Position numbers and translations under genes: made by a program. From NCBI RefSeq assembly GCF_033547095.1, contig NZ_CP137852.1, forward strand, positions 372,001 to 436,000: a stretch of DNA of 64,000 nt, read 5' to 3'. This DNA is from Sediminicoccus rosea (GTDB lineage Bacteria; Pseudomonadota; Alphaproteobacteria; Acetobacterales; Acetobacteraceae). This document shows, piece after piece, positions 1-64,000 of the stretch. Within the stretch, counting starts at the first letter, position 1; each line of letters opens with the position of its first letter. Under the pieces are notes generated by a model. It was not told the DNA's origin. It saw only the letters and a list, made by a program, of their open reading frames with translations, and did no database searches.

Positions 1-26
1 CTATAAGCGTCGTCAAGGAGGCCCCC

Positions 27-728
27 ATGCCGCAAACCATCGCCCTCGTGGATGACGACCGCAACATCCTCACCTCGCTGTCCATGACGCTGGAGCAGGA
101 GGGCTACACCGTCCGCACCTACACGGATGGCGAGAGCGCGCTTCAGGGGCTGATGGGCAAGCCCGCCGACCTCGCCGTGCTCGACATCAAGATGCCGCGC
201 ATGGACGGGATGGAGCTGCTGCAGCGCCTGCGTGCGCGCAGCGCCATGCCGGTGATCTTCCTCACCTCCAAGGATGAGGAAGTGGATGAGCTGATGGGCC
301 TGCGCCTCGGCGCGGATGACTACATCACCAAGCCCTTCAGCCAGCGCCTGGTGCTGGAGCGCATCCGCGCGCTGCTTCGCCGGAACGAGGCGATGAAGGC
401 CGAGAGCAGCGGCGTGGTGGCGGGCGGCCTGCTGGTGCGCGGCGACCTCACGCTGGACGAGACGAAGCACACCTGCACCTGGAAGGGAAAGCAGGTGCAG
501 CTGACCGTCACCGAATTCCTGCTGGTGAAGACGCTCGCCCTGCGCCCCGGCCTGGTGAAAAATCGCGACCAGCTGATCGACGCCGCCTATGGCGAGAACA
601 TCTACGTGGATGACCGCACCATCGACAGCCACGTGAAGCGCGTGCGCAAGAAATTCCGCGCCGTGGATGACGAGTTCGCGCAGATCGAGACGCTCTACGG
701 GATCGGCTACCGCTACAAGGAGCAGTAG
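27..728 (+). CDS. chvI: OmpR-family response regulator, ChvI type
   Basis: DNA-binding response regulator of 233 residues. The receiver domain (about 1-120) has the acidic pocket LVDDD, phospho-acceptor Asp53 ([11 protein letters not shown]), Thr80 and Lys102 (ITKPF). A winged-helix OmpR domain follows (about 140-230). Near-verbatim matches to remembered ChvI segments ([27 protein letters not shown]) identify it. ChvI works with the sensor kinase ChvG in envelope and acid-stress control in alphaproteobacteria. A strong Shine-Dalgarno site (AAGGAGG) lies about 5 nt before the ATG. The next gene is convergent, so no chvG follows; the kinase must lie upstream of the window or elsewhere. Family is certain; the ChvI assignment is by recognition. 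Confidence 0.93.
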
Positions 729-740
729 CCGGGCCTGCCC

Positions 741-2813
741 TCAGGCGGCGCGGATCTCCGCCAGGAACCGGTCCACCTGGCCGCGCATCTGATCCGCCTG
801 GCGGGCGAGGTTGCCGGAGGCGCCGCGCAGTTCGACGGCGGAGCTGCCGGTCCGCTCGGCGCCTTCGCGCACTCCGGCGGCATGGCGCGCGGCGTCCTGC
901 GTGCCCGCCGCGGCCTCCGCCACCGCGCGGCCGATCTCCCGCGTCGCGGCCGACTGCTGTTCCGCCGCCGCCGCAACGGCGCTGGTATTCGCTTCCATCT
1001 GCGAGATGGTGCGCGAGATGCCGGCGATGGCGGCCACGGTGCGCGCGGTCTCCTGCTGCATCGTGCCAATCTGCGCGCCGATCTCCTCGGTGGCCTTGGC
1101 GGTCTGGGCCGCGAGTGTCTTCACCTCGGAGGCGACGACGGCGAAGCCCTTGCCCGCCTCGCCCGCGCGGGCGGCCTCGATCGTCGCGTTCAGGGCGAGA
1201 AGGTTGGTCTGGCTGGCGATGCCGCTGATGAGTTGCACCACCTCGCCGATGCGCTGGGCGGCATTGGCCAGGCCCTGCACCGTCGCATCTGTCTCCTGCG
1301 CATTGCTGGCGGCGTCGCGCGCCACGGCCGCGGCCTCCTGCACCTGGCGCGAGATCTCGGCGATCGAGGCGGAAAGCTCCTCCGAGGCGCCAGCCACGGA
1401 TTGCACATTGGCACTCGCCTGCTCGGCGGCGGCGGCGACGGAGGTGGCGCGCTCGGTGCCGTCGGTGGCGTTCACGCTCATCTCCGTCGAGGTCTGTTCC
1501 AGCCCGCTGGCCGCGACGGTGAGGGCGCCCAGCACCTCCGCCGTCTCGGATTCGAAGCGGTGGATCAGCGCCTCGATCCGCTGGGCGCGGTCGGCCTTGG
1601 CGGATTCCTCCGCCAGGCGCGCCGCGGCCAGTTCCTCGCGCTGCAGCGCGCCGCGGCGCAGCGTCTCCACCGCCGTGGCCAGGCGGCCCAGCTCATCCTG
1701 CCGGTCCTGGCCGGGCACGGCGGTGGTGAGTTCGCCGGTGGCGATGCGGTCCACCACCTCGGTCGTGGCCTGCAGGGGCGAGACCACGCGGCGCAGCAGC
1801 AGCAGCACGGCGGCGGCCGAGAGCAGCGCCGTCACCAGCACGAGCGCGAGGCCGATGCCGAGCGACAGCCAGGCCGCGCGCGTCATGTCCCGCGCCTTGC
1901 CCAGCGCATCGTCCAGCGCGGTGTCGCGCAGCTGCAGGATGCTGGCCTGGGCCGGGAGGGACCAGGCGCGGAAGGCCGTGAGATCCTCCGACCAGGGGGT
2001 GGCCGGCGCGCCCGGGGCGGGGCGGGCCCGCGCCCACTCCATCAGCCGGTTCCAGCGCACCGCATCGCGGTTCTGGAAGACCTGGATCTGACGCTGCACC
2101 TCGGCCGTCAGGGCGGGCGCATCCTTCAGCGCGGCGACCATGCGCTGCACGCTTTCCCAGGCCTGCTCGACGCGGCCCGTCATCTGCTCGGCCGCGACCA
2201 GTTGCTCGGGCGGGATCGGCCGGCCGGACACCCAGGCATTCATCATCAGGTTCCGGCGGCCGGCATATTCCCGCATGTCCATGGCCTGGAGCGCGACATT
2301 GACCGGTGCTGCGATGGCCGGGGCCTCGGTCGCCACGCGCTCGGCCGCGACGGCGGCCAGCTGTCCCATCTGGGTGCCCGCAGCGGTGCGCGCAGCCAGC
2401 AATTCGGCGGCGAAGGTGGCATCGCGCTCGGCGGGCGGGCGGGCCAGCATGCCCTCGAGCCGCTGGCGGAAACGCGCCAGGGTGGCGATGCCCTCCCGGA
2501 TGGCCGCCGCATCGAACCCCGCCTCGCGCGTGCTGCGCTCGGCCGCGGCGAGGAGGCCGTCGGTCGTCGCCGCCGTGGTCGCGAGGAAGGCCCGGTCGGG
2601 GCTGGCGGCCTGGGCGGCGACGTTCAGATGCCCGGATTCGACCGCGAGGGCGGTCTGGGCGCGCTGCACGTCGCTGATCACCCGGGCGGCGACCTCGGCC
2701 CGCTGGCTGCTGGCCAGGGTCCGCGCACCCTCCCAGGCGAGCCAACTGGTGCCGAGCAGCCCGGGCAGCGCGACGGCGAGGAAACCGATGTAGAAGACGG
2801 TGCGGATGCGCAT
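741..2813 (-). CDS. Methyl-accepting chemotaxis protein
   Basis: Transmembrane chemoreceptor of 690 residues that would signal to CheA/CheW. Membrane segment 1 (about 6-28) is followed by a large, mostly helical periplasmic sensor region, then membrane segment 2 ending in [11 protein letters not shown], a HAMP domain, and a long coiled-coil signalling domain. The conserved hairpin tip is clear ([20 protein letters not shown], then [13 protein letters not shown]). The start used is the ATG directly before the first membrane helix ([11 protein letters not shown]). The frame stays open 67 codons further upstream, but that extension would run into the next gene and has no signal character. The ligand cannot be told from sequence. 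It converges on chvI with 12 bp between them. Confidence 0.93.
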
Positions 2814-2892
2814 GCTGATCCCCGTGCGGAAAGCTGTCCGGTCGGGAGCATGCCGCAGAAGGATTAGCGCATCGTGAAGCGCCGCCCGCGCT

Positions 2893-3396
2893 TCAGCCTC
2901 CAGGCTGGTCGCAGGGGCCGGGCGCCTCGCGGCGGCCGGGGTCTTCCTGGAATTCCAGCGCGTAGGGGCGCTGCGGGATGAGCACCAGCGCGCGCATGTC
3001 CTGCGGGCTGCCATCCTCGTAGATGGCGTGGGATTCCACGAAACGCGCCGGCTGCCGGCGCGGCACCACCGGGATGCGGCGCATCGCGCCCTCGATCAGG
3101 TGCTCGATGCAGGTGGTGGCGCCGGGCGCGTAGCTCCGCACCGTCACCTCGAAGCGCGGCAGGTTGGGCGGGACCTCCTGCGGGATGGCGATGAGCAGCG
3201 TCGTCACGCAATTCTCCGGCAGGCGCTCGACGGGCGGGCGCCGGCGCGATTGCGTGATGAAGGCCTGGGCGGCGCGCTGCGTGTAGCAGACCACCGTCTC
3301 CATCGTGGGCAGCGGCGCACCCAGGCGCGGTTCCTCCTGCGCGCGGGCGGGGGCGGTGGCGAGCAGGCCCGCGAGGATCAGCGCGGCGCGACGCAT
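2893..3396 (-). CDS. Putative secreted protein of unknown function
   Basis: A 167-residue protein with a clear Sec signal peptide ([19 protein letters not shown], cleavage before QEE). The mature part has three cysteines (one each in VVCYTQ, ENCVTT and TTCIEH) plus one near the C-terminus, suggesting a small disulfide-bonded periplasmic domain. I do not recognise the family. Its start overlaps the 3' end of the HAD hydrolase gene by 19 bp, so the two are probably co-transcribed. The signal peptide and the overlap support a real gene; no function can be assigned. Confidence 0.7.
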
Positions 3397-4001
3397 GCCG
3401 GCAATTCCAGCAGGCTTGTCACGCGGGCCACGCCTTGCGCCGAGGCATCCTGCACCTCGCCCCAGATCCCGCGCGGGATGAAGACCGGGTGCATGCCGGC
3501 GGCGCGCGCCGGCTCCACGTCATTGTCCACGCGGTCGCCCACATAGGCGACGCGCGCGGGCTCGGCGCCCGTGGCGCGCAGCACTTCCTCGAAGAAGCGA
3601 GGATCGGGCTTGGAGACGCCCCATTGGTGGGAGGTCGCGATGAAATCGGCGCCGAGGTCCAGCGCGTGCAGCGCCTCCAGCACGCCATCGGGCTGGTTGC
3701 CGGCGATGCCGAGCCGGAAGCCCGCATCGCGGAGGGCCATGAAGGCATCGCGCACATCGGGGTAGAGATCATCCTCGCCCGGGATTTCGAGGCCGGCGAG
3801 GCGCTGGCGATGCGCCTTGATGTCGAGCGCGGGGGCGATCTCGCGGATGGTCCCGCCGATGCCCTTGCCGGCGGCGATGCCCTGGCGCAGCGCCTCGGTG
3901 AAATCCACCTCGTGCATGTCGAGCACGCCGGCCCAGCCGCGGATCAGCCGCGCCTCATCCACCAGCACGCCACCGACATCGAAGACCACCCACTGGATCA
4001 C
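3378..4001 (-). CDS. HAD-superfamily hydrolase (subfamily IA)
   Basis: Cytoplasmic phosphatase-like protein of 207 residues. Motif I is VVFDVGGVLVDEA, with Asp8 as the likely nucleophile and Gly-Gly where many relatives have Asp-Gly-Thr. Motif II lies near GIAGNQPDG, the motif III lysine is in SKPDPRFFEE, and motif IV is YVGDRVDNDVEPAR. The helical cap between motifs I and II marks subfamily IA. Substrates of such proteins (phosphoglycolate, haloacids, sugar phosphates) cannot be read from the sequence. It leads a short unit with the secreted protein downstream and lies 19 bp after the esterase-like gene. Confidence 0.85.
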   Translation of the reverse strand: MIQWVVFDVGGVLVDEARLIRGWAGVLDMHEVDFTEALRQGIAAGKGIGGTIREIAPALDIKAHRQRLAGLEIPGEDDLYPDVRDAFMALRDAGFRLGIAGNQPDGVLEALHALDLGADFIATSHQWGVSKPDPRFFEEVLRATGAEPARVAYVGDRVDNDVEPARAAGMHPVFIPRGIWGEVQDASAQGVARVTSLLELPACVAPR

Positions 4002-4020
4002 GACAGCCTCCTGGTGATGC

Positions 4021-5358
4021 TCACCACGTCATCTCCAGAAGCGCGATGCGATTCTCCGAGAGCGGCAGCACGCGGCCCGCGATGCCTTCCTGGTTGAAGA
4101 CGCCCGCGATGGGTGTGCCCAGGCGCTCGGCCGGCAGGCGGAGATTGGCCACGGCGAGGCTCGCGACACCTTCGCGCCGCTCCGCCACCTCGCGCCCATC
4201 CAGCAGCACCACGTCGCGCGGCCAGGAGAAATAGCCGCGCGGCCGCGTGAGGCGCGTGAGGCTGGCGGCGGCACGATCCGCCTCGGTGAGTGGGGCGGGC
4301 GGGCGCAGGTGCAGCACCTCGGTCGACCGCGGGAAGGGCGAGCGGAAGTAATGCGCGGTCGGATGGCCGGGCGCCGTCAGCACGATTTCCAGCGTCCAGT
4401 CGCTCTGCACCGTCACCGGCCCCCAGACCCCATCCGTGCCCGTCTCGCGCCGATGGATCGCCTCGCCGATGCGCGCACCTGTGCGGGCATCGGTGCGGAA
4501 GATCTCCACCACGGCACCCGCGACGGGGCGGTTGGTGGCACCGCCGGCGACGAGGTTGGTGACCAGGCCATTCAGCACCGGCCGCGCCTCGGCTGGCACG
4601 GTGAGCGTCGCGGGTTCGCGTCCGGCGATGAAGCGGAACTGCTCGCGGAAGGCACGCCAGTGATAGGCGATCTCGCGGTGGTCCAGCCCGGGCAGCAGGA
4701 TGTTGGTGGCGCCGCGCAGCGCGGGGCCATCCTGCGTGATGCCGGTGGGCGTGCCGGGGCGGCCGACGAAGCGGCCATCGGGCTGGGCGAAGAGGTCATT
4801 GTCGGAGCGCAGCGCGAGGAAGGCCGTACCCTCCACCACGTCGGAGGCGCCGCCGTTCAGCCGCCGCAGGAAGGGGCTGCGCGCGTTGAACTCACTCCCT
4901 TCGTTGAACTCCCAGTCGAAGACGCCGCGATTGGGCGTGCCGCAGGTGATGGCGTGGCTGACCTGCGTGGCACCGCCCTGGTGCACCACGAAATCGCGGA
5001 TTGGATAGCCGCCGCGCGAATTGCCGATGAGCGCCACGCGCGGCGCGCCGGTGCGGGCCCGCAGCTCGGCCACGAAGGCGGCCAGGCGCTGGGTCTGCTC
5101 GGCGCTGGAGCTGCGGTTGTCCTGCGGCACCGCGTCATTCGCGCGCGCCAGCGGGTCCGGCATGTTGACCGCCATCAGGCGATCGCGCGGCCAGCCATTC
5201 ACCTCGAAGCGCCAGAGGGTGGTGAGCCAGAGCGCGGCATGGTCGCCATTGCCATGCACCATGAGGATGGGCGGCAAGGCTTCCTGCGCGCGCAGGGTGG
5301 CGGGGGCGGCGAGCGCGGCGGCGGCGCCGAGGAGCAGGGAGCGTCGGGCGAGCATCAT
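4021..5358 (-). CDS. Secreted alpha/beta hydrolase, esterase/lipase-like
   Basis: A 445-residue exported hydrolase. The N-terminus (MMLARRSLLLGAAAALAAPA) has paired arginines and looks like a Tat or Sec signal. The catalytic domain (about 28-250) has an oxyanion segment MVHGNGDH and the nucleophile elbow GNSRGG (Ser114). The C-terminal part (about 265-445) is beta-rich, with a segment like carboxypeptidase regulatory domains (residues about 270-350). This resembles extracellular lipases or polyester depolymerases, but the substrate is not evident. Two adjacent ATG codons make the start uncertain by one residue. The gene lies between the HAD gene and a Bug receptor on the same strand. Confidence 0.8.
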   Translation of the reverse strand: MMLARRSLLLGAAAALAAPATLRAQEALPPILMVHGNGDHAALWLTTLWRFEVNGWPRDRLMAVNMPDPLARANDAVPQDNRSSSAEQTQRLAAFVAELRARTGAPRVALIGNSRGGYPIRDFVVHQGGATQVSHAITCGTPNRGVFDWEFNEGSEFNARSPFLRRLNGGASDVVEGTAFLALRSDNDLFAQPDGRFVGRPGTPTGITQDGPALRGATNILLPGLDHREIAYHWRAFREQFRFIAGREPATLTVPAEARPVLNGLVTNLVAGGATNRPVAGAVVEIFRTDARTGARIGEAIHRRETGTDGVWGPVTVQSDWTLEIVLTAPGHPTAHYFRSPFPRSTEVLHLRPPAPLTEADRAAASLTRLTRPRGYFSWPRDVVLLDGREVAERREGVASLAVANLRLPAERLGTPIAGVFNQEGIAGRVLPLSENRIALLEMTW

Positions 5359-5407
5359 GCCGCGCCTTTAGCATCGGCGCGCGGCGGAGTCGCGTCTCGC
5401 TTTCGTG

Positions 5408-6346
5408 TCAGCGACGGACGGCGCGGCGCAGCGCATCCAGCACCGAATCCATCGCCGCCTGATAGCCGGGCCCGTCCAGGTAGCCGTCCATCGCGCCAGT
5501 GCGCTCCAGGAAATTCTGCCAGGCCGGGTTCTCGCGCGCACGGCGGAAGCGGTCATGCAGGGTGGCGGCGATGTCGTCCGGCAGGCCGGCGGGCGCGTTC
5601 AGCCCCTTCATGTTCTCGATCACCACATCCCAGCCCAGCTCGCGCAGCGTCGGTACATCGCGGAAGGCGGCAAGCCGCTCGGCCGAGGCGACGGCGAGCG
5701 GCCGCACCTCGCCGGCCTGGGCCAGGCCCGCCATCTCCTCCGGCGCCAGCACGGCAAGCTGCACCGTGCCGGCCATCAGTGCCTGGAGCGAGGGCGCGCC
5801 GCCGGTGAAGGGCACGTGCAGGAACTCCACGCCCGCCGCCTGCTGCAGCAGCACAAAGACCGCGTGATAGATCGAGCCCTGGCCGGAGGAGGCATGCGGG
5901 ATGGTGCCGGGCGCACGCCGGGCCGCCTCCACCGCCGCGCGCAGATCCCCATAGGGGCCGCCGCGCCGCGCCACGATCAGCAGCGGCTGCCGCGTCAGGC
6001 GAATGATGGCGCGGAAGGAGGTCTTGGGGTCATAGGGCAGGTCGCGGAAGGCGGGCAGCGAAATGCTCTCGCTGCCGCCGCCGACCAGCAGGTTCAGCCC
6101 ATCCGGCGCCATGCCGGCGACCTGCTGCGCCGCGATGGCGCCGCCCGCGCCGGGCCGGTTCACCACGATGATGGGCGTGGGAAAGAGGCGCTGCGCGGCT
6201 TCCGCCGCCGCACGGCCCGCGAGGTCCGCGCCGCCGCCCGGCGCGAAGCCGACGATGAGCTGGATGGGCCGCGCCGGCTCCCAGGCCCGCGCCTGCGTGC
6301 TGGCGAGAATGGCGGGTGCCGCCAGGAACGCCCTGCGTCCGAACAT
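5408..6346 (-). CDS. Bug/TctC-family solute receptor 1
   Basis: Periplasmic binding protein of the tripartite tricarboxylate (Bug) family, 312 residues, which captures carboxylates or related small molecules. It shows a signal peptide (MFGRRAFLAAPAILASTQARA) followed by the family signatures RPIQLIVGFAPGGGAD and NRPGAGG. The start is the ATG preceded by GGGAGGT about 5 nt upstream; the frame is open far beyond this but without a signal peptide. No TctA/TctB membrane genes are nearby. A dicarboxylate-lactonase-like amidohydrolase starts divergently only 33 bp away, so the ligand may be a substrate or product of that enzyme (inference). Confidence 0.92.
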   Translation of the reverse strand: MFGRRAFLAAPAILASTQARAWEPARPIQLIVGFAPGGGADLAGRAAAEAAQRLFPTPIIVVNRPGAGGAIAAQQVAGMAPDGLNLLVGGGSESISLPAFRDLPYDPKTSFRAIIRLTRQPLLIVARRGGPYGDLRAAVEAARRAPGTIPHASSGQGSIYHAVFVLLQQAAGVEFLHVPFTGGAPSLQALMAGTVQLAVLAPEEMAGLAQAGEVRPLAVASAERLAAFRDVPTLRELGWDVVIENMKGLNAPAGLPDDIAATLHDRFRRARENPAWQNFLERTGAMDGYLDGPGYQAAMDSVLDALRRAVRR

Positions 6347-6379
6347 CGTGACCTCCCTTGATTTTGCGCGAGGATAGCG

Positions 6380-7240
6380 GTGCGCCGCCCGCCGCGCCAT
6401 GCTGCCCGCATGATGCGACACCCCACCCCCGCCGGCGCCACCGACTGCCACATGCACATCTATGGGCCGGAAGCGCGCTATCCCGTGGCGCCGACCAACC
6501 CCTCGCCAGTGCCCTTCACGAGCGACTTGCCCGCCTATCGCGCCGTGAAGGCGCGGCTCGGCCTCGGGCGCACCGTGGTGGTGCAGCCCACCGCCTATGG
6601 GCTGGACAATGCCTGCACCATGGATGCGGTGGCCGAGCTTGGCCTCGATGCCGCGCGCGCCGTGGTGGCGGTGACGGTGGAGACGTCGATCGCGGAATTG
6701 CAGCGCCTGCATGCGGCCGGCGCGCGCGGAGCGCGAGCCTTCATGCTGAAGGGCGGTCCCGTCCCCTGGGAGGGGCTGCCGGCGCTTGCCGCGCATGTCG
6801 CGCCGCTCGGCTGGCATGTGCAGCTGCAATTCGATGGCGGCGAGATGGAAGCGCGCGCGCCGCTCATCGCCAGCCTGCCCTGCGACGTGGTGATCGATCA
6901 CATCGGCCGCTTCCATGATCCGGTGCCGCCCTCCGCGCCGCCCGTGCGCGCGCTGCTGCGCCTGTTGGAAAGCGGGCGCGTCTGGGTGAAGGCCTCCTCG
7001 CCCTATGGCGTCTCGCGATCCGGTCCGCCCGCCTATGCGGATGTGGCCGCCATTGCCCGCGCCATCATCGCGGCGGCGCCGGAGCGCGTGGTCTGGGGCT
7101 CCAACTGGCCGCATCCCAATGCGCCCGCGCCCAAGCCGGACGAGGCCACCTTGCTCGACCTGCTGGCCGAATGGGCGCCCGGGGAATCGCAGCGCCGCGC
7201 CATCCTCGTGGACAATGCGGCGCGGCTTTACGACTTCTGA
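6380..7240 (+). CDS. Amidohydrolase, 2-pyrone-4,6-dicarboxylate lactonase-like
   Basis: Metal-dependent hydrolase of the amidohydrolase-2 family, up to 286 residues. The metal motif DCHMHIYGP is close to the N-terminus, followed by family blocks QPTAYGLDN, VIDHIGRFH and WGSNWPHPN. This pattern is typical of LigI-like lactonases that open 2-pyrone-4,6-dicarboxylate in protocatechuate breakdown, though other lactones or cyclic amides are possible. The GTG start used here has GAGGA 5 nt upstream; ATG codons at 6410 and 6413 are alternatives without a clear ribosome site. It is divergent from a Bug receptor and overlaps the following convergent gene by 13 bp. Confidence 0.85.
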   Translation: MRRPPRHAARMMRHPTPAGATDCHMHIYGPEARYPVAPTNPSPVPFTSDLPAYRAVKARLGLGRTVVVQPTAYGLDNACTMDAVAELGLDAARAVVAVTVETSIAELQRLHAAGARGARAFMLKGGPVPWEGLPALAAHVAPLGWHVQLQFDGGEMEARAPLIASLPCDVVIDHIGRFHDPVPPSAPPVRALLRLLESGRVWVKASSPYGVSRSGPPAYADVAAIARAIIAAAPERVVWGSNWPHPNAPAPKPDEATLLDLLAEWAPGESQRRAILVDNAARLYDF

Positions 7241-8916
7241 GCGGTGCCCGGGGCGCGGTGGACGATCTCGCCGCCCACCATCGTCATCTCCGCCGCGATG
7301 TCCTTCAGCGCGGATAGCTCCACCGTCAGCGGATCCGCCGTCAGCACCGCAAGATCGGCGAGCTTGCCGGGTTCGATCGCGCCCTTGTCGCGCTCGCTCA
7401 TGGTGAGATACGCGCCCGCATTGGTCGCCGCGCGGATGGCGCTTTCACGGCTGATCGCCTGGCGCTCGCCCACCGCGCGCTGCGTGTGCATGTTCTGCCG
7501 CGAGACCGCCTGCCACATCGGATAGAACATCGAGACGGGGACATTGTCCGTGGCGAGCGCATAGGTGACGCCCGCCTCCTCCAGCCAGCGCAGCGGCGAG
7601 ATGCTGTCCTCGTCGGGCAGCTTGTTGCGCTCCACCAGCAGGTGCCCCTCCTTGTAGATGTAGCGATTGGTATGGGTGGTGAGCACCAGGCCGAGGTCGC
7701 GGATGCGGTGCACCTGCTCCTGGCTCAGCACCGCGATATGGCCCAGCACCCAGCGCAGGTCGCGGATGGGCACCACCTCGTTCACCTCGGCAAACAGGTC
7801 GAGCATGTTGGGCCAGATGCCGATGGCGCGGATGCTGTGGCGCGCGCAGGCGATCAGCATGTCCTTCGCGCGCTCGCGATCCAGCCCCATGTCGTAGTTG
7901 AAGCCCGCCCAGCCGGTATAGGGCGCGGCCTGCGCGCGCAAAGCATTGTCCGGCGTGCGCCCGATTTCGGTGATGAGGCCGGAAAGGCGCAGCATGTCAT
8001 CACCCAGCCCCGCGCCGGCGAGCTGATGCGCCCAGCCGCTGATCAGCCGCTCCATGGAGACACCCTCCATCCCGCGCCAATCCGGGCTCAGCGCCAGGTG
8101 GGAGCGCATGGTGAGTTTCCCCGCCGCATGCACCTCGCGATAGGCGGCGAGCAGCTCGGCCGCCACGCCATGCTCCTCATAGATACTCGTGGTGCCGAAG
8201 GCATGATACATCGCGGCCGATTTCGGAAGCCCGGCCACCCGATGCGCATGGGTGAAGCCCGGCGCCATATGGAAGGCGGCGAGCTCCATCAGCGGCACGT
8301 AGCCCTGCTCGATGATCACGCCATCCGGCTCGCCCGCCGCATCCTTGCGGATGGTGACGGAAGGGTGCGGCGGCGCCGTCTCGCGCGTGATGCCGGCGAG
8401 CTTCAGCGCCATCGTGTTCGCGATGGAGACGAGCGGCAGCGAATGCCGCCAGAAGCCCCAGATCGGCCGGATATAGACGGGGTTGCGCGGGGCCGCGTCA
8501 TCCAGTTCCTGCCGCGTCGGCCAGCGGCCCTCGGCGAGCGATTCCGGCAGGTCCCAGTAGAAGGGTGGTTCGCCCACCGGCATGGTGACGATCCATTCGC
8601 CCGGCGCCTTGTCCTTCGCCAGCTCCGCGATGCGCGCCTGGATGGCGGCGATGGAGCGGCAGCCGGCCAGGCTCGGGAAGACGTCCTTCAGCCCCTCGCG
8701 ATCCATATGGGCGTGGCCATCGATCAGCCCGGGCAGCACGGCGCGGCCATCCAGCGCGATGTGCCGCGTGTGCGGCGCCGCGTGGCGCTGCACCATCGTG
8801 TCCTCGCCCACCGCGATGAAGCGGCCGGCGCGGATCGCGACGGATTGGGCGATGGAGAAGCGCGCATCGGCGGTGATGATCTTGCCGCCGCTGAGGATGA
8901 TGTCGGCCGGTTCCAT
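7228..8916 (-). CDS. Amidohydrolase family 3 (YtcJ-like)
   Basis: A 562-residue cytoplasmic metal-dependent hydrolase. The N-terminus forms the small beta-sandwich (ADIILSGGKIITADARFS), then the metal motif LPGLIDGHAHMD. Late blocks ALATDNVP and LTMSERDKGAIEPGKLADLAVL are typical of the family, whose members hydrolyse N-substituted formamides and other amides. The start is the ATG 5 bp after the stop of the upstream Bug gene, so the two form an operon; the family and context suggest a transport-and-hydrolysis pair. Its 3' end overlaps the convergent lactonase-like gene by 13 bp. Substrate unknown. Confidence 0.88.
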   Translation of the reverse strand: MEPADIILSGGKIITADARFSIAQSVAIRAGRFIAVGEDTMVQRHAAPHTRHIALDGRAVLPGLIDGHAHMDREGLKDVFPSLAGCRSIAAIQARIAELAKDKAPGEWIVTMPVGEPPFYWDLPESLAEGRWPTRQELDDAAPRNPVYIRPIWGFWRHSLPLVSIANTMALKLAGITRETAPPHPSVTIRKDAAGEPDGVIIEQGYVPLMELAAFHMAPGFTHAHRVAGLPKSAAMYHAFGTTSIYEEHGVAAELLAAYREVHAAGKLTMRSHLALSPDWRGMEGVSMERLISGWAHQLAGAGLGDDMLRLSGLITEIGRTPDNALRAQAAPYTGWAGFNYDMGLDRERAKDMLIACARHSIRAIGIWPNMLDLFAEVNEVVPIRDLRWVLGHIAVLSQEQVHRIRDLGLVLTTHTNRYIYKEGHLLVERNKLPDEDSISPLRWLEEAGVTYALATDNVPVSMFYPMWQAVSRQNMHTQRAVGERQAISRESAIRAATNAGAYLTMSERDKGAIEPGKLADLAVLTADPLTVELSALKDIAAEMTMVGGEIVHRAPGTAQKS

Positions 8917-8921
8917 GCGTC

Positions 8922-9875
8922 TCACTCCGAACGTTGCAGGCGGCCCTGGCGCACCATCTCCGCCCACCGTTCCACATCGGCGCGGAAATAGGCGGTGAAG
9001 GCCGCGCTCTCGGCCGGGATGGGTTGGGCGGCGGAAAGCCGCAGGCGCTCGCGCACCGGGGCGGCCTGCAGCGCGGTGAGTGCCGCCGCCTCCAGCCGGC
9101 GCTGCGTGCCCTCCGGCGCGCCGGAGCGGATGAACAGGCCCACCCAGGTCTCGAAGGCATAGCCCGGCACCGTCTCGGCGATGGCGGGCACCTGCGGCAG
9201 CACGTCCGAGCGGTTGCGCGACGTGATGCCGAGCGCCCGCACCGTGCCCTGCTGCACCTGCCCGATGGAGGAGGCCATGACATCGAGCAGCATGTCGATG
9301 CGCTGCGCGATCAGGTCGGGATAGACGGCGCCCGAGCCGCGATAGGGCACATGCAGCAATTCCACCCCCGCCGCTGCGCCCAGCAGCACGCCGGCGAGGT
9401 GGCTGCCCGTGCCAGGCCCGGAAGAGCCATAGCTGACCCGCCCCGGCGCCGCCCGCGCCGCCGCGAGCAGCGAGGCGACGTCCCGATGCGGCGATTGCGG
9501 CGAGACGACGAGCAGCGAGGGAATGGCACCCACGCCCAGCACGGGTGTGAGATCCCGCACCGGATCAAAGCCGAGATTGCTGAGCGAGACGCTGCTGGCC
9601 AGGCCCGCGCCGGTGAAGAGGATGGTGTGCCCATCCGGCCGCGACTGCTGCGCCACATAGGCCGCGCCGACATTGCCGCCCGCACCGGGCCGCGTGTCGA
9701 TCGCCACCGGCTGGCCCAGCGCGGCGGACAGCTCCGGCGCCAGCACGCGGGCCAGCACATCAATCGTGCCACCCGGTGCGAAGGGCACCACCAGCGTCAA
9801 CGGGCGTTCGGGGAATGTTTGCGCGTGCGGGTGAAGCGGCAGCAGGAGCAGGGCAGCGAGCAGCAGGCGGCGCAT
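8922..9875 (-). CDS. Bug/TctC-family solute receptor 2
   Basis: Periplasmic solute receptor of 317 residues with signal peptide MRRLLLAALLLLPLHPHAQ and core motifs RPLTLVVPFAPGGTID and GAGGNVGAAYVAQQ. It is translated just before the YtcJ-like amidohydrolase (5 bp gap), which argues that it binds the substrate of that enzyme or a related amide or carboxylate (inference). No membrane components are adjacent; orphan receptors of this family usually share a TctAB unit encoded elsewhere or act in sensing. Confidence 0.92.
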   Translation of the reverse strand: MRRLLLAALLLLPLHPHAQTFPERPLTLVVPFAPGGTIDVLARVLAPELSAALGQPVAIDTRPGAGGNVGAAYVAQQSRPDGHTILFTGAGLASSVSLSNLGFDPVRDLTPVLGVGAIPSLLVVSPQSPHRDVASLLAAARAAPGRVSYGSSGPGTGSHLAGVLLGAAAGVELLHVPYRGSGAVYPDLIAQRIDMLLDVMASSIGQVQQGTVRALGITSRNRSDVLPQVPAIAETVPGYAFETWVGLFIRSGAPEGTQRRLEAAALTALQAAPVRERLRLSAAQPIPAESAAFTAYFRADVERWAEMVRQGRLQRSE

Positions 9876-9897
9876 CGGAACCTCCGGTCAGGGAGGT

Positions 9898-10368
9898 TCA
9901 GTTTGGGCCGATCCTGCCGCCCTCGCCCAGTCCCTCGCGCGCCTGCGTGGCCAATTCATCGGCCCGCTCATTCATGGGATTGCCCGAATGCCCGCGCACC
10001 CAGATCCACTCCACCTCATGCGGCTTGGCGGCGGCGAGCAGGCGCTGCCAGAGGTCGAAATTCTTCACGGGATCGCGCGCTGCGTTGCGCCAGTTGTTCC
10101 GCACCCAGCCCTTGATCCACCGCTCCATGCCGTTGCGGACATATTCGCTGTCGGTGTGCAGCATGACCTGGCAGGGGCGGGTCAGCGCCTCCAGCGCCGC
10201 GCAGGCGGCCGTCAGCTCCATGCGGTTGTTGGTCGTCTCGCGCTCGGCCCCCGTCAGTTCGCGCGTGACCTCGCCGAAGCGCAGGATGGCGGCCCAGCCG
10301 CCAGGGCCCGGATTGGGCTTGCAGCCGCCATCCGTCCAGATCTCGACCTTGCGCGGGGCGTCAGGCAC
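9898..10368 (-). CDS. rnhA: Ribonuclease HI
   Basis: Cytoplasmic endonuclease of 156 residues that cuts RNA in RNA-DNA hybrids. The catalytic acidic residues lie in [31 protein letters not shown] and [11 protein letters not shown], with the final pair in [19 protein letters not shown] chose the GTG at 10368 because GGAGG sits 6 nt upstream and the overlap with thrB is 8 nt. An ATG at 10392 would add eight residues but has no comparable ribosome site. Gene order ispH-thrB-rnhA is common in alphaproteobacteria and suggests translational coupling to thrB. Confidence 0.95.
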
Positions 10369-11338
10369 CGAGGGCCTCCGGGCTCTGGGCATGGCCGAAG
10401 AAGCGCAGCTTGTGCAGGTATTCCAGCGGGTCCTTGCGCGTCACCATCGCACCCGGCGGCGTGTTCACCCAGTCATAGAGGCGGGTCAGCAGGAAGCGGA
10501 TCGCGGCGCCGCGGCACAGCACGGGCAGGGCGGCCAGCTCGGCCTCGCTCAGCGGTCGCACCGCCGCATAGGCGCGCAGGATGGCGCGCGCCTTGGTCAC
10601 GTTGAAGCTGCGATCCGCCTCGAAGCACCAGGCGTTCAGGCAGACCGCCACGTCATAGGCGAGCAGATCCGTGCAGGCGAAGTAGAAGTCGATCAGCCCG
10701 GAGACGCGGGGCGTGCCGCCCTCCTCCAGGAAGAAGACATTGTCGGGGAAGAGGTCGGCATGGATCTGGCCGACTGGCAGCGCACCCGCCACAGGCCACG
10801 CCGCCAGGATGCCGGCCAGTGCCGCGTCCAGCTCCGCGATCAGCCCGGCCTGCACCGCCTCGCCATCCGCGCGGCAACGGTCGAGCAGCGGCGCCCAGGC
10901 GGCGGGGCCCAGGCCATTGGGCCGCACCTCGGCGAAGCCCTGCCCGGCCCGATGCAGCCCGGCGAGTGCGGCACCCAGCGGTCCGCAATGCTCGGGCCGG
11001 ATGCGGCGCGGCCAGACACCGGGCAGGAAGGTGCAGATCGCCGCCGGCCGGCCGGCCAGTTCACGCAGCGCCTGCCCGTCCCGTCCCGCCACGGGTTCAG
11101 GCGCGGAAAGCCCATGCGCGACGAGGTGCCGCATCAGCCCGAGGAACCAGGGCAGTTCGCGCGGGTTCACGCGCTTCTCGTAAAGCGTCAGCACATAGTC
11201 GCCCGCGCTGGTCTTCAGCGCGTAGTTGGAATTCTCCACGCCCTCGGCGATGCCGCGAAACGCCAGCAGCGCGCCGATGTCGTACTCCGCGAGGAAGGCA
11301 CGCAGCGCCTCGTCGGAGACTTCCGTATAGACCGCCAC
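10361..11338 (-). CDS. thrB: Homoserine kinase (APH-fold type)
   Basis: Phosphorylates homoserine in threonine biosynthesis; 325 residues, the usual length for the aminoglycoside-phosphotransferase-fold ThrB of proteobacteria. Visible features are the N-terminal [11 protein letters not shown], the catalytic loop [13 protein letters not shown], and the metal motif [10 protein letters not shown]. The start is GTG, three bases after the ispH stop, so translation is probably coupled. The 3' end overlaps rnhA. Confident by motif and context. Confidence 0.94.
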
Positions 11339-11341
11339 AAA

Positions 11342-12295
11342 TCAGGCCGTGGCCAGCGCCGCCGGGAGCTTGAAGATGATCTTCTCCTCCGCCACCACGA
11401 TTTCCTGGATGGTCAGCTCATAGGCTTCGCGCAGGCGCTCGATCACCTCCTCGACCAGCACCTCGGGCGCGCTGGCGCCCGCCGTGATGCCGATGCGCGA
11501 GACTCCCTGCACGGTGGCGAGGTCCAGCTCACGCCCGCGCTGCACCATGACCGACTTTGCGCAGCCCGCCCGGCCGGCGACTTCCACGAGACGCACGGAG
11601 TTGGAGGAATTGGGCGCGCCCACCACGATCATCATGTCCACCTGCGGCGCGATCTCCTTCACCGCCGCCTGGCGGTTGGTGGTGGCGTAGCAGATGTCCT
11701 CCTTCGCCGGTGCCGAGATCTCCGGGAAGCGCGATTGCAGCACGCGGACGATCTCCGCCGTGTCATCCACCGAGAGCGTGGTCTGCGTGATGAAGGCGAG
11801 CGAGGCGCCCTCGGGCGGCGTCACGCTCCGGGCCTGGGCCTCGTCCTCGACCAGGGTCACCGCACCCTCGGGCAGCTGGCCCATGGTGCCGATCACCTCC
11901 GGGTGGCCGGCATGGCCGATCAGGAAGATGTGCCGCTTGCGGGAGAAATGATGCTCTGCCTCGCGGTGCACCTTGCTGACCAGCGGGCAGGTGGCGTCGA
12001 GGAAGAACATGTCGCGCCGCTGCGCCTCGGCCGGGATGGATTTCGGCACGCCATGCGCGGAGAAGACGACGGGCTGGCCGTCATCCGGGATTTCGTCCAG
12101 CTCCTCGACGAAGACGGCGCCCTGGCGCTCCAGCGCCTCGACCACGAAGCGGTTGTGGACGATCTCATGCCGGACATAGACCGGGGCGCCGTGCCGCTTC
12201 AGCGCCTCCTCCACGATCTTGATCGCACGGTCCACCCCGGCGCAAAATCCGCGCGGGCCGGCAAGGATGACATGAAGCGAGGGCTTGGCGGCCAT
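11342..12295 (-). CDS. ispH: 4-Hydroxy-3-methylbut-2-enyl diphosphate reductase
   Basis: Last enzyme of the MEP isoprenoid pathway, making IPP and DMAPP; 317 residues. The three Fe-S ligands are the cysteines in [24 protein letters not shown] and [11 protein letters not shown]. Substrate-binding histidines occur in [18 protein letters not shown] and GHAGHPEV, and the SSNSVRL loop is present. The ATG used ([14 protein letters not shown]) matches family N-termini; the frame is open 66 codons further upstream, but that stretch is low-complexity and overlaps the divergent lipoprotein gene. It is the first gene of ispH-thrB-rnhA. Confidence 0.96.
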
Positions 12296-12393
12296 GCGAT
12301 GGGGTTCCGGGGGCGGGTTGCGACCCCTCCACACTATCGCTTTGCGCGGATCGGTGCCAGACGGAGCGCCGGATGGGACGTGAGCGGGGACGA

Positions 12394-12936
12394 ATGATGA
12401 AGCGTCTGGGTCTGGGTGTGATGGTCGCGGCCGGGCTTGCAGTGGCGGGCTGTGGCGGACCGCGGCTGGAGGATCTGCTGGTCCCCTGCCCAAGCCTGAC
12501 GCTGCCGGCCGATGTGGCCGACCTGACGCGCTACCAGGCCGACAGCCAGCCGGATCATTCCACCATGGTGATGGATGCGCGCATCACCGGCATCGAGGGC
12601 AGCTGCCGCCGCGGCCGACGCGACCAGACGCTGGATTCGAGCATCGCCGTCCGCTTCCAGGTGGAGCGTGGGCCAGCCGCCCCCTCGCGCGGTTTCCAGC
12701 TGCCCTGGTTCATCGCGCTGCTCGATGCCCGCACCAACGAGGTGCTGAACCGGCAGAGCTTCATCATGAACGGCCAGTTCGCCGTGAACACCACGCGGGC
12801 CAATGTTACCTCCCAGGCGGTGGACATCGCCTTCCCGGTGGGAAGCGGCCGGCGCGTGCAGGATTACCGCATCCTGGTCGGCTTCCAGCTGAACGAGGAC
12901 GAGGTCGCGATGAACCGCCGGCGCGGGCCGCGCTGA
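12394..12936 (+). CDS. Putative lipoprotein of unknown function
   Basis: About 180 residues. The N-terminus [20 protein letters not shown] ends in a lipobox (LAVAGC), so the mature protein should be lipid-anchored, probably to the outer membrane. The mature part is beta-rich and ordered, with blocks such as [15 protein letters not shown] and [14 protein letters not shown] do not recognise a named family. Two adjacent ATG codons are possible starts (12394 or 12397), with GGGGA just upstream; an ATG at 12373 would add an implausible arginine-rich leader. It is divergent from ispH and convergent with the next gene. Confidence 0.75.
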
Positions 12937-12946
12937 GGAGGGCCGC

Positions 12947-14551
12947 TCAGCCGCGGGATGTGTGGACCAGCTCCTCCAGCTGGCGCCACTCCGCCGGGAT
13001 CGGGACGATGCATTCGATCAATGTGGGTCCGGACCGCGCGATCGCGGCCTGGAAGGCCGTGTGGAAGCCCTCCGCGCTGTCCGCCCGCACCGCCTGCACG
13101 CCCAGGCCCGCCGCGACAGGCACCCAGTCGATCGCCGGATCGGCGAGGCTCAGCATCGAGTCCATCCGGGCGTTCGCCGCTCCCTCGCGCACGCGCGCGA
13201 GTTCCAGCCCAAGGATGTTGTAGCGGTCATTCTTGAGCAGGATGATGACCACGTCGGTCTTCTCGCGCGCCATGGTCCATAGCGCCTGCACGGCATACAT
13301 GCCGCTGCCGTCGGCCTGCAGCAGCACGGTCTTGCGGCCTGGGCAGGCGATGGCGGCGCCGAGCGCCATGGGCAGGCCGCCACCGATCGCGCCACCATTC
13401 AGGGGATTCAGGTAATCGTGCGGACGCGCGCCCTTGGTGGCGGCGAAGATCCAGGGTGCATTGGTCGCCGCCTCATCCACCAGAACGGCGTCCTCCGGCA
13501 TCAGCAGGCTCAGCGAGGTGCCGATGGCGGACGCGGTGAGCGGCCCCGTCGGTGCCGCGCCCGTGAAGGATGGCTGGCGCGGATATGGCGCGCCGGAGGC
13601 GCCACAGGCGGCTTCCAGCGCTTCGAGCGCGGCCGCGAGGTCGTGCCGCGCACTCGCCATCTCGAACAGGTCGCAGCCCGGGGGGGATTTCATCACCGGC
13701 TTGCCGCGATAGGCGAAGGTGGCGACCGGGAAGGCAGCCCCCACGAAGATCAGCTGCTCGAAGCCGGCGAGGAACTGGACGCACATCTCGAACTCGTAGG
13801 GCACCGGTTCCACCATCGGGCGACCGGCACCGCGCGCGAGATGGCTCGACGCGAAGGTCTCGCTCAGCAGCGTCGCGCCGCAATGCGCCGCGATCCGGGC
13901 AGCGCTCTCGAGCGCGGCTCCGTGCTGCGCCGCATTGCCGACCACGAGCCCGGTCTTGCGCCCGTTCGCCAGCAGCGCCGCGGCATGCGCGATCGCCTCC
14001 GCCGCGAAGGAGGGGCGTGGCTGCACCATGGGGGCGGGCGGCGGGTTCGCATCTTCCCAGTGCCGGTTGGTCGGCGCGATGATCGTGCAGACCTGGCCGG
14101 TCCGGGCGAGCATCGCCGCCTCCGCGCCCAGTTCGCCGAGTTGCGTCGCGCTGCGTGCTTCCTGGCACCAGTGGGAGACGACACGCGCCAGGTCGCTGAT
14201 GCGCCCGTTTACGAGCTCATGCTCGGGATAGTTCGGCTGGTGGTAGGATGCGTTCGCGCCGACGACATTGACGACCGGCGTGCCGGCGCGCCCGGCGTTG
14301 TGCAGCATGGCGATGCCATTGGCGAGGCCGCTGCCGACATGCAGCAGCGTGAAGGCGGGCTTGCCTGCCATGCGCGCATAGCCATCGGCCGCGCCAGTGA
14401 CCACATCCTCCTGCAGGCACAGGATGGGCCGCACGGAATCCGCCAGCCCCATCTCATAGACCAGCTGCATCTCGGATGTGCCGGGATTGGCGAAGCAGGT
14501 GGTGATCCCTGCATCAACCAAGGCCTTGAAGAGGGATTGGGCGCCATTCAT
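12947..14551 (-). CDS. Thiamine-diphosphate enzyme, acetolactate-synthase-like
   Basis: A 534-residue enzyme of the acetolactate synthase/benzoylformate decarboxylase superfamily. The pyrimidine-binding domain has FANPGTSEM and the cofactor-activating Glu48 (LCLQEDVVTGAADGYAR). The diphosphate/Mg motif starts at QADGSGMYAVQALWT and ends at KNDRYN. It lacks the extended FAD region of true AHAS large subunits and has no small-subunit gene beside it. It may therefore be a 2-oxo-acid decarboxylase or a carboligase outside branched-chain amino-acid synthesis. The substrate is open. It stands alone between the lipoprotein and secA. Confidence 0.85.
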   Translation of the reverse strand: MNGAQSLFKALVDAGITTCFANPGTSEMQLVYEMGLADSVRPILCLQEDVVTGAADGYARMAGKPAFTLLHVGSGLANGIAMLHNAGRAGTPVVNVVGANASYHQPNYPEHELVNGRISDLARVVSHWCQEARSATQLGELGAEAAMLARTGQVCTIIAPTNRHWEDANPPPAPMVQPRPSFAAEAIAHAAALLANGRKTGLVVGNAAQHGAALESAARIAAHCGATLLSETFASSHLARGAGRPMVEPVPYEFEMCVQFLAGFEQLIFVGAAFPVATFAYRGKPVMKSPPGCDLFEMASARHDLAAALEALEAACGASGAPYPRQPSFTGAAPTGPLTASAIGTSLSLLMPEDAVLVDEAATNAPWIFAATKGARPHDYLNPLNGGAIGGGLPMALGAAIACPGRKTVLLQADGSGMYAVQALWTMAREKTDVVIILLKNDRYNILGLELARVREGAANARMDSMLSLADPAIDWVPVAAGLGVQAVRADSAEGFHTAFQAAIARSGPTLIECIVPIPAEWRQLEELVHTSRG

Positions 14552-14726
14552 GGGACGTTGCCTCTTGGGTGTTTCTGGCTCAGCCAGCCGCCCTCGCGCA
14601 CAGGTTTCCCGTTCATGCGGCGGCAGCTGGATCCTGTCTCCAGCGGCAGCCTAGCGGCGATCCCCGGTTGATGCCTAGCGTCGCCTCGGCCGGCTCAGGC
14701 GCTTGGAGGCGCGGGAGGCCGGATGA

Positions 14727-17459
14727 CTACGCCCGTCCGTGGCAGTGCTTGTACTTCTTGCCCGAGCCGCAGGGGCAGGGCGCGTTGCGCGGCGTCTTGT
14801 CCCAGGTGGAGGGGTCGTTCGGGTCCACCTCGGAGATCACGCGCGTTTCCTGCCGGGCGATCGCCGCCGCGCCGTAATCCGGGGCGGGCGGCATTGGCGC
14901 CATCTCATAGGGTTCGGCATCGGGTGCGGCGTGGCGCATGTCGGTCACGCGGATCGGCTGCGGCTCGGGGATCGGCGCATCGGCCGTCAGCTCCAGGCGC
15001 AGCAGCAGCGAGGTGACACGCTCGCGCAGGTCTTCCAGCATGTTGTTGAACAGCGCGAAGGCCTCGCGCTTGTACTCGTTCAGCGGGTCACGCTGGCCAT
15101 AGGCGCGCAGGCCGATGCCCTGGCGCAGGTGATCGAGGCTGAGCAGGTGCTCCTTCCACACCTGGTCGAAGAGCTGCAGCAGCAGCGACTTCTCGACCAT
15201 GCGCATGAAGTCGGGGCCGAGATTGGCGGCCTTGGCGGCGGCCACCTGGTCGGCCGCGGCCTCGATGCGCTCGCGCACCTGGACCTCGTCGATCCCCTCT
15301 TCCTTCGCATAGGCGGCGATGGGCAGGTCGAGGCCCAGCACGTCGCGCACGCGCTTCTCCAGGCCCTCCAGATCCCATTGCTCCGGATAGGCGTTCTCGG
15401 GGATCGCCTTGTCCACCATGGCGCCGATGGTCTCGTGCCGCATCTCGGCGATGGTCTCGCTGAGATCGGTCGAATCCATGTAGGCGCGGCGCTGGGCATA
15501 GACCTCGCGCCGCTGGTCGTTCATCACGTCGTCGTATTTCAGCAGGTTCTTGCGCGTGTCGAAGTTCCGCGCCTCGACCTTCTTCTGCGCCTTCTCCAGT
15601 GCCTTGTTGATCCAGGGATGGATGATGGCCTCGCCTTCCTTGAGGCCGAGCTTCGTCAGCATGCCGCCCATGCGGTCGCTGCCGAAGATGCGCATCAGGT
15701 CGTCTTCCAGCGAGAGGAAGAAGCGGCTGCCACCCGGGTCGCCCTGGCGGCCGGAGCGGCCGCGCAGCTGGTTGTCGATGCGGCGGCTCTCATGCCGCTC
15801 GGTGCCGATGACGAAGAGCCCGCCCGCCGCCTTCACGATGGGCTGCGCCGCCGCAACCTCCGCCAGGTGGCGCGCATAGACCGCGTCATATTCCGGCCCA
15901 TGCCCCTCGGGCACCTCGGCCTTGGCGAGCATGTCCGCGTTGCCGCCGAGTTTGATGTCGGTGCCGCGGCCAGCCATGTTGGTGGCGATGGTGACGGCGC
16001 CGGGGCGGCCGGCCTGGGCGACGATGCCGGCCTCCTGCTCGTGGTAGCGCGCGTTCAGCACATTGTGCGGGATGCCCGCCTGCTTGAGCAGGCTGGAGAT
16101 CAGCTCGCTCTTCTCGATGCTGGTGGTGCCGACGAGGCAGGGCTGGTTGCGCTCCCGGCATTCGCCGATGAGCTTGATGACCGCCTGGTATTTCTCCATG
16201 GCGGTCCGATAGACCTCGTCATCCTCGTCCTTGCGCGCGACGGGCACGTTGGTCGGGATTTCGACGACTTCGAGCTTGTAGATCTCGGCGAACTCGTCCG
16301 CCTCGGTCGCGGCGGTGCCGGTCATGCCGGAGAGCTTGGGATAGAGGCGGAAGTAGTTCTGGAAGGTGATGCTGGCGAGCGTCTGGTTCTCCGGCTGGAC
16401 GGTCACGTCCTCCTTCGCCTCCAGCGCCTGGTGCAGGCCGTCGCTGTAGCGGCGGCCTTCCATCATGCGGCCGGTGAACTCGTCGATGATCACGATCTTG
16501 TCGTTGCGGACCACGTATTCGACGTCGCGCTTGAACAGCACATGCGCGCGCAGCGACTGGTTGACATGGTGCACGATGGAGACGTTGTGGCTGTCATAGA
16601 GGTTGCCCTCCTCCAGCACGCCGGCGGCCAGCAGCATGGCCTCGATGTCCTCGCCGCCCTTCTCCGTCATCGCGACGGTGCGCTGCTTCTCGTCCTTCTC
16701 GAAGCGTTCCGTGTCCTTCACGAATTCCGCCATGACCGCGTCCACGCGGCGATAGAGGTCGGAGGTGTCGTCCGTCGGGCCGGAGATGATAAGCGGCGTG
16801 CGCGCCTCATCCACCAGGATGCTGTCCACCTCGTCCACGATGGCATAGTGGAAGGGTCGCTGGACCATCTCCTCCAGGCGGTACTTCATGTTGTCACGCA
16901 GGTAGTCGAAGCCGTACTCGTTGTTGGTGCCGTAGGTGATGTCGCAGGCGTAGGCCGCGCGGCGCTCGTCATCGCTCAACCCCTGGACGATGACGCCTGT
17001 GGTGAGGCCGAGGAAGCCATAGACCTGGCCCATCCATTCGGCGTCGCGCTTGGCCAGGTAGTCGTTCACCGTCACCACATGCACGCCCTTGCCGGGCAGC
17101 GCGTTGAGGTAGCAGGGCAGGGTGGCGACCAGGGTCTTGCCCTCGCCGGTCTTCATCTCGGCGATCTTGCCGTCGTTCAGGACCATGCCGCCGATCATCT
17201 GCACATCGAAATGACGCAGGCCGATCACACGCTTCGCGGCCTCCCGCACCACGGCGAAGGCCTCTTCGAGCAGGCTGTCCAGCTCGGCGCCCTGGGCCAG
17301 CCGGGCGCGGAACTCGGCGGTCTTGCCGCGCAGCGCCTCGTCCGACAGCGCGGCAAGCGGCGCTTCGAAGGCGCTGATCGCGGGGAGGCGCGCCTGGAAA
17401 CGCTTCAGCGAACGGTCATTCGCGGAACCGAAAATGGCACGGGCAAGACGAGCGAACAT
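14727..17459 (-). CDS. secA: Protein translocase ATPase SecA
   Basis: ATPase motor of the Sec export pathway; 910 residues, normal for the family. Visible features are Walker A ([13 protein letters not shown]), the DEAD-like [17 protein letters not shown], motif VI region [19 protein letters not shown], and the C-terminal zinc finger [14 protein letters not shown] that binds SecB and phospholipid. It acts at the inner membrane with SecYEG. It is monocistronic here, and the parvulin-type isomerase gene is divergent across a 164 bp spacer. Pairing with a periplasmic folding factor fits an export role for both. Confidence 0.98.
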
Positions 17460-17623
17460 GGGGTGTGGATTCTCTCCGGGCGCCGCCGACGGAAGGGGCG
17501 GCTTTGGGACTTTGACAGGTAAGGTCCCCCTGCCCCCGGGTCAACGTGCCAAAGGGGGCCGGCCGGGTTGTGGGGGGGGCGGGCATCGGCCATTGTCGGG
17601 CCGCCCGTGATGGATTCCCGCCG

Positions 17624-18601
17624 ATGTCCCGCTTTTCCCTTCCCCTCGCCCTGATGCTGGCCGCCGGCCCCGCCCTGGCCCAGGCGCCGGCTCCGGCCCG
17701 CCCCCCGGCCGCGGCGCCGGCCCCTGCGGCAACCCCCGCCCCCGCGGCGGCCGCCGAGGACAGCAACCCCGTCCTCGCCCGGGTGAATGGCGAGGATCTT
17801 CGCCTGGACGAGGTGATGGCCACCGCCGCCGAGGCCATGCCGGCCGAGCTGCGCAGCGTGCCGCCCGCCCTGCTGCGCACCATGCTGCCGCCCCAGGTCT
17901 TCGAGCAGCTGCTGGACCGCGCCATCACCGACCGCGCCATGGTCGCCGCCGCCCGCACCGCCGGCCTGGACCAGGACCCCGAGATCCGCCGCCGCGTGCG
18001 CCTCGCCGAGGAGAATGAGCTGCGCGACGCCCTGCTGCGCCGCGAGGTGCTGCCCCGCGTGACGGAGGACCTGCTGCGCGCCCGCTACGAGCGAGACGCC
18101 GCCAACCGCTCGGCCGAGCAGGAGGTCCGCGCCCGCCACATCCTGGTGGCGAACGAGGCCGATGCCCGCGCCATCCTGGCCGAGATCCAGCGCGGCGCGA
18201 ATTTCGAGGAGGTGGCCCGCCGCCGCTCGACCGATCCCGCGGCCCGCAATGGCGGCGATCTCGGCTTCTTCCGCCAGGGAGACATGGTGCCCGAATTCGC
18301 AGCCGCCGCCTTCGCGCTGCAGCCCGGCCAGGTCAGCCCGGCCCCGGTCCGCACCCAGTTCGGCTGGCACGTGATCAAGGTGGAGGAGCGCCGCACCTCC
18401 AGCGGGCCGACCTTCGAGGAGAGCCGCGACACGCTGCGCCAGGCGCTGGTCGAGGAGGAGGTGCTGGCCGCCGTCCAGCGCATCCGCGCCGCGAGCCGCA
18501 TTGAGCGCGTGGAGCCGCCCGCGCCGCCCGCCCCCGCCATCCAGGCCGAGCCGCCGGCACCCGCCCGGCCCGCCGCCCCCGCCCCTGCCACCCGGAGATA
18601 G
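17624..18601 (+). CDS. Periplasmic parvulin-type peptidyl-prolyl isomerase
   Basis: A 325-residue exported isomerase of the SurA/PrsA type. The signal peptide (MSRFSLPLALMLAAGPALA) is followed by a proline/alanine-rich linker, an N-terminal chaperone-like helical region, and a parvulin domain (about 165-265) with VRARHILVANEADA, GGDLGFFRQGDMVPEF and FGWHVIKVEERR. The tail is again proline/alanine-rich. It probably helps fold secreted or outer-membrane proteins. The ATG before the signal peptide was chosen over an open extension upstream. It is divergent from secA and 3 bp before argJ. Confidence 0.9.
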   Translation: MSRFSLPLALMLAAGPALAQAPAPARPPAAAPAPAATPAPAAAAEDSNPVLARVNGEDLRLDEVMATAAEAMPAELRSVPPALLRTMLPPQVFEQLLDRAITDRAMVAAARTAGLDQDPEIRRRVRLAEENELRDALLRREVLPRVTEDLLRARYERDAANRSAEQEVRARHILVANEADARAILAEIQRGANFEEVARRRSTDPAARNGGDLGFFRQGDMVPEFAAAAFALQPGQVSPAPVRTQFGWHVIKVEERRTSSGPTFEESRDTLRQALVEEEVLAAVQRIRAASRIERVEPPAPPAPAIQAEPPAPARPAAPAPATRR

Positions 18602-18604
18602 ACC

Positions 18605-19834
18605 ATGACGGGCCCTGTTTCGCCCCTCGCCTTGCCGCTGCCGGAGATGCCGGCCATCGCCGGCGCCGAATGCGCCAGCATCGCCGCCGGCATCCGCTAC
18701 AAGTCGCGCGAGGACATGACGGTCTTCCGCTTCGCCCCGGGCACCACGGTGGCGGGCGTCTTCACCATGAACAAATGCCCGGGCGCCCCGGTGGATTGGT
18801 GCCGTGCCGCGCTCAAGGGCGGCAAGGCGCGCGCGCTGGTGGTGAATGCCGGGAACAGCAACGTCTTTACCGGCAAGGCCGGCCGCGAGACCTGCGAGCG
18901 CACGGCGAAGGAAACCGCCGCCCTGCTCGGCTGCAAGCCGCGCGAGGTCTTCATCGCCTCCACCGGCGTGATCGGCGAGCGCCTGCCGACCGATGTGCTG
19001 CTGGCCGCCCTGCCCGGCGCGGTCGCCAAGCTCCAGGCCGATTCCTGGCAGGGCGCGGCGCGCGCCATCATGACCACCGACACCTTCCCCAAGGGCGCCA
19101 CCCGCACGGCGAAGATCGGTGACGCGACGGTGACCATCTGCGGCATCGCCAAGGGCAGCGGCATGATCGCGCCCGACATGGCGACCATGCTCTCCTTCAT
19201 CGCCACCGACGCGAAGATCCCGGCCGAGGCGCTGCAGAAGCTGCTCTCCAAGGGCAATGCCAAGAGCTTCAACTGCGTGACGGTGGACAGCGACACCAGC
19301 ACCTCCGACACGGTGCTGCTGTTCGCCACCGGCCAGGCGAAGCACCCGCGCGTGCCGGCGGAAGGCGGCGCGATGCTGAAGGATTTCGCCCGCGCGCTGG
19401 ATGAGGTGCTGCACGAACTCGCGCTGATGGTGGCGCGCGATGGCGAGGGGGCGCAGAAGCTCATCACCATCGACGTGACCGGCGCCGTCTCGGCCAGGTC
19501 GGCCCATCGCGTCGCCATGGCCATCGCCAATTCGCCTTTGGTGAAGACCGCCGTGGCGGGTGAGGACGCGAATTGGGGCCGCATCGTCATGGCCGTCGGC
19601 AAGGCGGGCGAGCCGGCGGATCGCGACAAGCTCTCCATCGCCGTCGGCGGCGTCTGGATGGCGCGCGATGGCGGCGTGATCCCGGATTACGACGAGGCGC
19701 CGGTGGTGGCCCACATGAAGGGCCGCGACGTGCAGATCACCGTGGATCTCGGCCTCGGGCGCGGGAAGGCGCGCGTCTGGACCTGCGATCTCACGCATGG
19801 ATACATCGACATCAATGGCAGCTACCGCAGCTGA
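18605..19834 (+). CDS. argJ: Bifunctional ornithine acetyltransferase / N-acetylglutamate synthase
   Basis: Arginine biosynthesis enzyme of 409 residues that recycles the acetyl group between N-acetylornithine and glutamate. It is an Ntn-type enzyme that cleaves itself before a threonine; the site is visible in KGSGMIAPDMATMLSF. The C-terminal SYRS ending and DITGAVSA-like segments fit the family. The start lies 3 bp after the isomerase stop, and the 3' end overlaps the GNAT-Nudix gene by 20 bp, so the three are probably one transcript. Whether it is bi- or monofunctional cannot be told from sequence alone. Confidence 0.96.
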   Translation: MTGPVSPLALPLPEMPAIAGAECASIAAGIRYKSREDMTVFRFAPGTTVAGVFTMNKCPGAPVDWCRAALKGGKARALVVNAGNSNVFTGKAGRETCERTAKETAALLGCKPREVFIASTGVIGERLPTDVLLAALPGAVAKLQADSWQGAARAIMTTDTFPKGATRTAKIGDATVTICGIAKGSGMIAPDMATMLSFIATDAKIPAEALQKLLSKGNAKSFNCVTVDSDTSTSDTVLLFATGQAKHPRVPAEGGAMLKDFARALDEVLHELALMVARDGEGAQKLITIDVTGAVSARSAHRVAMAIANSPLVKTAVAGEDANWGRIVMAVGKAGEPADRDKLSIAVGGVWMARDGGVIPDYDEAPVVAHMKGRDVQITVDLGLGRGKARVWTCDLTHGYIDINGSYRS

Positions 19835-20759
19835 GCTTCCCATCGCCACGGCGCGGCTCGTGCTGCGCCGCCTGGTGCCGGCGGATGCGCCCGCCGTCAC
19901 CCGGCTGGTGAATGACTATTCCGTCGCCGGAAACCTCGCCCGCGTGCCCTTCCCCTACCGGGAGGAGCTGGCGCGCGAATGGATCGATTCGGCCGGCGAG
20001 CAGATCGATTCGGGCGATGCCTATCACCTCGCCATCACGCAGGACGGTGCGCTGGTGGGCTGCATCGGCCTCACCCTCAAGCGCGGCGCGCTGCCCGAGC
20101 TCGGCTACTGGGTCGGCCGCAAGTTCTGGGGGCGCGGGCTGGCGCGCGAGGCGGGGCAGGGGCTGCTGGCCTGGGCCGAGACGCATCTGGGCATCACCGA
20201 GGTCGAGGCGAGCGCTCTGTCCGACAACATCGCCTCCCAGGCCGTGCTGAAGCATCTGGGCTTTGTCCAGGAAGGCACGGCGATGCAGCCCTTCCTCTCG
20301 CGCAACCGGGCGATGCCGGTGGCGCTGTTCCGCCGTGCCCGCGCACCCGCGCCGCCGCCCAAGCCCATCCTGCTCGTCGTCGCCTGCGCGCTGCTGGACA
20401 GCGAGGGGCGCATCCTGCTGGCGCAGCGGCCGGAGGGGAAATCCATGGCGGGCCTCTGGGAATTCCCCGGCGGCAAGCTGGACGAGGGCGAGACGCCCGA
20501 GGCCGCGCTGATCCGCGAGCTGCGCGAGGAACTCGGCATCGAGACGCAGGAGGCCTGCCTCTCGCCTCTCTTCTTCGCCAGCCACTCCTACGCGAATTTC
20601 CACCTGCTCATGCCGCTCTACATCTGCCGCAAGTGGCAGGGGCGCGCGGTGGCGCGCGAGGGGCAGAACCTCGCCTGGGTGCGGCCCGACAAGCTGCGCG
20701 ACTACCCCATGCCGCCCGCCGACGTGCCGCTGGTGGCGCTGCTGCGCGATTTCCTCTGA
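19815..20759 (+). CDS. GNAT acetyltransferase fused to a Nudix (MutT-like) hydrolase
   Basis: A 314-residue two-domain protein. Residues about 7-175 are a GNAT N-acetyltransferase of the ribosomal-protein acetyltransferase type (TARLVLRRLVPADAPAV, ELGYWVGRKFWGRGLAREA). Residues about 183-314 are a Nudix domain with an intact Nudix box starting GGKLDEGETPEAALIRELRE and continuing ELGIE; PEGKSMAGLWEFPGGK is typical of MutT 8-oxo-dGTP pyrophosphatases. One uninterrupted frame covers both. The start overlaps argJ by 20 bp; an ATG at 19797 is an alternative. In related genomes the two activities usually come from separate genes (general knowledge, not checked). Confidence 0.9.
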   Translation: MAATAAELPIATARLVLRRLVPADAPAVTRLVNDYSVAGNLARVPFPYREELAREWIDSAGEQIDSGDAYHLAITQDGALVGCIGLTLKRGALPELGYWVGRKFWGRGLAREAGQGLLAWAETHLGITEVEASALSDNIASQAVLKHLGFVQEGTAMQPFLSRNRAMPVALFRRARAPAPPPKPILLVVACALLDSEGRILLAQRPEGKSMAGLWEFPGGKLDEGETPEAALIRELREELGIETQEACLSPLFFASHSYANFHLLMPLYICRKWQGRAVAREGQNLAWVRPDKLRDYPMPPADVPLVALLRDFL

Positions 20760-20780
20760 TTTCAACCGCGAGGTGCCCTG

Positions 20781-21566
20781 ATGGCCAATCCGACCGCCTG
20801 CCTGCTGATCATCGGCAACGAGGTGCTTTCGGGCCGCACGCGCGACGCCAACCTGCAATTCCTGGCGACCCGCCTCGGTGAGCTCGGCATCCCGTTGCGC
20901 GAGGTGCGCGTCATCCCCGATGTGGAGGCGACGATCGTCGCCACCGTGAACGAGGTGCGCGCCAAATACGACCACGTCTTCACCACCGGCGGCATCGGGC
21001 CGACGCATGACGACATCACCAGCGAATGCGTGGCCAAGGCCTTCGGCGTGCCCTGGGTGGTGCATGAGGAGACGCGCGCGCTGATGGCCGAGGACTACGC
21101 CCGCCGCGACCCGCCGGTGGAGATGAACGCGGCGCGCATGCGCATGGCGACGCTGCCGCTGGGTGCCGTGCCCATCCGCTGCGCGATGACCTCCGCACCC
21201 GGCTTCACCATGGGCAATGTGCATGTGATGGCCGGTGTGCCGCGCATCATGCAATCCATGTTCGAGGCGCTGGCCCCCTCGCTGACGGGGGGCGTGCCGG
21301 TCGTCTCGCGCGCGGTGCACGCGATCGGCGTCTTTGAGGGCAATATCGCCGAGGCGCTGGAGGCGATCCAGAAGCGCCACCCGGACCTCGACATCGGCAG
21401 CTATCCCTTCTACCGCCCCACGCCGGGCAGCACGGGCTTCCCGGGCGGCGGCGTCGCGCTGGTCTCGAAGGGCGTCTCCCTGGCCGAGGTGGAGGAAGCG
21501 ACGGCCGAGATCACCGCCATGCTGGCGGCGATGGGTGCGACGCCCATCCAGGGCGAGCCGGGGTAG
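20781..21566 (+). CDS. CinA-like molybdopterin-binding-domain protein
   Basis: A 261-residue protein of the competence/damage-inducible protein A family, limited to the MoCF/COG1058 domain (CLLIIGNEVLSGRTRDANLQ, FTTGGIGPTHDDITSECVAKA). It lacks the C-terminal nicotinamide-nucleotide amidase domain of full-length CinA. Related stand-alone domains have been linked to NMN/ADP-ribose metabolism, but this one's role is not established. It follows the GNAT-Nudix gene by 21 bp on the same strand and abuts the convergent next gene with no intervening base. Confidence 0.88.
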   Translation: MANPTACLLIIGNEVLSGRTRDANLQFLATRLGELGIPLREVRVIPDVEATIVATVNEVRAKYDHVFTTGGIGPTHDDITSECVAKAFGVPWVVHEETRALMAEDYARRDPPVEMNAARMRMATLPLGAVPIRCAMTSAPGFTMGNVHVMAGVPRIMQSMFEALAPSLTGGVPVVSRAVHAIGVFEGNIAEALEAIQKRHPDLDIGSYPFYRPTPGSTGFPGGGVALVSKGVSLAEVEEATAEITAMLAAMGATPIQGEPG

Positions 21567-22529
21567 CTACTCCAGCCGCGCCAGCCGCACCGCGGTGTGG
21601 CCGGGCGAGGTGATCAGGCTCGGCATCACCAGCATGCAGTCATCATGCGGCGTGCGGATCTCCTCATCGCCCTCCAGGGCGATGAGCGTGCCGCGCGCCG
21701 GGATGACCGTGCCGCCGCGCCAGGGCTGGGTGAAGGTGAATTCCGCCGTGCGCGCGGTGATCGTCTGCGTCACCTGCGCGAGGCGTGGGCAGGGCAGTGC
21801 CGGCATCGGGCCGGGTGCCAGGCCCAGCAGCGCCAGCAGGCGCCGCGTCGCGGTCTCCATGCGCTGCACCGTCTCCGCCTCCCAATGCCAGCCCGCTTCC
21901 AGCAAGACGGAGCGCCTGCCGCTGCCGGGCACGGCGAAGCGCCCATAGTCGATCAGCCGCCGCCCGGTCTGGTGGCCGTGATCGGCCACCACCAGCGCGG
22001 GCTCGCCCAGCTCCATCGCCAGGCGCACGGAGTCCTGCGGCCCGCCCACCAGGAACAGCGGATCCGACGGCCAGAGCATGGAGTGCAAATCGAGGATCAC
22101 ATCCGCGCTGTCCAGCACAGGGCGCAGCGCGCGCGCGCGCCGCAGCTCGGCCGAGCGGCGCGGCCCTTCCAGCGTCGCGATGTCCCAGAGGCGGTTCAGA
22201 TCCTCCTCCAGGAAGCGGGAGGCGGTGGGGTCGTCGGGATCGAAGCGGGAGAAGGCGTCGAGATTGGCGAAGATGAGCGTAAGCCGCCCGCAGAGCGGCC
22301 TGAGGCCCTCCCGCAGCAGCCGGTCGAGCAGGATGGCGCCGGCGAATTCATTGCCATGGGTGAGGGCGACGACGCAGAGATGCGCGCCAGGCGCCCCGCT
22401 GTCGAAGGTCCAGACGCCGGGCAGGCTGTTGCCGGCGCGCCAGCGGGCGATGTCGGGCGGCTGGAGCCGGGCGGTGCGGCGCGGCGCTTCCAGCAATTCC
22501 GCCAGGGCGGGCGGCAGTTGCGCCCTCAT
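21567..22529 (-). CDS. Succinylglutamate desuccinylase/aspartoacylase family protein
   Basis: A 320-residue zinc carboxypeptidase-like deacylase. Expected metal and substrate motifs are present: LTHGNEFAG (metal His and Glu), ASRFLEEDLNR, and VILDLHSM (second metal His). Family members remove acyl groups from N-acyl amino acids. The start ATG overlaps the argE-like stop by 4 nt (ATGA), so the two are coupled and probably act on related N-acyl amino acids. The exact substrate is not evident. Confidence 0.87.
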   Translation of the reverse strand: MRAQLPPALAELLEAPRRTARLQPPDIARWRAGNSLPGVWTFDSGAPGAHLCVVALTHGNEFAGAILLDRLLREGLRPLCGRLTLIFANLDAFSRFDPDDPTASRFLEEDLNRLWDIATLEGPRRSAELRRARALRPVLDSADVILDLHSMLWPSDPLFLVGGPQDSVRLAMELGEPALVVADHGHQTGRRLIDYGRFAVPGSGRRSVLLEAGWHWEAETVQRMETATRRLLALLGLAPGPMPALPCPRLAQVTQTITARTAEFTFTQPWRGGTVIPARGTLIALEGDEEIRTPHDDCMLVMPSLITSPGHTAVRLARLE

Positions 22530-23725
22530 GCGGCGCGCCTCGATTGCCGCTCGATCAGCCGGCCGAGGAAGTCGCAGCAGGCGAGCAGCTGCGCCGTGGT
22601 GATGAACTCTTCCGGCTGATGCGCCTGCGCGATGTCGCCCGGCCCGCAGACGATCGCGGGGATGCCCGCCTGCTGGTAGTAGCCGGCCTCCGTGCCATAG
22701 CTGACGAAGCCCGCGCGGTTGCTGCCCGAGGCGCGCTGCGCCAGCAGCACCAGCGGGTCATTCTCCGGCAGGCCGAGCGGCGGGGCGTTCGCGCGCACGC
22801 GCAGCTCCATCGTCGCGGCGGGGAAGACGGCGCGCATCTCGGGGAGGATCGCCTGTTCCACATGCGCGACGAAGCGGGAGAGGATCTCGGGCGCGGAATC
22901 GCCCGGCACGCTGCGGATCTCGAAGGTGAATTCCGCGCGGTCGGGCACGATGTTCAGCACCGTGCCGCTGCGGAAGGTGCCGGCATGGACCGTGGTGTAG
23001 GGCGGCTCGAAGCCTTCCACGCGGCGGCCCTCGCGCGCGAAGCGCCGCGCCTCCGCCTTCAGCCAGGCGATCGCCTCGGCGGCGGCCATCAGCGCGTTCA
23101 CCGTCTCATGCGCGCGGGAGGAATGGCCGGAGAGGCCGGTGAAGACCACGTCCCAGCTCGCATAGCCCTTGTGGGCGATGACGGGCGCCATGTTGGTGGG
23201 CTCGCCCACCACGCAGAAGGCGGGCGGCGGGGCGTGGCGGCCGAGCACGGGCATCAGGCGCGCGGCACCCCGGAAGCTCGTTTCCTCGTCATGCGTCAGG
23301 CAGATGTGGAAGGGGCGTGCCAGATGCGCGCCCGTCATTTCCGGCAGCATGGCCAGGATGCAGGCGAGGAAGCCCTTCATGTCGGTGCTGCCGCGGCCGA
23401 TCAGGCGCTCGCCCTCGGCGCGCAGCGTGAAGGGGTCCGCGAGCCAGGCCTGGCCCTCCACGGGCACGCAATCCACATGGGCTGAGAGCGCGATGCCGCC
23501 CTCCAGGCGCGGGCCGATGATGGCGTGCAGGTTCGCCTTGCCATCCTCGACCATGACGCGGGATTCCACGCCATGCGCCTCAAGCTCCGCCTGCACGAAT
23601 TCGATCAGCGGCACATTGCTGCGCGCGCTCGTCGTGTCGAAGGCGACCAGCCTTGCCAACATGTCCTGGATTCGGGCGATTGACGGCATGCGTTGCAGCT
23701 TATCCACTCGGCGGGCCGCGTCCAT
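22526..23725 (-). CDS. argE: Acetylornithine deacetylase (M20 family)
   Basis: A 399-residue metal-dependent amidohydrolase that would release ornithine from N-acetylornithine. Motifs: ALSAHVDCVPVEGQAW (metal His, Asp), GRGSTDMKGFLACILAM, LTHDEETSFRGA (catalytic Glu-Glu) and CVVGEPTNM, with a dimerisation insert between. The start used (MDAARRVDKLQ) has GAGGA about 8 nt upstream; an ATG at 23689 is an alternative nearer typical family N-termini but lacks a good ribosome site. Because argJ nearby recycles the acetyl group, this enzyme may act on another N-acyl amino acid. It is coupled to the aspartoacylase-like gene. Confidence 0.86.
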   Translation of the reverse strand: MDAARRVDKLQRMPSIARIQDMLARLVAFDTTSARSNVPLIEFVQAELEAHGVESRVMVEDGKANLHAIIGPRLEGGIALSAHVDCVPVEGQAWLADPFTLRAEGERLIGRGSTDMKGFLACILAMLPEMTGAHLARPFHICLTHDEETSFRGAARLMPVLGRHAPPPAFCVVGEPTNMAPVIAHKGYASWDVVFTGLSGHSSRAHETVNALMAAAEAIAWLKAEARRFAREGRRVEGFEPPYTTVHAGTFRSGTVLNIVPDRAEFTFEIRSVPGDSAPEILSRFVAHVEQAILPEMRAVFPAATMELRVRANAPPLGLPENDPLVLLAQRASGSNRAGFVSYGTEAGYYQQAGIPAIVCGPGDIAQAHQPEEFITTAQLLACCDFLGRLIERQSRRAA

Positions 23726-23739
23726 CGGGGGGTCCTCAC

Positions 23740-25272
23740 ATGTCGCCACGCATCGCCATCCTTGGCCTCCATCTTGAGGCCAACGCCTTCGCACCGCCCA
23801 CGTTGCGCGTGGATTTCGAAAGGCAATGCCTGGCGCGCGGCGCGGAGATCACCCGCTTGGCCCGCGCGCCCAACCCGCCCCTGCCGGCCGAGATCCCGGG
23901 CTTTTACGCCCGCATGGACGCGACCGGGCCGTGGACGCCCTGCCCCGTCCTGATGGCCGCGGCACCCCCGGGCGGACCGATCGAGCAGCAGGTCTTCCTC
24001 GATTTCCTGGATGAGATGCAGCGCGGCCTCGCCGCCGCCCTGCCGGTGGATGGCGTCTATGTCGCGAGCCACGGCGCCAGCAGCGCCACGGGCGACGAGG
24101 ACAGCGACGGCACGCTGCTCGCCATGATCCGCCGCCTGGTCGGGTCCCGCGTGCCCATCGTCGTGACGCATGACCTGCACTGCAATGTCAGCGAGCGGAT
24201 GATCGAGGCGCTGGACTGCTTCATCGCCTATCGCACCAATCCGCATGTGGACATGGCCGCCCGCGCGGCCGAGGCGGCCGATGCGATGCGCGAATTGCTG
24301 GCGGGCGAGAAGACCGCCAAGGCCTTCCTGCGCCTGCCGCTGACGCCGCCCTCCGTCACGCTGCTGACGGCGGAAGGCCCCTATGCCGACCTGGTGCGCG
24401 ATGCCGAGGCGATCATGGCGCGCGACCCCGCCATCCTGAATGCCAGCGTGACCGGCGGCTTCACCTTCAGCGACCTGCCCAAATGCGGCATCACCGTCAC
24501 CGTCACCGCGCGCGGCGGGGACATGAGCGCGGCGAAGCGCGCCTGCGCGCAACTCGCCCGCCGCGGCTGGGCCGAGCGCGCGCGCCACACGCGCCGGCTG
24601 CTCTCCATCCCCGAGGCGACGGAACTCGCGTTGCGCGCGGGCCGCGGCGAGGTGGAGCCGGTGATCTATTCCGATGCCGGCGACAATCCCGGTGGCGGCG
24701 GGCGCGGCAGCACCAGCTACACGCTGCGCGCGCTGCATGAGGCGCGGGTGCCGGGCGTGGTGCTCGGCCTCTTCGTGGACCCGGCCCTGGCCGCCGAGGC
24801 GCATGCGCTGGGCGAGGGCGCGCATTTCCATGCCGTCTTCAACCGCGTGGAATCGGAATTCTCCAAGCGCTTCGAATCCGGCGCGCGCATCCTGACGCTG
24901 ACGGATGGCGAGGGTGTCGGCCGGCGCGGCACGATGAAGGGCCGGACCTTCCAGCTCGGCCCGACGGCGCTGCTGGAGCTGGATGACTCGGGCATGAAGG
25001 TCGTCGTCATCAGCCTGCGCCGGCAATGCCATGAGCCGCGCACGCTGGAGATGCACGGCATCGACATCGGCGCCGCGCGCGTGGTGGTGGTGAAGAGCCG
25101 CGGCCATTTCCGCGCGGGCTTTGACGAGTTCTTCCCGAATGAGCGCATCCATGAGGTGGACAGCGCGGGGCTGACCAGCCCGGTGCTGACCAACTTCAAC
25201 TGGAAGCGCCTGCCCCGCCCGACCTGGCCGCTCGACCCCGAGGCCACCTGGAACGATCCCGGCTGGAACTGA
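23740..25272 (+). CDS. M81 family metallopeptidase (MlrC-like)
   Basis: A 510-residue protein of the microcystin-degradation MlrC family. Metal-binding candidates are in GLHLEANAFAPP, VTHDLHCNVSERM and AYRTNPHVDM; the C-terminal block has IYSDAGDNPGGGGRGSTS. MlrC itself hydrolyses linear peptide fragments of microcystin, but most relatives have unknown substrates. The chosen ATG has a G-run (GGGGGG) about 7 nt upstream; an open extension upstream lies antisense to argE and was rejected. It is divergent from argE across only 14 bp. Confidence 0.88.
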   Translation: MSPRIAILGLHLEANAFAPPTLRVDFERQCLARGAEITRLARAPNPPLPAEIPGFYARMDATGPWTPCPVLMAAAPPGGPIEQQVFLDFLDEMQRGLAAALPVDGVYVASHGASSATGDEDSDGTLLAMIRRLVGSRVPIVVTHDLHCNVSERMIEALDCFIAYRTNPHVDMAARAAEAADAMRELLAGEKTAKAFLRLPLTPPSVTLLTAEGPYADLVRDAEAIMARDPAILNASVTGGFTFSDLPKCGITVTVTARGGDMSAAKRACAQLARRGWAERARHTRRLLSIPEATELALRAGRGEVEPVIYSDAGDNPGGGGRGSTSYTLRALHEARVPGVVLGLFVDPALAAEAHALGEGAHFHAVFNRVESEFSKRFESGARILTLTDGEGVGRRGTMKGRTFQLGPTALLELDDSGMKVVVISLRRQCHEPRTLEMHGIDIGAARVVVVKSRGHFRAGFDEFFPNERIHEVDSAGLTSPVLTNFNWKRLPRPTWPLDPEATWNDPGWN

Positions 25273-25284
25273 GCCGCGCGCCGT

Positions 25285-26142
25285 TCAACCCAGGTGCGTG
25301 AAGAAGCGCGCGATCTCGGCTGCCGCCCGGTCCGGGTCCTCGCGATGCGGGAAATGGCCGACGCCCTCGAACATCGCGAGGTCGAGATCGGTGAAGGTCT
25401 CGCCCAGCCGGTCCGTCCAGGCGAAGGGGAAGATCGGGTCGTGCTCGGCCCAGCGCACGCAGGTGGGCAAGGTGATGGGCGGCAGCGCGGGGGCCGCGCC
25501 CTGCATCATCGCGATGCGCCCGGCATGGGCGGCGCGGTAATAGGCGAAGCCGCCCTCGAGATTTCCGGGCGCCAGGAAATTGTCCACGAAGGCGTCCAAC
25601 ACATCGTCGAAGGCGTGCTTGCGGTGCGACCAGTGGCGCAGGAAATGCCCGATATAGGCGCGGCAGGCTTCGCGCGAGGCGCCGACCAGCGCCGGCGCCA
25701 TCTGCATCTGATGGAAGGACTGATACCAGATCTCGTTCAACCGCTCGGGCGTGCCCATGCGCGCGCCGATGCCGGGATGGACGAAGTCGAAGAAGAAGAG
25801 CCCGTTGATGCGTTGGGGTGCGAGCCGCGCCAACGCCTGCATCACGGCGCCCCCCACATCATGGCCGACGACGCCCGTGCGGCCCACGCCGAGCGCATCC
25901 AGCAGCGCCACCAGATCCGCCGCATGCTCCGCCGCGCCGTGCGGGCCAGCCGGCTTGTCGCTCGCGCCGAAGCCGCGCAGATCGGGCGCGATCAGCGTGA
26001 AGCGATCGGCCAGGCGCTGCATCACCGGTTCCCAGCTCAGCCAGAATTCCGGCCAGCCATGCAGCAGCAGCAGCGGCGGCCCTTCCCCATGGCGCACGAC
26101 ATGGAAGCGCGCGCCATTGGCCGTGAGCGAGAGGTGTTCCAT
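25285..26142 (-). CDS. Alpha/beta hydrolase, epoxide hydrolase / haloacetate dehalogenase type
   Basis: A 285-residue cytoplasmic hydrolase with an aspartate nucleophile. Oxyanion motif HGWPEFWLSW, Asp in the nucleophile elbow GHDVGG, and a C-terminal histidine in EGVGHFPHREDPD form the expected triad. An Asp nucleophile with HGWPE is typical of epoxide hydrolases and fluoroacetate dehalogenases. Its ATG follows the stop of the PuuE-like gene directly, so the two are in one operon. The substrate is unknown. Confidence 0.87.
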   Translation of the reverse strand: MEHLSLTANGARFHVVRHGEGPPLLLLHGWPEFWLSWEPVMQRLADRFTLIAPDLRGFGASDKPAGPHGAAEHAADLVALLDALGVGRTGVVGHDVGGAVMQALARLAPQRINGLFFFDFVHPGIGARMGTPERLNEIWYQSFHQMQMAPALVGASREACRAYIGHFLRHWSHRKHAFDDVLDAFVDNFLAPGNLEGGFAYYRAAHAGRIAMMQGAAPALPPITLPTCVRWAEHDPIFPFAWTDRLGETFTDLDLAMFEGVGHFPHREDPDRAAAEIARFFTHLG

Positions 26143-27066
26143 CTACTTCGCCCTGTAGGGATGCACCGCCATCCAGTGCTTCGCGATGTCCACGCGCCGC
26201 GTCACCCAGACATCCTTCCGCCGCGCGATGTGATCCAGCACGCGCTGCAACCCCATGGCCCGCGCCGGATGGCCGATGAGGCGCATGTGCAGGCCGATGG
26301 ACATCATCTTCGGCTGCCCCTTCGCCCCCTCCTCATAGAGCATGTCGAAAGCGTCGCGGATGTAGGAGAACCAGTCGTCGGAGGTGCCCATCCAGCCGGC
26401 GTATTTCCCGTCATTGTTCGTCAGCGAATAGGGCACGACGAGATGCGGCCTGCCCTGCACCGTCTTCCAGATCGGCAGCTCGTCGCCGTAATAGTCGCTG
26501 TCATAGAGGAAGCCGCCCTCCTCGACGACGAGGCGGCGCGTGTTCACGCTGGGTCCATAGCGGCAATACCAGCCATCCGGCCGGTGGCCGACCGTCTTCT
26601 CGAGGCTGGCAACGGCGAGGCGGATATGCTCGCGCTCCTCCGCCTCGCTCAGTTCATAATGCTTCACCCAGCGCCAGCCATGCGAGCAGACGTCGAAGCC
26701 GCTTTCGCGGATCGCAGCCGCCGCTTCCGGATTGCGTTCGAGCGCGAGTGCGCAGCCGAAGACCGTCATCGGCAGGCCGCGCTCCTGGAAGAGGCGCATC
26801 AGCCGCCAGAAGCCGACGCGGCTGCCATATTCGAACATGCCCTCCGCCGCGAGGTCGCGGCCGGACTTGATCTCGTTGCGGCCATGCGCCTCGGTCAATC
26901 CGGTCTCGGTGAAACCCTCGCCGTCCTGCATGGAGGGCTCCGAGCCCTCCTCGTAGTTCATGACGAAGTTGACGGCGATCTTGGCACCGCCCGGCCATTG
27001 CGGGTCGGGCGGGGTGCGGCCGTAGCCGATGAAGTCGCGATGCTCGGAATGGCCTTGCTCAGGCAT
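26143..27066 (-). CDS. Polysaccharide-deacetylase family, PuuE allantoinase-like
   Basis: A 307-residue NodB-fold protein. It has the layout of the PuuE subgroup, cofactor-independent allantoinases: FVMNYEEGSEPS near the N-terminus, SHGWRWVKHYELSEAEEREH and WYCRYGPSVNTR, with a C-terminal GLHMRLIGHPAR block. The start (MPEQGHSEHRDF) has GAGG about 4 nt upstream; an ATG at 27111 lacks a ribosome site. Allantoin hydrolysis is likely by family, but other cyclic amides or deacetylation are possible. No other purine catabolism genes are seen nearby. Confidence 0.85.
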   Translation of the reverse strand: MPEQGHSEHRDFIGYGRTPPDPQWPGGAKIAVNFVMNYEEGSEPSMQDGEGFTETGLTEAHGRNEIKSGRDLAAEGMFEYGSRVGFWRLMRLFQERGLPMTVFGCALALERNPEAAAAIRESGFDVCSHGWRWVKHYELSEAEEREHIRLAVASLEKTVGHRPDGWYCRYGPSVNTRRLVVEEGGFLYDSDYYGDELPIWKTVQGRPHLVVPYSLTNNDGKYAGWMGTSDDWFSYIRDAFDMLYEEGAKGQPKMMSIGLHMRLIGHPARAMGLQRVLDHIARRKDVWVTRRVDIAKHWMAVHPYRAK

Positions 27067-27139
27067 GGGGGCCTCATGCGTGGGTGCTTCTGCACCCGGA
27101 GCATGAGGCATGCCGGCCCGCCGCGGCTAGAGGGGCCCT

Positions 27140-27406
27140 CTACAGAGGATAGTCGCGCTCTGGCTCCACGCCCGCGGCGCTGATCAGCTTGCGCAGGCGC
27201 ATCACCTGATCCCCGGCCACGGAATGCGCGCCGAGATGCACACTGTCCTGCGCGCCCTTGAGCGTGATGCGCACGGCGCCGCTGCCGCTCGGATGCAGCT
27301 CCGCGCCCAGCTCCTCCAGCAGGTGCTCGACCGCCTTGGGGTCCAGGTTGTGGTTCAGCGGATGCGCGAAGATGCCGTGCAGGACCTTGCGGTGACGATG
27401 GTTCAT
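27140..27406 (-). CDS. Small HicA-like protein
   Basis: An 88-residue protein. The opening MNHRHRKVLHGIFAHP and the following helix-strand pattern resemble a HicA-type fold (dsRNA-binding-like mRNA interferase), in the subgroup beginning MN-KHRKTL. However, the HicA catalytic Gly-Ser-His is replaced by GSGAV, and no HicB antitoxin gene lies beside it. It may be a non-toxic RNA-binding relative. GGGAGA lies about 10 nt before the ATG. The gene is isolated between the PuuE-like gene and the CBS gene. Confidence 0.6.
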   Translation of the reverse strand: MNHRHRKVLHGIFAHPLNHNLDPKAVEHLLEELGAELHPSGSGAVRITLKGAQDSVHLGAHSVAGDQVMRLRKLISAAGVEPERDYPL

Positions 27407-27495
27407 TCTGCTTCATTCTCCCAAGCGAATGCCGCATGGAAACACGCCCTTCGCCCGGGCGCCTTGCGTCAGGTCAAGGCGTGCGGAAAGCCGGC

Positions 27496-27933
27496 CTAGC
27501 CTGCCGTGGCGACGTAGTGCTTCAGTTCCTCGGCCTCCTGCTCGGCCTCGGCGATGCGGGCCTTCACCAGGTCCCCGATCGAGACCATGCCGGCCAGCGC
27601 GCCATCAGCCTCCAGCACGGGCAGATGCCGCACGCGCCGGTCGGTCATCAGCTGCAACGCCTCCTGCACGCTGCTGCGCGGATTCACCGTGTGCAGCACG
27701 CGCGTCATGAGCTGTCCGGCCGTCATGCGCGTCACCGCCTCGCCCATGCCGGCCAGGGCGCGGACGATGTCGCGCTCGCTGACGATGCCGAGCACGGTGC
27801 CATCGCCTTCCACCACGAGAACGGCGCCGATCCGGTGCTGCGCGAGCGTCCGTGTGATGGAGGCGACACAATCCCCCGTGCGGACCGAGATCACCTGGCT
27901 GCCCTTGCCGCGCAGGATGTTGGAAATCACCAT
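27496..27933 (-). CDS. CBS-domain protein
   Basis: A 145-residue protein made of two CBS motifs (about 5-65 and 72-130: SITRTLAQHRIGAVLVVEGD; SVQEALQLMTDRRVRHLPVL), forming one Bateman module that binds adenine nucleotides. The C-terminus is a short acidic helix. It has no catalytic domain, so it probably acts as an energy-state or redox regulator through a partner. The ATG is preceded by GGAGGA about 5 nt upstream. It lies downstream of the glucan exporter, separated by 208 bp that contain a dispersed repeat. Confidence 0.9.
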   Translation of the reverse strand: MVISNILRGKGSQVISVRTGDCVASITRTLAQHRIGAVLVVEGDGTVLGIVSERDIVRALAGMGEAVTRMTAGQLMTRVLHTVNPRSSVQEALQLMTDRRVRHLPVLEADGALAGMVSIGDLVKARIAEAEQEAEELKHYVATAG

Positions 27934-28017
27934 GGTGTTCCTCCCTCTCCTCGAACGCCAAGGCTGCACCCCCGCACGCGGCGGTTGCAACGAAATCCCG
28001 TGCTGCGATGCGTCATA

Positions 28018-28102
28018 TTTGATGCCCTCAGACGCCGGGCGGCCGCGTCCGCGGCCTTGGCTTCGGAATGCTGAAGCATTCCGCCGGGCCTGTTCGGCCC
28101 GG
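28018..28102 (-). repeat. Dispersed multi-hairpin repeat, copy 1
   Basis: Three consecutive near-perfect stem-loops lie within 85 bp: 28041-28056 (GGCCGCG/CGCGGCC), 28064-28083 (8 bp stem around a 4-nt loop) and 28084-28102 (7 bp stem, 5-nt loop). Read on the minus strand, the element ends in the conserved block GAAGCCAA, hairpin, CCCGGCGTCTGAGGGC, shared with copies near 34.3 and 54.25 kb. It occupies most of the spacer between the glucan exporter 3' end and the CBS gene. Confidence 0.85.
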
Positions 28103-28141
28103 ATCCTCGGAGGGTGGGGATGGTCCTGTCCGGTTGCGCCG

Positions 28142-29899
28142 CTACTCGCTGCTTCCGGTCAGCTGCGTCTTCACCAGCTCGGCGAAGCGACCGCCCTCCG
28201 CCAGCAGCGCCTGGAAGCTCCCGCGCTCGACGATGCGGCCCTGGTCGAAGACCAGGATCTCATCCGCGTCGCGCACGGTGGAGAGCCGGTGGGCGATGAT
28301 GAATGTCGTGCGCCCGGCCATCAGCGCGCGCAGCGCCTTGGCCACCTTTGCCTCCGTCGCGGCATCCAGCGCGCTGGTCGCCTCGTCCAGGATCAGGACC
28401 GGCGGGTCCTTCAGGAGCGCGCGGGCGATGGCCAGGCGCTGCCGCTGCCCGCCCGAGAGCGAGGCGCCGCGTTCGCCCACCATCGTGTCGTAGCCATGCG
28501 GCTGTCGCATGATGAAGTCATGCGCCTCGGCCATGCGGCAGGCGCGCTCGATCTCCTCCTGCGTGGCATCGGCGCGGCCCACCAGCAGGTTGTCGCGGAT
28601 GCTGCGGTTGAACAGCATGCTCTCCTGGAACACCACGCCGATGTTCCGGCGCAGGCTCTCCAGGCTGATGTCGCGCAGGTCCACGCCATCCAGCGTGATG
28701 CGGCCATCCGTCGGGTCCCAGAGCCGCTGCAGCAGTTGCATCGAGGTCGTCTTGCCCGCGCCCGTGGTGCCCACCAGCGCGATGGTCTGCCCGGGCTGCG
28801 AGGCGAGGTCGATGCCGTTCAGGATGCGCCCGCTGTTGGGGTAGGAGAAACCCACGCCCTCGAAGCGCACATGGCCCGCGGCGCGGCCCATCTCGGTCGC
28901 GTTCGGCCTTTCCGGCACGGTGCTGACCGCGTCCAGCACCTCGAAGAACTGCTTGAGCGCCGGCGCCTGGAACAACATGTGCGAGACGAAGCCCACAGCA
29001 CCCTCGAGCCGCGCCACCAGCAGCGTCGCGAAGCCCATGAAGCTCACGATGTCGCCCACGCTCGCCTGGCCGCGCAGATGCAGGAGCGTGCCCAGCATGA
29101 AGATGAGGATGACGGTGATGGTGCTGGCCGCGCGGGAGAGCACGTTCACCAGCGCCCACCAGTTCAGCACCGGGAACTGGTGGTCCAGCACCTGGCGCAT
29201 GATGTCGCCGAACATCTTCGCCTCGCTATTGAGGCGCGTGAAGGACTGCACGACGACGACGTTGGAGAGCGCATCCTGCGCCGAGCCCGCCAGCTCGGTG
29301 TGGAACTGCTCCACGCGCATCTGCGCCGTCTGCGTCTTGCGGATGACGAGCGTGGTGAGGATGGTGAAGATGACGACGAGGCCGATCAGCAGCAGCCCCA
29401 GGCGCCAGTTCAGGAACATGGTCAGCGGCAGCAGCACCAGCGCGCCGATGAAGGTGATCAGGTGCTCGCGGAAGAAGGCGAGCCAGAGGCCGAAGAGGTT
29501 GTCGCACCCCATCAGCATCACCTTCATCAGCCGGCCGGACTGCACGTCGCCATGGAATTCCAGCGGCAGCGCCAGCACATGCTGGAAGTATTTCGACATC
29601 ATGGTCAGGCGGTTGCGATGCGCCATCCGGTCCGCGAGCAGCGAGACGGCGACGTTGCAGCCGATCGCGGACAAGCCCACGGCCGCCCAGATGCCGAGCA
29701 GCACGAAGGCCTCGGCCCAGACATTGCTCTCCTCCATCCGGTCGGAGCGGGCGAGCAGGTCGATCACCCGGCCGAACAGCACGGGTTCCAGGAATTGCAG
29801 GCCGGCCAGCGCGATGGCGGCGGCCGTCAGCCCGAAGGCGATCTGCCGGTCCGGCTTCAGCAGGGCCAGGACGCGGATGTAGATGCGGACGAAGTCCAT
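28142..29899 (-). CDS. NdvA/ChvA-like glucan ABC exporter (fused permease-ATPase)
   Basis: A 585-residue half-transporter in the inner membrane, working as a homodimer. The N-terminal 320 residues carry six membrane helices; the ATPase domain has Walker A (LVGTTGAGKTTS), signature LSGGQRQRLA and Walker B (PVLILDEATSALD). Segments such as CDNLFGLWLAFFREHL, FPVLNWWALVNVLSRAAST and IVSFMGFATLLVARL closely resemble the cyclic beta-1,2-glucan exporter NdvA/ChvA. No cyclic glucan synthase gene is in the window, so the substrate is inferred. The start matches NdvA N-termini; a long open extension upstream is antisense to the next Bug gene and was rejected. Confidence 0.87.
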   Translation of the reverse strand: MDFVRIYIRVLALLKPDRQIAFGLTAAAIALAGLQFLEPVLFGRVIDLLARSDRMEESNVWAEAFVLLGIWAAVGLSAIGCNVAVSLLADRMAHRNRLTMMSKYFQHVLALPLEFHGDVQSGRLMKVMLMGCDNLFGLWLAFFREHLITFIGALVLLPLTMFLNWRLGLLLIGLVVIFTILTTLVIRKTQTAQMRVEQFHTELAGSAQDALSNVVVVQSFTRLNSEAKMFGDIMRQVLDHQFPVLNWWALVNVLSRAASTITVILIFMLGTLLHLRGQASVGDIVSFMGFATLLVARLEGAVGFVSHMLFQAPALKQFFEVLDAVSTVPERPNATEMGRAAGHVRFEGVGFSYPNSGRILNGIDLASQPGQTIALVGTTGAGKTTSMQLLQRLWDPTDGRITLDGVDLRDISLESLRRNIGVVFQESMLFNRSIRDNLLVGRADATQEEIERACRMAEAHDFIMRQPHGYDTMVGERGASLSGGQRQRLAIARALLKDPPVLILDEATSALDAATEAKVAKALRALMAGRTTFIIAHRLSTVRDADEILVFDQGRIVERGSFQALLAEGGRFAELVKTQLTGSSE

Positions 29900-30046
29900 C
29901 GGCTTGTGATCCTGAGGGCTTGCAGGGAACGCCTGTAGCAACCGCACGGATGCGCGCAAGAGCATGAGTTGCGCAGGCCGCCCCTTGAAGCATGACGGCC
30001 ACTGGGCCAGACTCATGAACAAAGTGAAAGACAGGGAGTTCGTCCA

Positions 30047-31057
30047 ATGCGCGTGAATCGCCGCGGCCTCTTGGCCGCCAGCCTCGCCATGCCGGCCCTG
30101 GCGGGCACCGCCCACGCCCAGGGCGCCCCGGCCCCCTGGGCGCCGACGCGGCCGATCCGCCTCATCGTCGGCTTCACGCCGGCCGGCACCACCGACATCG
30201 CCGCCCGCATCCTGGCCGAGCCGCTGTCGCAGCGCCTCGGCCAGCAGGTCGTCATCGAGAACCGGCCGGGCGCTGGCGGCAATGTCGGCGCGGATGTGGT
30301 GGCGAAGGCCGACCCGGACGGCCACACCATCCTGATGCAGACGGTCAGCGCCGGGGCCATCAACTACCAGCTCTATGGCGCGCGCATGCCCTACAAGCCG
30401 GAGGATTTCGCCGGCATCAGCCTGGTGGTGCGCGTCCCCAACGCGATCTTCGTGAATCCCAATGTGCGCGCGAACACCCTGGCCGAGCTGGTGGCGCTGG
30501 CCCGCGCCAATCCGGGCCGCATGAACATCGGCAGCAGCGGCGTCGGCACCTCGCTCCACATGACGGGCGAATTGCTGAAGCTCGCCGCCGGCATTGACCT
30601 CACGCACGTCCCCTTCCGCGGCGCGGGTCCGATGATGCAGGAGATCATCGCCGGCCGCATCGAGGTGGGCGTGGACAACCTGCCCTCCGTCATCGGCCAT
30701 CTGCGCGAGGGGCGGCTGCGTCCGCTCGCCGTCACCACCGCCACGCGCAGCCCCTCGCTCCCCAATGTGCCGACGACGGCCGAAGCGGGCTTCCCGGCGG
30801 TGGAGGCGACGGCCTGGTTCGGCCTGGCTGGCCCCGCCCGCATGCCGCGCGCCGCCATCGCCCGCATCAACACCGAGGTGGAGGCCATCCTGGCCGACCC
30901 CGCCATCTGGCGCCGCTTCGACGACCTGGGCGGCATGCGGGCGGATCTCGTCGCGGGCGGCGGCAGCACGCCCGAGACCTTCGACGCCTTCATGCGCGCG
31001 GAAGTTGCCAAGTGGAGCGACGCGGTGCGCCGGTCCGGCGCGACGGTGGAGGGGTGA
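30047..31057 (+). CDS. Bug/TctC-family solute receptor 3
   Basis: A 336-residue periplasmic receptor. Signal peptide MRVNRRGLLAASLAMPALAG ends near AHA-QG; mature motifs are RPIRLIVGFTPAGTTDIAAR and ENRPGAGGNVGADVVAKADP. GGGAG sits about 8 nt before the ATG. It is the first of three paralogues in a row; the second gene starts inside its stop codon region. The 147 bp upstream, shared with the divergent glucan exporter, should hold the promoters of both. Confidence 0.93.
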   Translation: MRVNRRGLLAASLAMPALAGTAHAQGAPAPWAPTRPIRLIVGFTPAGTTDIAARILAEPLSQRLGQQVVIENRPGAGGNVGADVVAKADPDGHTILMQTVSAGAINYQLYGARMPYKPEDFAGISLVVRVPNAIFVNPNVRANTLAELVALARANPGRMNIGSSGVGTSLHMTGELLKLAAGIDLTHVPFRGAGPMMQEIIAGRIEVGVDNLPSVIGHLREGRLRPLAVTTATRSPSLPNVPTTAEAGFPAVEATAWFGLAGPARMPRAAIARINTEVEAILADPAIWRRFDDLGGMRADLVAGGGSTPETFDAFMRAEVAKWSDAVRRSGATVEG

Positions 31058-32040
31058 GCCGCCTTCCCCGCCGCGCGGTCCTCGCCGCGCCGCTCTTCGC
31101 CCCGGGCCTCGCCAGCGCACAGGCCTGGGCGCCGACGCGACCGCTGCGCCTCGTCATCCCCTTCCCGCCGGGCGGCACGACCGACCTGATCGGCCGCATG
31201 GTGGCCGAGCGGCTTTCGCCCCGGCTCGGCCAGCCGGTGATCGTCGAGAACCGGCCGGGCGCCGGTGGCAACATCGCGGGCGAATTCGTGGTCCGCGCCG
31301 AGCCGGACGGGCAGACGCTGTTCTTCACCTCGATCGGCACCGGGGCGATCAACTACGCCGTCTATGGCGCGCGCATGCCCTGGCGGCCGGAGGAGATGGC
31401 GGCGGTCGGCCTCGTCACCCGCATGCCGAACGTGCTGATGGTCGCCAACCGCCTGCCCGTCCGCACCATGGCGCAGTTCCTCGACTTCGCACGCGGCCGC
31501 CAGGGTGAGATCACCTACGGCACCGCCGGCATCGGCAGCAGCCCGCATGTCTGCATGGAGCTGCTCGGCCAGCTCACCGGCATCCGCTTCGTGCATGTGC
31601 CCTTCCGCGGCTCGGGCCCCATGCTGACGGAGCTGATGGCCGAGCGGGTGGATTGCGGGATGGACAACATCCCCTCCGCCCTGCCCTTCATCCGCGACAA
31701 CCGGCTGCGCGCGCTGGGCATGAGCGGCGCCGCCCGCAGCCCGGTGGTGCCGGACGTGCCGGTGATCGCCGAGACCGTTCCGGGCTTTGAGGCGACGGCC
31801 TGGTTCGGCGTGCAGACGGGTGCCCGTGTGCCGCGCCCGGTGATCGAGCGGCTGGGGGCGGAGGTGGACGAGATCGCCCGCGATCCGGCCTTCCGCGCGC
31901 GGCTGGCCGAATTCGGCGCGGAGGGGCCGGGGCTGACGCCCCAGGGCGGCACGACGCCCGCCGCCTTCGAGGCCTTCATCGCGGCCGAGATCCGCAAATG
32001 GGGCGAGGTGGTGCAGAAGGCGCAGGTGCGGGTCGAGTGA
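31054..32040 (+). CDS. Bug/TctC-family solute receptor 4
   Basis: A 328-residue receptor and close paralogue of the preceding gene (shared blocks WAPTRP, ENRPGAGGN, INY-x-YGARMP, HVPFRG). I start it at the GTG that overlaps the previous stop as GTGA, which yields an N-terminus of signal-peptide type (MSRLPRRAVLAAPLFAPGLA). A GTG at 31012 would give a longer leader without signal character. The overlap implies the two receptors are co-translated. No transporter membrane genes are adjacent. Confidence 0.9.
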   Translation: MSRLPRRAVLAAPLFAPGLASAQAWAPTRPLRLVIPFPPGGTTDLIGRMVAERLSPRLGQPVIVENRPGAGGNIAGEFVVRAEPDGQTLFFTSIGTGAINYAVYGARMPWRPEEMAAVGLVTRMPNVLMVANRLPVRTMAQFLDFARGRQGEITYGTAGIGSSPHVCMELLGQLTGIRFVHVPFRGSGPMLTELMAERVDCGMDNIPSALPFIRDNRLRALGMSGAARSPVVPDVPVIAETVPGFEATAWFGVQTGARVPRPVIERLGAEVDEIARDPAFRARLAEFGAEGPGLTPQGGTTPAAFEAFIAAEIRKWGEVVQKAQVRVE

Positions 32041-32104
32041 CCCGCGCCCGGCCGGCCGCGAGGCTGGTTCACGCCTGTGGTGATGCCACCAGAGGCGATC
32101 CGGC

Positions 32105-32617
32105 TCAGAGCATCTCGATCAGCAGCCCATCCGCGCCCACCTGAGCGGCGAGGCCGGTGCGGGTCGGGGTGAGGTTGAGCCGCACGCCCGCGGTGTTCTG
32201 CAGCCAGAGACCGCCGCGCATCTGGGCGCCCGGCGCCACCAGCCCGGCGCGCGCCTGGCCGTAGAGGCCGGGGAACTGGTCAATGCTGGTCATGTTGTAG
32301 ACACGGCCGATCGCGCGGATGCGTGCCATGCCGACCCCGCCCGCGCCCAGCCCGCGCACGCGGAAGCGATGCGTGCGGCCCTGGTAGAGCACCGAGCCGG
32401 AGCCCCAGGCCACCTGGCCGATGAAGCCCACCTGCCAGTTGTTCATCTCGACGCGGGCGACGGCATTGCCGAGCGGCGCCTCTGCCGGGGGGCTGGGCGG
32501 CGGCGGTGCGGGTGTGGCGGCCACCGGCGCGGGCGGCGTCTCGGTGGCGCAGGCGGCGAGGCCCAGCGCCGGCAGGGCGGCAAGCCAGAGGCGGCGGTTC
32601 AGGACGGCATCGGACAT
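32105..32617 (-). CDS. Putative lipoprotein, possibly EipA/DUF1134-like
   Basis: A 170-residue exported protein. After MSDAVLNRRLWLAALPALGL comes a lipobox-like AACA, then a 25-residue proline/alanine linker and a compact beta-rich domain (about 55-170: GFIGQVAWGSGSVLYQGR, RVRGLGAGGVGMA, GVRLNLTPTRTGLA). That pattern recalls the DUF1134/EipA envelope-integrity proteins of alphaproteobacteria, but the resemblance is from memory and weak. It sits on the minus strand between Bug receptors 4 and 5, interrupting an otherwise forward cluster. Confidence 0.7.
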   Translation of the reverse strand: MSDAVLNRRLWLAALPALGLAACATETPPAPVAATPAPPPPSPPAEAPLGNAVARVEMNNWQVGFIGQVAWGSGSVLYQGRTHRFRVRGLGAGGVGMARIRAIGRVYNMTSIDQFPGLYGQARAGLVAPGAQMRGGLWLQNTAGVRLNLTPTRTGLAAQVGADGLLIEML

Positions 32618-32742
32618 GGCGGCGGTTCTCTCCCTGGCGGTGGATCAGCTTGCGCCCGCGGCGTCGTCGGGGCCAGCCGGGGCTGCTGGTCCGGGCGGGG
32701 GAATCTCTGTATCCAGCGTCCCAGAAATCACGGAGATTCGCC

Positions 32743-33720
32743 ATGCTGAACCGCCGCGCGGCCTTGGCCCTGCCTGCCCTGCTGCCTGCTTCCGCCCTCG
32801 CGCAATCGGGGCCCTCCACCTGGGCGCCGAGCCGCCCCGGCCGCATCATCGTGCCCTTCACCGCGGGCGGCGCGACCGACGTCACGGCGCGCATCATCGC
32901 CGAACGCCTCTCGACCGTGCTCGGGCAGAATTATGTGGTGGACAACCGCCCGGGCGCCGGCGGCAATGTGGGCGCCGAGCTGGTGGCGAAGGCCGATCCC
33001 GATGGCCACACGCTGCTGATGTGCACGATCGGCACGGCCAGCATCAACCAGTTCCTCTACCCCCGCCTGCCCTTCGACCCGCAGCGCGACTTCGCCTCGG
33101 TCGCGCTGGTCAACCAGGTGACGAATGCGGTGGTGGTGCATCCGAGCGTGCAGGCCAACAGCTTCCAGGAGCTGCTGGCCCTGGCCCGCCGCCAGCCCGG
33201 GCGGCTCAACTATGCCACGCCGGGCAATGGCACCTCGGGCCATATGTCGGGCGAATACCTGAAATTCCGCACGCAGGTGGACATCAACCACGTGCCCTAT
33301 CGCGGCACGGGCGCCCTGATTCCCGACCTGCTGGGCGGCCGCGTCGAGATCGCGGTGGACAACCTGCCGGCCTATATCCCGCACATCCGCGAGGGCCGGC
33401 TGCGCATCCTGGCGGTGACGAGCCGCGAGCGCTGGTTCGCCGTGCCAGATGCGCCGACCGTGCAGGAATCCGGCGTGCCGAGCTTTGAGGCGGTGGCCTG
33501 GTTCGGCATGCAGGCGCCGGCGCGCACGCCCCGCCCCGCGCTGGACCGCCTGACCGCCGCCGTCCTGGAGATCTGCGCCGAGCCCGCGACCATCGCGCGC
33601 TTCCGTGAGCTGGGGGCGACGGCCTCGCCGCTGGGCGGCGCCGATTTCGACCGCTTCATCGCCGCCGAGAATGACAAGTGGCGCGAGGTGGTGCGGGTCG
33701 CCAACATCAAGCTCGAATAG
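32743..33720 (+). CDS. Bug/TctC-family solute receptor 5
   Basis: A 325-residue receptor with signal peptide MLNRRAALALPALLPASALA and core WAPSRPGRIIVPFTAGGATD and DNRPGAGGNVGAELVAKADP. The ATG has GGAG about 8 nt upstream; an open extension that overlaps the minus-strand lipoprotein was rejected. It resembles receptors 3 and 4, suggesting local duplication. The following VOC gene is 15 bp away on the same strand. Confidence 0.92.
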   Translation: MLNRRAALALPALLPASALAQSGPSTWAPSRPGRIIVPFTAGGATDVTARIIAERLSTVLGQNYVVDNRPGAGGNVGAELVAKADPDGHTLLMCTIGTASINQFLYPRLPFDPQRDFASVALVNQVTNAVVVHPSVQANSFQELLALARRQPGRLNYATPGNGTSGHMSGEYLKFRTQVDINHVPYRGTGALIPDLLGGRVEIAVDNLPAYIPHIREGRLRILAVTSRERWFAVPDAPTVQESGVPSFEAVAWFGMQAPARTPRPALDRLTAAVLEICAEPATIARFRELGATASPLGGADFDRFIAAENDKWREVVRVANIKLE

Positions 33721-33735
33721 CGCGAGGGGGATCCC

Positions 33736-34188
33736 ATGGCCGCCGAGCATTCCGCGGGCGCGTGGAGCCCGTATCTCGTCGTGGCGGATGCCGCGGCGGC
33801 CATCGCCTTCTACGCGGCGGCCTTTGGGGCGGAGGAGGTGTTCCGCCTCGCTGACCGCAAGTGCGGACGGATCGCCCATGCCGAGATGCGGGTGCATGGC
33901 GCGCTGCTGATGCTGGCCGATTCCTTCCCGGAATACGGCACCCGCACGCCCGCCGACCTCGGCGGCACGCCGGTGCGGCTCCTGCTGACCGTGCCTGACG
34001 TGGATGCGGTGGCCGCCCGGGCCGAAGCCGCCGGTGCCACCATCACGCGCCCGCCCACCGACGAGTTCTACGGCGCGCGCTCCGCCAACCTGACGGACCC
34101 GTTCGGGCATTGGTGGACGCTGACGCGCATGGTCGAGACGGTGACGCCCGAGGAGATGCAGCGGCGCTGGGATGCGATCAGCGGGTGA
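33736..34188 (+). CDS. VOC-family (glyoxalase/PhnB-like) protein
   Basis: A 150-residue protein with the paired beta-alpha-beta-beta-beta fold of the vicinal oxygen chelate superfamily: SPYLVVADAAAAIAFYAAAF at the start, CGRIAHAEMRVHGALLMLAD in the middle and ANLTDPFGHWWTLTR at the end. This is the PhnB-like subgroup, whose metal binding and reaction vary. It is the last gene of the Bug 5 unit and may modify the imported compound (inference). Confidence 0.85.
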   Translation: MAAEHSAGAWSPYLVVADAAAAIAFYAAAFGAEEVFRLADRKCGRIAHAEMRVHGALLMLADSFPEYGTRTPADLGGTPVRLLLTVPDVDAVAARAEAAGATITRPPTDEFYGARSANLTDPFGHWWTLTRMVETVTPEEMQRRWDAISG

Positions 34189-34242
34189 GCGCCGGGGTCA
34201 TGCGGTTGTTGACCCGTGACCAAGCCGGGCGCACCGCCTGAG

Positions 34243-34328
34243 AGAGCCGTGCCGAACAGGCCCGGCGCAACGCGTCAGCCTTGCGAAGCCAAGGCCGCGG
34301 AGGCGGCCGCCCGGCGTCTGAGGGCGCC
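34243..34328 (+). repeat. Dispersed multi-hairpin repeat, copy 2
   Basis: It matches copy 1 in the opposite genomic orientation. Stems are at 34247-34265 (one mismatch), about 34266-34285 (one mismatch, different sequence from copy 1) and 34293-34308 (GGCCGC/GCGGCC), followed by CCCGGCGTCTGAGGGC. The single-stranded blocks GAAGCCAA and CCCGGCGTCTGAGGGC are identical to copy 1. It lies between the VOC gene and the trxA terminator. Confidence 0.85.
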
Positions 34329-34367
34329 AAAAAACTTCCAGGCTGGCCTATCAGGCCAGCTTGGAAG
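34329..34367 (-). terminator. Rho-independent terminator of trxA
   Basis: On the minus strand a stem of up to 14 bp (arms at 34354-34367 and 34335-34348, one mismatch) with the 5-nt loop TGATA is followed directly by six Ts. The 5' arm is the last codons of trxA, and the TGA stop codon lies in the loop, so terminator and coding end are merged. Confidence 0.9.
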
Positions 34368-34680
34368 CGATCCAATCCTTCATCTGGCCCTTGGGCATGG
34401 CGCCGACCTTGGTGTCCACCGGCTTGCCGTCCTGGAACAGGATCATCGTCGGGATGCCGCGCACGGAATAGGTGTTGGGCGTCATCGGGTTGTCGTCGAT
34501 GTTCACCTTGGCGACGGTGAGCTTGCCTTTGTACTCGGTGGCGATCTCGTCGAGGATCGGGGCCACCATGCGGCAGGGGCCGCACCACTCGGCCCAGAAG
34601 TCGACCAGCACGGCGCCCTTGGCCTCCAGCACGTCGGTCTTGAAGGTCTCGTCGGTCACGGCCTTGGTCACGTCGCTCAC
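34351..34680 (-). CDS. trxA: Thioredoxin
   Basis: A 109-residue cytoplasmic dithiol reductant with the active site [13 protein letters not shown] and the cis-proline loop RGIPTMILF. It starts at GTG, with GAGGAGG 5 nt upstream; an ATG far upstream (34836) is spurious because it lies within the addA 3' end. It is the last gene of tsaE-amgK-murU-addB-addA-trxA, 53 bp after addA. Its own strong ribosome site suggests high translation, as expected. Confidence 0.96.
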
Positions 34681-34733
34681 AGGGGCCTCCTCGGGTTCAA
34701 CTGTCGTTAAGGTTGTATCGTCGGCGTTCCAGG

Positions 34734-37700
34734 TCAAGCGCCACCCTGGATACCCCCTGGGGCAGGCGCATGCGCGTCCAGCAGGGCGTCGGGCAGCGGC
34801 ATCACATGGGCGCCATAGGTCCAGACCAGGCTGCAATCCACCGGACGGCCCGGAAAGGCAAGCCGCAGCACGGCGCGATAGGCGGCCATCTGGCGCAGAT
34901 AGGCGGGCGGAGCGGCTTCGGCGAGCTTCGGCGGCGGGCGGTTGCTCTTGAAGTCGAGCAGGGTGATGCGCCCGGACGTGATCAGCAGCCGGTCCACCTG
35001 GCCCATGATCAGGCGCTCCCCCACGCGGCCGGCCAGCGGCGCTTCGGCCAGGCTACCGGGCCCGAAGGCGGCGGCGATGGCGGGGTGGGCCATCACCCCC
35101 AGCGCCTCGTCCAGGATCTCGGCCTGTTGCGCGGCGTCCAGGCCATGGCCGGGGCGGGCCAGGAAGGCGCGGCCGGCCGATTCGCGCTCGGCCTCCGGCA
35201 ATTCGGGCAGGGATTGCAGCAGGGCATGGATCAGGTTGCCACGCCGGAAGCGCCGGCCCAGCGGATCGCCCGGGGCATGCGGGGCGGCGGCCGGCACCTC
35301 CGCCTCCTGGTCCTCCATGTGGGAGGGGGTGGCGATGCCGGGCGCGGCGATGGCGGTGGCGGGGGTGCGGGCCCAGGCGGGCAGCGCCTCGGCGGTGGCC
35401 TCCGCCGTGCGGCGCGGCTCGGGGCGGCGCGGGTCGGTCTGCGGCGATGCGAGGCCGAGCAGCGGGCCGGGCGCGAAGCCATCGGCATCGCCGCCCCATT
35501 CGCCGGGGTCGAAGTCGCGCTCCTCCACGCCGTCCAGCCGGGCGAAGCCGGCCTTGATCTTCTCGTACCAGCAGCCTTCCGCCGGGCCCTTGCTGCCGTG
35601 CCAGCCGCAGATGATCAGCCGGTCCTCGGCGCGGGTCAGCGCCACGTAGAGCAGGCGGTTCGCCTCCTCTGCCTCGCGCGCGGCCTGGCGCGCCTCGGCC
35701 TCGGCATAGGCGGGGGCGTTGAAGCCGGTGCGGCGCGGCGCCCAGAGGGGCAGTTCCTCCTCCGTCCAGCGCAGGCCGGATTTCTGCGGCGGTGCCGCGG
35801 CGGTGTCGGGCAGGATGACGATGGGCGCCTCCAGCCCCTTCGCGCCATGCACGGTCATCACGCGCACCATGTCGGCGCCCGCATCGGCCTCGCGCTTCAC
35901 GGTGGCGCTGGAGCGGCGGAGCCAGTGCAGGAAGCCCTGGAGTGAGGCCGGATTGGCGCGCTCATGCGCCATGGCGGCGGTGAGCAATTCGTCCAGCGGG
36001 TCGGCCGCATCGGGGCCGAGGCGCGCCAGCAGCCGGGCGCGGCCGCCGCGCTCGCCCAGGATCTCCGCGATCAGCGCATGGGCGGGCAGGTGGTCGGCGC
36101 GGGCGGTGAGCGCGGCAAAGAGGTCGGCGGCGCGACCGATGGGCGTCTCGGCGCCGCGCTCGGCCATCAGCCGGGCGTGCAGCGTGCCCGGGCGGTTCCA
36201 GGCGAGGGTGAAGAGATCCTCTTCCGAGAGGCCGAAGATGGGTGATCTCAGCGCGGCGGCGAGTTGCAATTCGTCCTGCGGCAGCAGGATGGCGTCCAGC
36301 GTCGCCAGCACGTCCTGCACCGCGATCTGCTCGACCAGCACCATGCGGTCCACGCCGCCCACCGGCACGCCGCGCTCTTTCAGCGCGCGGACCAGCAGGC
36401 CGACGAAGGCGTTGCGCCGGCGCACCAGCACCAGGATGTCGCGCGCGCGGATCGGCCGGCCCTGGGCCGGGTCCGCCTCGCAGCGGGAATCCAGCCGGCC
36501 ATGGGCGATCATGTGGGCGATGCGCGCCGCAAGCGTGGTGGCCAGCCGCGCATCGGCGCCGGTCTCGGCCATCGGTGCCTCGGGCACGTCCCAGGCGGGC
36601 GGGTCCTCCGCGCGGGCCTGGGATTGCAGCGGCCAGAGCTCGACCATCCCGGCCGCGCCCGCGCGGTCGGGCAGGTGGCGCAAGGTCTGGCCGGGGGCGA
36701 CGACGCCGTCCCGCGCCGGGCCCTCGGCAAAGACCGCATCCACCAGGGCCAGGATGGGCGGTGCCGAGCGGAAGGAGACCTCCAGCGGCACGGCGCGGAA
36801 TTCCTGGCCGGCGGCGGTGATGGCGGCGCGGAACTCGGCCTCGGCGCGCGGCAGCCCGGCGGCATCGGCGCCCTGGAAGCCGTAGATGGATTGCTTGATG
36901 TCGCCCACCGCGAAGACGGTGCGCGGCGCCTCGTTGGCGCGGGTGCCGCGCCCGGCGAAGAACTCGCCCGAGAGGGCGCGGGCGATGGCCCATTGCTCCG
37001 GATTGCTGTCCTGCGCCTCGTCCAGGAGGATGTGGTCCAGGCCGCCATCCAGCTTGAACAGCACCCAGGCGGCGCCGGGGTCGTCCAGCAGCTTCCGCGC
37101 GGCCTGGATCAGGTCGTCATAGTCGAGGCGCCCCATGCGCTGCTTGGCGGCGGCGAAGCGGCGCAGCACGGGGATGCCGAGCACCAGCGCGGCCTCGGTG
37201 GAGCGCAGCAGGGCCAGCGCCTCGCATTGCGCCTCGATGCGCTGGATGCGCTCGCCCTCCGCGACCAGGACGGGCAGGGCGGCGGCCTGGCCCGTGGCGC
37301 CCAGGCCGCCCTTGGTCGCCAGGTTCCTGTCGGCCTTGACCTTGCCGTCCTTGGTCAGGAAGACGCCGCGCCAATCCTCCATGGCGGCGAGCCGCGCCTC
37401 GGCATCGGCCAGGGCGAGGAAGCGGCGCATGGTGGCGCCGCGCTCCTGGTCGCCGGCATTGCCGCTGCCCAGCAATTGCGCCGCGACGCGGGCGAGGCCG
37501 CCTTCATCGGCCGGCATCGCCGCCATGCGCCGCAGCGTGGCCTCATCCGCCTCCGGGTCGAGGCCGAGGCGATGGGCGATTTCCGCCACCAGCATGGGCA
37601 GGCCGCCCAGTGCCGCGAGGCCAGCCTGCAGCATGGGCTCGGCCCGGCGCAGCTCGCCCATCACCTGGCCGAGGCCGGCGGCGTTGCTGAGGGCCGCGAG

Positions 37701-38228
37701 GCGCTCCAGCGCGGGGCTCAGCGGCAGCTCCGCCTCGCGCGCGCCGGCGAGCTGCGCGTTTGCGTCCAGCTCCTCCAGCACGGCGAAGCCCGGCGGCAGG
37801 CCGGCTTCCAGCGCGAAGCCGCGCAGCAGGGATTGCGCGAAGCTGTGCAGGGTGGCGATCCGCATGCCGCCGGGCAGTTCCAGCACGGCGGCGAAGCCGG
37901 CGCGGGCGCGGGCGATCTCCTCGGCGGTGGGCGGGCGTTGCAGCAGCGCGTGCAGCTCGGCCTCCAGAGCGGGTGCGCCGGCCACGGCCCAGCGGCCCAG
38001 GCGGCCATGCAGGCGCGTCGCCATCTCGGCCGCCGCCGCCTTGGTGAAGGTGAGGCAGAGCAGCCGCTCGGGCCGCGCGCCGCCCAGCATCAGCCGCAGC
38101 AGGCGGTCGGTGAGGAGCTTCGTCTTGCCCGAGCCGGCCGAGGCGGTGACGAAGGCCGAGACGGCGGGATCGGAGGCTTCGGATTGCCGCGCCTCGGCGA
38201 TGGCGCGCGGGGTGGTCTTGCCGGTCAC
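34734..38228 (-). CDS. addA: AddA helicase-nuclease subunit
   Basis: A 1164-residue subunit of the AddAB complex, which resects double-strand breaks for RecA loading. It has UvrD-type helicase motifs: Walker [13 protein letters not shown] (residues 28-39), motif Ia [13 protein letters not shown], motif [12 protein letters not shown], motif [17 protein letters not shown], motif [20 protein letters not shown] and motif [16 protein letters not shown]. The C-terminal RecB-type nuclease motif is [13 protein letters not shown]. The GTG start overlaps the addB stop as GTGA and has GAGGAGG 4 nt upstream; an open extension beyond it lies inside addB. Confidence 0.95.
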
Positions 38229-41227
38229 GCGCCCTCCTCCGCCTCGGCCGACCATTCGGCGGTGCGGGCCAGGTGCTGGAAATCCCCCACGGCGCGGCGG
38301 CGTGGATGCGGGTGGGCGGTGAAGGCGGCATCGCCCAGCAGGAAGCGGTCGGCCAGCGCCTGCAGCGCCGCGGCGGCCTCGGCGATGGTGGCGGGCAGGT
38401 CGAGGTCGAGCGGCTTCACCTCGCCCGCCTGGTCGGCGCCGGTCAGGCGCCAGTATTCGAGGGCGCCGACGGCGGCGGCCGGCACGCCGGCGAAGGCGCC
38501 CTGCTCGGCCAGCCAGGCTTCCAGCGGCAATTGCGGCGCGGTGCCGGCCTCCACCTCGCGCTTCGAGGGCACGGTGCCGGTCTTGTAGTCGAGGATGCGG
38601 AGCGAGCCGTCCCGCATGCGGTCCACGCGGTCGGCCCGGGCTTCCAGGGTGACGCTTCCGCCCGGGCGGCGCAGCGTCAGGCTGGCCTTCACCTCGGCCC
38701 AGCTGGCCAGGATACGGTCGCGCTGCTCGGCCTCCAGCGCGCGGATGAAGCGGCCGATGCGGTGCAGGCGCGGCGCCCAGAGCGCGGCGACAGCCGGGCG
38801 CAGCGCGGCGCGCGCCAAGGCCCCCTCGGCCGCCGCCTCCCAGAGGGGCAGGGCCGCCGCCTCGCCCGGCCAGGCCTGGGGCAGGCTGGCCAGGAAGCGA
38901 TGGATCGCGGCATGCACCATGTTGCCGTAGTCGGGCGCGCCCGGCTCCTGCTCCAGCGGATCGAGCGCCGAGAGGCCCAGGATGCGGCGGGCATAGAAGG
39001 CATAGGGGTCGGCCAGCAGGGTCGCGACATCGCTGACGGTGAGGCGATCCGGCCGGGCCGCGAGCGGTGGGCGCGGGGCGGGGCGCGGGCCGGGGCGGAT
39101 CTCGGCCGGCTGGTCCAGCAGCCGTGCCCATTCGGCACAGGGCTCGGGCGGCAGGCGCAGCCCCTGCTGGCCTTGGAGGAAGACATCGAGCCGCGTCAGC
39201 CAGCGGGCGGGCACCGCCGGGCTGCCGCCGCGCCGTGCGGCGCGGGAGAGCACGGCGCGGCGCGAGCCCGCGGCCGTCAGCAGGAAATCCGCCGCCACGC
39301 GGCCGATGCGCAATTCGGGCGACGGCAGGCCGAAATCCCGCCGCATGGGGCGGCTCATCCAGGGGCCGGGGTCGCTCGCCTGGGGCCAGATGGTCTCGTC
39401 CAGCGCGCCGAGCACGACCAGGTCGAAATCCAGCAGCCGCGCCTCCAGCAGGCCCAGGATCTCCACCTGCGGATGCGCCGCATCGCTGCGCCCGCGTGAG
39501 ATGCGGGCCGCCTGGGTGGTGCCCTGGGCCAGCGCCGCCTCGAAGAGGCCGGGCCAGTCGGCTGGCGCGATGGGCGGCATGGCGGCCATGGCGGGGGCGA
39601 GGGCGGCGAGGTGCCGCGCCAGCGCCTCGCCCTCGGCCTGGGCATAGAGGCGCAAGCCCCCGGGCAGGGCCGGCGTGCTGGCCAGCGCCTCGGCGGCGGC
39701 GAGATGCTCGGAGAGGAGGTCGCCGGGGGGGCGCGCGGGTGAAGGGGGCAGGGCGGTGAAGGGGCCGAGTGCCGCCTCCAATGCGTCAATCAGTTCGGCG
39801 AGGCGCGGCTCCGGCGCGCGCAGCGAGGCGAGGGCGGCGCGCAGCCCGGCAAGGCCCGGCCCGGGCGAGGGGCCGCGCAGCACCGCGCGCTCCAGCGCCT
39901 GGGTGGCGGCGAGCCATTCGGCGCGCTCCATCCCGCCCGCGCAGAGCGGGTGCTTCAGCACCGAGAGCAGCGCGACCGGCCCGCATTCCCCCGCCGCCAG
40001 ATGCGCGATCAGCCGCAGGAAGGCGCCGGGCGGCGTGTCGGAGAGCGGCTGGCCGGCGCTGTCATCGGCCAGGATGCCATGGCGTGGCAATTCGGCGGCG
40101 ACGCGGCGCGCCAGGTCGCGGTCGGGCGTGACCAGCGCGGCGCGCGTGCCGGGGGTCTCCAGCGCGCCGCGGAGCGTGAGCGCGATGGCCGCCGCCTCAT
40201 GCTGCGCGTCGCTCGCCTCGATGCGGCTGAGGGCGGCGAGCGGCGCCAGCCAGCGGGCGGGCTCCGGGCTTTGCCAGGGGTCGAGATGGCCGGCGGGCAG
40301 CAGCGCCGTGCCGAGCAATTCGGAAATCCCCTCCGGCGCGCCCTCCACCCAGGGCGCGGCATCGGCCAGGGTCGCGCCCATGCGGTCCAGCATCGCGCGG
40401 CTCCCGGCATAGGGATGCGTCGGCGCCTCGCGCAGCGCCTCCCAGGGCAGGGCGGCGGTGGCGCGGTCCTCGCCGGGCAGCACGACGAAGCCCTGCGGCA
40501 GGCGCGTTGCGATGACGCGCAGCAGGTCGGCCGCCGCCGGCACGGTGCCGCCCATGCCGATGCCGGCCGCGATCACCGCGCCCGCGGGGGGCGCATCCTC
40601 CCAGGCCACGCGCTGCGCGCGCAGCGCCAGCACGCGCCGCACGCCGATGTCGAGCAGCCCCTGCTCGGTCAGCCAGCCCTGCCATTCCACGACGATGGCG
40701 CGCAGGAAGGTGGTGGTGATCTGCCAATGCACGGCCAGCGATTCGGGGGCCAGCGCCTCCAGCCGCTCCAGCCAGCGATGGCCGAGCAGGGCAGGGTCGT
40801 CCGGCAGGATCTCGGCCTCCTCGAGGGCGATCTCGTCCAGCAGCTTGCCGAGTTCGAGGCCCAGCGCCCAGGCGTGCTCGGCGCTGGCGGGGCCGCCCAT
40901 GTCGCGCGGCAGGCGGCTGGCGAAGCCGGCCAGCACCGCCTGGCGGCGCAGCGCATCCACCGCGGGCGGCAGGCGCAGCAGGGCGGGCAGGGCGAGTTCG
41001 TCGGCATCCTCGGTGGAAAGGCCGGCCAGCGCGCGCATGCGCGGCAGCAGCAGGGCGGGGGAATCGGCCTCGCGGAGGAAGGCGGCCTGGAGGGCGCGGG
41101 CAGCGCGGCGGGTGGGCAGCAGGATCGTCGCGGCGGCCAGCGCCTCGCCCGTGCCGAGCCGCGCCAGCGTGCCGCGCGCGAGGGCGGGCAGGAAGGCCTG
41201 GTCCGGCGGGATGGCGAAGAGCCTCAC
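38225..41227 (-). CDS. addB: AddB nuclease/helicase-like subunit
   Basis: A 1000-residue partner of AddA. As expected for proteobacterial AddB, the helicase core is degenerate (N-terminal ATILLPTRRAARALQAAF), while the C-terminal PD-(D/E)XK nuclease motif is intact (SLRILDYKTGTVPSKREV). A long insert between them would recognise Chi-like sites. It starts with GTG overlapping the murU stop (GTGA) and ends overlapping the addA start in the same way. Confidence 0.93.
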   Translation of the reverse strand: MRLFAIPPDQAFLPALARGTLARLGTGEALAAATILLPTRRAARALQAAFLREADSPALLLPRMRALAGLSTEDADELALPALLRLPPAVDALRRQAVLAGFASRLPRDMGGPASAEHAWALGLELGKLLDEIALEEAEILPDDPALLGHRWLERLEALAPESLAVHWQITTTFLRAIVVEWQGWLTEQGLLDIGVRRVLALRAQRVAWEDAPPAGAVIAAGIGMGGTVPAAADLLRVIATRLPQGFVVLPGEDRATAALPWEALREAPTHPYAGSRAMLDRMGATLADAAPWVEGAPEGISELLGTALLPAGHLDPWQSPEPARWLAPLAALSRIEASDAQHEAAAIALTLRGALETPGTRAALVTPDRDLARRVAAELPRHGILADDSAGQPLSDTPPGAFLRLIAHLAAGECGPVALLSVLKHPLCAGGMERAEWLAATQALERAVLRGPSPGPGLAGLRAALASLRAPEPRLAELIDALEAALGPFTALPPSPARPPGDLLSEHLAAAEALASTPALPGGLRLYAQAEGEALARHLAALAPAMAAMPPIAPADWPGLFEAALAQGTTQAARISRGRSDAAHPQVEILGLLEARLLDFDLVVLGALDETIWPQASDPGPWMSRPMRRDFGLPSPELRIGRVAADFLLTAAGSRRAVLSRAARRGGSPAVPARWLTRLDVFLQGQQGLRLPPEPCAEWARLLDQPAEIRPGPRPAPRPPLAARPDRLTVSDVATLLADPYAFYARRILGLSALDPLEQEPGAPDYGNMVHAAIHRFLASLPQAWPGEAAALPLWEAAAEGALARAALRPAVAALWAPRLHRIGRFIRALEAEQRDRILASWAEVKASLTLRRPGGSVTLEARADRVDRMRDGSLRILDYKTGTVPSKREVEAGTAPQLPLEAWLAEQGAFAGVPAAAVGALEYWRLTGADQAGEVKPLDLDLPATIAEAAAALQALADRFLLGDAAFTAHPHPRRRAVGDFQHLARTAEWSAEAEEGA

Positions 41228-41964
41228 AGCCAGTGGCTCAGCATTCCATCGCGCAGCCGCCGCTCGGTGCGGATGAGGTCGCCCGGGGTGGAGAGGTGGA
41301 ACCAGGCGCCGTCATGCACGAGGCCGAACAGGCGGCCGGCCTCGATCGCGCGGTCATAGCAGCGGTTCAGGCTGAAGCGGCCCTCGGGCTCGGGCGCCAC
41401 CAGGGCGGGCGCCATGATCTGCACGCCGCCGAAGAGATAGGGCGCGATCTGCCGCGGGCCAGGGCGGGTGAGGCGGCCTTCGCCATCCAGGAAGAAATCG
41501 CCGCGCCCCACCTCGCCCTCGATGCGCGAGGTGCGGATCAGCAGCAGCAGCGCATCCATCCGCGCCGGGTCGAAATGGCGGGCAAGCAGCGTCAGTGCGG
41601 GGGTGGGGCCGTCGAGCCAATAGGCATCGCCATTCACCACGGCGAAGGGCGCGTCACCCAGGCGCGGCAGGGCGCGGCGGATGCCGCCGCCGGTCTCCAG
41701 CAATTCAGGCTCCAGTTGCAGCCGCAGGCGGGGCGTGGTCTCCCCCCTTTGGCCCTCGCGCGCGGCGAGCGCGGCGGCCACCTTCTCGGCGCACCAATGC
41801 GCGTTCACCACCACCTCCTCCACCCCGGCCAGCGCCAGGCGGTCCAGCGCGTGGTCGAGGAGGGAGCGGCCCATCAGCGGCAGCAGGGGCTTGGCGGTCT
41901 CCGCCGTCAGCGGCCGCATCCGCTGGCCGAGGCCGGCGGCCAGCACCATGCCGTGGCGGATCAT
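41224..41964 (-). CDS. murU: MurNAc-1-phosphate uridylyltransferase-like nucleotidyltransferase
   Basis: A 246-residue sugar-nucleotide transferase. The nucleotide loop is VLAAGLGQRMRPLTAETAKP, followed by VVNGDAYWLD (metal Asp) and a late FHLSTPGDL. With the adjacent kinase it matches the MurU/AmgK salvage route, which makes UDP-MurNAc and bypasses fosfomycin-sensitive MurA. It is linked to both neighbours by 4-nt overlaps. The MurU role is from family and gene pairing. Confidence 0.88.
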   Translation of the reverse strand: MIRHGMVLAAGLGQRMRPLTAETAKPLLPLMGRSLLDHALDRLALAGVEEVVVNAHWCAEKVAAALAAREGQRGETTPRLRLQLEPELLETGGGIRRALPRLGDAPFAVVNGDAYWLDGPTPALTLLARHFDPARMDALLLLIRTSRIEGEVGRGDFFLDGEGRLTRPGPRQIAPYLFGGVQIMAPALVAPEPEGRFSLNRCYDRAIEAGRLFGLVHDGAWFHLSTPGDLIRTERRLRDGMLSHWL

Positions 41965-42899
41965 GCGGGGTTGCCGCGGCGCGCGGGCGGCACATGCGCA
42001 TCGAGGAAGCGGGCGAGCGGCAGGGCCGCCGGATGCTCCAGCGCGCGCGCCAGCAGCGCCCAGCAGCGCGGCCCGTGCCGGAGGTAGTTCGGCTTGCCGT
42101 CCCGCCGGTCGAGCCGGACCCAGAGGGCGGCGACGCGCAGGTGCCGCTGCGCCGCATGCACCGCCATGGCGGCGCGGAAGCCCTCGGCCTCCAGTTCCGG
42201 CCGCTGGGCGAGATAGGCGCTGACGACCGCCTCGCGCAGGGCGGGGTCCACGTCCCGCCGCGCATCCTCGACGAGGGAGACGACGTCATAGGCGGGGTGG
42301 CCCCGGGCCGCGTCCTGGAAGTCGATCACCGCCATGCCGCGCGGCGTGGGGATGAGGTTGGCCGGGAAATAGTCGCGATGGACGAAGCCCTGGCCGGGGA
42401 AGGGCGCCAGCATGGCGGCGAGCGCCGCGGCGAGGCCGTGGCGCGTCTCATCCGGGCAGGGGGCGCCGAAGATGGCGGGCCACCACCAGTCGCAGAAGGT
42501 GGCCTGGGTGGCGCGGATCATGGCGGGCGCGTCCCAGGCGGGAAGCCCCTCCGGCGGCGGGCTGGCATGCAGCGTGACAAGGCTGCGCGCCGCGTCGAAA
42601 TAGAGCGGCGCGGGCTCGGCGCCGCGGTCCAGCACGGTGGCCATGCTGGCCTCGCCCAGGTCCTGCACGAGGGCGGTGTTGGTCGCGGGTTCCACGCCGA
42701 TCACGCCGGGGGCCGGCACGCCCAGCGCCTCCAGGTGGCGCGCCACGCGGAGAAAGGCATCGAGATATTCGGCCGAGGGCGTCCGCATCAGCAGCGCCGG
42801 GCGCGGGCCGCCGGAGAGGCGGGTGTAGTGCTTGCTGGCATCGGCCTGCAGCACCTCCTGCCGGGCGGCGGCATAGCCATGGGCGTCGAGCAGGGTCAC
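41961..42899 (-). CDS. amgK: Anomeric MurNAc/GlcNAc kinase (AmgK-like)
   Basis: A 312-residue APH-fold kinase. Catalytic loop FVHRDYFPANLI and metal motif VIDFQDAARGHPAYDVVSL are intact; the N-terminal segment KHYTRLSGGPRPALLM binds ATP. It should phosphorylate MurNAc or GlcNAc at C1 for MurU. I use the GTG at 42899, which overlaps the tsaE stop (GTGA) and has GGAGGA 6 nt upstream; upstream in-frame ATGs lie within tsaE. The sugar specificity is inferred. Confidence 0.88.
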   Translation of the reverse strand: MTLLDAHGYAAARQEVLQADASKHYTRLSGGPRPALLMRTPSAEYLDAFLRVARHLEALGVPAPGVIGVEPATNTALVQDLGEASMATVLDRGAEPAPLYFDAARSLVTLHASPPPEGLPAWDAPAMIRATQATFCDWWWPAIFGAPCPDETRHGLAAALAAMLAPFPGQGFVHRDYFPANLIPTPRGMAVIDFQDAARGHPAYDVVSLVEDARRDVDPALREAVVSAYLAQRPELEAEGFRAAMAVHAAQRHLRVAALWVRLDRRDGKPNYLRHGPRCWALLARALEHPAALPLARFLDAHVPPARRGNPA

Positions 42900-43330
42900 A
42901 GGCGGTCCTCCCATCCGGAGAGCCGGGCGTGGCGCGATTCCTCCGCCGGGCCGGGCGCCAGCGCGACCCGCAGGGCGCCCGGCGGCGCGAGGGGGCCGAG
43001 GCGCTCGGGCCATTCCACCAGGACGATGCCCGCTCGCGCCTCATCCCAGCCCAGTTCCAGCAGGCCGTCCGGCCCGGTCAGGCGGTAGAGGTCGAAGTGA
43101 TGCGCGGCGGTGCCGCCCGGCAGGTCGTAGCTCTGCACCAGGGTGAAGGTGGGGCTGGGCACCTCCAGCGCGGGGTCGGCGGCGGCGGCGCGGAGGAAGG
43201 CGCGGGCGAGGGCGGATTTGCCGGCGCCCAGCGGGCCCTCCAGCAGCAGCGCGTCGCCGGGGCGGGCGAGGGCCGCGAGCCGCGCGGCCAGCGCCTCGGT
43301 CGCGGCGAGATTGTCGAGTGTGATCTCCAT
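42896..43330 (-). CDS. tsaE: tRNA threonylcarbamoyladenosine biosynthesis ATPase
   Basis: A 144-residue P-loop ATPase that works with TsaB and TsaD to make t6A37 in ANN-decoding tRNAs. Walker A is LEGPLGAGKSALARAF; conserved blocks SPTFTLVQSY, HHFDLYRL and VLVEWPERLG identify it. The ATG at 43330 (MEITLDNLAATEAL) matches the family; an open extension upstream overlaps the divergent reductase gene. It is the first gene of the coupled operon running to trxA. Confidence 0.95.
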   Translation of the reverse strand: MEITLDNLAATEALAARLAALARPGDALLLEGPLGAGKSALARAFLRAAAADPALEVPSPTFTLVQSYDLPGGTAAHHFDLYRLTGPDGLLELGWDEARAGIVLVEWPERLGPLAPPGALRVALAPGPAEESRHARLSGWEDRL

Positions 43331-43412
43331 GCACCGCCATCTTGCCGGCAGGGCGCGAGTCCCGCAAAGGCGAAGACTGGACGCACCCGGCAAAGCAAGG
43401 CATGGCCCTGGC

Positions 43413-44429
43413 ATGAGCGAGATGATCGAAACTGACGTGGCCATCATCGGCGCGGGGCCCTGCGGCCTCTTCGCCGTCTTCGAATGCGGCATGCTGAAGA
43501 TGCGCTGCGTGGTGGTGGACACGCTGGAGGAGATCGGCGGCCAATGCGCCGCGCTTTATCCCGAGAAACCGATCTTCGACATTCCCGCGCATCCGCAGAT
43601 CGCGGGTGCGGCACTGATCGAGCGCCTGGCCGAGCAGGCGGCGCCCTTCAGCCCGCGCTTCCTGCTGAACCAGCGCGTGGAAGCCCTGGCGCAGGCGGAG
43701 GGCGGCTTCACGCTGACCACCAGCCTCGGCAACCAGGTGCGGGCCAAGGCGGTGATCATCGCCGCCGGCGCCGGCGCCTTCGGCCCCAACCGCCCGCCGC
43801 TGGAGGGCCTGCCCGGCTACGAGGCCAGCGGCGCCGTGCGCTACATGGTCACGAAGCGCGAGGAGTTCCGCGGCAAGCGCGTGGTGATCGCGGGCGGCGG
43901 CGACAGCGCGGTGGACTGGGCGCTGAGCCTGAAGGACGTGGCCGAGAAGGTCATCGTCGTGCATCGCCGCCCCAAGTTCCGCGCGGCCCCCGAGACCGCC
44001 GCCCAGCTCGAGGCCGCCGCCGCGCGGGGCGAGGTGGAGATGGCCATCCCCTATCAGCTGCACGCGCTGGAGGGTGACGGCGCCAAGCTGGAAGCCGTCG
44101 TTCTGGCGACGCTGAAGGGCGAGGAGATGCGCGTCCCGGCCGACCACCTGCTCGCCTTCTTCGGCCTCTCCATGGAGCTCGGCCCCATCGCCGATTGGGG
44201 GCTGGGGCTGGAGCGCAGCCATATCGCGGTGACGCCCGCGACCTGCGAGACGAACATCCCCGGCATCCATGCCATCGGCGACATGGCGACCTATCCGGGC
44301 AAGCTGAAGCTCATCCTGCAGGGTTTCTCCGAGGCGGCGATGGCGGCGCATGCCATCCACCCGCGCGTCTTCCCCGGCGAGGCGCTGCATTTCGAGTATT
44401 CCACCAGCAAGGGCGTTCCGGCGGCATGA
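43413..44429 (+). CDS. Ferredoxin/flavodoxin-NADP+ reductase, thioredoxin-reductase-like
   Basis: A 338-residue flavoprotein of the type that reduces ferredoxin but lacks the CxxC of thioredoxin reductase. FAD motif VAIIGAGPCGLFAVFE, IGGQCAALYPEKPIFDIPA, NADP motif VVIAGGGDSAVDWALSL and the C-terminal FAD motif HAIGDMATYPGKLKLI are characteristic. The ATG gives a normal N-terminus. It ends in an ATGA overlap with the DUF938 gene. It is divergent from tsaE across 82 bp. Confidence 0.93.
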   Translation: MSEMIETDVAIIGAGPCGLFAVFECGMLKMRCVVVDTLEEIGGQCAALYPEKPIFDIPAHPQIAGAALIERLAEQAAPFSPRFLLNQRVEALAQAEGGFTLTTSLGNQVRAKAVIIAAGAGAFGPNRPPLEGLPGYEASGAVRYMVTKREEFRGKRVVIAGGGDSAVDWALSLKDVAEKVIVVHRRPKFRAAPETAAQLEAAAARGEVEMAIPYQLHALEGDGAKLEAVVLATLKGEEMRVPADHLLAFFGLSMELGPIADWGLGLERSHIAVTPATCETNIPGIHAIGDMATYPGKLKLILQGFSEAAMAAHAIHPRVFPGEALHFEYSTSKGVPAA

Positions 44430-45070
44430 GCGCCCCGGGCGATCGGCCGGCGCATCCGGACGCCGACCGGTTCAGCGCCGAGGATGCGCGCCGCTTCGCC
44501 CCGGCGGCCGCCCGCAACCGCGAACCCCTGCTGGAGGTGCTGCGCGGCATCCTCCCCGCCCAGGGCCTGGTGCTGGAGGTGGCCTCCGGCACGGGCGAGC
44601 ACGCGGTGCACATCGCCACCGCCCTGCCCGGCCTGACCTGGCAGCCGAGCGACCCCTCCGAGGAGGCGCGGCGCAGCATCGATGCCTGGGCGGCGGGGCA
44701 TCCGAACATCCGCCCGGCGCTCGCGCTCGATGCCAGCGCCTGGCCCTGGCCCATCGCGGCGGCCGATGCGCTGCTCTGCGTGAACATGATCCATATCGCG
44801 CCCTGGGCGGCGGGACTCGGGCTGCTGCGCGGGGCGGCGGCCCTGCTGCCGCCGGGCGCGCCGCTGGTGCTCTATGGGCCCTATCTGCGGGACGGCGTGG
44901 CGACGGCGCCGAGCAACCTCGACTTCGACGCCAGCCTCAAGGCGCGCAACCCGGAATGGGGCCTGCGGCGGCTGGAGGATGTGGCGGCGGCGGCCAAGGG
45001 CTTCGCGCTGGAGCGGGTGCTGGAGATGCCGGCCAATAACCTGACCGTGGTGTTCCGCCGGATCGGGTGA
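44426..45070 (+). CDS. DUF938 SAM-dependent methyltransferase-like protein
   Basis: A 214-residue protein. After DRFSAEDARRFAPAAARNRE comes the SAM site VLEVASGTGEHAVHIA and the block LLCVNMIHIAPWA, both typical of DUF938 methyltransferases of unknown substrate. The C-terminus ends ALERVLEMPANNLTVVFRR, also typical. Translation is coupled to the reductase gene by an ATGA overlap. A bidirectional-type hairpin lies about 85 bp downstream. Confidence 0.9.
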   Translation: MSAPGDRPAHPDADRFSAEDARRFAPAAARNREPLLEVLRGILPAQGLVLEVASGTGEHAVHIATALPGLTWQPSDPSEEARRSIDAWAAGHPNIRPALALDASAWPWPIAAADALLCVNMIHIAPWAAGLGLLRGAAALLPPGAPLVLYGPYLRDGVATAPSNLDFDASLKARNPEWGLRRLEDVAAAAKGFALERVLEMPANNLTVVFRRIG

Positions 45071-45152
45071 AGCGGCTGTCTCGCGCGTCTCGGAAAGCGG
45101 GCAATCCTCAAGTGATCTCTAAGCTCTGCCTCAAGCCGTCAAAGACGTAGAT

Positions 45153-45178
45153 AAAAAAGAGACAACAGTCTCGTTTTT
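45153..45178 (+). terminator. Short rho-independent terminator
   Basis: GAGAC, loop AACA, GTCTC is followed by G and five Ts and preceded by six As, so the stem can extend through an A/T tract and act in both directions. It lies in an unusually AT-rich spacer (45071-45277) and probably ends the reductase-DUF938 transcript. The rest of that spacer should hold the promoter of the cellulase gene, but I see no convincing -35/-10 pair. Confidence 0.65.
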
Positions 45179-45277
45179 GAATAAAAACGCAATCTTAATC
45201 CAAAATTAGCGTCAAATCAGGATTGCACAACCATAGGTGTTTTTGCATGGTGAGGAGGCCCTGGGGGGGGCTTACTC

Positions 45278-48200
45278 ATGTTTACACAAGCGAATGTCTC
45301 GTTTTCTGCGCAGTGGGGGACTGGTCTGATCGGCCAGATGCGGGTGTCCAACGACTCGCAGCTGCTCAATAATTGGACGATCACCTTCGACGTCCCGTTC
45401 CAGATTGTGAATCTGTGGGACGCCACCATCCTCACCGCCACGAACCTGGGCGGTGGCATGATCCGCTACACCGTGGGCAGCGCCGGCTGGAATGCCAGCG
45501 TGCCGCCCGGCGGCGGCGTCAGCTTCGTCTTCGAGGGGCGGGCCGAGTCCAACATCCAGGCCCAGCTCACCGGCGTCACCTTTGGTTCCACCGAGGCCCT
45601 GGCCGTGCCGCCCGCCGTGACCATCAGCGATGCGGTCCTGGCCGAGGGCGCCTCGGGCACCAAGGAGATGGTGTTCACCGTCTCCCTCTCGAAGCCCGCG
45701 ACCGAGACGGTCACGGTGCCCTGGTCCACCCAGGACGGCACGGCGCTGGCCGGCAGCGACTACAACGCCGCCTCGGGTAGCCTGACCTTCGCGCCGGGCG
45801 AGACGAGCAAGACCATCTCCGTCACCATCCGCGGCGATGCGGCGGTGGAGGCGAACGAGACCTTCAACCTGCTGCTCGGCATGCCCCTGGGCGCCACCAC
45901 CGCCGATGGCACGGCGCTCGGCACCATCCAGAATGACGACGTCCTGCCGAGTCTCTCCATCGCCGATGCCCAGGTGAGCGAAGGCAATGCCGGCACCCGG
46001 CTCATGGTCTTCACCGTGACGCTCTCGGCTGCCGCGCAGGGCCCCGTGACCGTCGCCTACACCACGCGCGACGGCACGGCGCTGGCCGGCACCGACTACA
46101 ACGCCCAGAGCGGCAGCCTCAGCTTCGCCGCGGGCGAGACCAGCAAGACCATCGCCGTCGAGATCCGCGGCGACACGGTGGACGAGATCGACGAGAGCTT
46201 CGAGATCGCGCTCAGCGGCCTCACGGCGGCCAGCTTCGCGCGCTCCAGCGCCATCGGCGTCATCGCCAATGACGATGCGCCGCCCGTCCTCAGCGTCTCC
46301 AACGCCGAGGTGGTGGAGGGCAATTCCGGCACGCGCAGCGTCGTCTTCACCCTCAGCCTGAGCCAGGCGATCGCGCAGAGCGTGAGCGCCAACTTCGCGA
46401 CGCAGGACGGCACGGCATTGGCCGGCAGCGACTATGTGGCGCGCAGCGGCAGCGTTACCTTCGCCGCCGGCGAGACGAGCAAGACCGTCTCCGTCACGGT
46501 GAACGGCGATACCGCCATCGAGGCGGACGAGACCTTCGGCCTGGTGCTGAGCAATGTGGCGCGCGCCACATTGGCGCCCGGCGGCGGCACCGGCACCATC
46601 CGCAATGACGACCTGCCGCCGCCGACGCTTGCCATCAGCGACGCGCAGGTGACGGAGGGCGATGCCGGCACGAAGCAGATGCTCTTCACCGTCACGCTCT
46701 CCCGCGCCATCTCGAGCACCGCCTCCGTCACCTGGGCCACGCAGAACGGCACGGCGGCCTCGGGCAGCGACTACACGGGGGCAAGGGGCACGCTGAGCTT
46801 CGCCGCGGGCGAGGTCAGCAAGACCATCGCGGTCGCGGTGCGCGGCGATACGGCGGTTGAGGCGAACGAGACCTTCTCCGTCGTGCTCGGCACCGCGACG
46901 CGCGCGACCATCGCGGATGGCACGGGCCTCGGCACCATCCTGAACGATGACGTGCCGCCGACGCTCACCATCAGTGACGCGCAGGTGACGGAGGGCGATG
47001 CCGGCACGAAGCAGATGCTCTTCACCGTCACGCTCTCCCGCGCCATCTCCAGCACCGCCTCCGTCACCTGGACGACGCAGGCCGGCACGGCGACGGCGGG
47101 CACGGATTTCACGGCGGCCAGCGGCACGCTGAGCTTCGCGGCGGGCGAGGTCAGCAAGACCATCGCGGTGACGCTGCGCGGGGATACGGCGGTGGAGGCG
47201 GATGAGAACTTCTCCGTCGTGCTTGGCACCGCGACACGGGCGACCATCGCCGATGGCACGGCCACCGGCACCATCCTCAACGACGACCAGCCGCCGCCGA
47301 CGCTTGCCATCAGCGATGCCCAGGTGACGGAGGGCGATGCCGGCACGAAGCAGATGCTCTTCACCGTCTCGCTCTCGCGCGCAGCGACGGGCGCGGTCTC
47401 GGTGAACTACGCGACGCAGGCCGGGACGGCCACGGCCGGCAGCGACTTCGTCGCGGCCAGCGGCACGCTGAACTTCGCGGCTGGCGAGATCAGCAAGACC
47501 ATCGCCGTGACCATCAACGGCGACACGGCAGTGGAAGCGAATGAGAGCTTCAACCTGCTGCTCTCGGGCGCCGCCGGCGCGACCATCGCGGATGGCACGG
47601 GCCTCGGCACCATCCAGAATGATGATGTCCTGCCCACGCTCGCCATCGCCGACGCGCAGATCGCCGAGGGCAATGCCGGCGTCACGCAGATGCTGTTCAC
47701 CGTCACCCTCTCACGCGCCATGGGCGGCCCCGTGACGGTGAGCTATGCGACGCAGGCCGGCACGGCGACGGCGGGCGCGGATTTCACGGCGGCCACCGGC
47801 ACGCTGAGCTTCGCGGCGGGCGAGACCAGCAAGACCATCGCCGTCGCCGTCAATGGCGACACGGCGGTGGAGGCGAATGAGGGCTTCAACCTGCTGCTCT
47901 CCGCCGCCAATGGCGCCACCATCACCGACGGCACCGCGCTGGGCACCATCCTGAACGACGATGTCTCCGCGCCCCCGCCCTCCGGCGATACCGCGACCTT
48001 CCGCGTGACCGAGCGCTGGAACGGCGGCTTCCTCGCCGAGATCACCGTCGTCAACGACGCGACGCCGATCGAGGGCGGCTGGACGCTGGCCTTCGACGCG
48101 CCCTTCCAGATCAAGGGCGTCTGGAACGCTGAGATCGTCAGCCAGTCGGGCAGCAGCTACGTCATCCGCAACGCGCCCTGGAACGGCAATATCGGCCCGC

Positions 48201-49708
48201 TCGGTACCACCACCTTCGGCATTGACGTGGCGGGTTCGGGCGAGCCGGTGAACTTCAGCGTGAATGGCGCGGCCCCGGCCCCCGTGCTGCCCGGCCTCAG
48301 CATCGCCGACGCCTTCCTGACCGAAGGCGATGCGGGCAGCGCGCTGATGAACTTCACCGTCAGCCTCTCCGCGGCGGCGGCCGAGGCCGTTACGGTGCAA
48401 TACGGCACGGCCAATGGCTCGGCGCTGGCGGGCCTCGATTACCAGGCCCTGAGCGGCAGCCTCACCTTCGCGCCGGGCGAGGTGAGCAAGGTCCTCTCCG
48501 TCGCCATCCTGGGCGACACGCTGCGCGAGGGCACCGAGAGCTTCGCCCTCAACCTGACGGCGCCCACGGGCGCGCGCCTCGCCGATGGCGCGGCGCTGGG
48601 CAGCATCCGCGACAATGACGCGCCGGCCTCCACCCTGCCGCCGCCCGGCTGGTATTCCACCAGCGGCAACCAGATCATCGACTCCACCGGTGAGGCGGTG
48701 CGGCTGAAGGGCATCAACTGGTTCGGGATGGAGGGTTACCTCGGCGTGCCGGACGGGCTCTACACCCGCAACTGGCAGGACATGATGGAGCAGATGCGGG
48801 AGCTGGGCTTCGATACCATCCGCCTGCCCTTCAGCCTGCAGAACATCCAGCCCGGAGCGATGCCCAACAACATCGTCTATAGCCTGAACCCGGACCTGGT
48901 GGGCCTCTCCAACCTGCAGGTGCTGGACAAGATCGTGGATTACGCCGGCGACCTCGGCATGAAGATCATCCTCGACTGCCACCGCAGCAGCTCGGGCGCG
49001 GGACCCAACGAGAACGGCCTCTGGTACGACCAGAACTTCTCCGAGGCGCAGTGGATCAGCAGCTGGAAGAGCCTGGTCCAGCGGTATGTGGACGACTCCA
49101 CGGTCATCGGCGTGGACCTCCAGAACGAGCCGCATGGCGCGACCTGGACCGACTGGTCGGCTGCGGCCGAGCGCGCGGGCAACGCCATCCATGAGGTGAA
49201 CCCGAACCTGCTCATCGTCGTCGAGGGTGTGGGCAACTACCAGGGCGACTACTACTGGTGGGGCGGGCAGCTCGAAGGCGTGCGGGATGATCCGGTGGTG
49301 CTGCAGCAGGCCAACAAGCTGGTCTATTCGCCGCACGACTATCCGAACTCGATCTACCCGAACAGCTGGTTCGAGGGGCCGAACTTCAAGGACAACCTGC
49401 CCAACGTCTTCCGCGAGCATTGGGGCTTCATCTACGAGGAAGGCATCGCGCCGATCTTCCTCGGCGAGTTCGGCTCCAAGCTGACCGACAGCCGCGACAT
49501 CGCCTGGCTGGACGAGCTGACCCAGTATCTGAACGGCGATTTCGACACGGATGGCGTGCTCGACATCGCGCCCGGTGAGGAGGGGATGAGCTTCGCCTAT
49601 TGGTCCTGGAACCCGAACTCCACGGATACGGGCGGCATCCTCAAGGATGACTGGATCAGCGTGCACCAGCACAAGATGGCGGCGCTGGAATCCATCCTGA
49701 TCGGCTGA
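45278..49708 (+). CDS. Modular extracellular cellulase: CBM2, Calx-beta repeats, GH5
   Basis: A 1476-residue protein. Residues 1-105 look like a cellulose-binding CBM2 module (NVSFSAQWGTGLIGQMRVSN). Seven Calx-beta repeats of about 112 residues follow (111-896), each with an acidic GD and ending near NDD, as in calcium-binding Calx-beta folds. A second CBM2 (about 905-1000, FRVTERWNGGFLAEITVVND), an eighth Calx-beta (1004-1115) and a GH5 glycosidase (about 1124-1476) complete it. GH5 catalytic residues are Glu1284 (VDLQNEPHG) and Glu1397 (FLGEFGSK). There is no N-terminal signal peptide; type I secretion via the C-terminus is likely but no RTX repeats are seen. The ATG has a run of eight Gs about 7 nt upstream. 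Confidence 0.9.
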   Translation: MFTQANVSFSAQWGTGLIGQMRVSNDSQLLNNWTITFDVPFQIVNLWDATILTATNLGGGMIRYTVGSAGWNASVPPGGGVSFVFEGRAESNIQAQLTGVTFGSTEALAVPPAVTISDAVLAEGASGTKEMVFTVSLSKPATETVTVPWSTQDGTALAGSDYNAASGSLTFAPGETSKTISVTIRGDAAVEANETFNLLLGMPLGATTADGTALGTIQNDDVLPSLSIADAQVSEGNAGTRLMVFTVTLSAAAQGPVTVAYTTRDGTALAGTDYNAQSGSLSFAAGETSKTIAVEIRGDTVDEIDESFEIALSGLTAASFARSSAIGVIANDDAPPVLSVSNAEVVEGNSGTRSVVFTLSLSQAIAQSVSANFATQDGTALAGSDYVARSGSVTFAAGETSKTVSVTVNGDTAIEADETFGLVLSNVARATLAPGGGTGTIRNDDLPPPTLAISDAQVTEGDAGTKQMLFTVTLSRAISSTASVTWATQNGTAASGSDYTGARGTLSFAAGEVSKTIAVAVRGDTAVEANETFSVVLGTATRATIADGTGLGTILNDDVPPTLTISDAQVTEGDAGTKQMLFTVTLSRAISSTASVTWTTQAGTATAGTDFTAASGTLSFAAGEVSKTIAVTLRGDTAVEADENFSVVLGTATRATIADGTATGTILNDDQPPPTLAISDAQVTEGDAGTKQMLFTVSLSRAATGAVSVNYATQAGTATAGSDFVAASGTLNFAAGEISKTIAVTINGDTAVEANESFNLLLSGAAGATIADGTGLGTIQNDDVLPTLAIADAQIAEGNAGVTQMLFTVTLSRAMGGPVTVSYATQAGTATAGADFTAATGTLSFAAGETSKTIAVAVNGDTAVEANEGFNLLLSAANGATITDGTALGTILNDDVSAPPPSGDTATFRVTERWNGGFLAEITVVNDATPIEGGWTLAFDAPFQIKGVWNAEIVSQSGSSYVIRNAPWNGNIGPLGTTTFGIDVAGSGEPVNFSVNGAAPAPVLPGLSIADAFLTEGDAGSALMNFTVSLSAAAAEAVTVQYGTANGSALAGLDYQALSGSLTFAPGEVSKVLSVAILGDTLREGTESFALNLTAPTGARLADGAALGSIRDNDAPASTLPPPGWYSTSGNQIIDSTGEAVRLKGINWFGMEGYLGVPDGLYTRNWQDMMEQMRELGFDTIRLPFSLQNIQPGAMPNNIVYSLNPDLVGLSNLQVLDKIVDYAGDLGMKIILDCHRSSSGAGPNENGLWYDQNFSEAQWISSWKSLVQRYVDDSTVIGVDLQNEPHGATWTDWSAAAERAGNAIHEVNPNLLIVVEGVGNYQGDYYWWGGQLEGVRDDPVVLQQANKLVYSPHDYPNSIYPNSWFEGPNFKDNLPNVFREHWGFIYEEGIAPIFLGEFGSKLTDSRDIAWLDELTQYLNGDFDTDGVLDIAPGEEGMSFAYWSWNPNSTDTGGILKDDWISVHQHKMAALESILIG
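45608..47965 (+). repeat. Seven tandem Calx-beta coding repeats
   Basis: The DNA is a tandem array of seven units of about 336 bp (112-113 codons). Units 4, 5 and 6 (from about 46616 to 47629) are most alike: long stretches, for example the codons for QVTEGDAGTKQMLFTV, are nearly identical at DNA level. Units 1-3 and 7 are more diverged. This points to recent duplication or gene conversion in the centre of the array. An eighth, more diverged unit lies separately at about 48287-48622. Confidence 0.9.
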
Positions 49709-49714
49709 GCGGGC

Positions 49715-49733
49715 GGGGGGTCTCAGACCCCCC
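49715..49733. terminator. Hairpin between convergent genes
   Basis: GGGGGGTC, loop TCA, GACCCCCC forms a perfect 8 bp stem between the cellulase stop and the nusB stop. No T-tract follows on either strand, so a role in ending both convergent transcripts is likely but not certain. Confidence 0.55.
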
Positions 49734-49753
49734 CCAACCTGCCGCGGAGCGTC

Positions 49754-50236
49754 CTAGAATTCCTCGGCGCGGAGCGCGCGGGCCAGCGCGTCCAGCACGC
49801 CGTTGCAGAAGCGCGGCTCCTCGCCGCCGAAGAAGCCGTGCGCGACGTCCATGTATTCCTTGATGACGACGCGCGCGGGCGGCCCGCCCATGTCGCGCAG
49901 CTCGCCCGCGGCGGCGCGCAGGATGGCGCGCAGCACCGGGTCCAGCCGGTTCATCGCCCAGCCCGAGGCGAGGTGGGCGGCGATGAGCTGGTCGAGGTCA
50001 TCCGTGTGGGTGGCCGCACCGCGCATGATGCGCGCGAAGAGCGGCACATCCGCCTCCTCCACGCGGCCATCCTCGAAGCCCTGCTGGCCCGGGGCGGCGC
50101 CCAGGCGGTGGCGGATGAACTGGTCCAGCACCGTCTCGATGTTCTCGCCCGACTGCTCGGTCTGGAACAGTGCCTGGACGGCGGCGACGCGCGCGCCGGT
50201 GCGCGGGCGGCCCGGAGGCTTGGCGGCGGCCTTCAT
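49754..50236 (-). CDS. nusB: Transcription antitermination factor NusB
   Basis: A 160-residue all-helical factor that with NusE binds boxA RNA in rRNA antitermination. Family blocks are ARVAAVQALFQTEQSG near the N-terminus, LDPVLRAILRAAAGEL in the middle and VVIKEYMDVAHGFFGGEEPR with FCNGVLDALAR at the end. It overlaps ribH by 4 nt (ATGA), the usual ribH-nusB pairing in alphaproteobacteria, and is the last gene of the riboflavin operon. Confidence 0.95.
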   Translation of the reverse strand: MKAAAKPPGRPRTGARVAAVQALFQTEQSGENIETVLDQFIRHRLGAAPGQQGFEDGRVEEADVPLFARIMRGAATHTDDLDQLIAAHLASGWAMNRLDPVLRAILRAAAGELRDMGGPPARVVIKEYMDVAHGFFGGEEPRFCNGVLDALARALRAEEF

Positions 50237-50724
50237 CCGAGGCCCCAGCGGCGGCGCAGCGCCACCTGCATGAGTGCGGCCTGCGCGGCCTCGGCCCCCT
50301 TGTTGTGCTGGTCCTGGCGCGACCGTTCGATGGCCTGCTGGAGGGTGTGCACGGTCAGCAACCCGAAGCCGATGGCAGCGCCGGAATCGGTCGAGATGTT
50401 CATCACGCCCGAGCAGGCTTCGCGGCAGATGTGGTCATAATGGTCGGTCTCGCCGCGTACGACACAGCCGAGCAGCACGAAGCCGTCCCAGCGCGGCTCC
50501 TCGTCATCGGCGTCGAGCGCCATGCGGAGCGCGGCCGGCAGTTCGAAGGCGCCAGCCACGTCCACGATCTCGAGCAGGCCGCCCGCTTCCGCCACCACGC
50601 GCTCCACGCCCTGGCGCATGCCGCCCACGATCTCGTCGTAATAGGGGGCCTGGATCAGCAGGATGCGCACGGGCGCGCCCGGCACCTGCACCGTGTCGCG
50701 CTTGGGTCCATCAACCGTGCTCAT
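50233..50724 (-). CDS. ribH: 6,7-Dimethyl-8-ribityllumazine synthase
   Basis: A 163-residue enzyme that condenses the ribitylamino-uracil with dihydroxybutanone phosphate, the penultimate riboflavin step. Family blocks: RILLIQAPYYDEIVGGM, VAGAFELPAALRMAL, GFVLLGCVVRGETDHYDHI, and GFGLLTVHTLQQAIER. Its ATG is the fifth in a chain of identical initiation sites: the stop of the last of four upstream minicistrons overlaps it (ATGA), and GGAG lies 7 nt before it. Translation is therefore probably governed by the minicistron array. Confidence 0.96.
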   Translation of the reverse strand: MSTVDGPKRDTVQVPGAPVRILLIQAPYYDEIVGGMRQGVERVVAEAGGLLEIVDVAGAFELPAALRMALDADDEEPRWDGFVLLGCVVRGETDHYDHICREACSGVMNISTDSGAAIGFGLLTVHTLQQAIERSRQDQHNKGAEAAQAALMQVALRRRWGLG

Positions 50725-50828
50725 TGATCTGCTCCGCAGATGGGGCTCATTGATCTGCTCCGCAGATGGGGCTCATTGATCTGCTCCGCAGATGGGGCTC
50801 ATTGATCCGCTCCGCCGATGGGGCTCAT
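50725..50828 (-). repeat. Four tandem 26-bp start-stop minicistrons between ribBA and ribH
   Basis: On the minus strand, a 26-bp unit occurs four times with ATGs at 50828, 50802, 50776 and 50750; ribH starts at 50724, again 26 bp on. Each ATG opens a frame of nine codons (MSPIGGADQ once, then MSPICGADQ three times) closed by a TGA that overlaps the next ATG as ATGA. The first ATG overlaps the ribBA stop as TGATG. Each unit contains GGAG 7 nt before the next ATG, set in the hairpin ATCTGC-GGA-GCAGAT. The unit nearest ribBA differs at two bases; the other three are identical. The pattern is read directly; its translation is inferred. Confidence 0.9.
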
Positions 50829-51949
50829 CAGCTCTCTCCCACGACCGGCCGCGTGGCCACCACGCGCAGGCCCCAGCCCTCCAGCCCCACCAGCGGGCGC
50901 GGATGGTTGGAAAGGCGGATCATGTCGGTCACGCCGAGATCGGCGAGAATCTGCGCGCCCACGCCATAGTCGCGCAGCTGCGGCGTTGCGTTGTTGTCGC
51001 GGTTGCGGCGCACATGGGTGCTGATGCCGTCCCGCCGGTAGTCGCGCAGGATGACGACGACGCCGCGGCCCTCGGCGGCGATGGCCTCCATCGCGCCGTG
51101 CAGTTCGCGCACGCCGCGGCCGCCCACCATGTCGGTCATCAGGTTGGCCGCGTGCATGCGCGTCAGCACCGGCTCCGGCCCCGTGATGTCGCCCTTGATG
51201 AGGGCGACATGCTCACCCGATTCCAGCGCGGAATTGTAGACCACGAGGCGCCAGTCGCCGCCCACGGCGTGGGTGATCTCGCCCTCCTCCACGCGCTTGA
51301 TCAGGCGCTCGGTGCGGCGGCGATGGGCGATCAGGTCGGCGATGGTGCCGAGCTTGAGGCCATGCATCTGCGCGAAGGACACGAGGTCCGGCAGGCGCGC
51401 CATGGTGCCGTCATCGTTCATGATCTCGCAGATCACGCCCGAAGGGTTGAGCCCCGCGAGGCGCGCGAAATCCACCGCCGCCTCGGTATGGCCGGCGCGG
51501 ATCAGCGTGCCGCCCTCGCGCGCCACCAGCGGGAAGACATGGCCGGGTGTGACGATGTGCTCGCGCCCCAGCTCCGGGTTGATGGCGACGGCGACGGTGC
51601 GCGCGCGGTCGGCGGCGGAGATGCCGGTGGTCACGCCGTCGCGCGCCTCGATGCTGACGGTGAAGGCCGTCTGGTGGCGCGTGCCGTTGGATTGCGCCAT
51701 GAGCGGCAGCGCCAGCTGCTCGACACGCTGGCGCGTCATCGCCAGGCAGATCAGGCCGCGCGCGAAGCGGGCCATGAAGTTGATCGCGTCGGGCGTTGCG
51801 AATTGCGCGGGGATGACGAGGTCGCCCTCGTTCTCGCGGTCCTCGTCATCCACCAGGATGAACATCCGGCCCCGGCGGGCTTCTTCCAGAAGCTCCTCGG
51901 TCGGCGTGATGAACTCGTGGTAGCTCGTGGTCTTGGTCTGGACGCTCAC
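50828..51949 (-). CDS. ribB: 3,4-Dihydroxy-2-butanone-4-phosphate synthase with degenerate GTP cyclohydrolase II domain
   Basis: A 373-residue riboflavin enzyme. The N-terminal domain (about 12-210) is a complete RibB: MFILVDDEDRENEGDLVIPA, TPGHVFPLVAREGG, RAGHTEAAVDFARLAGL and GVICEIMNDDGTMAR. The C-terminal domain (about 215-373) has the GTP cyclohydrolase II fold and end (LRDYGVGAQILADLG), but it has no cysteine at all, so the zinc site is gone (TRMHAANLMTDMVGG where the CxDCG region belongs). A separate RibA is expected elsewhere. GTG start overlaps the ribE stop (GTGA). Confidence 0.94.
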   Translation of the reverse strand: MSVQTKTTSYHEFITPTEELLEEARRGRMFILVDDEDRENEGDLVIPAQFATPDAINFMARFARGLICLAMTRQRVEQLALPLMAQSNGTRHQTAFTVSIEARDGVTTGISAADRARTVAVAINPELGREHIVTPGHVFPLVAREGGTLIRAGHTEAAVDFARLAGLNPSGVICEIMNDDGTMARLPDLVSFAQMHGLKLGTIADLIAHRRRTERLIKRVEEGEITHAVGGDWRLVVYNSALESGEHVALIKGDITGPEPVLTRMHAANLMTDMVGGRGVRELHGAMEAIAAEGRGVVVILRDYRRDGISTHVRRNRDNNATPQLRDYGVGAQILADLGVTDMIRLSNHPRPLVGLEGWGLRVVATRPVVGES

Positions 51950-52548
51950 GCGCGAAACTCCATCAGCCGAGCGACGTAGCGCGCCAGGGTGTCGATCTCG
52001 ATATTCACCGCATCCCCCGGTTGCAGCGTCCCGAAGCTGGTCACGGCGGCGGTATGGGGAATGATGTTGACCCCGAAACTCTCGGCGTCAACCTCGTTGA
52101 CCGTGAGCGAAACGCCGTCGATCGCGACGCTCCCCTTCACGGCGATGTATTTCGCGATCTCGCGCGGGACGGCGAAGCGCCAGCGGACCGAGGCGTTCTC
52201 CGGCGTGGCGGAGAGCACCTGGCCCACCCCGTCCACATGGCCCGAGACGAGGTGCCCGCCCAACTCGTCGCCGAGCTTCAGGCTGCGCTCCAGGTTCACC
52301 CGGCCGCCGGCCCTCCAGCGGCCCATGGTGGTGCGGGCCAGGGTCTCGGCGCTCGCATCCACGGCGAAGCTGTCGGCGTTGAGTTCCACCGCCGTCAGGC
52401 AGATGCCGGAGCAGGCGATGGAGCAGCCGAGCGCCGCACCGGCCAGGAATTCGGGGGCCACGCCGATGACGAGGCGCATGTCATGCCCCTGGCCGATGGG
52501 CTGCACCTCGCGCAGCGTGCCCAGCGCCGTGATGATTCCGGTGAACAT
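51946..52548 (-). CDS. ribE: Riboflavin synthase alpha chain
   Basis: A 200-residue enzyme that dismutates two lumazine molecules to riboflavin. It shows the two-fold lumazine-binding repeat: MFTGIITALGTLREV with GCSIACSGICLTAVEL in the first half, and HLVSGHVDGVGQV with KGSVAIDGVSLTVNEV in the second. It begins 3 bp after ribD and overlaps ribBA by 4 nt, so it is within one coupled riboflavin unit. Confidence 0.96.
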   Translation of the reverse strand: MFTGIITALGTLREVQPIGQGHDMRLVIGVAPEFLAGAALGCSIACSGICLTAVELNADSFAVDASAETLARTTMGRWRAGGRVNLERSLKLGDELGGHLVSGHVDGVGQVLSATPENASVRWRFAVPREIAKYIAVKGSVAIDGVSLTVNEVDAESFGVNIIPHTAAVTSFGTLQPGDAVNIEIDTLARYVARLMEFRA

Positions 52549-52551
52549 GCG

Positions 52552-53664
52552 CTACTCCTTCACGAACTCGCTCATCACATCCTCACCCACCGCTTCCGTC
52601 GCCACGCGCCGGAAGCGCGGCATGGCGGCGAGTGCGGCGACGCCCAGCGGCCCCGCACTCGGCCAGCCCTCGGCGCCCATCACGCCAGGGGCATGGAACC
52701 AGACGAGCCGGTCCACAAGCCCCGCCCGGAGCAACCCGGCTGCGAGGCCGGCGCCACCCTCGGCCAGCACGCGGGTCACGCCGCGCGCCGCCAGCGCCGC
52801 CAGCATGGCGCGGGGCAGCAGGCCGCCGCCGCCCTCGGCGGTTTTTGGAGCCCGGCGGATGGTCACCACCTCCACCCCTGCGCCGATATAGGGTGCCAGC
52901 GCGGAAGGGCGATGCCCGGCGCCGGTGAGAAGCCAGGTGGGGTGCCGCCCCGCCTCGCGCACCAGCCGCGCCGTGGGGGGCGTGCGGAGCCGGGCATCGG
53001 CGATGACGCGCAGCATGGGCACGGGGTCCATGCCGGCGATGCGGCAGGTGAGGTCCGGGTCATCGGCCAGCACCGTGCCGCTGCCCACCAGCACCGCGTC
53101 GTGCCGGGCGCGCAGGGCATGCACGGCGCGGCGGGATTCGGGGCCGGTGATCCAGCGGCTCTCGCCAGCCTGGGTCGCGATGCGGCCATCCAGGGTCGCG
53201 GCGAGCTTCAGGGTCACCAGCGGCAGGCCCTGGGTGATGCGGCGGATGAAGCCGGCATTGAGCGCCGCCGCCTCAGGCCCCAGCAACCCCTCCTCGACCG
53301 TGATGCCGGCCGCGCGCAGCCGGGCGAAGCCGCGCCCATCCACCCGCGCATCGGGGTCGCGCAGCGCCACCACCACGCGGGAAACGCCGGCCTGGATCAG
53401 CGCATCGCAGCAAGGGGGCGTGCGGCCGTGATGCGAGCAGGGCTCCAGCGTGACATAGGCGGTGGCACCCCGCGCCGCTTCCCCGGCGCGGCCCAAGGCC
53501 TGGGTTTCCGCATGCGGCCGCCCGCCGGGCTGGGTCCAGCCGCGGCCGACCACCTGGCCGTCCTTCACCAGCACGCAGCCCACGGCCGGGTTGGGCCAGG
53601 TGTTGCCCAGGCCGCGCGCCGCGAGTTGCAGCGCCGCGCGCATATGGGCGGCGTCATCCGGCAT
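52552..53664 (-). CDS. ribD: Bifunctional diaminohydroxyphosphoribosylaminopyrimidine deaminase/reductase
   Basis: A 370-residue enzyme for the second and third steps of riboflavin synthesis. The N-terminal deaminase (about 5-145) has zinc ligands in GGRPHAETQAL and VTLEPCSHHGRTPPCCDALI. The C-terminal reductase (about 150-370) has LKLAATLDGRIATQAGESRW and LAEGGAGLAAGLL. Its ATG overlaps the nrdR stop as TGATG, a sign of reinitiation coupling. Confidence 0.96.
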   Translation of the reverse strand: MPDDAAHMRAALQLAARGLGNTWPNPAVGCVLVKDGQVVGRGWTQPGGRPHAETQALGRAGEAARGATAYVTLEPCSHHGRTPPCCDALIQAGVSRVVVALRDPDARVDGRGFARLRAAGITVEEGLLGPEAAALNAGFIRRITQGLPLVTLKLAATLDGRIATQAGESRWITGPESRRAVHALRARHDAVLVGSGTVLADDPDLTCRIAGMDPVPMLRVIADARLRTPPTARLVREAGRHPTWLLTGAGHRPSALAPYIGAGVEVVTIRRAPKTAEGGGGLLPRAMLAALAARGVTRVLAEGGAGLAAGLLRAGLVDRLVWFHAPGVMGAEGWPSAGPLGVAALAAMPRFRRVATEAVGEDVMSEFVKE

Positions 53665-54116
53665 CAGGGGGCGTCCAGGCCACCCAGAAAAGCCTGGAAG
53701 TCCTTGGCCTCGGAGAAGTTCTGGTAGACTGACGCGAAGCGCACATAGGCCACCTGGTCCACGCCCTTCAGCGTGTCCATCACCATCTCCCCGATGCGGC
53801 GGGAGGGGATCTCGGCCTCGGTTTCCATCTCCAGGCGGCGCTGGATGCCGTTCAGGATGCGCTCGATGCGCTCGTCATCCACCGGGCGCTTGCGGCAGGC
53901 GATCTTGATGGATTTGCCGAGCTTGTCGCGGTCGAAGGGCACGCGGCGGCCATCGGTCTTGAGGACGGTGAGTTCGCGCAGCGTCACGCGCTCGAAGGTG
54001 GTGAAGCGGTTGCCGCAGGCCGGGCAGAAGCGCCGGCGACGGATCGCCGCCCCATCCTCGGAGGGGCGGCTGTCCTTCACCTGGGTCTCGTCATTTCCAC
54101 AGTAGGGGCAGCGCAT
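53664..54116 (-). CDS. nrdR: Transcriptional repressor NrdR
   Basis: A 150-residue repressor of ribonucleotide reductase genes. An N-terminal zinc ribbon ([17 protein letters not shown], then [17 protein letters not shown]) is followed by an ATP-cone domain ([19 protein letters not shown]). The ATG before RCPYCG is the family start; an ATG six codons upstream was rejected. It is placed between glyA and ribD as in many alphaproteobacteria, with 157 bp to glyA that hold repeat copy 3 and a hairpin. Confidence 0.96.
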
Positions 54117-54170
54117 GGGCGACCTTCCAGCCAAAACAAAACGGCAGAAAAGACGCTACCCTCGAAGAAT

Positions 54171-54189
54171 CCGGCCGCAAAGCGGCCGG
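54171..54189. other. Perfect hairpin upstream of nrdR
   Basis: CCGGCCGC, loop AAA, GCGGCCGG forms an 8 bp stem in the glyA-nrdR spacer, 55 bp before the nrdR ATG. On the minus strand the following bases are T-rich (TTCTT, later TTTTCT), so it could attenuate read-through from glyA, but there is no clean T-tract. Confidence 0.5.
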
Positions 54190-54227
54190 CGCGCCCAGAC
54201 CACCCTCATCCCCAGCACGCCAGCAGC

Positions 54228-54276
54228 GGCGCGAAGCCAAGCGCGCGGAGCGCGCGCCCGGCGTCTGAGGGCATCA
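54228..54276 (+). repeat. Dispersed multi-hairpin repeat, copy 3 (short)
   Basis: It retains GAAGCCAA, a hairpin (54241-54257, GCGCGCG/CGCGCGC with a 3-nt loop) and CCCGGCGTCTGAGGGC, but lacks the two other stems of copies 1 and 2. The stem sequence differs from copies 1 and 2 on both arms while pairing is kept. The element abuts the glyA stop codon: read on the minus strand, the stop TGA runs into TGCCCTCAGACGCCGGG. Confidence 0.8.
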
Positions 54277-55572
54277 ATAAATGGGGAAGCGCGCGCACAA
54301 GGCCTGCACGTCCTTCGCCACCGCCTGCTCCACGGCCGTGTTGCCGTCCGGCGCATTGGCCTGGGCCAGCCCGTCCAGCACGCGGACGATCAGGCGCCCC
54401 ACCTCCCGGAACTCCGCCTCGCCGAAGCCGCGCGTGGTGCCGGCCGGCGTGCCGAGGCGCACGCCGCTGGTGACCATCGGCTTCTCGGGATCGAAGGGGA
54501 TGGCGTTCTTGTTGCAGGTCAGGTGGGCGCGGCCCAAAGCGGCCTCGGCCGCCTTGCCGGTCAGGCCTTTGGGGCGGAGGTCCACCAGCATCAGATGGCT
54601 GTCCGTGCCGCCCGAGACGATGGCCAGCCCACCCTGCACCAACTCATCCGCCAGGGCGCGGGCATTGGCCACGACCTGCCTGGCATAGGCGCGGAAATCC
54701 GGGCGCAGCGCCTCGCCGAAGGCCACCGCCTTGGCGGCGATGACATGCATCAGCGGGCCGCCCTGCAGGCCCGGGAACATGGCCGAGTTGATCTTCTTCG
54801 CGATCGCCTCGTCATTCGTCAGGATCAGGCCGCCGCGCGGGCCGCGCAGCGTCTTGTGCGTGGTCGTCGTCGTCACATGCGCGTGCGGCACGGGCGAGGG
54901 GTAGGCGCCGGCGGCCACCAGGCCCGCGTAATGCGCCATGTCCACCATCAGGATCGCGCCGATCTCATCGGCCACGGCGCGGAAGCGGGCGAAGTCGATC
55001 TCGCGCGAATAGGCCGAGCCGCCGGCGATGATGAGCTTGGGCTTATGCTCGCGCGCCAGGCGCTCCATCGTCTCGTAGTCGAGCAGCCCGTCCTCGGCCT
55101 TCACGCCATAGGCGATGGGGCGGAACCACTTGCCGGAGTAGTTCACCGGGGCGCCATGCGTCAGGTGGCCGCCGGCCGCGAGGTCCATCGCCAGGAAGCT
55201 GTCGCCCGGCTGCAGCAGGGCGAAGAAGACGGCGATATTGGCCGAGGCGCCGCTATGCGGCTGCACATTGGCGAATTGCGCGCCGAAGAGCTGCTTCGCG
55301 CGCTCGATGGCCAGCGTCTCGGCCACGTCCACGAATTCGCAGCCGCCATAGTAGCGACGGCCCGGATAGCCCTCGGCATACTTGTTCGTCATCACCGAGC
55401 CCTGCGCCTCCAGCACGGCGCGGCTGACGATGTTCTCGGACGCGATCAGCTCGATGCCGTCCTGCTGGCGGGTCAACTCCTGCGCGATGGCGGCGGCCAG
55501 CTCGGGGTCGGACTCCGCCACGCCGGCCTGGAAGAAGCGGGCAGGCAGGAAGCGGGCGGTGTTCTCGTTCAT
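54274..55572 (-). CDS. glyA: Serine hydroxymethyltransferase
   Basis: A 432-residue PLP enzyme that interconverts serine and glycine and charges tetrahydrofolate with one-carbon units. Family blocks: [54 protein letters not shown] and the PLP lysine in [16 protein letters not shown]. The ATG ([14 protein letters not shown]) is a typical start. It follows rpiB by 67 bp, as is common in alphaproteobacteria. Confidence 0.97.
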
Positions 55573-55639
55573 GGCAGAGGTCCTTGCGGGCAGGAAATTC
55601 GGCATATCACGGCCGGGCGCGGCCGGGAAACGCCCGAGA

Positions 55640-56077
55640 TCAGGTGAGGGCGGTCTCGATCTTGGCAATGCGGCGCTCATGCCGCCCGCCCTCGAAGGGC
55701 GTGCCGAGGAAGGTCGCCAGGGCGTCCAGCGCCACCTCCACCCCGGTGGTGCGGGCGCCGAAGCAGGCGATGTTGGCGTCGTTATGGGCGCGGGTCAGGC
55801 GGGCCTCGGTGCTGTTGTGCAGCACCACGGCGCGAATGGCCGGGTGGCGATTGGCCGCGATGCTCATCCCGATGCCCGAGCCGCAGACCAGCACGCCAAA
55901 GGCGGCCTCGCCGGCCGCGACCTTGGCCGCGACCTCATGCGCGAAATCCGGGTAGTCCACGCTTGCCTCGTCATGCGTGCCGGCATCGAGCACGGCATGC
56001 CCCTGGGCTTCCAGGGCGCTGAGGATGGCCCGCTTCAGCGGCAGGCCGGCATGGTCGGAACCGAGGGCGATGATCAT
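55640..56077 (-). CDS. rpiB: Ribose-5-phosphate isomerase B
   Basis: A 145-residue isomerase of the RpiB/LacAB family, interconverting ribose-5-P and ribulose-5-P. The active site is visible in [28 protein letters not shown] (catalytic Cys) and [15 protein letters not shown]. The start ([11 protein letters not shown]) matches the family; ATGs four and six codons upstream are possible, with no clear ribosome site for any. It supplies ribulose-5-P, a precursor for the RibB step encoded downstream. Confidence 0.94.
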
Positions 56078-56143
56078 GGTGCGGTGCATTAACATGCCGG
56101 GCCGGGCCGCCGGAACCGCGCTCTGCTTATGGCGGACCGGCAT

Positions 56144-57202
56144 TCAGCGCCCGGCTTTCTCCCCTGCCAGAAGCCTTTTCTTGTTGGGCACGCCCCAGCG
56201 ATAGCCCGTCAGGTCGCCGCTGGCGCCGATCACCCGGTGGCAGGGGACGGCGAGGCTGACGGGGTTCTGCGCGCAGGCCCGGGCCACGGCGCGCACCGCC
56301 TCCGGCTTGCCCATCCCGGCGGCCAATTGGCCGTAGCTGCGCGTCTGGCCGATCGGGATGGCCTGCAACGCCTCCCACACCCGCCGCTGGAAGGCGGTGC
56401 CCCGCAGGTCGAGCGGCAATTGCAGCGCCGCGTGGGGCTCGCGCAGGAAGGCGGCGACCCGCGCCACGGTGGCGTCCAGCGCGGGGTCCTCCCGCAATTG
56501 GGCCAGGGGGAAGCGGCGGCGGAGGTCGCCCTCCAGCGCCTCCATCGCCTCGCCGAAGCCGATGAAGCAGACGCCCTGCGCCGTGGCGCCCACCAGCAGC
56601 GGGCCCATCACGCTCTCGGCGCGGGCGATGCCGATGGTCTCGCCCTTCGCCCCTCGCCGGGCGGCGCCGGGCGTCATGCCGAGGGTGGCGCCGCGCTTCT
56701 CATAGACCCGGCTCTCGCTGCCGAAGCCGGCCTCGGCCACCGCATCGGCCACCCGTGCCCCCTGGCTGAGGGCGGATTGCAGGCGGCGGGCGCGCACCCC
56801 CTCGGCATAGGAGCGCGGGGTGACGCCAGTGATGTCGCGGAACAGGCGCAGGAAATGGTGGCGCGCATAGCCGGCGCGCCTGGCCAGCGCCTCCAGGCTC
56901 GGGATGGTCTCGCTCGCCTCGATCAGGGCCACGGCGGCGGCGACGGCCTCGCGGTGCAGGGCGGCACGCTCGCCCTTGGGGTCGCAGCGCTTGCAGGCAC
57001 GGTAGCCCGCAGCCTCGGCCTCCGGCGCATCGGCGAAGAAGACGGTGTTGCGCCGCAAGGGCGGGCGCGAGGGGCAGCCGGGCAGGCAAAAGACGCCCTG
57101 GGTGGTCACGCCATAGAGGAAGGGGCCGCAATCGGGGGTCGCGTCCCGCGCCAGGAGGGCGGTCCAGCGGCGGTCATCGAGCGGGGGAAGGGTGTCGGGC
57201 AT
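56144..57202 (-). CDS. ada: Bifunctional Ada: DNA repair methyltransferase and regulator
   Basis: A 352-residue adaptive-response protein. The N-terminal zinc domain (about 10-80) has GVTTQGVFCLPGCPSRPP and ACKRCDPKGE, giving the four zinc cysteines including the phosphotriester acceptor. An AraC-type helix-turn-helix region follows (about 90-180, YARHHFLRLFRDITGVTPRS). The C-terminal O6-methylguanine transferase ends in the acceptor motif AVPCHRVIG. Methylation turns it into an activator of alkylation-repair genes. The ATG is the only one giving a normal N-terminus; there is no clear ribosome site. Confidence 0.95.
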   Translation of the reverse strand: MPDTLPPLDDRRWTALLARDATPDCGPFLYGVTTQGVFCLPGCPSRPPLRRNTVFFADAPEAEAAGYRACKRCDPKGERAALHREAVAAAVALIEASETIPSLEALARRAGYARHHFLRLFRDITGVTPRSYAEGVRARRLQSALSQGARVADAVAEAGFGSESRVYEKRGATLGMTPGAARRGAKGETIGIARAESVMGPLLVGATAQGVCFIGFGEAMEALEGDLRRRFPLAQLREDPALDATVARVAAFLREPHAALQLPLDLRGTAFQRRVWEALQAIPIGQTRSYGQLAAGMGKPEAVRAVARACAQNPVSLAVPCHRVIGASGDLTGYRWGVPNKKRLLAGEKAGR

Positions 57203-57251
57203 GGGGGGAATGTGGCGGCGCGGGCGGATCATCGCCATCCGCGCATTGCGC

Positions 57252-57815
57252 TCACATCTCCTCGCCCTCGGCGGCGCGGGTGAGTTCGCGCAGCCGCTCC
57301 GCCCCGCCGGGCAGGCGGGGATGGATGGCCAGCGCCGCCTCATAGCTGCGCAGCGCACCGCGGGCATCGCCCGCCTCCTCCTGCAGGCGCGAAAGGCTGA
57401 CGAGCGCCGCGAAATGCCGGGGCTCCAGCCGCAGGCATTCGCGCAGGTCACCGGCGGCGGCCACGCGGTCCCCCACCTGCTGGTGCGCCTGGGCGCGCCA
57501 ATGCCAGGCATCGGCGACCAGGGGGGCCAAGGTGATGGCGGCGTCGAAATCCTCCAGCGCGTCGCCCGGCTGGCCGGCGCGCAGGTTGCGGATGCCCCGG
57601 TTCAGCAGCAGGGCCACGGCGGCGCTGGCCTGGCGTGCCCAGATCTGGCGGATCGCCATCTCGGCCATATGCGCGCCGCGCTCATCCGGTGCCTCGCGCA
57701 GCGCCTCGAAGGCGCGGTCGAGGTCGCGGCTGGCCTGGCTTTGCGGCGGCGTGGGTGCTTGGGCGAAGGCGGGCGGGGCCAGCAGCAGCGCGAGGGCGAG
57801 GGGAGCGAAACGCAT
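57252..57815 (-). CDS. Periplasmic TPR-repeat protein
   Basis: A 187-residue exported protein. Signal peptide MRFAPLALALLLAPPAFAQA, then tetratricopeptide repeats: LNRGIRNLRAGQPGDALEDF, AWHWRAQAHQQVGDRVAAAG and LVSLSRLQEEAGDARGALRS. Such repeats form a protein-binding scaffold; the partner is unknown. It follows Bug receptor 6 by 50 bp on the same strand and precedes ada. Confidence 0.85.
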   Translation of the reverse strand: MRFAPLALALLLAPPAFAQAPTPPQSQASRDLDRAFEALREAPDERGAHMAEMAIRQIWARQASAAVALLLNRGIRNLRAGQPGDALEDFDAAITLAPLVADAWHWRAQAHQQVGDRVAAAGDLRECLRLEPRHFAALVSLSRLQEEAGDARGALRSYEAALAIHPRLPGGAERLRELTRAAEGEEM

Positions 57816-57865
57816 GCGCCGATGTTCGGGCGCGGCCGCCCGCGGCGCAAGCGAATCCTCCCGCC

Positions 57866-58846
57866 TCACCCGCGGCCGAGCCGCAGCCCCGTCTCGCGCA
57901 CGATGGCCTGGAACTTCGCCAACTCGGCGGCCACGAAATCGCGCGTGCTGGCGGGGGTGGAGGGGTCCGCCGGGTCAATGCCGGCCAGCGTCAGGCGGCG
58001 GCGCAATTCGGGCTCGGCCATCGCTTCCATGGCGGCGCGGTTCAGGCGCTGCTGCGTGGCGTCGGGCATGCCGCGCGGGCCCTGGATGACGTTCCAGGTG
58101 ATGATGTCGAAGCCCGGCAGGCCGGCTTCCACCAGCGTCGGCACCTCGGGCAGCTGCGGGTGGCGCGTCGGGCCCGTGACCGCGAGCGGGCGGGAGGAGC
58201 CGTCGCGCAGATGCGGCAGGGCGGAGGCCATGACCTCGGCCGAGAAATCGATCTCTGCCTTGCGCATCGCCTCCAGCACGGCCGAGCCGCCGCGATAGGG
58301 CACGAATTCGCCCTGGAAGCCGAAGCGATGCGCGAAGAGGCTGCCGGTCAGATGCCCGATGCCGCCCGAGCCCGAACTGCCCCAGAGCATGGGCGCGCGC
58401 GCCGCCTTCGCCGCCGCCACCAGCTCGGCCACGTTGCGATGGGGGCTGCTGCCGGGCACCACGATCACCATCGGCCCGCCGCCCAGGATGGCGATGTGCG
58501 AGAAGTCGTTGATCGGGTCGTAGCGCACCGTGTCGGGCAGGGCGGCGGGGTTGGTGGCGTGGCTGGAGGCCGAATGCACCCCCAGCACATGCCCGTCCGG
58601 GTTCTGCCGCGCCACATATTCCGCGCCGAGCGAGCCGCCGGCGCCGGGCCGGTTCTCGATGATGATGCGGGCATTGGGCGCGATGCGCGGCGCCATCCGG
58701 TCGGCCAGCAGCCGCGCGCCGGTATCCACCGAACCACCGGGCAGGAAGCCGACGACGAAGGTGACGGGCCGGTCGGGGAAGCTCCCCTGGGCCCGGGCGG
58801 GCAGCGCCAGCAGGGCGGGCGCGGCGAGGAGGGCGCGGCGCTTCAC
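57866..58846 (-). CDS. Bug/TctC-family solute receptor 6
   Basis: A 326-residue periplasmic receptor with signal MKRRALLAAPALLALPARA and core RPVTFVVGFLPGGSVD and ENRPGAGGSLGAEYVARQNP. It starts with GTG overlapping the glcF stop (GTGA), so it is translationally coupled to a glycolate-oxidase-type subunit. That coupling suggests its ligand is a 2-hydroxy acid or similar small carboxylate (inference). Confidence 0.92.
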   Translation of the reverse strand: MKRRALLAAPALLALPARAQGSFPDRPVTFVVGFLPGGSVDTGARLLADRMAPRIAPNARIIIENRPGAGGSLGAEYVARQNPDGHVLGVHSASSHATNPAALPDTVRYDPINDFSHIAILGGGPMVIVVPGSSPHRNVAELVAAAKAARAPMLWGSSGSGGIGHLTGSLFAHRFGFQGEFVPYRGGSAVLEAMRKAEIDFSAEVMASALPHLRDGSSRPLAVTGPTRHPQLPEVPTLVEAGLPGFDIITWNVIQGPRGMPDATQQRLNRAAMEAMAEPELRRRLTLAGIDPADPSTPASTRDFVAAELAKFQAIVRETGLRLGRG

Positions 58847-60159
58847 GCGGGCAGGCCCGCCGTCGCCAGCCTGGGCGGCTTCGGCCCGCCGGCCATCCAG
58901 TCCAGCAGCTCCACCGTGTGCACCACGGGCAGGGCATCGCCGGCCAGCTGCGTCATGCAGCCGATATTCCCGGCGGCGATCAGGTCGGCCCGGGTGCGGT
59001 TGATGTTCTCGAGCTTGCGGGCGCGCAGCTGCCCCGCGATCTCGGGCTGGAGGATGTTGTAGGTGCCGGCGCTGCCGCAGCAGATATGGCCCTCGGCCGG
59101 TTCCTTGACGGTGAAGCCGGCGCGGTTGAGCAGCTGCTTGGGCAGGGCCGTGATCTTCTGCCCGTGCTGGAGCGAGCAGGCGGAGTGGTAGGCCACGGTC
59201 AGGCCCGGCTTCTCCCGCGTCGGCGCATAGGCGAATTTCTCCAGCACCTCGGTGATGTCCATGGCGAGCGCCGAGACGCGCGCGGCCTGCTCGGCCTCCG
59301 GCTCCTCGCGGAACATGAAGCCGTAATCCTTGAGCGTGGTGCCGCAGCCCGAGGCATTCACCACGATGGCGTCCAGCCCCTCGCCCGCGATCTCGGCGCT
59401 CCAGGCGGTGATATTGGCCCGCGCGGCGGCCATGGCCGGGTCATGCTGGCCCATGTGATGGGTCAGCGCGCCGCAGCAGCCCTGGCCCGGGGTGATCACC
59501 ACCTCGATCCCCATGCGCGTCAGCAGGCGGATGGTGGCCTCGTTGATGCTGGGGTTCAGCACCTTCTGCGCGCAGCCGGTGAGCAGGCCGACGCGGCCGC
59601 GCCGCACGCCCTCGGCCTTGTGGACCTGCGCCTCCTGCACGGGGCTCGGCGGCGGGAGGGCGGCGGGGGCGAGGGCCAGCATGCCGCGCAGGCGCTGCGC
59701 CGTCATGGACTGGCCGGGAATGAGCCTGCCCAGCGGCCGGGCCAGCGCGGCGGCGCGCAGCGAGAGCCGGAACAGGGACGGGTTGGGCAGCACCTTGGCC
59801 AGCACCGCCCGCAGCGCGCGCTCGGGCCAGGGGCGGACATAGGTTTCCTCGATATGGCGCCGCGCATGGTCCACCAGGTGCATGTAGTGGACGCCCGAGG
59901 GGCAGGTCGTCATGCAGGAGAGGCAGGAGAGGCAGCGATCCACATGCCGCACCTCCAGCTCGGAGGCCGGGCGGTCATTCTCCAGCATGTCCTTGATGAG
60001 GTAGATGCGGCCGCGCGGCGAATCCAGCTCATCCCCCAGCAGGAGGAAGGTGGGGCAGGTGGCGGTGCACATCCCGCAATGCACGCAGGTGCGCAGGATC
60101 TTGTTGGCTTCCGCGGTGTCCGGGTCGCGCAACTGCTCGGCCGTGAAATGGGTCTGCAT
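58843..60159 (-). CDS. glcF: Glycolate oxidase iron-sulfur subunit
   Basis: A 438-residue subunit that passes electrons from glycolate (or D-lactate) oxidation to the quinone pool. Two ferredoxin-type clusters are visible near the N-terminus (CVHCGMCTATCP and CLSCLSCMTTCP), followed by two cysteine-rich CCG domains (GQGCCGALTHHMG, EGHICCGSAGTYN). No glcD or glcE is next to it: upstream is a divergent membrane protein. Its stop overlaps a Bug receptor start. The catalytic FAD subunits must be encoded elsewhere. Confidence 0.92.
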   Translation of the reverse strand: MQTHFTAEQLRDPDTAEANKILRTCVHCGMCTATCPTFLLLGDELDSPRGRIYLIKDMLENDRPASELEVRHVDRCLSCLSCMTTCPSGVHYMHLVDHARRHIEETYVRPWPERALRAVLAKVLPNPSLFRLSLRAAALARPLGRLIPGQSMTAQRLRGMLALAPAALPPPSPVQEAQVHKAEGVRRGRVGLLTGCAQKVLNPSINEATIRLLTRMGIEVVITPGQGCCGALTHHMGQHDPAMAAARANITAWSAEIAGEGLDAIVVNASGCGTTLKDYGFMFREEPEAEQAARVSALAMDITEVLEKFAYAPTREKPGLTVAYHSACSLQHGQKITALPKQLLNRAGFTVKEPAEGHICCGSAGTYNILQPEIAGQLRARKLENINRTRADLIAAGNIGCMTQLAGDALPVVHTVELLDWMAGGPKPPRLATAGLPA

Positions 60160-60232
60160 CTGGCGCCCTTCGTTGACTGATGCGACGCTGTTCATGACGG
60201 GAAATTGCGCTGAGGTGAAGGGTGGCAGAACG

Positions 60233-61039
60233 ATGATGGCGCTGGAGGCCTTGGCGGCACAGGGGCTGGCGGTCTTCGCCCTGCTCACCTTCGGGACCCT
60301 GCTGCTGGCCTATGGGGCTGGCGTGATGATCGGCCGCTGGCACCAGGCCCGCACCGAGGAGACGATCGAGGCGACGAGCTTCGTCACCAATGGGCTGCTC
60401 GGGCTACTGGCCTTCACCATGGGCCTGACCATCGCCATGGCGCAGGGCCGCTTCGAGACGCGCCGCGCCACGACGCTCGCCGAGACCAATGCCATCGGCA
60501 CCGCCTGGCTGCGCGCCGGCGCCTTCGACCACCCCCGCGCCGCCGAGATCGCCCGGCTGCTGGAGGATTACACCCGGCTGCGGCTGGAATTCGTCGAGGC
60601 CCCGATGAGATCGACCGAGGTGGCGCGGTTGAGTGCGGCGACCAACCACCTCCAGAACGTGATCTGGGGCCATGCGGCCGCCATCACGCGGGAGCGGCAG
60701 GATCCGCTGTCGGCCGCACTGCAGGCCGCGCTGAACGACGTGTTGGACCAGGGGTCGGCGCAGCGCTGGGCCTTCGCCGCGCCCATCCCGGCCGAGCTGC
60801 TGCTCTTCCTCATGGGGCTGGCCGTCCTGACCATCGCCACGATCGGCTATCAGTTCGGGCTGAAACGCCTGGGCGCGCCCATGCTGGCCATCCTGCTGGT
60901 CGCGGTCTGGACCGGGGCGATGATCCTGGTCATTGACCTCGCCGCCGCGCGCTTCGGTGCGGTCCGGCCGGATTCCGCGCCCTATTACTGGACCCTCCAG
61001 GGCTTCCAGGGCGGCGTCGTGATCCCCCCGCCGCCCTGA
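60233..61039 (+). CDS. DUF4239-type membrane protein
   Basis: A 268-residue inner-membrane protein. Hydrophobic helices lie at about 10-32, 55-72, 185-205 and 215-240; between them is a long soluble helical region (about 75-180). The pairing of two helices, a helical soluble part and two more helices resembles bestrophin-like DUF4239 proteins of unknown function. Two adjacent ATG codons at 60233 and 60236; GAAGGG lies upstream. It is divergent from glcF across 73 bp and convergent with Bug receptor 7. Confidence 0.75.
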   Translation: MMALEALAAQGLAVFALLTFGTLLLAYGAGVMIGRWHQARTEETIEATSFVTNGLLGLLAFTMGLTIAMAQGRFETRRATTLAETNAIGTAWLRAGAFDHPRAAEIARLLEDYTRLRLEFVEAPMRSTEVARLSAATNHLQNVIWGHAAAITRERQDPLSAALQAALNDVLDQGSAQRWAFAAPIPAELLLFLMGLAVLTIATIGYQFGLKRLGAPMLAILLVAVWTGAMILVIDLAAARFGAVRPDSAPYYWTLQGFQGGVVIPPPP

Positions 61040-61051
61040 CGGCACGGTCCC

Positions 61052-62023
61052 TCACTCCGCCCGGATGTTCCCGGCGCGGACCACGGCGCCGAAGCGCTCG
61101 AAGTCGCGCGCGGTGAGGGTCGCCAGTTCCTCGGGCGTGGAGGGCACGGCTTCCACCGCGCCCTGCGCCAGCCGCTCCCGGACCGGCGCGGCCAGCATGA
61201 CGGGGCGGTTGATCTCCGCCATGCGCAGGATGACCTCGCGCGGGGTGTTGCGCGGCGCATACATGGCGAACCAGCTTTCGAAATTCACCTCGGGGATGCC
61301 GATCTCGCGCGTGGTGGGCACGTTGGGCTGCAAGGCCTGGCGTTCCCCCTTGGTGACGAAGAGGGCGCGCAGCCGGCCCGCATCCACATGCTGGCCGAGC
61401 AGCTGGATGCCATCCATGAAGATCGGCACGCGGTTGGCCAGCACATCGGGGATGGCGGCGGCGGTGCCACGGAAATGCACGGGCTCCGCCTCCACCCCCA
61501 CGGCGCGGCGCCAGGCCTCGGTCACCACATGGGTGATGCCGCCCGCGCCGGTGCTGGCATAGGTGAAGGACGTGGATGCGCGGCGCATCAGCGCCACCAG
61601 CTCGGTGTGGTTCTGCGCCGGCACCTGCGCCGCGATGGTCATCAGGAAGTAGTTGGTCATCATCTTCGCGACTGGGGCGAGTTCGCGCATCGGGTCGAAT
61701 GGCAGGTTTGCGTAGGTGTGCGGGTTGATCACCACCTGGCCGGAATTGGCGATGAGGAAGGTGTGCCCGTCGGTCGAGCGGATCACCGCCTCGGTGCCGA
61801 GATTGGCGGCCGCGCCGGGGCGGTTCTCCACCACCACGGGCTGGCCCAGCGCCTCCTGGAAGCCGGGGGCGGCGAGGCGCGCCAACGTGTCGGTCGGGCC
61901 GCCGGCGGCGAAGCCCACGATGAAGCGCAGCGGCCGGTTCGGCCAGGCCGGCTGCGCGAGGGCGGGGGTGGCGAGCAGCGCCCCGGCGCCGAGAAGGCTG
62001 CGGCGCTTCACGGATTCACGCAT
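61052..62023 (-). CDS. Bug/TctC-family solute receptor 7
   Basis: A 323-residue receptor with a signal peptide (MRESVKRRSLLGAGALLATP, ending PALAQ) and core RPLRFIVGFAAGGPTD and ENRPGAAANLGTEAVIR, where the family Gly-Gly is Ala-Ala. The ATG at 62023 has AAGGGAG 6 nt upstream; another ATG six bases earlier would leave no spacing. It is a single gene convergent with the DUF4239 gene. An AT-richer spacer of 107 bp separates it from recQ. Confidence 0.92.
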   Translation of the reverse strand: MRESVKRRSLLGAGALLATPALAQPAWPNRPLRFIVGFAAGGPTDTLARLAAPGFQEALGQPVVVENRPGAAANLGTEAVIRSTDGHTFLIANSGQVVINPHTYANLPFDPMRELAPVAKMMTNYFLMTIAAQVPAQNHTELVALMRRASTSFTYASTGAGGITHVVTEAWRRAVGVEAEPVHFRGTAAAIPDVLANRVPIFMDGIQLLGQHVDAGRLRALFVTKGERQALQPNVPTTREIGIPEVNFESWFAMYAPRNTPREVILRMAEINRPVMLAAPVRERLAQGAVEAVPSTPEELATLTARDFERFGAVVRAGNIRAE

Positions 62024-62130
62024 GGACATCTCCCTTGAGACCGGCTGCGGGGATCACGCCCCCGCTTGGCCAGCTGCTGGAAGATGGATTTTATGTAAGT
62101 TTCATGCAACCAAAAGATGCAGGCGAGCGC

Positions 62131-63939
62131 CTATTCCGCCTCGGCCAGCGCCGTCAGCACCGCCGCGCCATAGCGCGCGAGCTTGCTCTCGCCGACACCC
62201 GGCACCTCGCGCAGCGTCTCCAGGCAGGTGGGGCGGCGGGTGGCGATCTCGGCCAGCGTCGCGTCGTGGAAGATGACATAGGCCGGCACCTGCTGCGCCT
62301 TGGCCTCGGTCTTCCGCCATTCGCGGAGCGCGGCGAAGAGCGGATCATCCGCCGCCGGCCGGGGCGCATCGGCGCGGGCGCTCCGTGCGCCGCGGCTGCT
62401 GCGCGGGCGGATCACCTCCTCGCGCAGCATCACCCGCGTCTCGCCGCGCAGGATGGGGCGTGCGGCCTCGGTCGGCACCAGCTCGCCGTGGTTTTCCACG
62501 GCGATGTCGAGCGCGCCTTGCGCCACCAACTGCCGCGCCACGCCGCGCCAGGCGCCCTCCGCCACGTCGCGGCCCACGCCGAAGGTGGGCAGCTTGTCGT
62601 GGCCGAATTGCGCGACCTTGTCGGTCAGCTTGCCGTGCAGCACGTCCACCAGATGACCGAGGCCGAAGCGGCTGCCGGTGCGCAGCGCGGCCGAGAGCAG
62701 TTTTTGGGCCGCGATGGTGCCGTCGGTCAGCTTGGGCGGTGCCGCGCAGACGTCGCAATGGCCGCAATCCTGCTCCAGATCCTCGCCGAAGCAGCGCAGG
62801 AGAACCCTCCGCCGGCAGGTGCCGGCCTCGGCGATGCCGACCATGGCGTCCAGCCGCATCCGCTCGATGCGCTTCTGCTCGTCCGAGGCGGGGCTCGCCT
62901 GGATGCGCTGGCGGGCCAGGGCGATGTCGGCCGCGCCATAGAGCAGCAGGGCGCGGGCGGGCAGGCCGTCACGCCCCGCGCGGCCGATCTCCTGGTACCA
63001 GCCCTCCGGCCCCTGCGGCAGCGAGAGATGGGCCACGAAGCGCACATCGGGGCGGTCGATGCCCATGCCGAAGGCGATGGTGGCGCACATCACCACCGCA
63101 TCGCCGCGCGCGAAGCGGCGGTGCAGGTCGCGCTTGTCCTCGCTCGCCATGCCGGCATGGAAGGGGGCCGCGTCATACCCATCGGCGCGCAGCCAATCGG
63201 CCGTCTGCTCGGCGCGGGCGCGGGTGCCGCAATAAATGATGCCGGCACCCCGCCCGTCGGAGGCCTCACGCAGGAAGGCGCGGATCTGTGCGCGCTCCTG
63301 GTCGCGCGGCTCGGCCGCCAGGTGGATGTTCGCGCGGTCGAAGGAGGCGCGGAAGACCGGCGCATCCTCCAGGCCGAGCTGCGCGCGGATGTCGTCCACC
63401 GTGCGCGCATCCGCCGTGGCGGTCAGCGCCAGCCGCGGCACCTCGGGGAAGTCCGAACGGAGGAAGTTCAGCGCGCGGTATTCGGGGCGGAAGTGATGAC
63501 CCCATTGGCTGATGCAATGCGCCTCATCCACCGCGAAAAGGGCGATGCGCCGCTGCGCCAGCCGCTCCAGCATGCCGTCCATGCCCAGCCGCTCGGGGCT
63601 GATGTAGAGCAGCTTCAGCGAGGCGTCGTTGATCCCGCGCCAGACCTCGCGCCGGTCATTCTCCTCCAGCTCCGAATGCAGCGCGGCGGCGGCGACGCCT
63701 TGCTGGCGCAGCGCGGCCACCTGGTCCTCCATCAGCGCGATGAGGGGCGAGACGACGATGGCCAGCCCATCGCGGCAGAGCGCCGGCACCTGGAAGCAGA
63801 GCGACTTGCCGCCGCCCGTGGGCATGAGGACGAGGCCGGAGCCGCCCTCCATCACATGGTGCACGATCTCGGCCTGGCGGCCCCGGAAGCCGGGATGGCC
63901 GAAGACCTCGCGCAGGACCTGCTCGGGGTCGCGGCTCAA
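62131..63939 (-). CDS. recQ: ATP-dependent DNA helicase RecQ
   Basis: A 602-residue 3'-5' helicase for recombination and fork repair. Motifs: Walker [22 protein letters not shown] box [20 protein letters not shown], motif [14 protein letters not shown], a zinc-binding RQC region ([16 protein letters not shown]) and a C-terminal HRDC domain (about 525-600). The start is TTG, overlapping the stop of an upstream gene as TTGA, which supports it despite the lack of a good ribosome site. Confidence 0.95.
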
Positions 63940-64000
63940 GGGGCGAACCGGATCTCGACGCGGCGGACCTCGATCGCCGCCATCTCGGGCGGCGCTGGCG
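63936..64000 (-). CDS. C-terminal end of an unidentified gene
   Basis: The last 21 codons of a frame that runs off the right edge, ending [20 protein letters not shown] and TGA. The stop overlaps the recQ TTG start (TTGA), the same 4-nt arrangement seen at many junctions in this window, which is the main reason to call it real. The function cannot be told. Confidence 0.5.

Follow-up and report, generated by a model that had tools for sequence, protein, structure and literature searches.

In the 64,000-nucleotide stretch of the Sediminicoccus rosea genome analysed here (the window; contig NZ_CP137852.1, positions 372,001 to 436,000), four 26-bp units on the minus strand (50828-50725) chain ribBA to ribH through stop/start overlaps. 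We read this array as probably a serial termination-reinitiation relay that tolerates changes in copy number and whose peptides are incidental. What is new is that such chains, as compared at the sequence level, recur at unrelated junctions, with a common frame rule and, mostly, a local origin; searches of open-licence papers brought up no account of junction-derived tandem minicistrons. The array and its neighbours, with the rib operon genes named from NCBIfam, are as follows:

50828..51949, minus strand: ribBA (a RibB domain and a RibA-like domain with a weak match), the upstream cistron
50803..50828, minus strand: unit 1, MSPIGGADQ, ATG at 50828, TGA at 50801-50799, stem with a G-G mismatch
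50777..50802, minus strand: unit 2, MSPICGADQ, TGA at 50775-50773, perfect 6-bp stem whose loop, GGA, is part of the Shine-Dalgarno (SD) sequence
50751..50776, minus strand: unit 3, identical to unit 2
50725..50750, minus strand: unit 4, identical to unit 2, its TGA (50723-50721) overlapping the ribH start as ATGA and its GGAG-N7 serving ribH
50233..50724, minus strand: ribH (lumazine synthase), the downstream cistron, with an ATGA overlap with nusB
49754..50236, minus strand: nusB, the next overlapping cistron

The operon that hosts the array is tightly packed, ribE/ribBA and ribH/nusB overlapping by four bases each. The A of the ribBA stop codon (TGA, 50830-50828) is the first base of the unit 1 ATG, every unit TGA overlaps the following ATG as ATGA, and the final one overlaps the ribH ATG (50724). 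Each unit is a nine-codon ORF, encoding MSPIGGADQ once and then MSPICGADQ three times. GGAG-N7-ATG is found at 5/5 starts (the four units and ribH), the SD of the unit 1 start being located in ribBA (GGAGAGAGCTG), outside the four units. The combination by which termination-reinitiation is recognised, a -4 or -1 nt overlap with an SD before the downstream start, is thus present at all five starts, and the array shares with mycobacterial interspersed repetitive units (MIRUs) its tandem organization and its short ORFs coupled to their neighbours by stop/start overlap. Tandem Repeats Finder returned a period of 26 with 97% matches (score 206); at ≤3 mismatches the unit has four matches in the window versus none in 100 shuffles, and ATCTGCNNNGCAGAT has three matches in its own genome, every one inside the array. 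Units 2-4 are identical, and unit 1 differs from them by two bases. The four coupled minicistrons represent copies of a single design and should not be counted as four separate coincidences. The original prediction had described the chained nine-codon genes, the GGAG 7 nt before the starts and the three identical units, and reading of the minus strand bears out each of these points.

With regard to the neighbouring genes, the RibB half of the ribBA product (50831-51949, minus strand) matches strongly and its RibA half reaches 46 bits against a curated cut-off of 205.85 bits; the product has two cysteines, at residues 68 and 174, and none in the RibA half. GTP cyclohydrolase II needs zinc-binding cysteines. 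This enzyme is probably encoded elsewhere. On the plus strand, 45278-49708 holds a 1476-aa ORF with 336-bp tandem repeats, by eye Calx-beta-like repeats with a cellulase-like end.

In the proposed relay, a ribosome ending ribBA would restart at the overlapping ATG of unit 1, read nine codons, stop at the TGA overlapping the next ATG and repeat these steps until the ribH start. Each unit would provide the SD for the next ATG (GGAG, 7 nt away). In three of the four units this SD is part of a short hairpin, which ribosomes translating the minicistron would melt, keeping ribH translation tied to that of ribBA. The array would have originated by tandem duplication; since the duplicated segment contains an entire stop/start junction, SD included, each added copy would preserve the coupling rather than disrupt it. 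Ribosomes would use every unit start, copy number could influence ribH output, and the peptides would be by-products.

We read the ribBA-ribH junction in 21 genomes of the genus, searched with ribH and including the window's own (G000). Units are present in 7/21 genomes, with four in G000, two in G009 and one each in G008, G012, G014, G015 and G018. The 14 unit-free junctions comprise ten direct 4-nt overlaps, two 1-nt gaps and two gaps of 28 and 46 nt. All ribH units of the genus are open ORFs of 9 or 10 codons, each closing on the start that follows it, which for the last unit is the ribH ATG; their periods are 26 or 29, with frame closure kept despite the length differences and also in the G012 unit, which begins with GTG. 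In a tree built from partial ribBA and ribH, the seven unit-bearing genomes form one clade (support 100/99) in which the window's genome groups with the one-unit G015 (96/97). The branch to G001 and G013, both outside this clade, is implausibly long, probably because ribBA was read in the wrong frame in both. Most simply, these junctions would mean that the clade has long had one unit and that the arrays of four and two units expanded later. Counting units in relatives had been proposed as the check on copy-number variability, and the genus indeed shows 0, 1, 2 or 4 units; these counts and the further arrays described below also favour the tandem duplication that had been suggested as the origin.

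The same variation can be explained by harmless slippage, to which we assign a chance a shade short of even: short direct repeats and a small palindrome would expand by replication slippage, yielding a relay without regulatory role, and selection would just remove the copies whose starts would lead into the next gene in the wrong frame. The three identical units, the differences in unit number between species, the one-unit or empty state of close relatives at both ribH and dctM (see below) and the location of the arrays in functionally unrelated operons are all in line with this explanation, whereas the retention of at least one unit in 7/7 species of the clade, with the frame closed despite changes in length and start codon, points away from it.

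To find arrays at other loci we used a frame-blind pattern covering two successive units (ATGA-N-GGAG-N7-ATGA-N-GGAG-N7-ATG, unit length 23-38) and its GGAG-N6 version. Among 397 genomes of the family, the N7 screen gave 12 matches in 7 genomes (reversed-pattern control, 3 in one genome) and the N6 screen 15 matches in 13 genomes (control, 0). The repeat matches were sorted into junction, coding and leader types after they had been seen, and the family screens provide six junction arrays in addition to that of the window:

G012, dctQ-dctM: two units, period 29
G055, psd-pssA: five units of 29, 29, 29, 29 and 23 bp (pssA identified by domain)
G076, def-COQ9: two units of 26 bp
G381, receiver protein-Hpt protein: two units of 26 bp
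G226, mreD-PBP2: three units of 26 bp (PBP2 identified by domain; MreD match below the Pfam cut-off)
G074, before an AAA ATPase: three units of 29 bp (upstream protein without Pfam match)

In G055 (L138, 1501-1639), the last unit before pssA, 23 bp long, has lost its GGAG, and its frame still closes on a GTG start. No junction array besides the window's was found in 385 genomes of the class (N7; a few family genomes included; control, 0) or in 398 genomes of the phylum (N6; a few family genomes included; control, 1), and the apparent enrichment of arrays in the family is suggestive only. The in-gene repeats from these class and phylum screens have periods of 27 (G905 and G1028) and 36 (G876), and the period-29 array of G840, beside a masked stretch, was not placed at a junction. 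We set aside further family matches as unrepeated, with lengths mixed mod 3 (G052, G065, G345, G081, G037, G257, G246, G394, G002, G403, G357 and a second G381 match), and matches outside the family as unrepeated or low-complexity (G490, G526, G452, G1057, G883 and G847). A different arrangement is seen in G139 (L190, C395), where an ATG is immediately preceded by three 32-bp repeats, all of which contain GGAGG and a short ORF ending in TAG. This is a leader-type rather than a junction array, and it was excluded from the frame count for its in-frame TAG closure and lack of stop/start overlap, though 32 is 2 mod 3.

In each of the six further junction arrays (6/6), the period is 2 mod 3 and the minicistrons close through stop/start overlaps. 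If the three classes are equally likely, the chance of this is (1/3)^6 = 0.0014, or 0.004 without G012, which was known from a similarity search before the screen and is therefore left out of the second figure. With ATGA starts, a minicistron can close on the TGA of the following junction at a period of 2 mod 3 and at no other class of period; unused ATGs would leave the rule without evident reason, and it thus suggests that the unit starts are translated. Note that the rule reflects at most the avoidance of misframed starts, that it is silent on the usefulness of translation, and that it holds equally well if an array is merely harmless. Taken with the genus junctions, it agrees with two further claims of the original prediction, namely that the unit is a duplicated termination-reinitiation module and that the peptide itself is incidental. 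A lone minicistron was rejected as evidence, GGAG-less chains being common among the spurious ORFs of the window. Near 4024 (minus strand), a possible single minicistron (VSITRRLS, then stop), with AGGAGG inside and overlaps on both sides, precedes a 207-aa ORF.

As to the origin of the units, we compared each with a model duplicate of its own junction, made of the first bases of the downstream gene and the last bases of the upstream gene. The match is strong for dctM, pssA, COQ9 and the AAA ATPase (P 0.0005 or less) and moderate for PBP2 (P 0.0085), and no such match was found for G381 (P 0.75). Units thus appear to resemble tandem duplicates of their own junction at five of the six further loci. 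For ribH such an origin is weakly supported (17/29 positions in G015, P 0.036; G009, P 0.096; the window, P 0.091).

The dctQ-dctM locus was reached by a similarity search with the array, which led to the two 29-bp units of G012, MIGPVRGADQ and MIAPSRGADQ (genes by Pfam). A single unit is present at this junction in the window's genome and in G014, and 17/20 readable junctions of the genus have none (G007 has no readable ortholog); in close relatives the empty junctions are direct gene overlaps. In G014, the unit agrees at 24/29 positions with a duplicate of the local junction, composed of the first 15 nt of dctM and the last 14 nt of dctQ. Of the five positions at which G012 departs from the dctQ end, three sit, by our reading, in the 3' arm of the stem, where they would allow it to pair with the other arm.

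The likeness between the ribH and dctM modules raises an improbable alternative, that a MIRU-like mobile or copied element, a CCCC-hairpin-CAATGA module, spread between loci. The two modules are 71% identical outside GGAG, compared with 10-60% for the other 27 locus pairs, and the four differences between CCCCATCTGCGGAGCAGATCAATGA and CCCCGTCCGCGGAGCGGACCAATGA form two compensated pairs. MIRUs are copies of a single element scattered across many genomic loci. By contrast, a search of the 21 genomes for such modules at ≤3 mismatches, which missed the diverged G012 ribH unit and could overlook other diverged copies, found two loci only, plus one GGAG-less match in G015. The four other matches to a 16-nt core at ≤1 mismatch (G000, G008, G018 and G004) are no such units. 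We rejected a dispersed element on this count of just two loci in the window's genome and its clade, a count that diverged copies could escape. Mobility of the MIRU kind would mean insertion at start codons; empty and filled dctQ-dctM junctions both exist, and local duplication explains the filled ones, the dctM unit being accounted for as a copy of its own junction. As no other locus pair has modules as similar as those of ribH and dctM, copying between these two may nevertheless have occurred.

Turning to the hairpin, the original prediction had placed a 6-bp stem in every unit; this is correct for three of the four units, in which the stem is perfect, and fails for the ribBA-side unit, whose two base changes create the G-G mismatch. 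In most units the SD is located within or next to the loop, and the G012 ribH stem is weak (4 bp). Neither the folding of the 151-nt array region, no better than shuffles (z +1.02), nor whole-unit folding energies (P 0.05-0.89) are unusual, and both were dropped as evidence of structure. We then scored SD-in-loop stems, a statistic chosen after folding energies proved unremarkable, averaging over the units of each locus and summing. Outside ribH, the seven repeat loci (the six arrays and G139) total 35.0 bp versus 22.9 ± 2.7 in position shuffles, 0/5000 of which were as high, with P values from 0.026 to 0.47 at single loci. Among ordinary GGAG starts, 8/80 have a stem of ≥6 bp, in a set that includes some unit-bearing loci. 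The covariation score for eight modules from ribH and dctM, a set without one of the G012 dctM units, is 0.333 versus 0.171 in shuffles (3/500 as high), a score inflated by relatedness; three pairs changed on both sides, and further pair types are not raised (422/500).

These stems may result from selection for hiding the SD. Palindromes also tend to be duplicated, and template-switch repair acts on quasi-palindromes, either of which could produce such stems. The recurrence of SD-loop stems is a second point against harmless slippage; like the retention of units in the clade, it is compatible with harmlessness and does not exclude it.

The perfect 15-nt palindrome, present in three copies, could also be a protein-binding site on DNA or RNA, with the ORFs accidental. 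This we regard as very improbable: no sigma-70-type promoter or terminator match lies in 50600-51000, the stem is imperfect in unit 1 and in some relatives, and the frame rule would be left unexplained. In addition, 49000-56500 contains no Rfam match at gathering score, so that no FMN riboswitch or other known structured RNA was detected around the rib operon.

Granted the serial relay that we favour, unit number might itself be selected. Each step would multiply the output of ribH (and nusB) by the reinitiation efficiency, and the number would act as an evolvable dial. The original prediction had suggested that the array could set the ribH:ribBA ratio or be a copy-number-variable tuner, a part of it that stays conjectural. 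The order and spacing of the units would fit such a series, as would the range from 0 to 5 units across loci. We nonetheless find this unlikely, as passages of PMC12548453 report that coupling saturates, and saturation or near-complete reinitiation would, we infer, make the number matter little.

The mechanism has documented counterparts. Coupling at -4 nt, and its dependence on the SD and on structure hiding the SD, are described in PMC12548453, as is the MIRU, which appears to be mobile and has an ORF coupled to the next gene at -4 nt. In the senX3-regX3 intergenic region, strains are described as having either three 77-bp MIRUs or two of 77 bp and one of 53 bp (PMC4213456); by our arithmetic both lengths are 2 mod 3. 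The array resembles MIRUs as short tandem units between operon genes, variable in number, with an ORF coupled to the next gene. It differs from them in unit length (26 bp here versus 77 and 53 bp, lengths alone being compared). MIRUs are described as apparently mobile and found in many mycobacteria, whereas the units here, 23-29 bp long, are largely locus-specific and, at five of the six further loci, resemble their own junction.

In bicistronic designs, a short leader ORF is reported to deliver ribosomes to the next start, so that SD structure matters less (PMC5995908, PMC12548453). In the ribH array the SD of the target lies inside the leader ORF, and 3/4 units have a hairpin that leader translation might open; unlike the engineered versions, the array is natural, lies inside an operon and places four such ORFs in series. 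ORF-11 and ORF-17 at attI1 of class 1 integrons (11 and 17 codons) are also natural short ORFs, described as raising translation of the next gene by coupling (PMC8876359), and are single units at a recombination site rather than tandem junction copies. In a toxin-antitoxin operon, a minigene of two codons is reported to increase translation downstream of it (PMC8708949). Termination-reinitiation at overlapping pairs (ATGA, TGATG) has been tested with reporters (PMC6728339); the basic mechanism is the same, with two full genes there and serial minimal cistrons here. Among natural systems the MIRU comes closest, integron ORFs and bicistronic leaders being single-unit analogues.

A broader proposition, which we offer as speculative and rather doubtful, is that duplication of stop/start junctions is a recurrent route, at least in the Acetobacteraceae, to relays with SD-hiding hairpins, in which unit number would be a reversible, evolvable dial of stoichiometry within operons and the 2 mod 3 period its genomic signature. 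Independently of this proposition, the junctions with 0, 1, 2, 3, 4 or 5 units constitute a natural countable series for measuring serial termination-reinitiation, which bears on the efficiency of reinitiation and on whether both products come from the same ribosome. The period rule would offer a hint, from sequence alone, that very small ORFs are translated, and the arrays illustrate that an operon junction can gain DNA while keeping its stop/start overlap.
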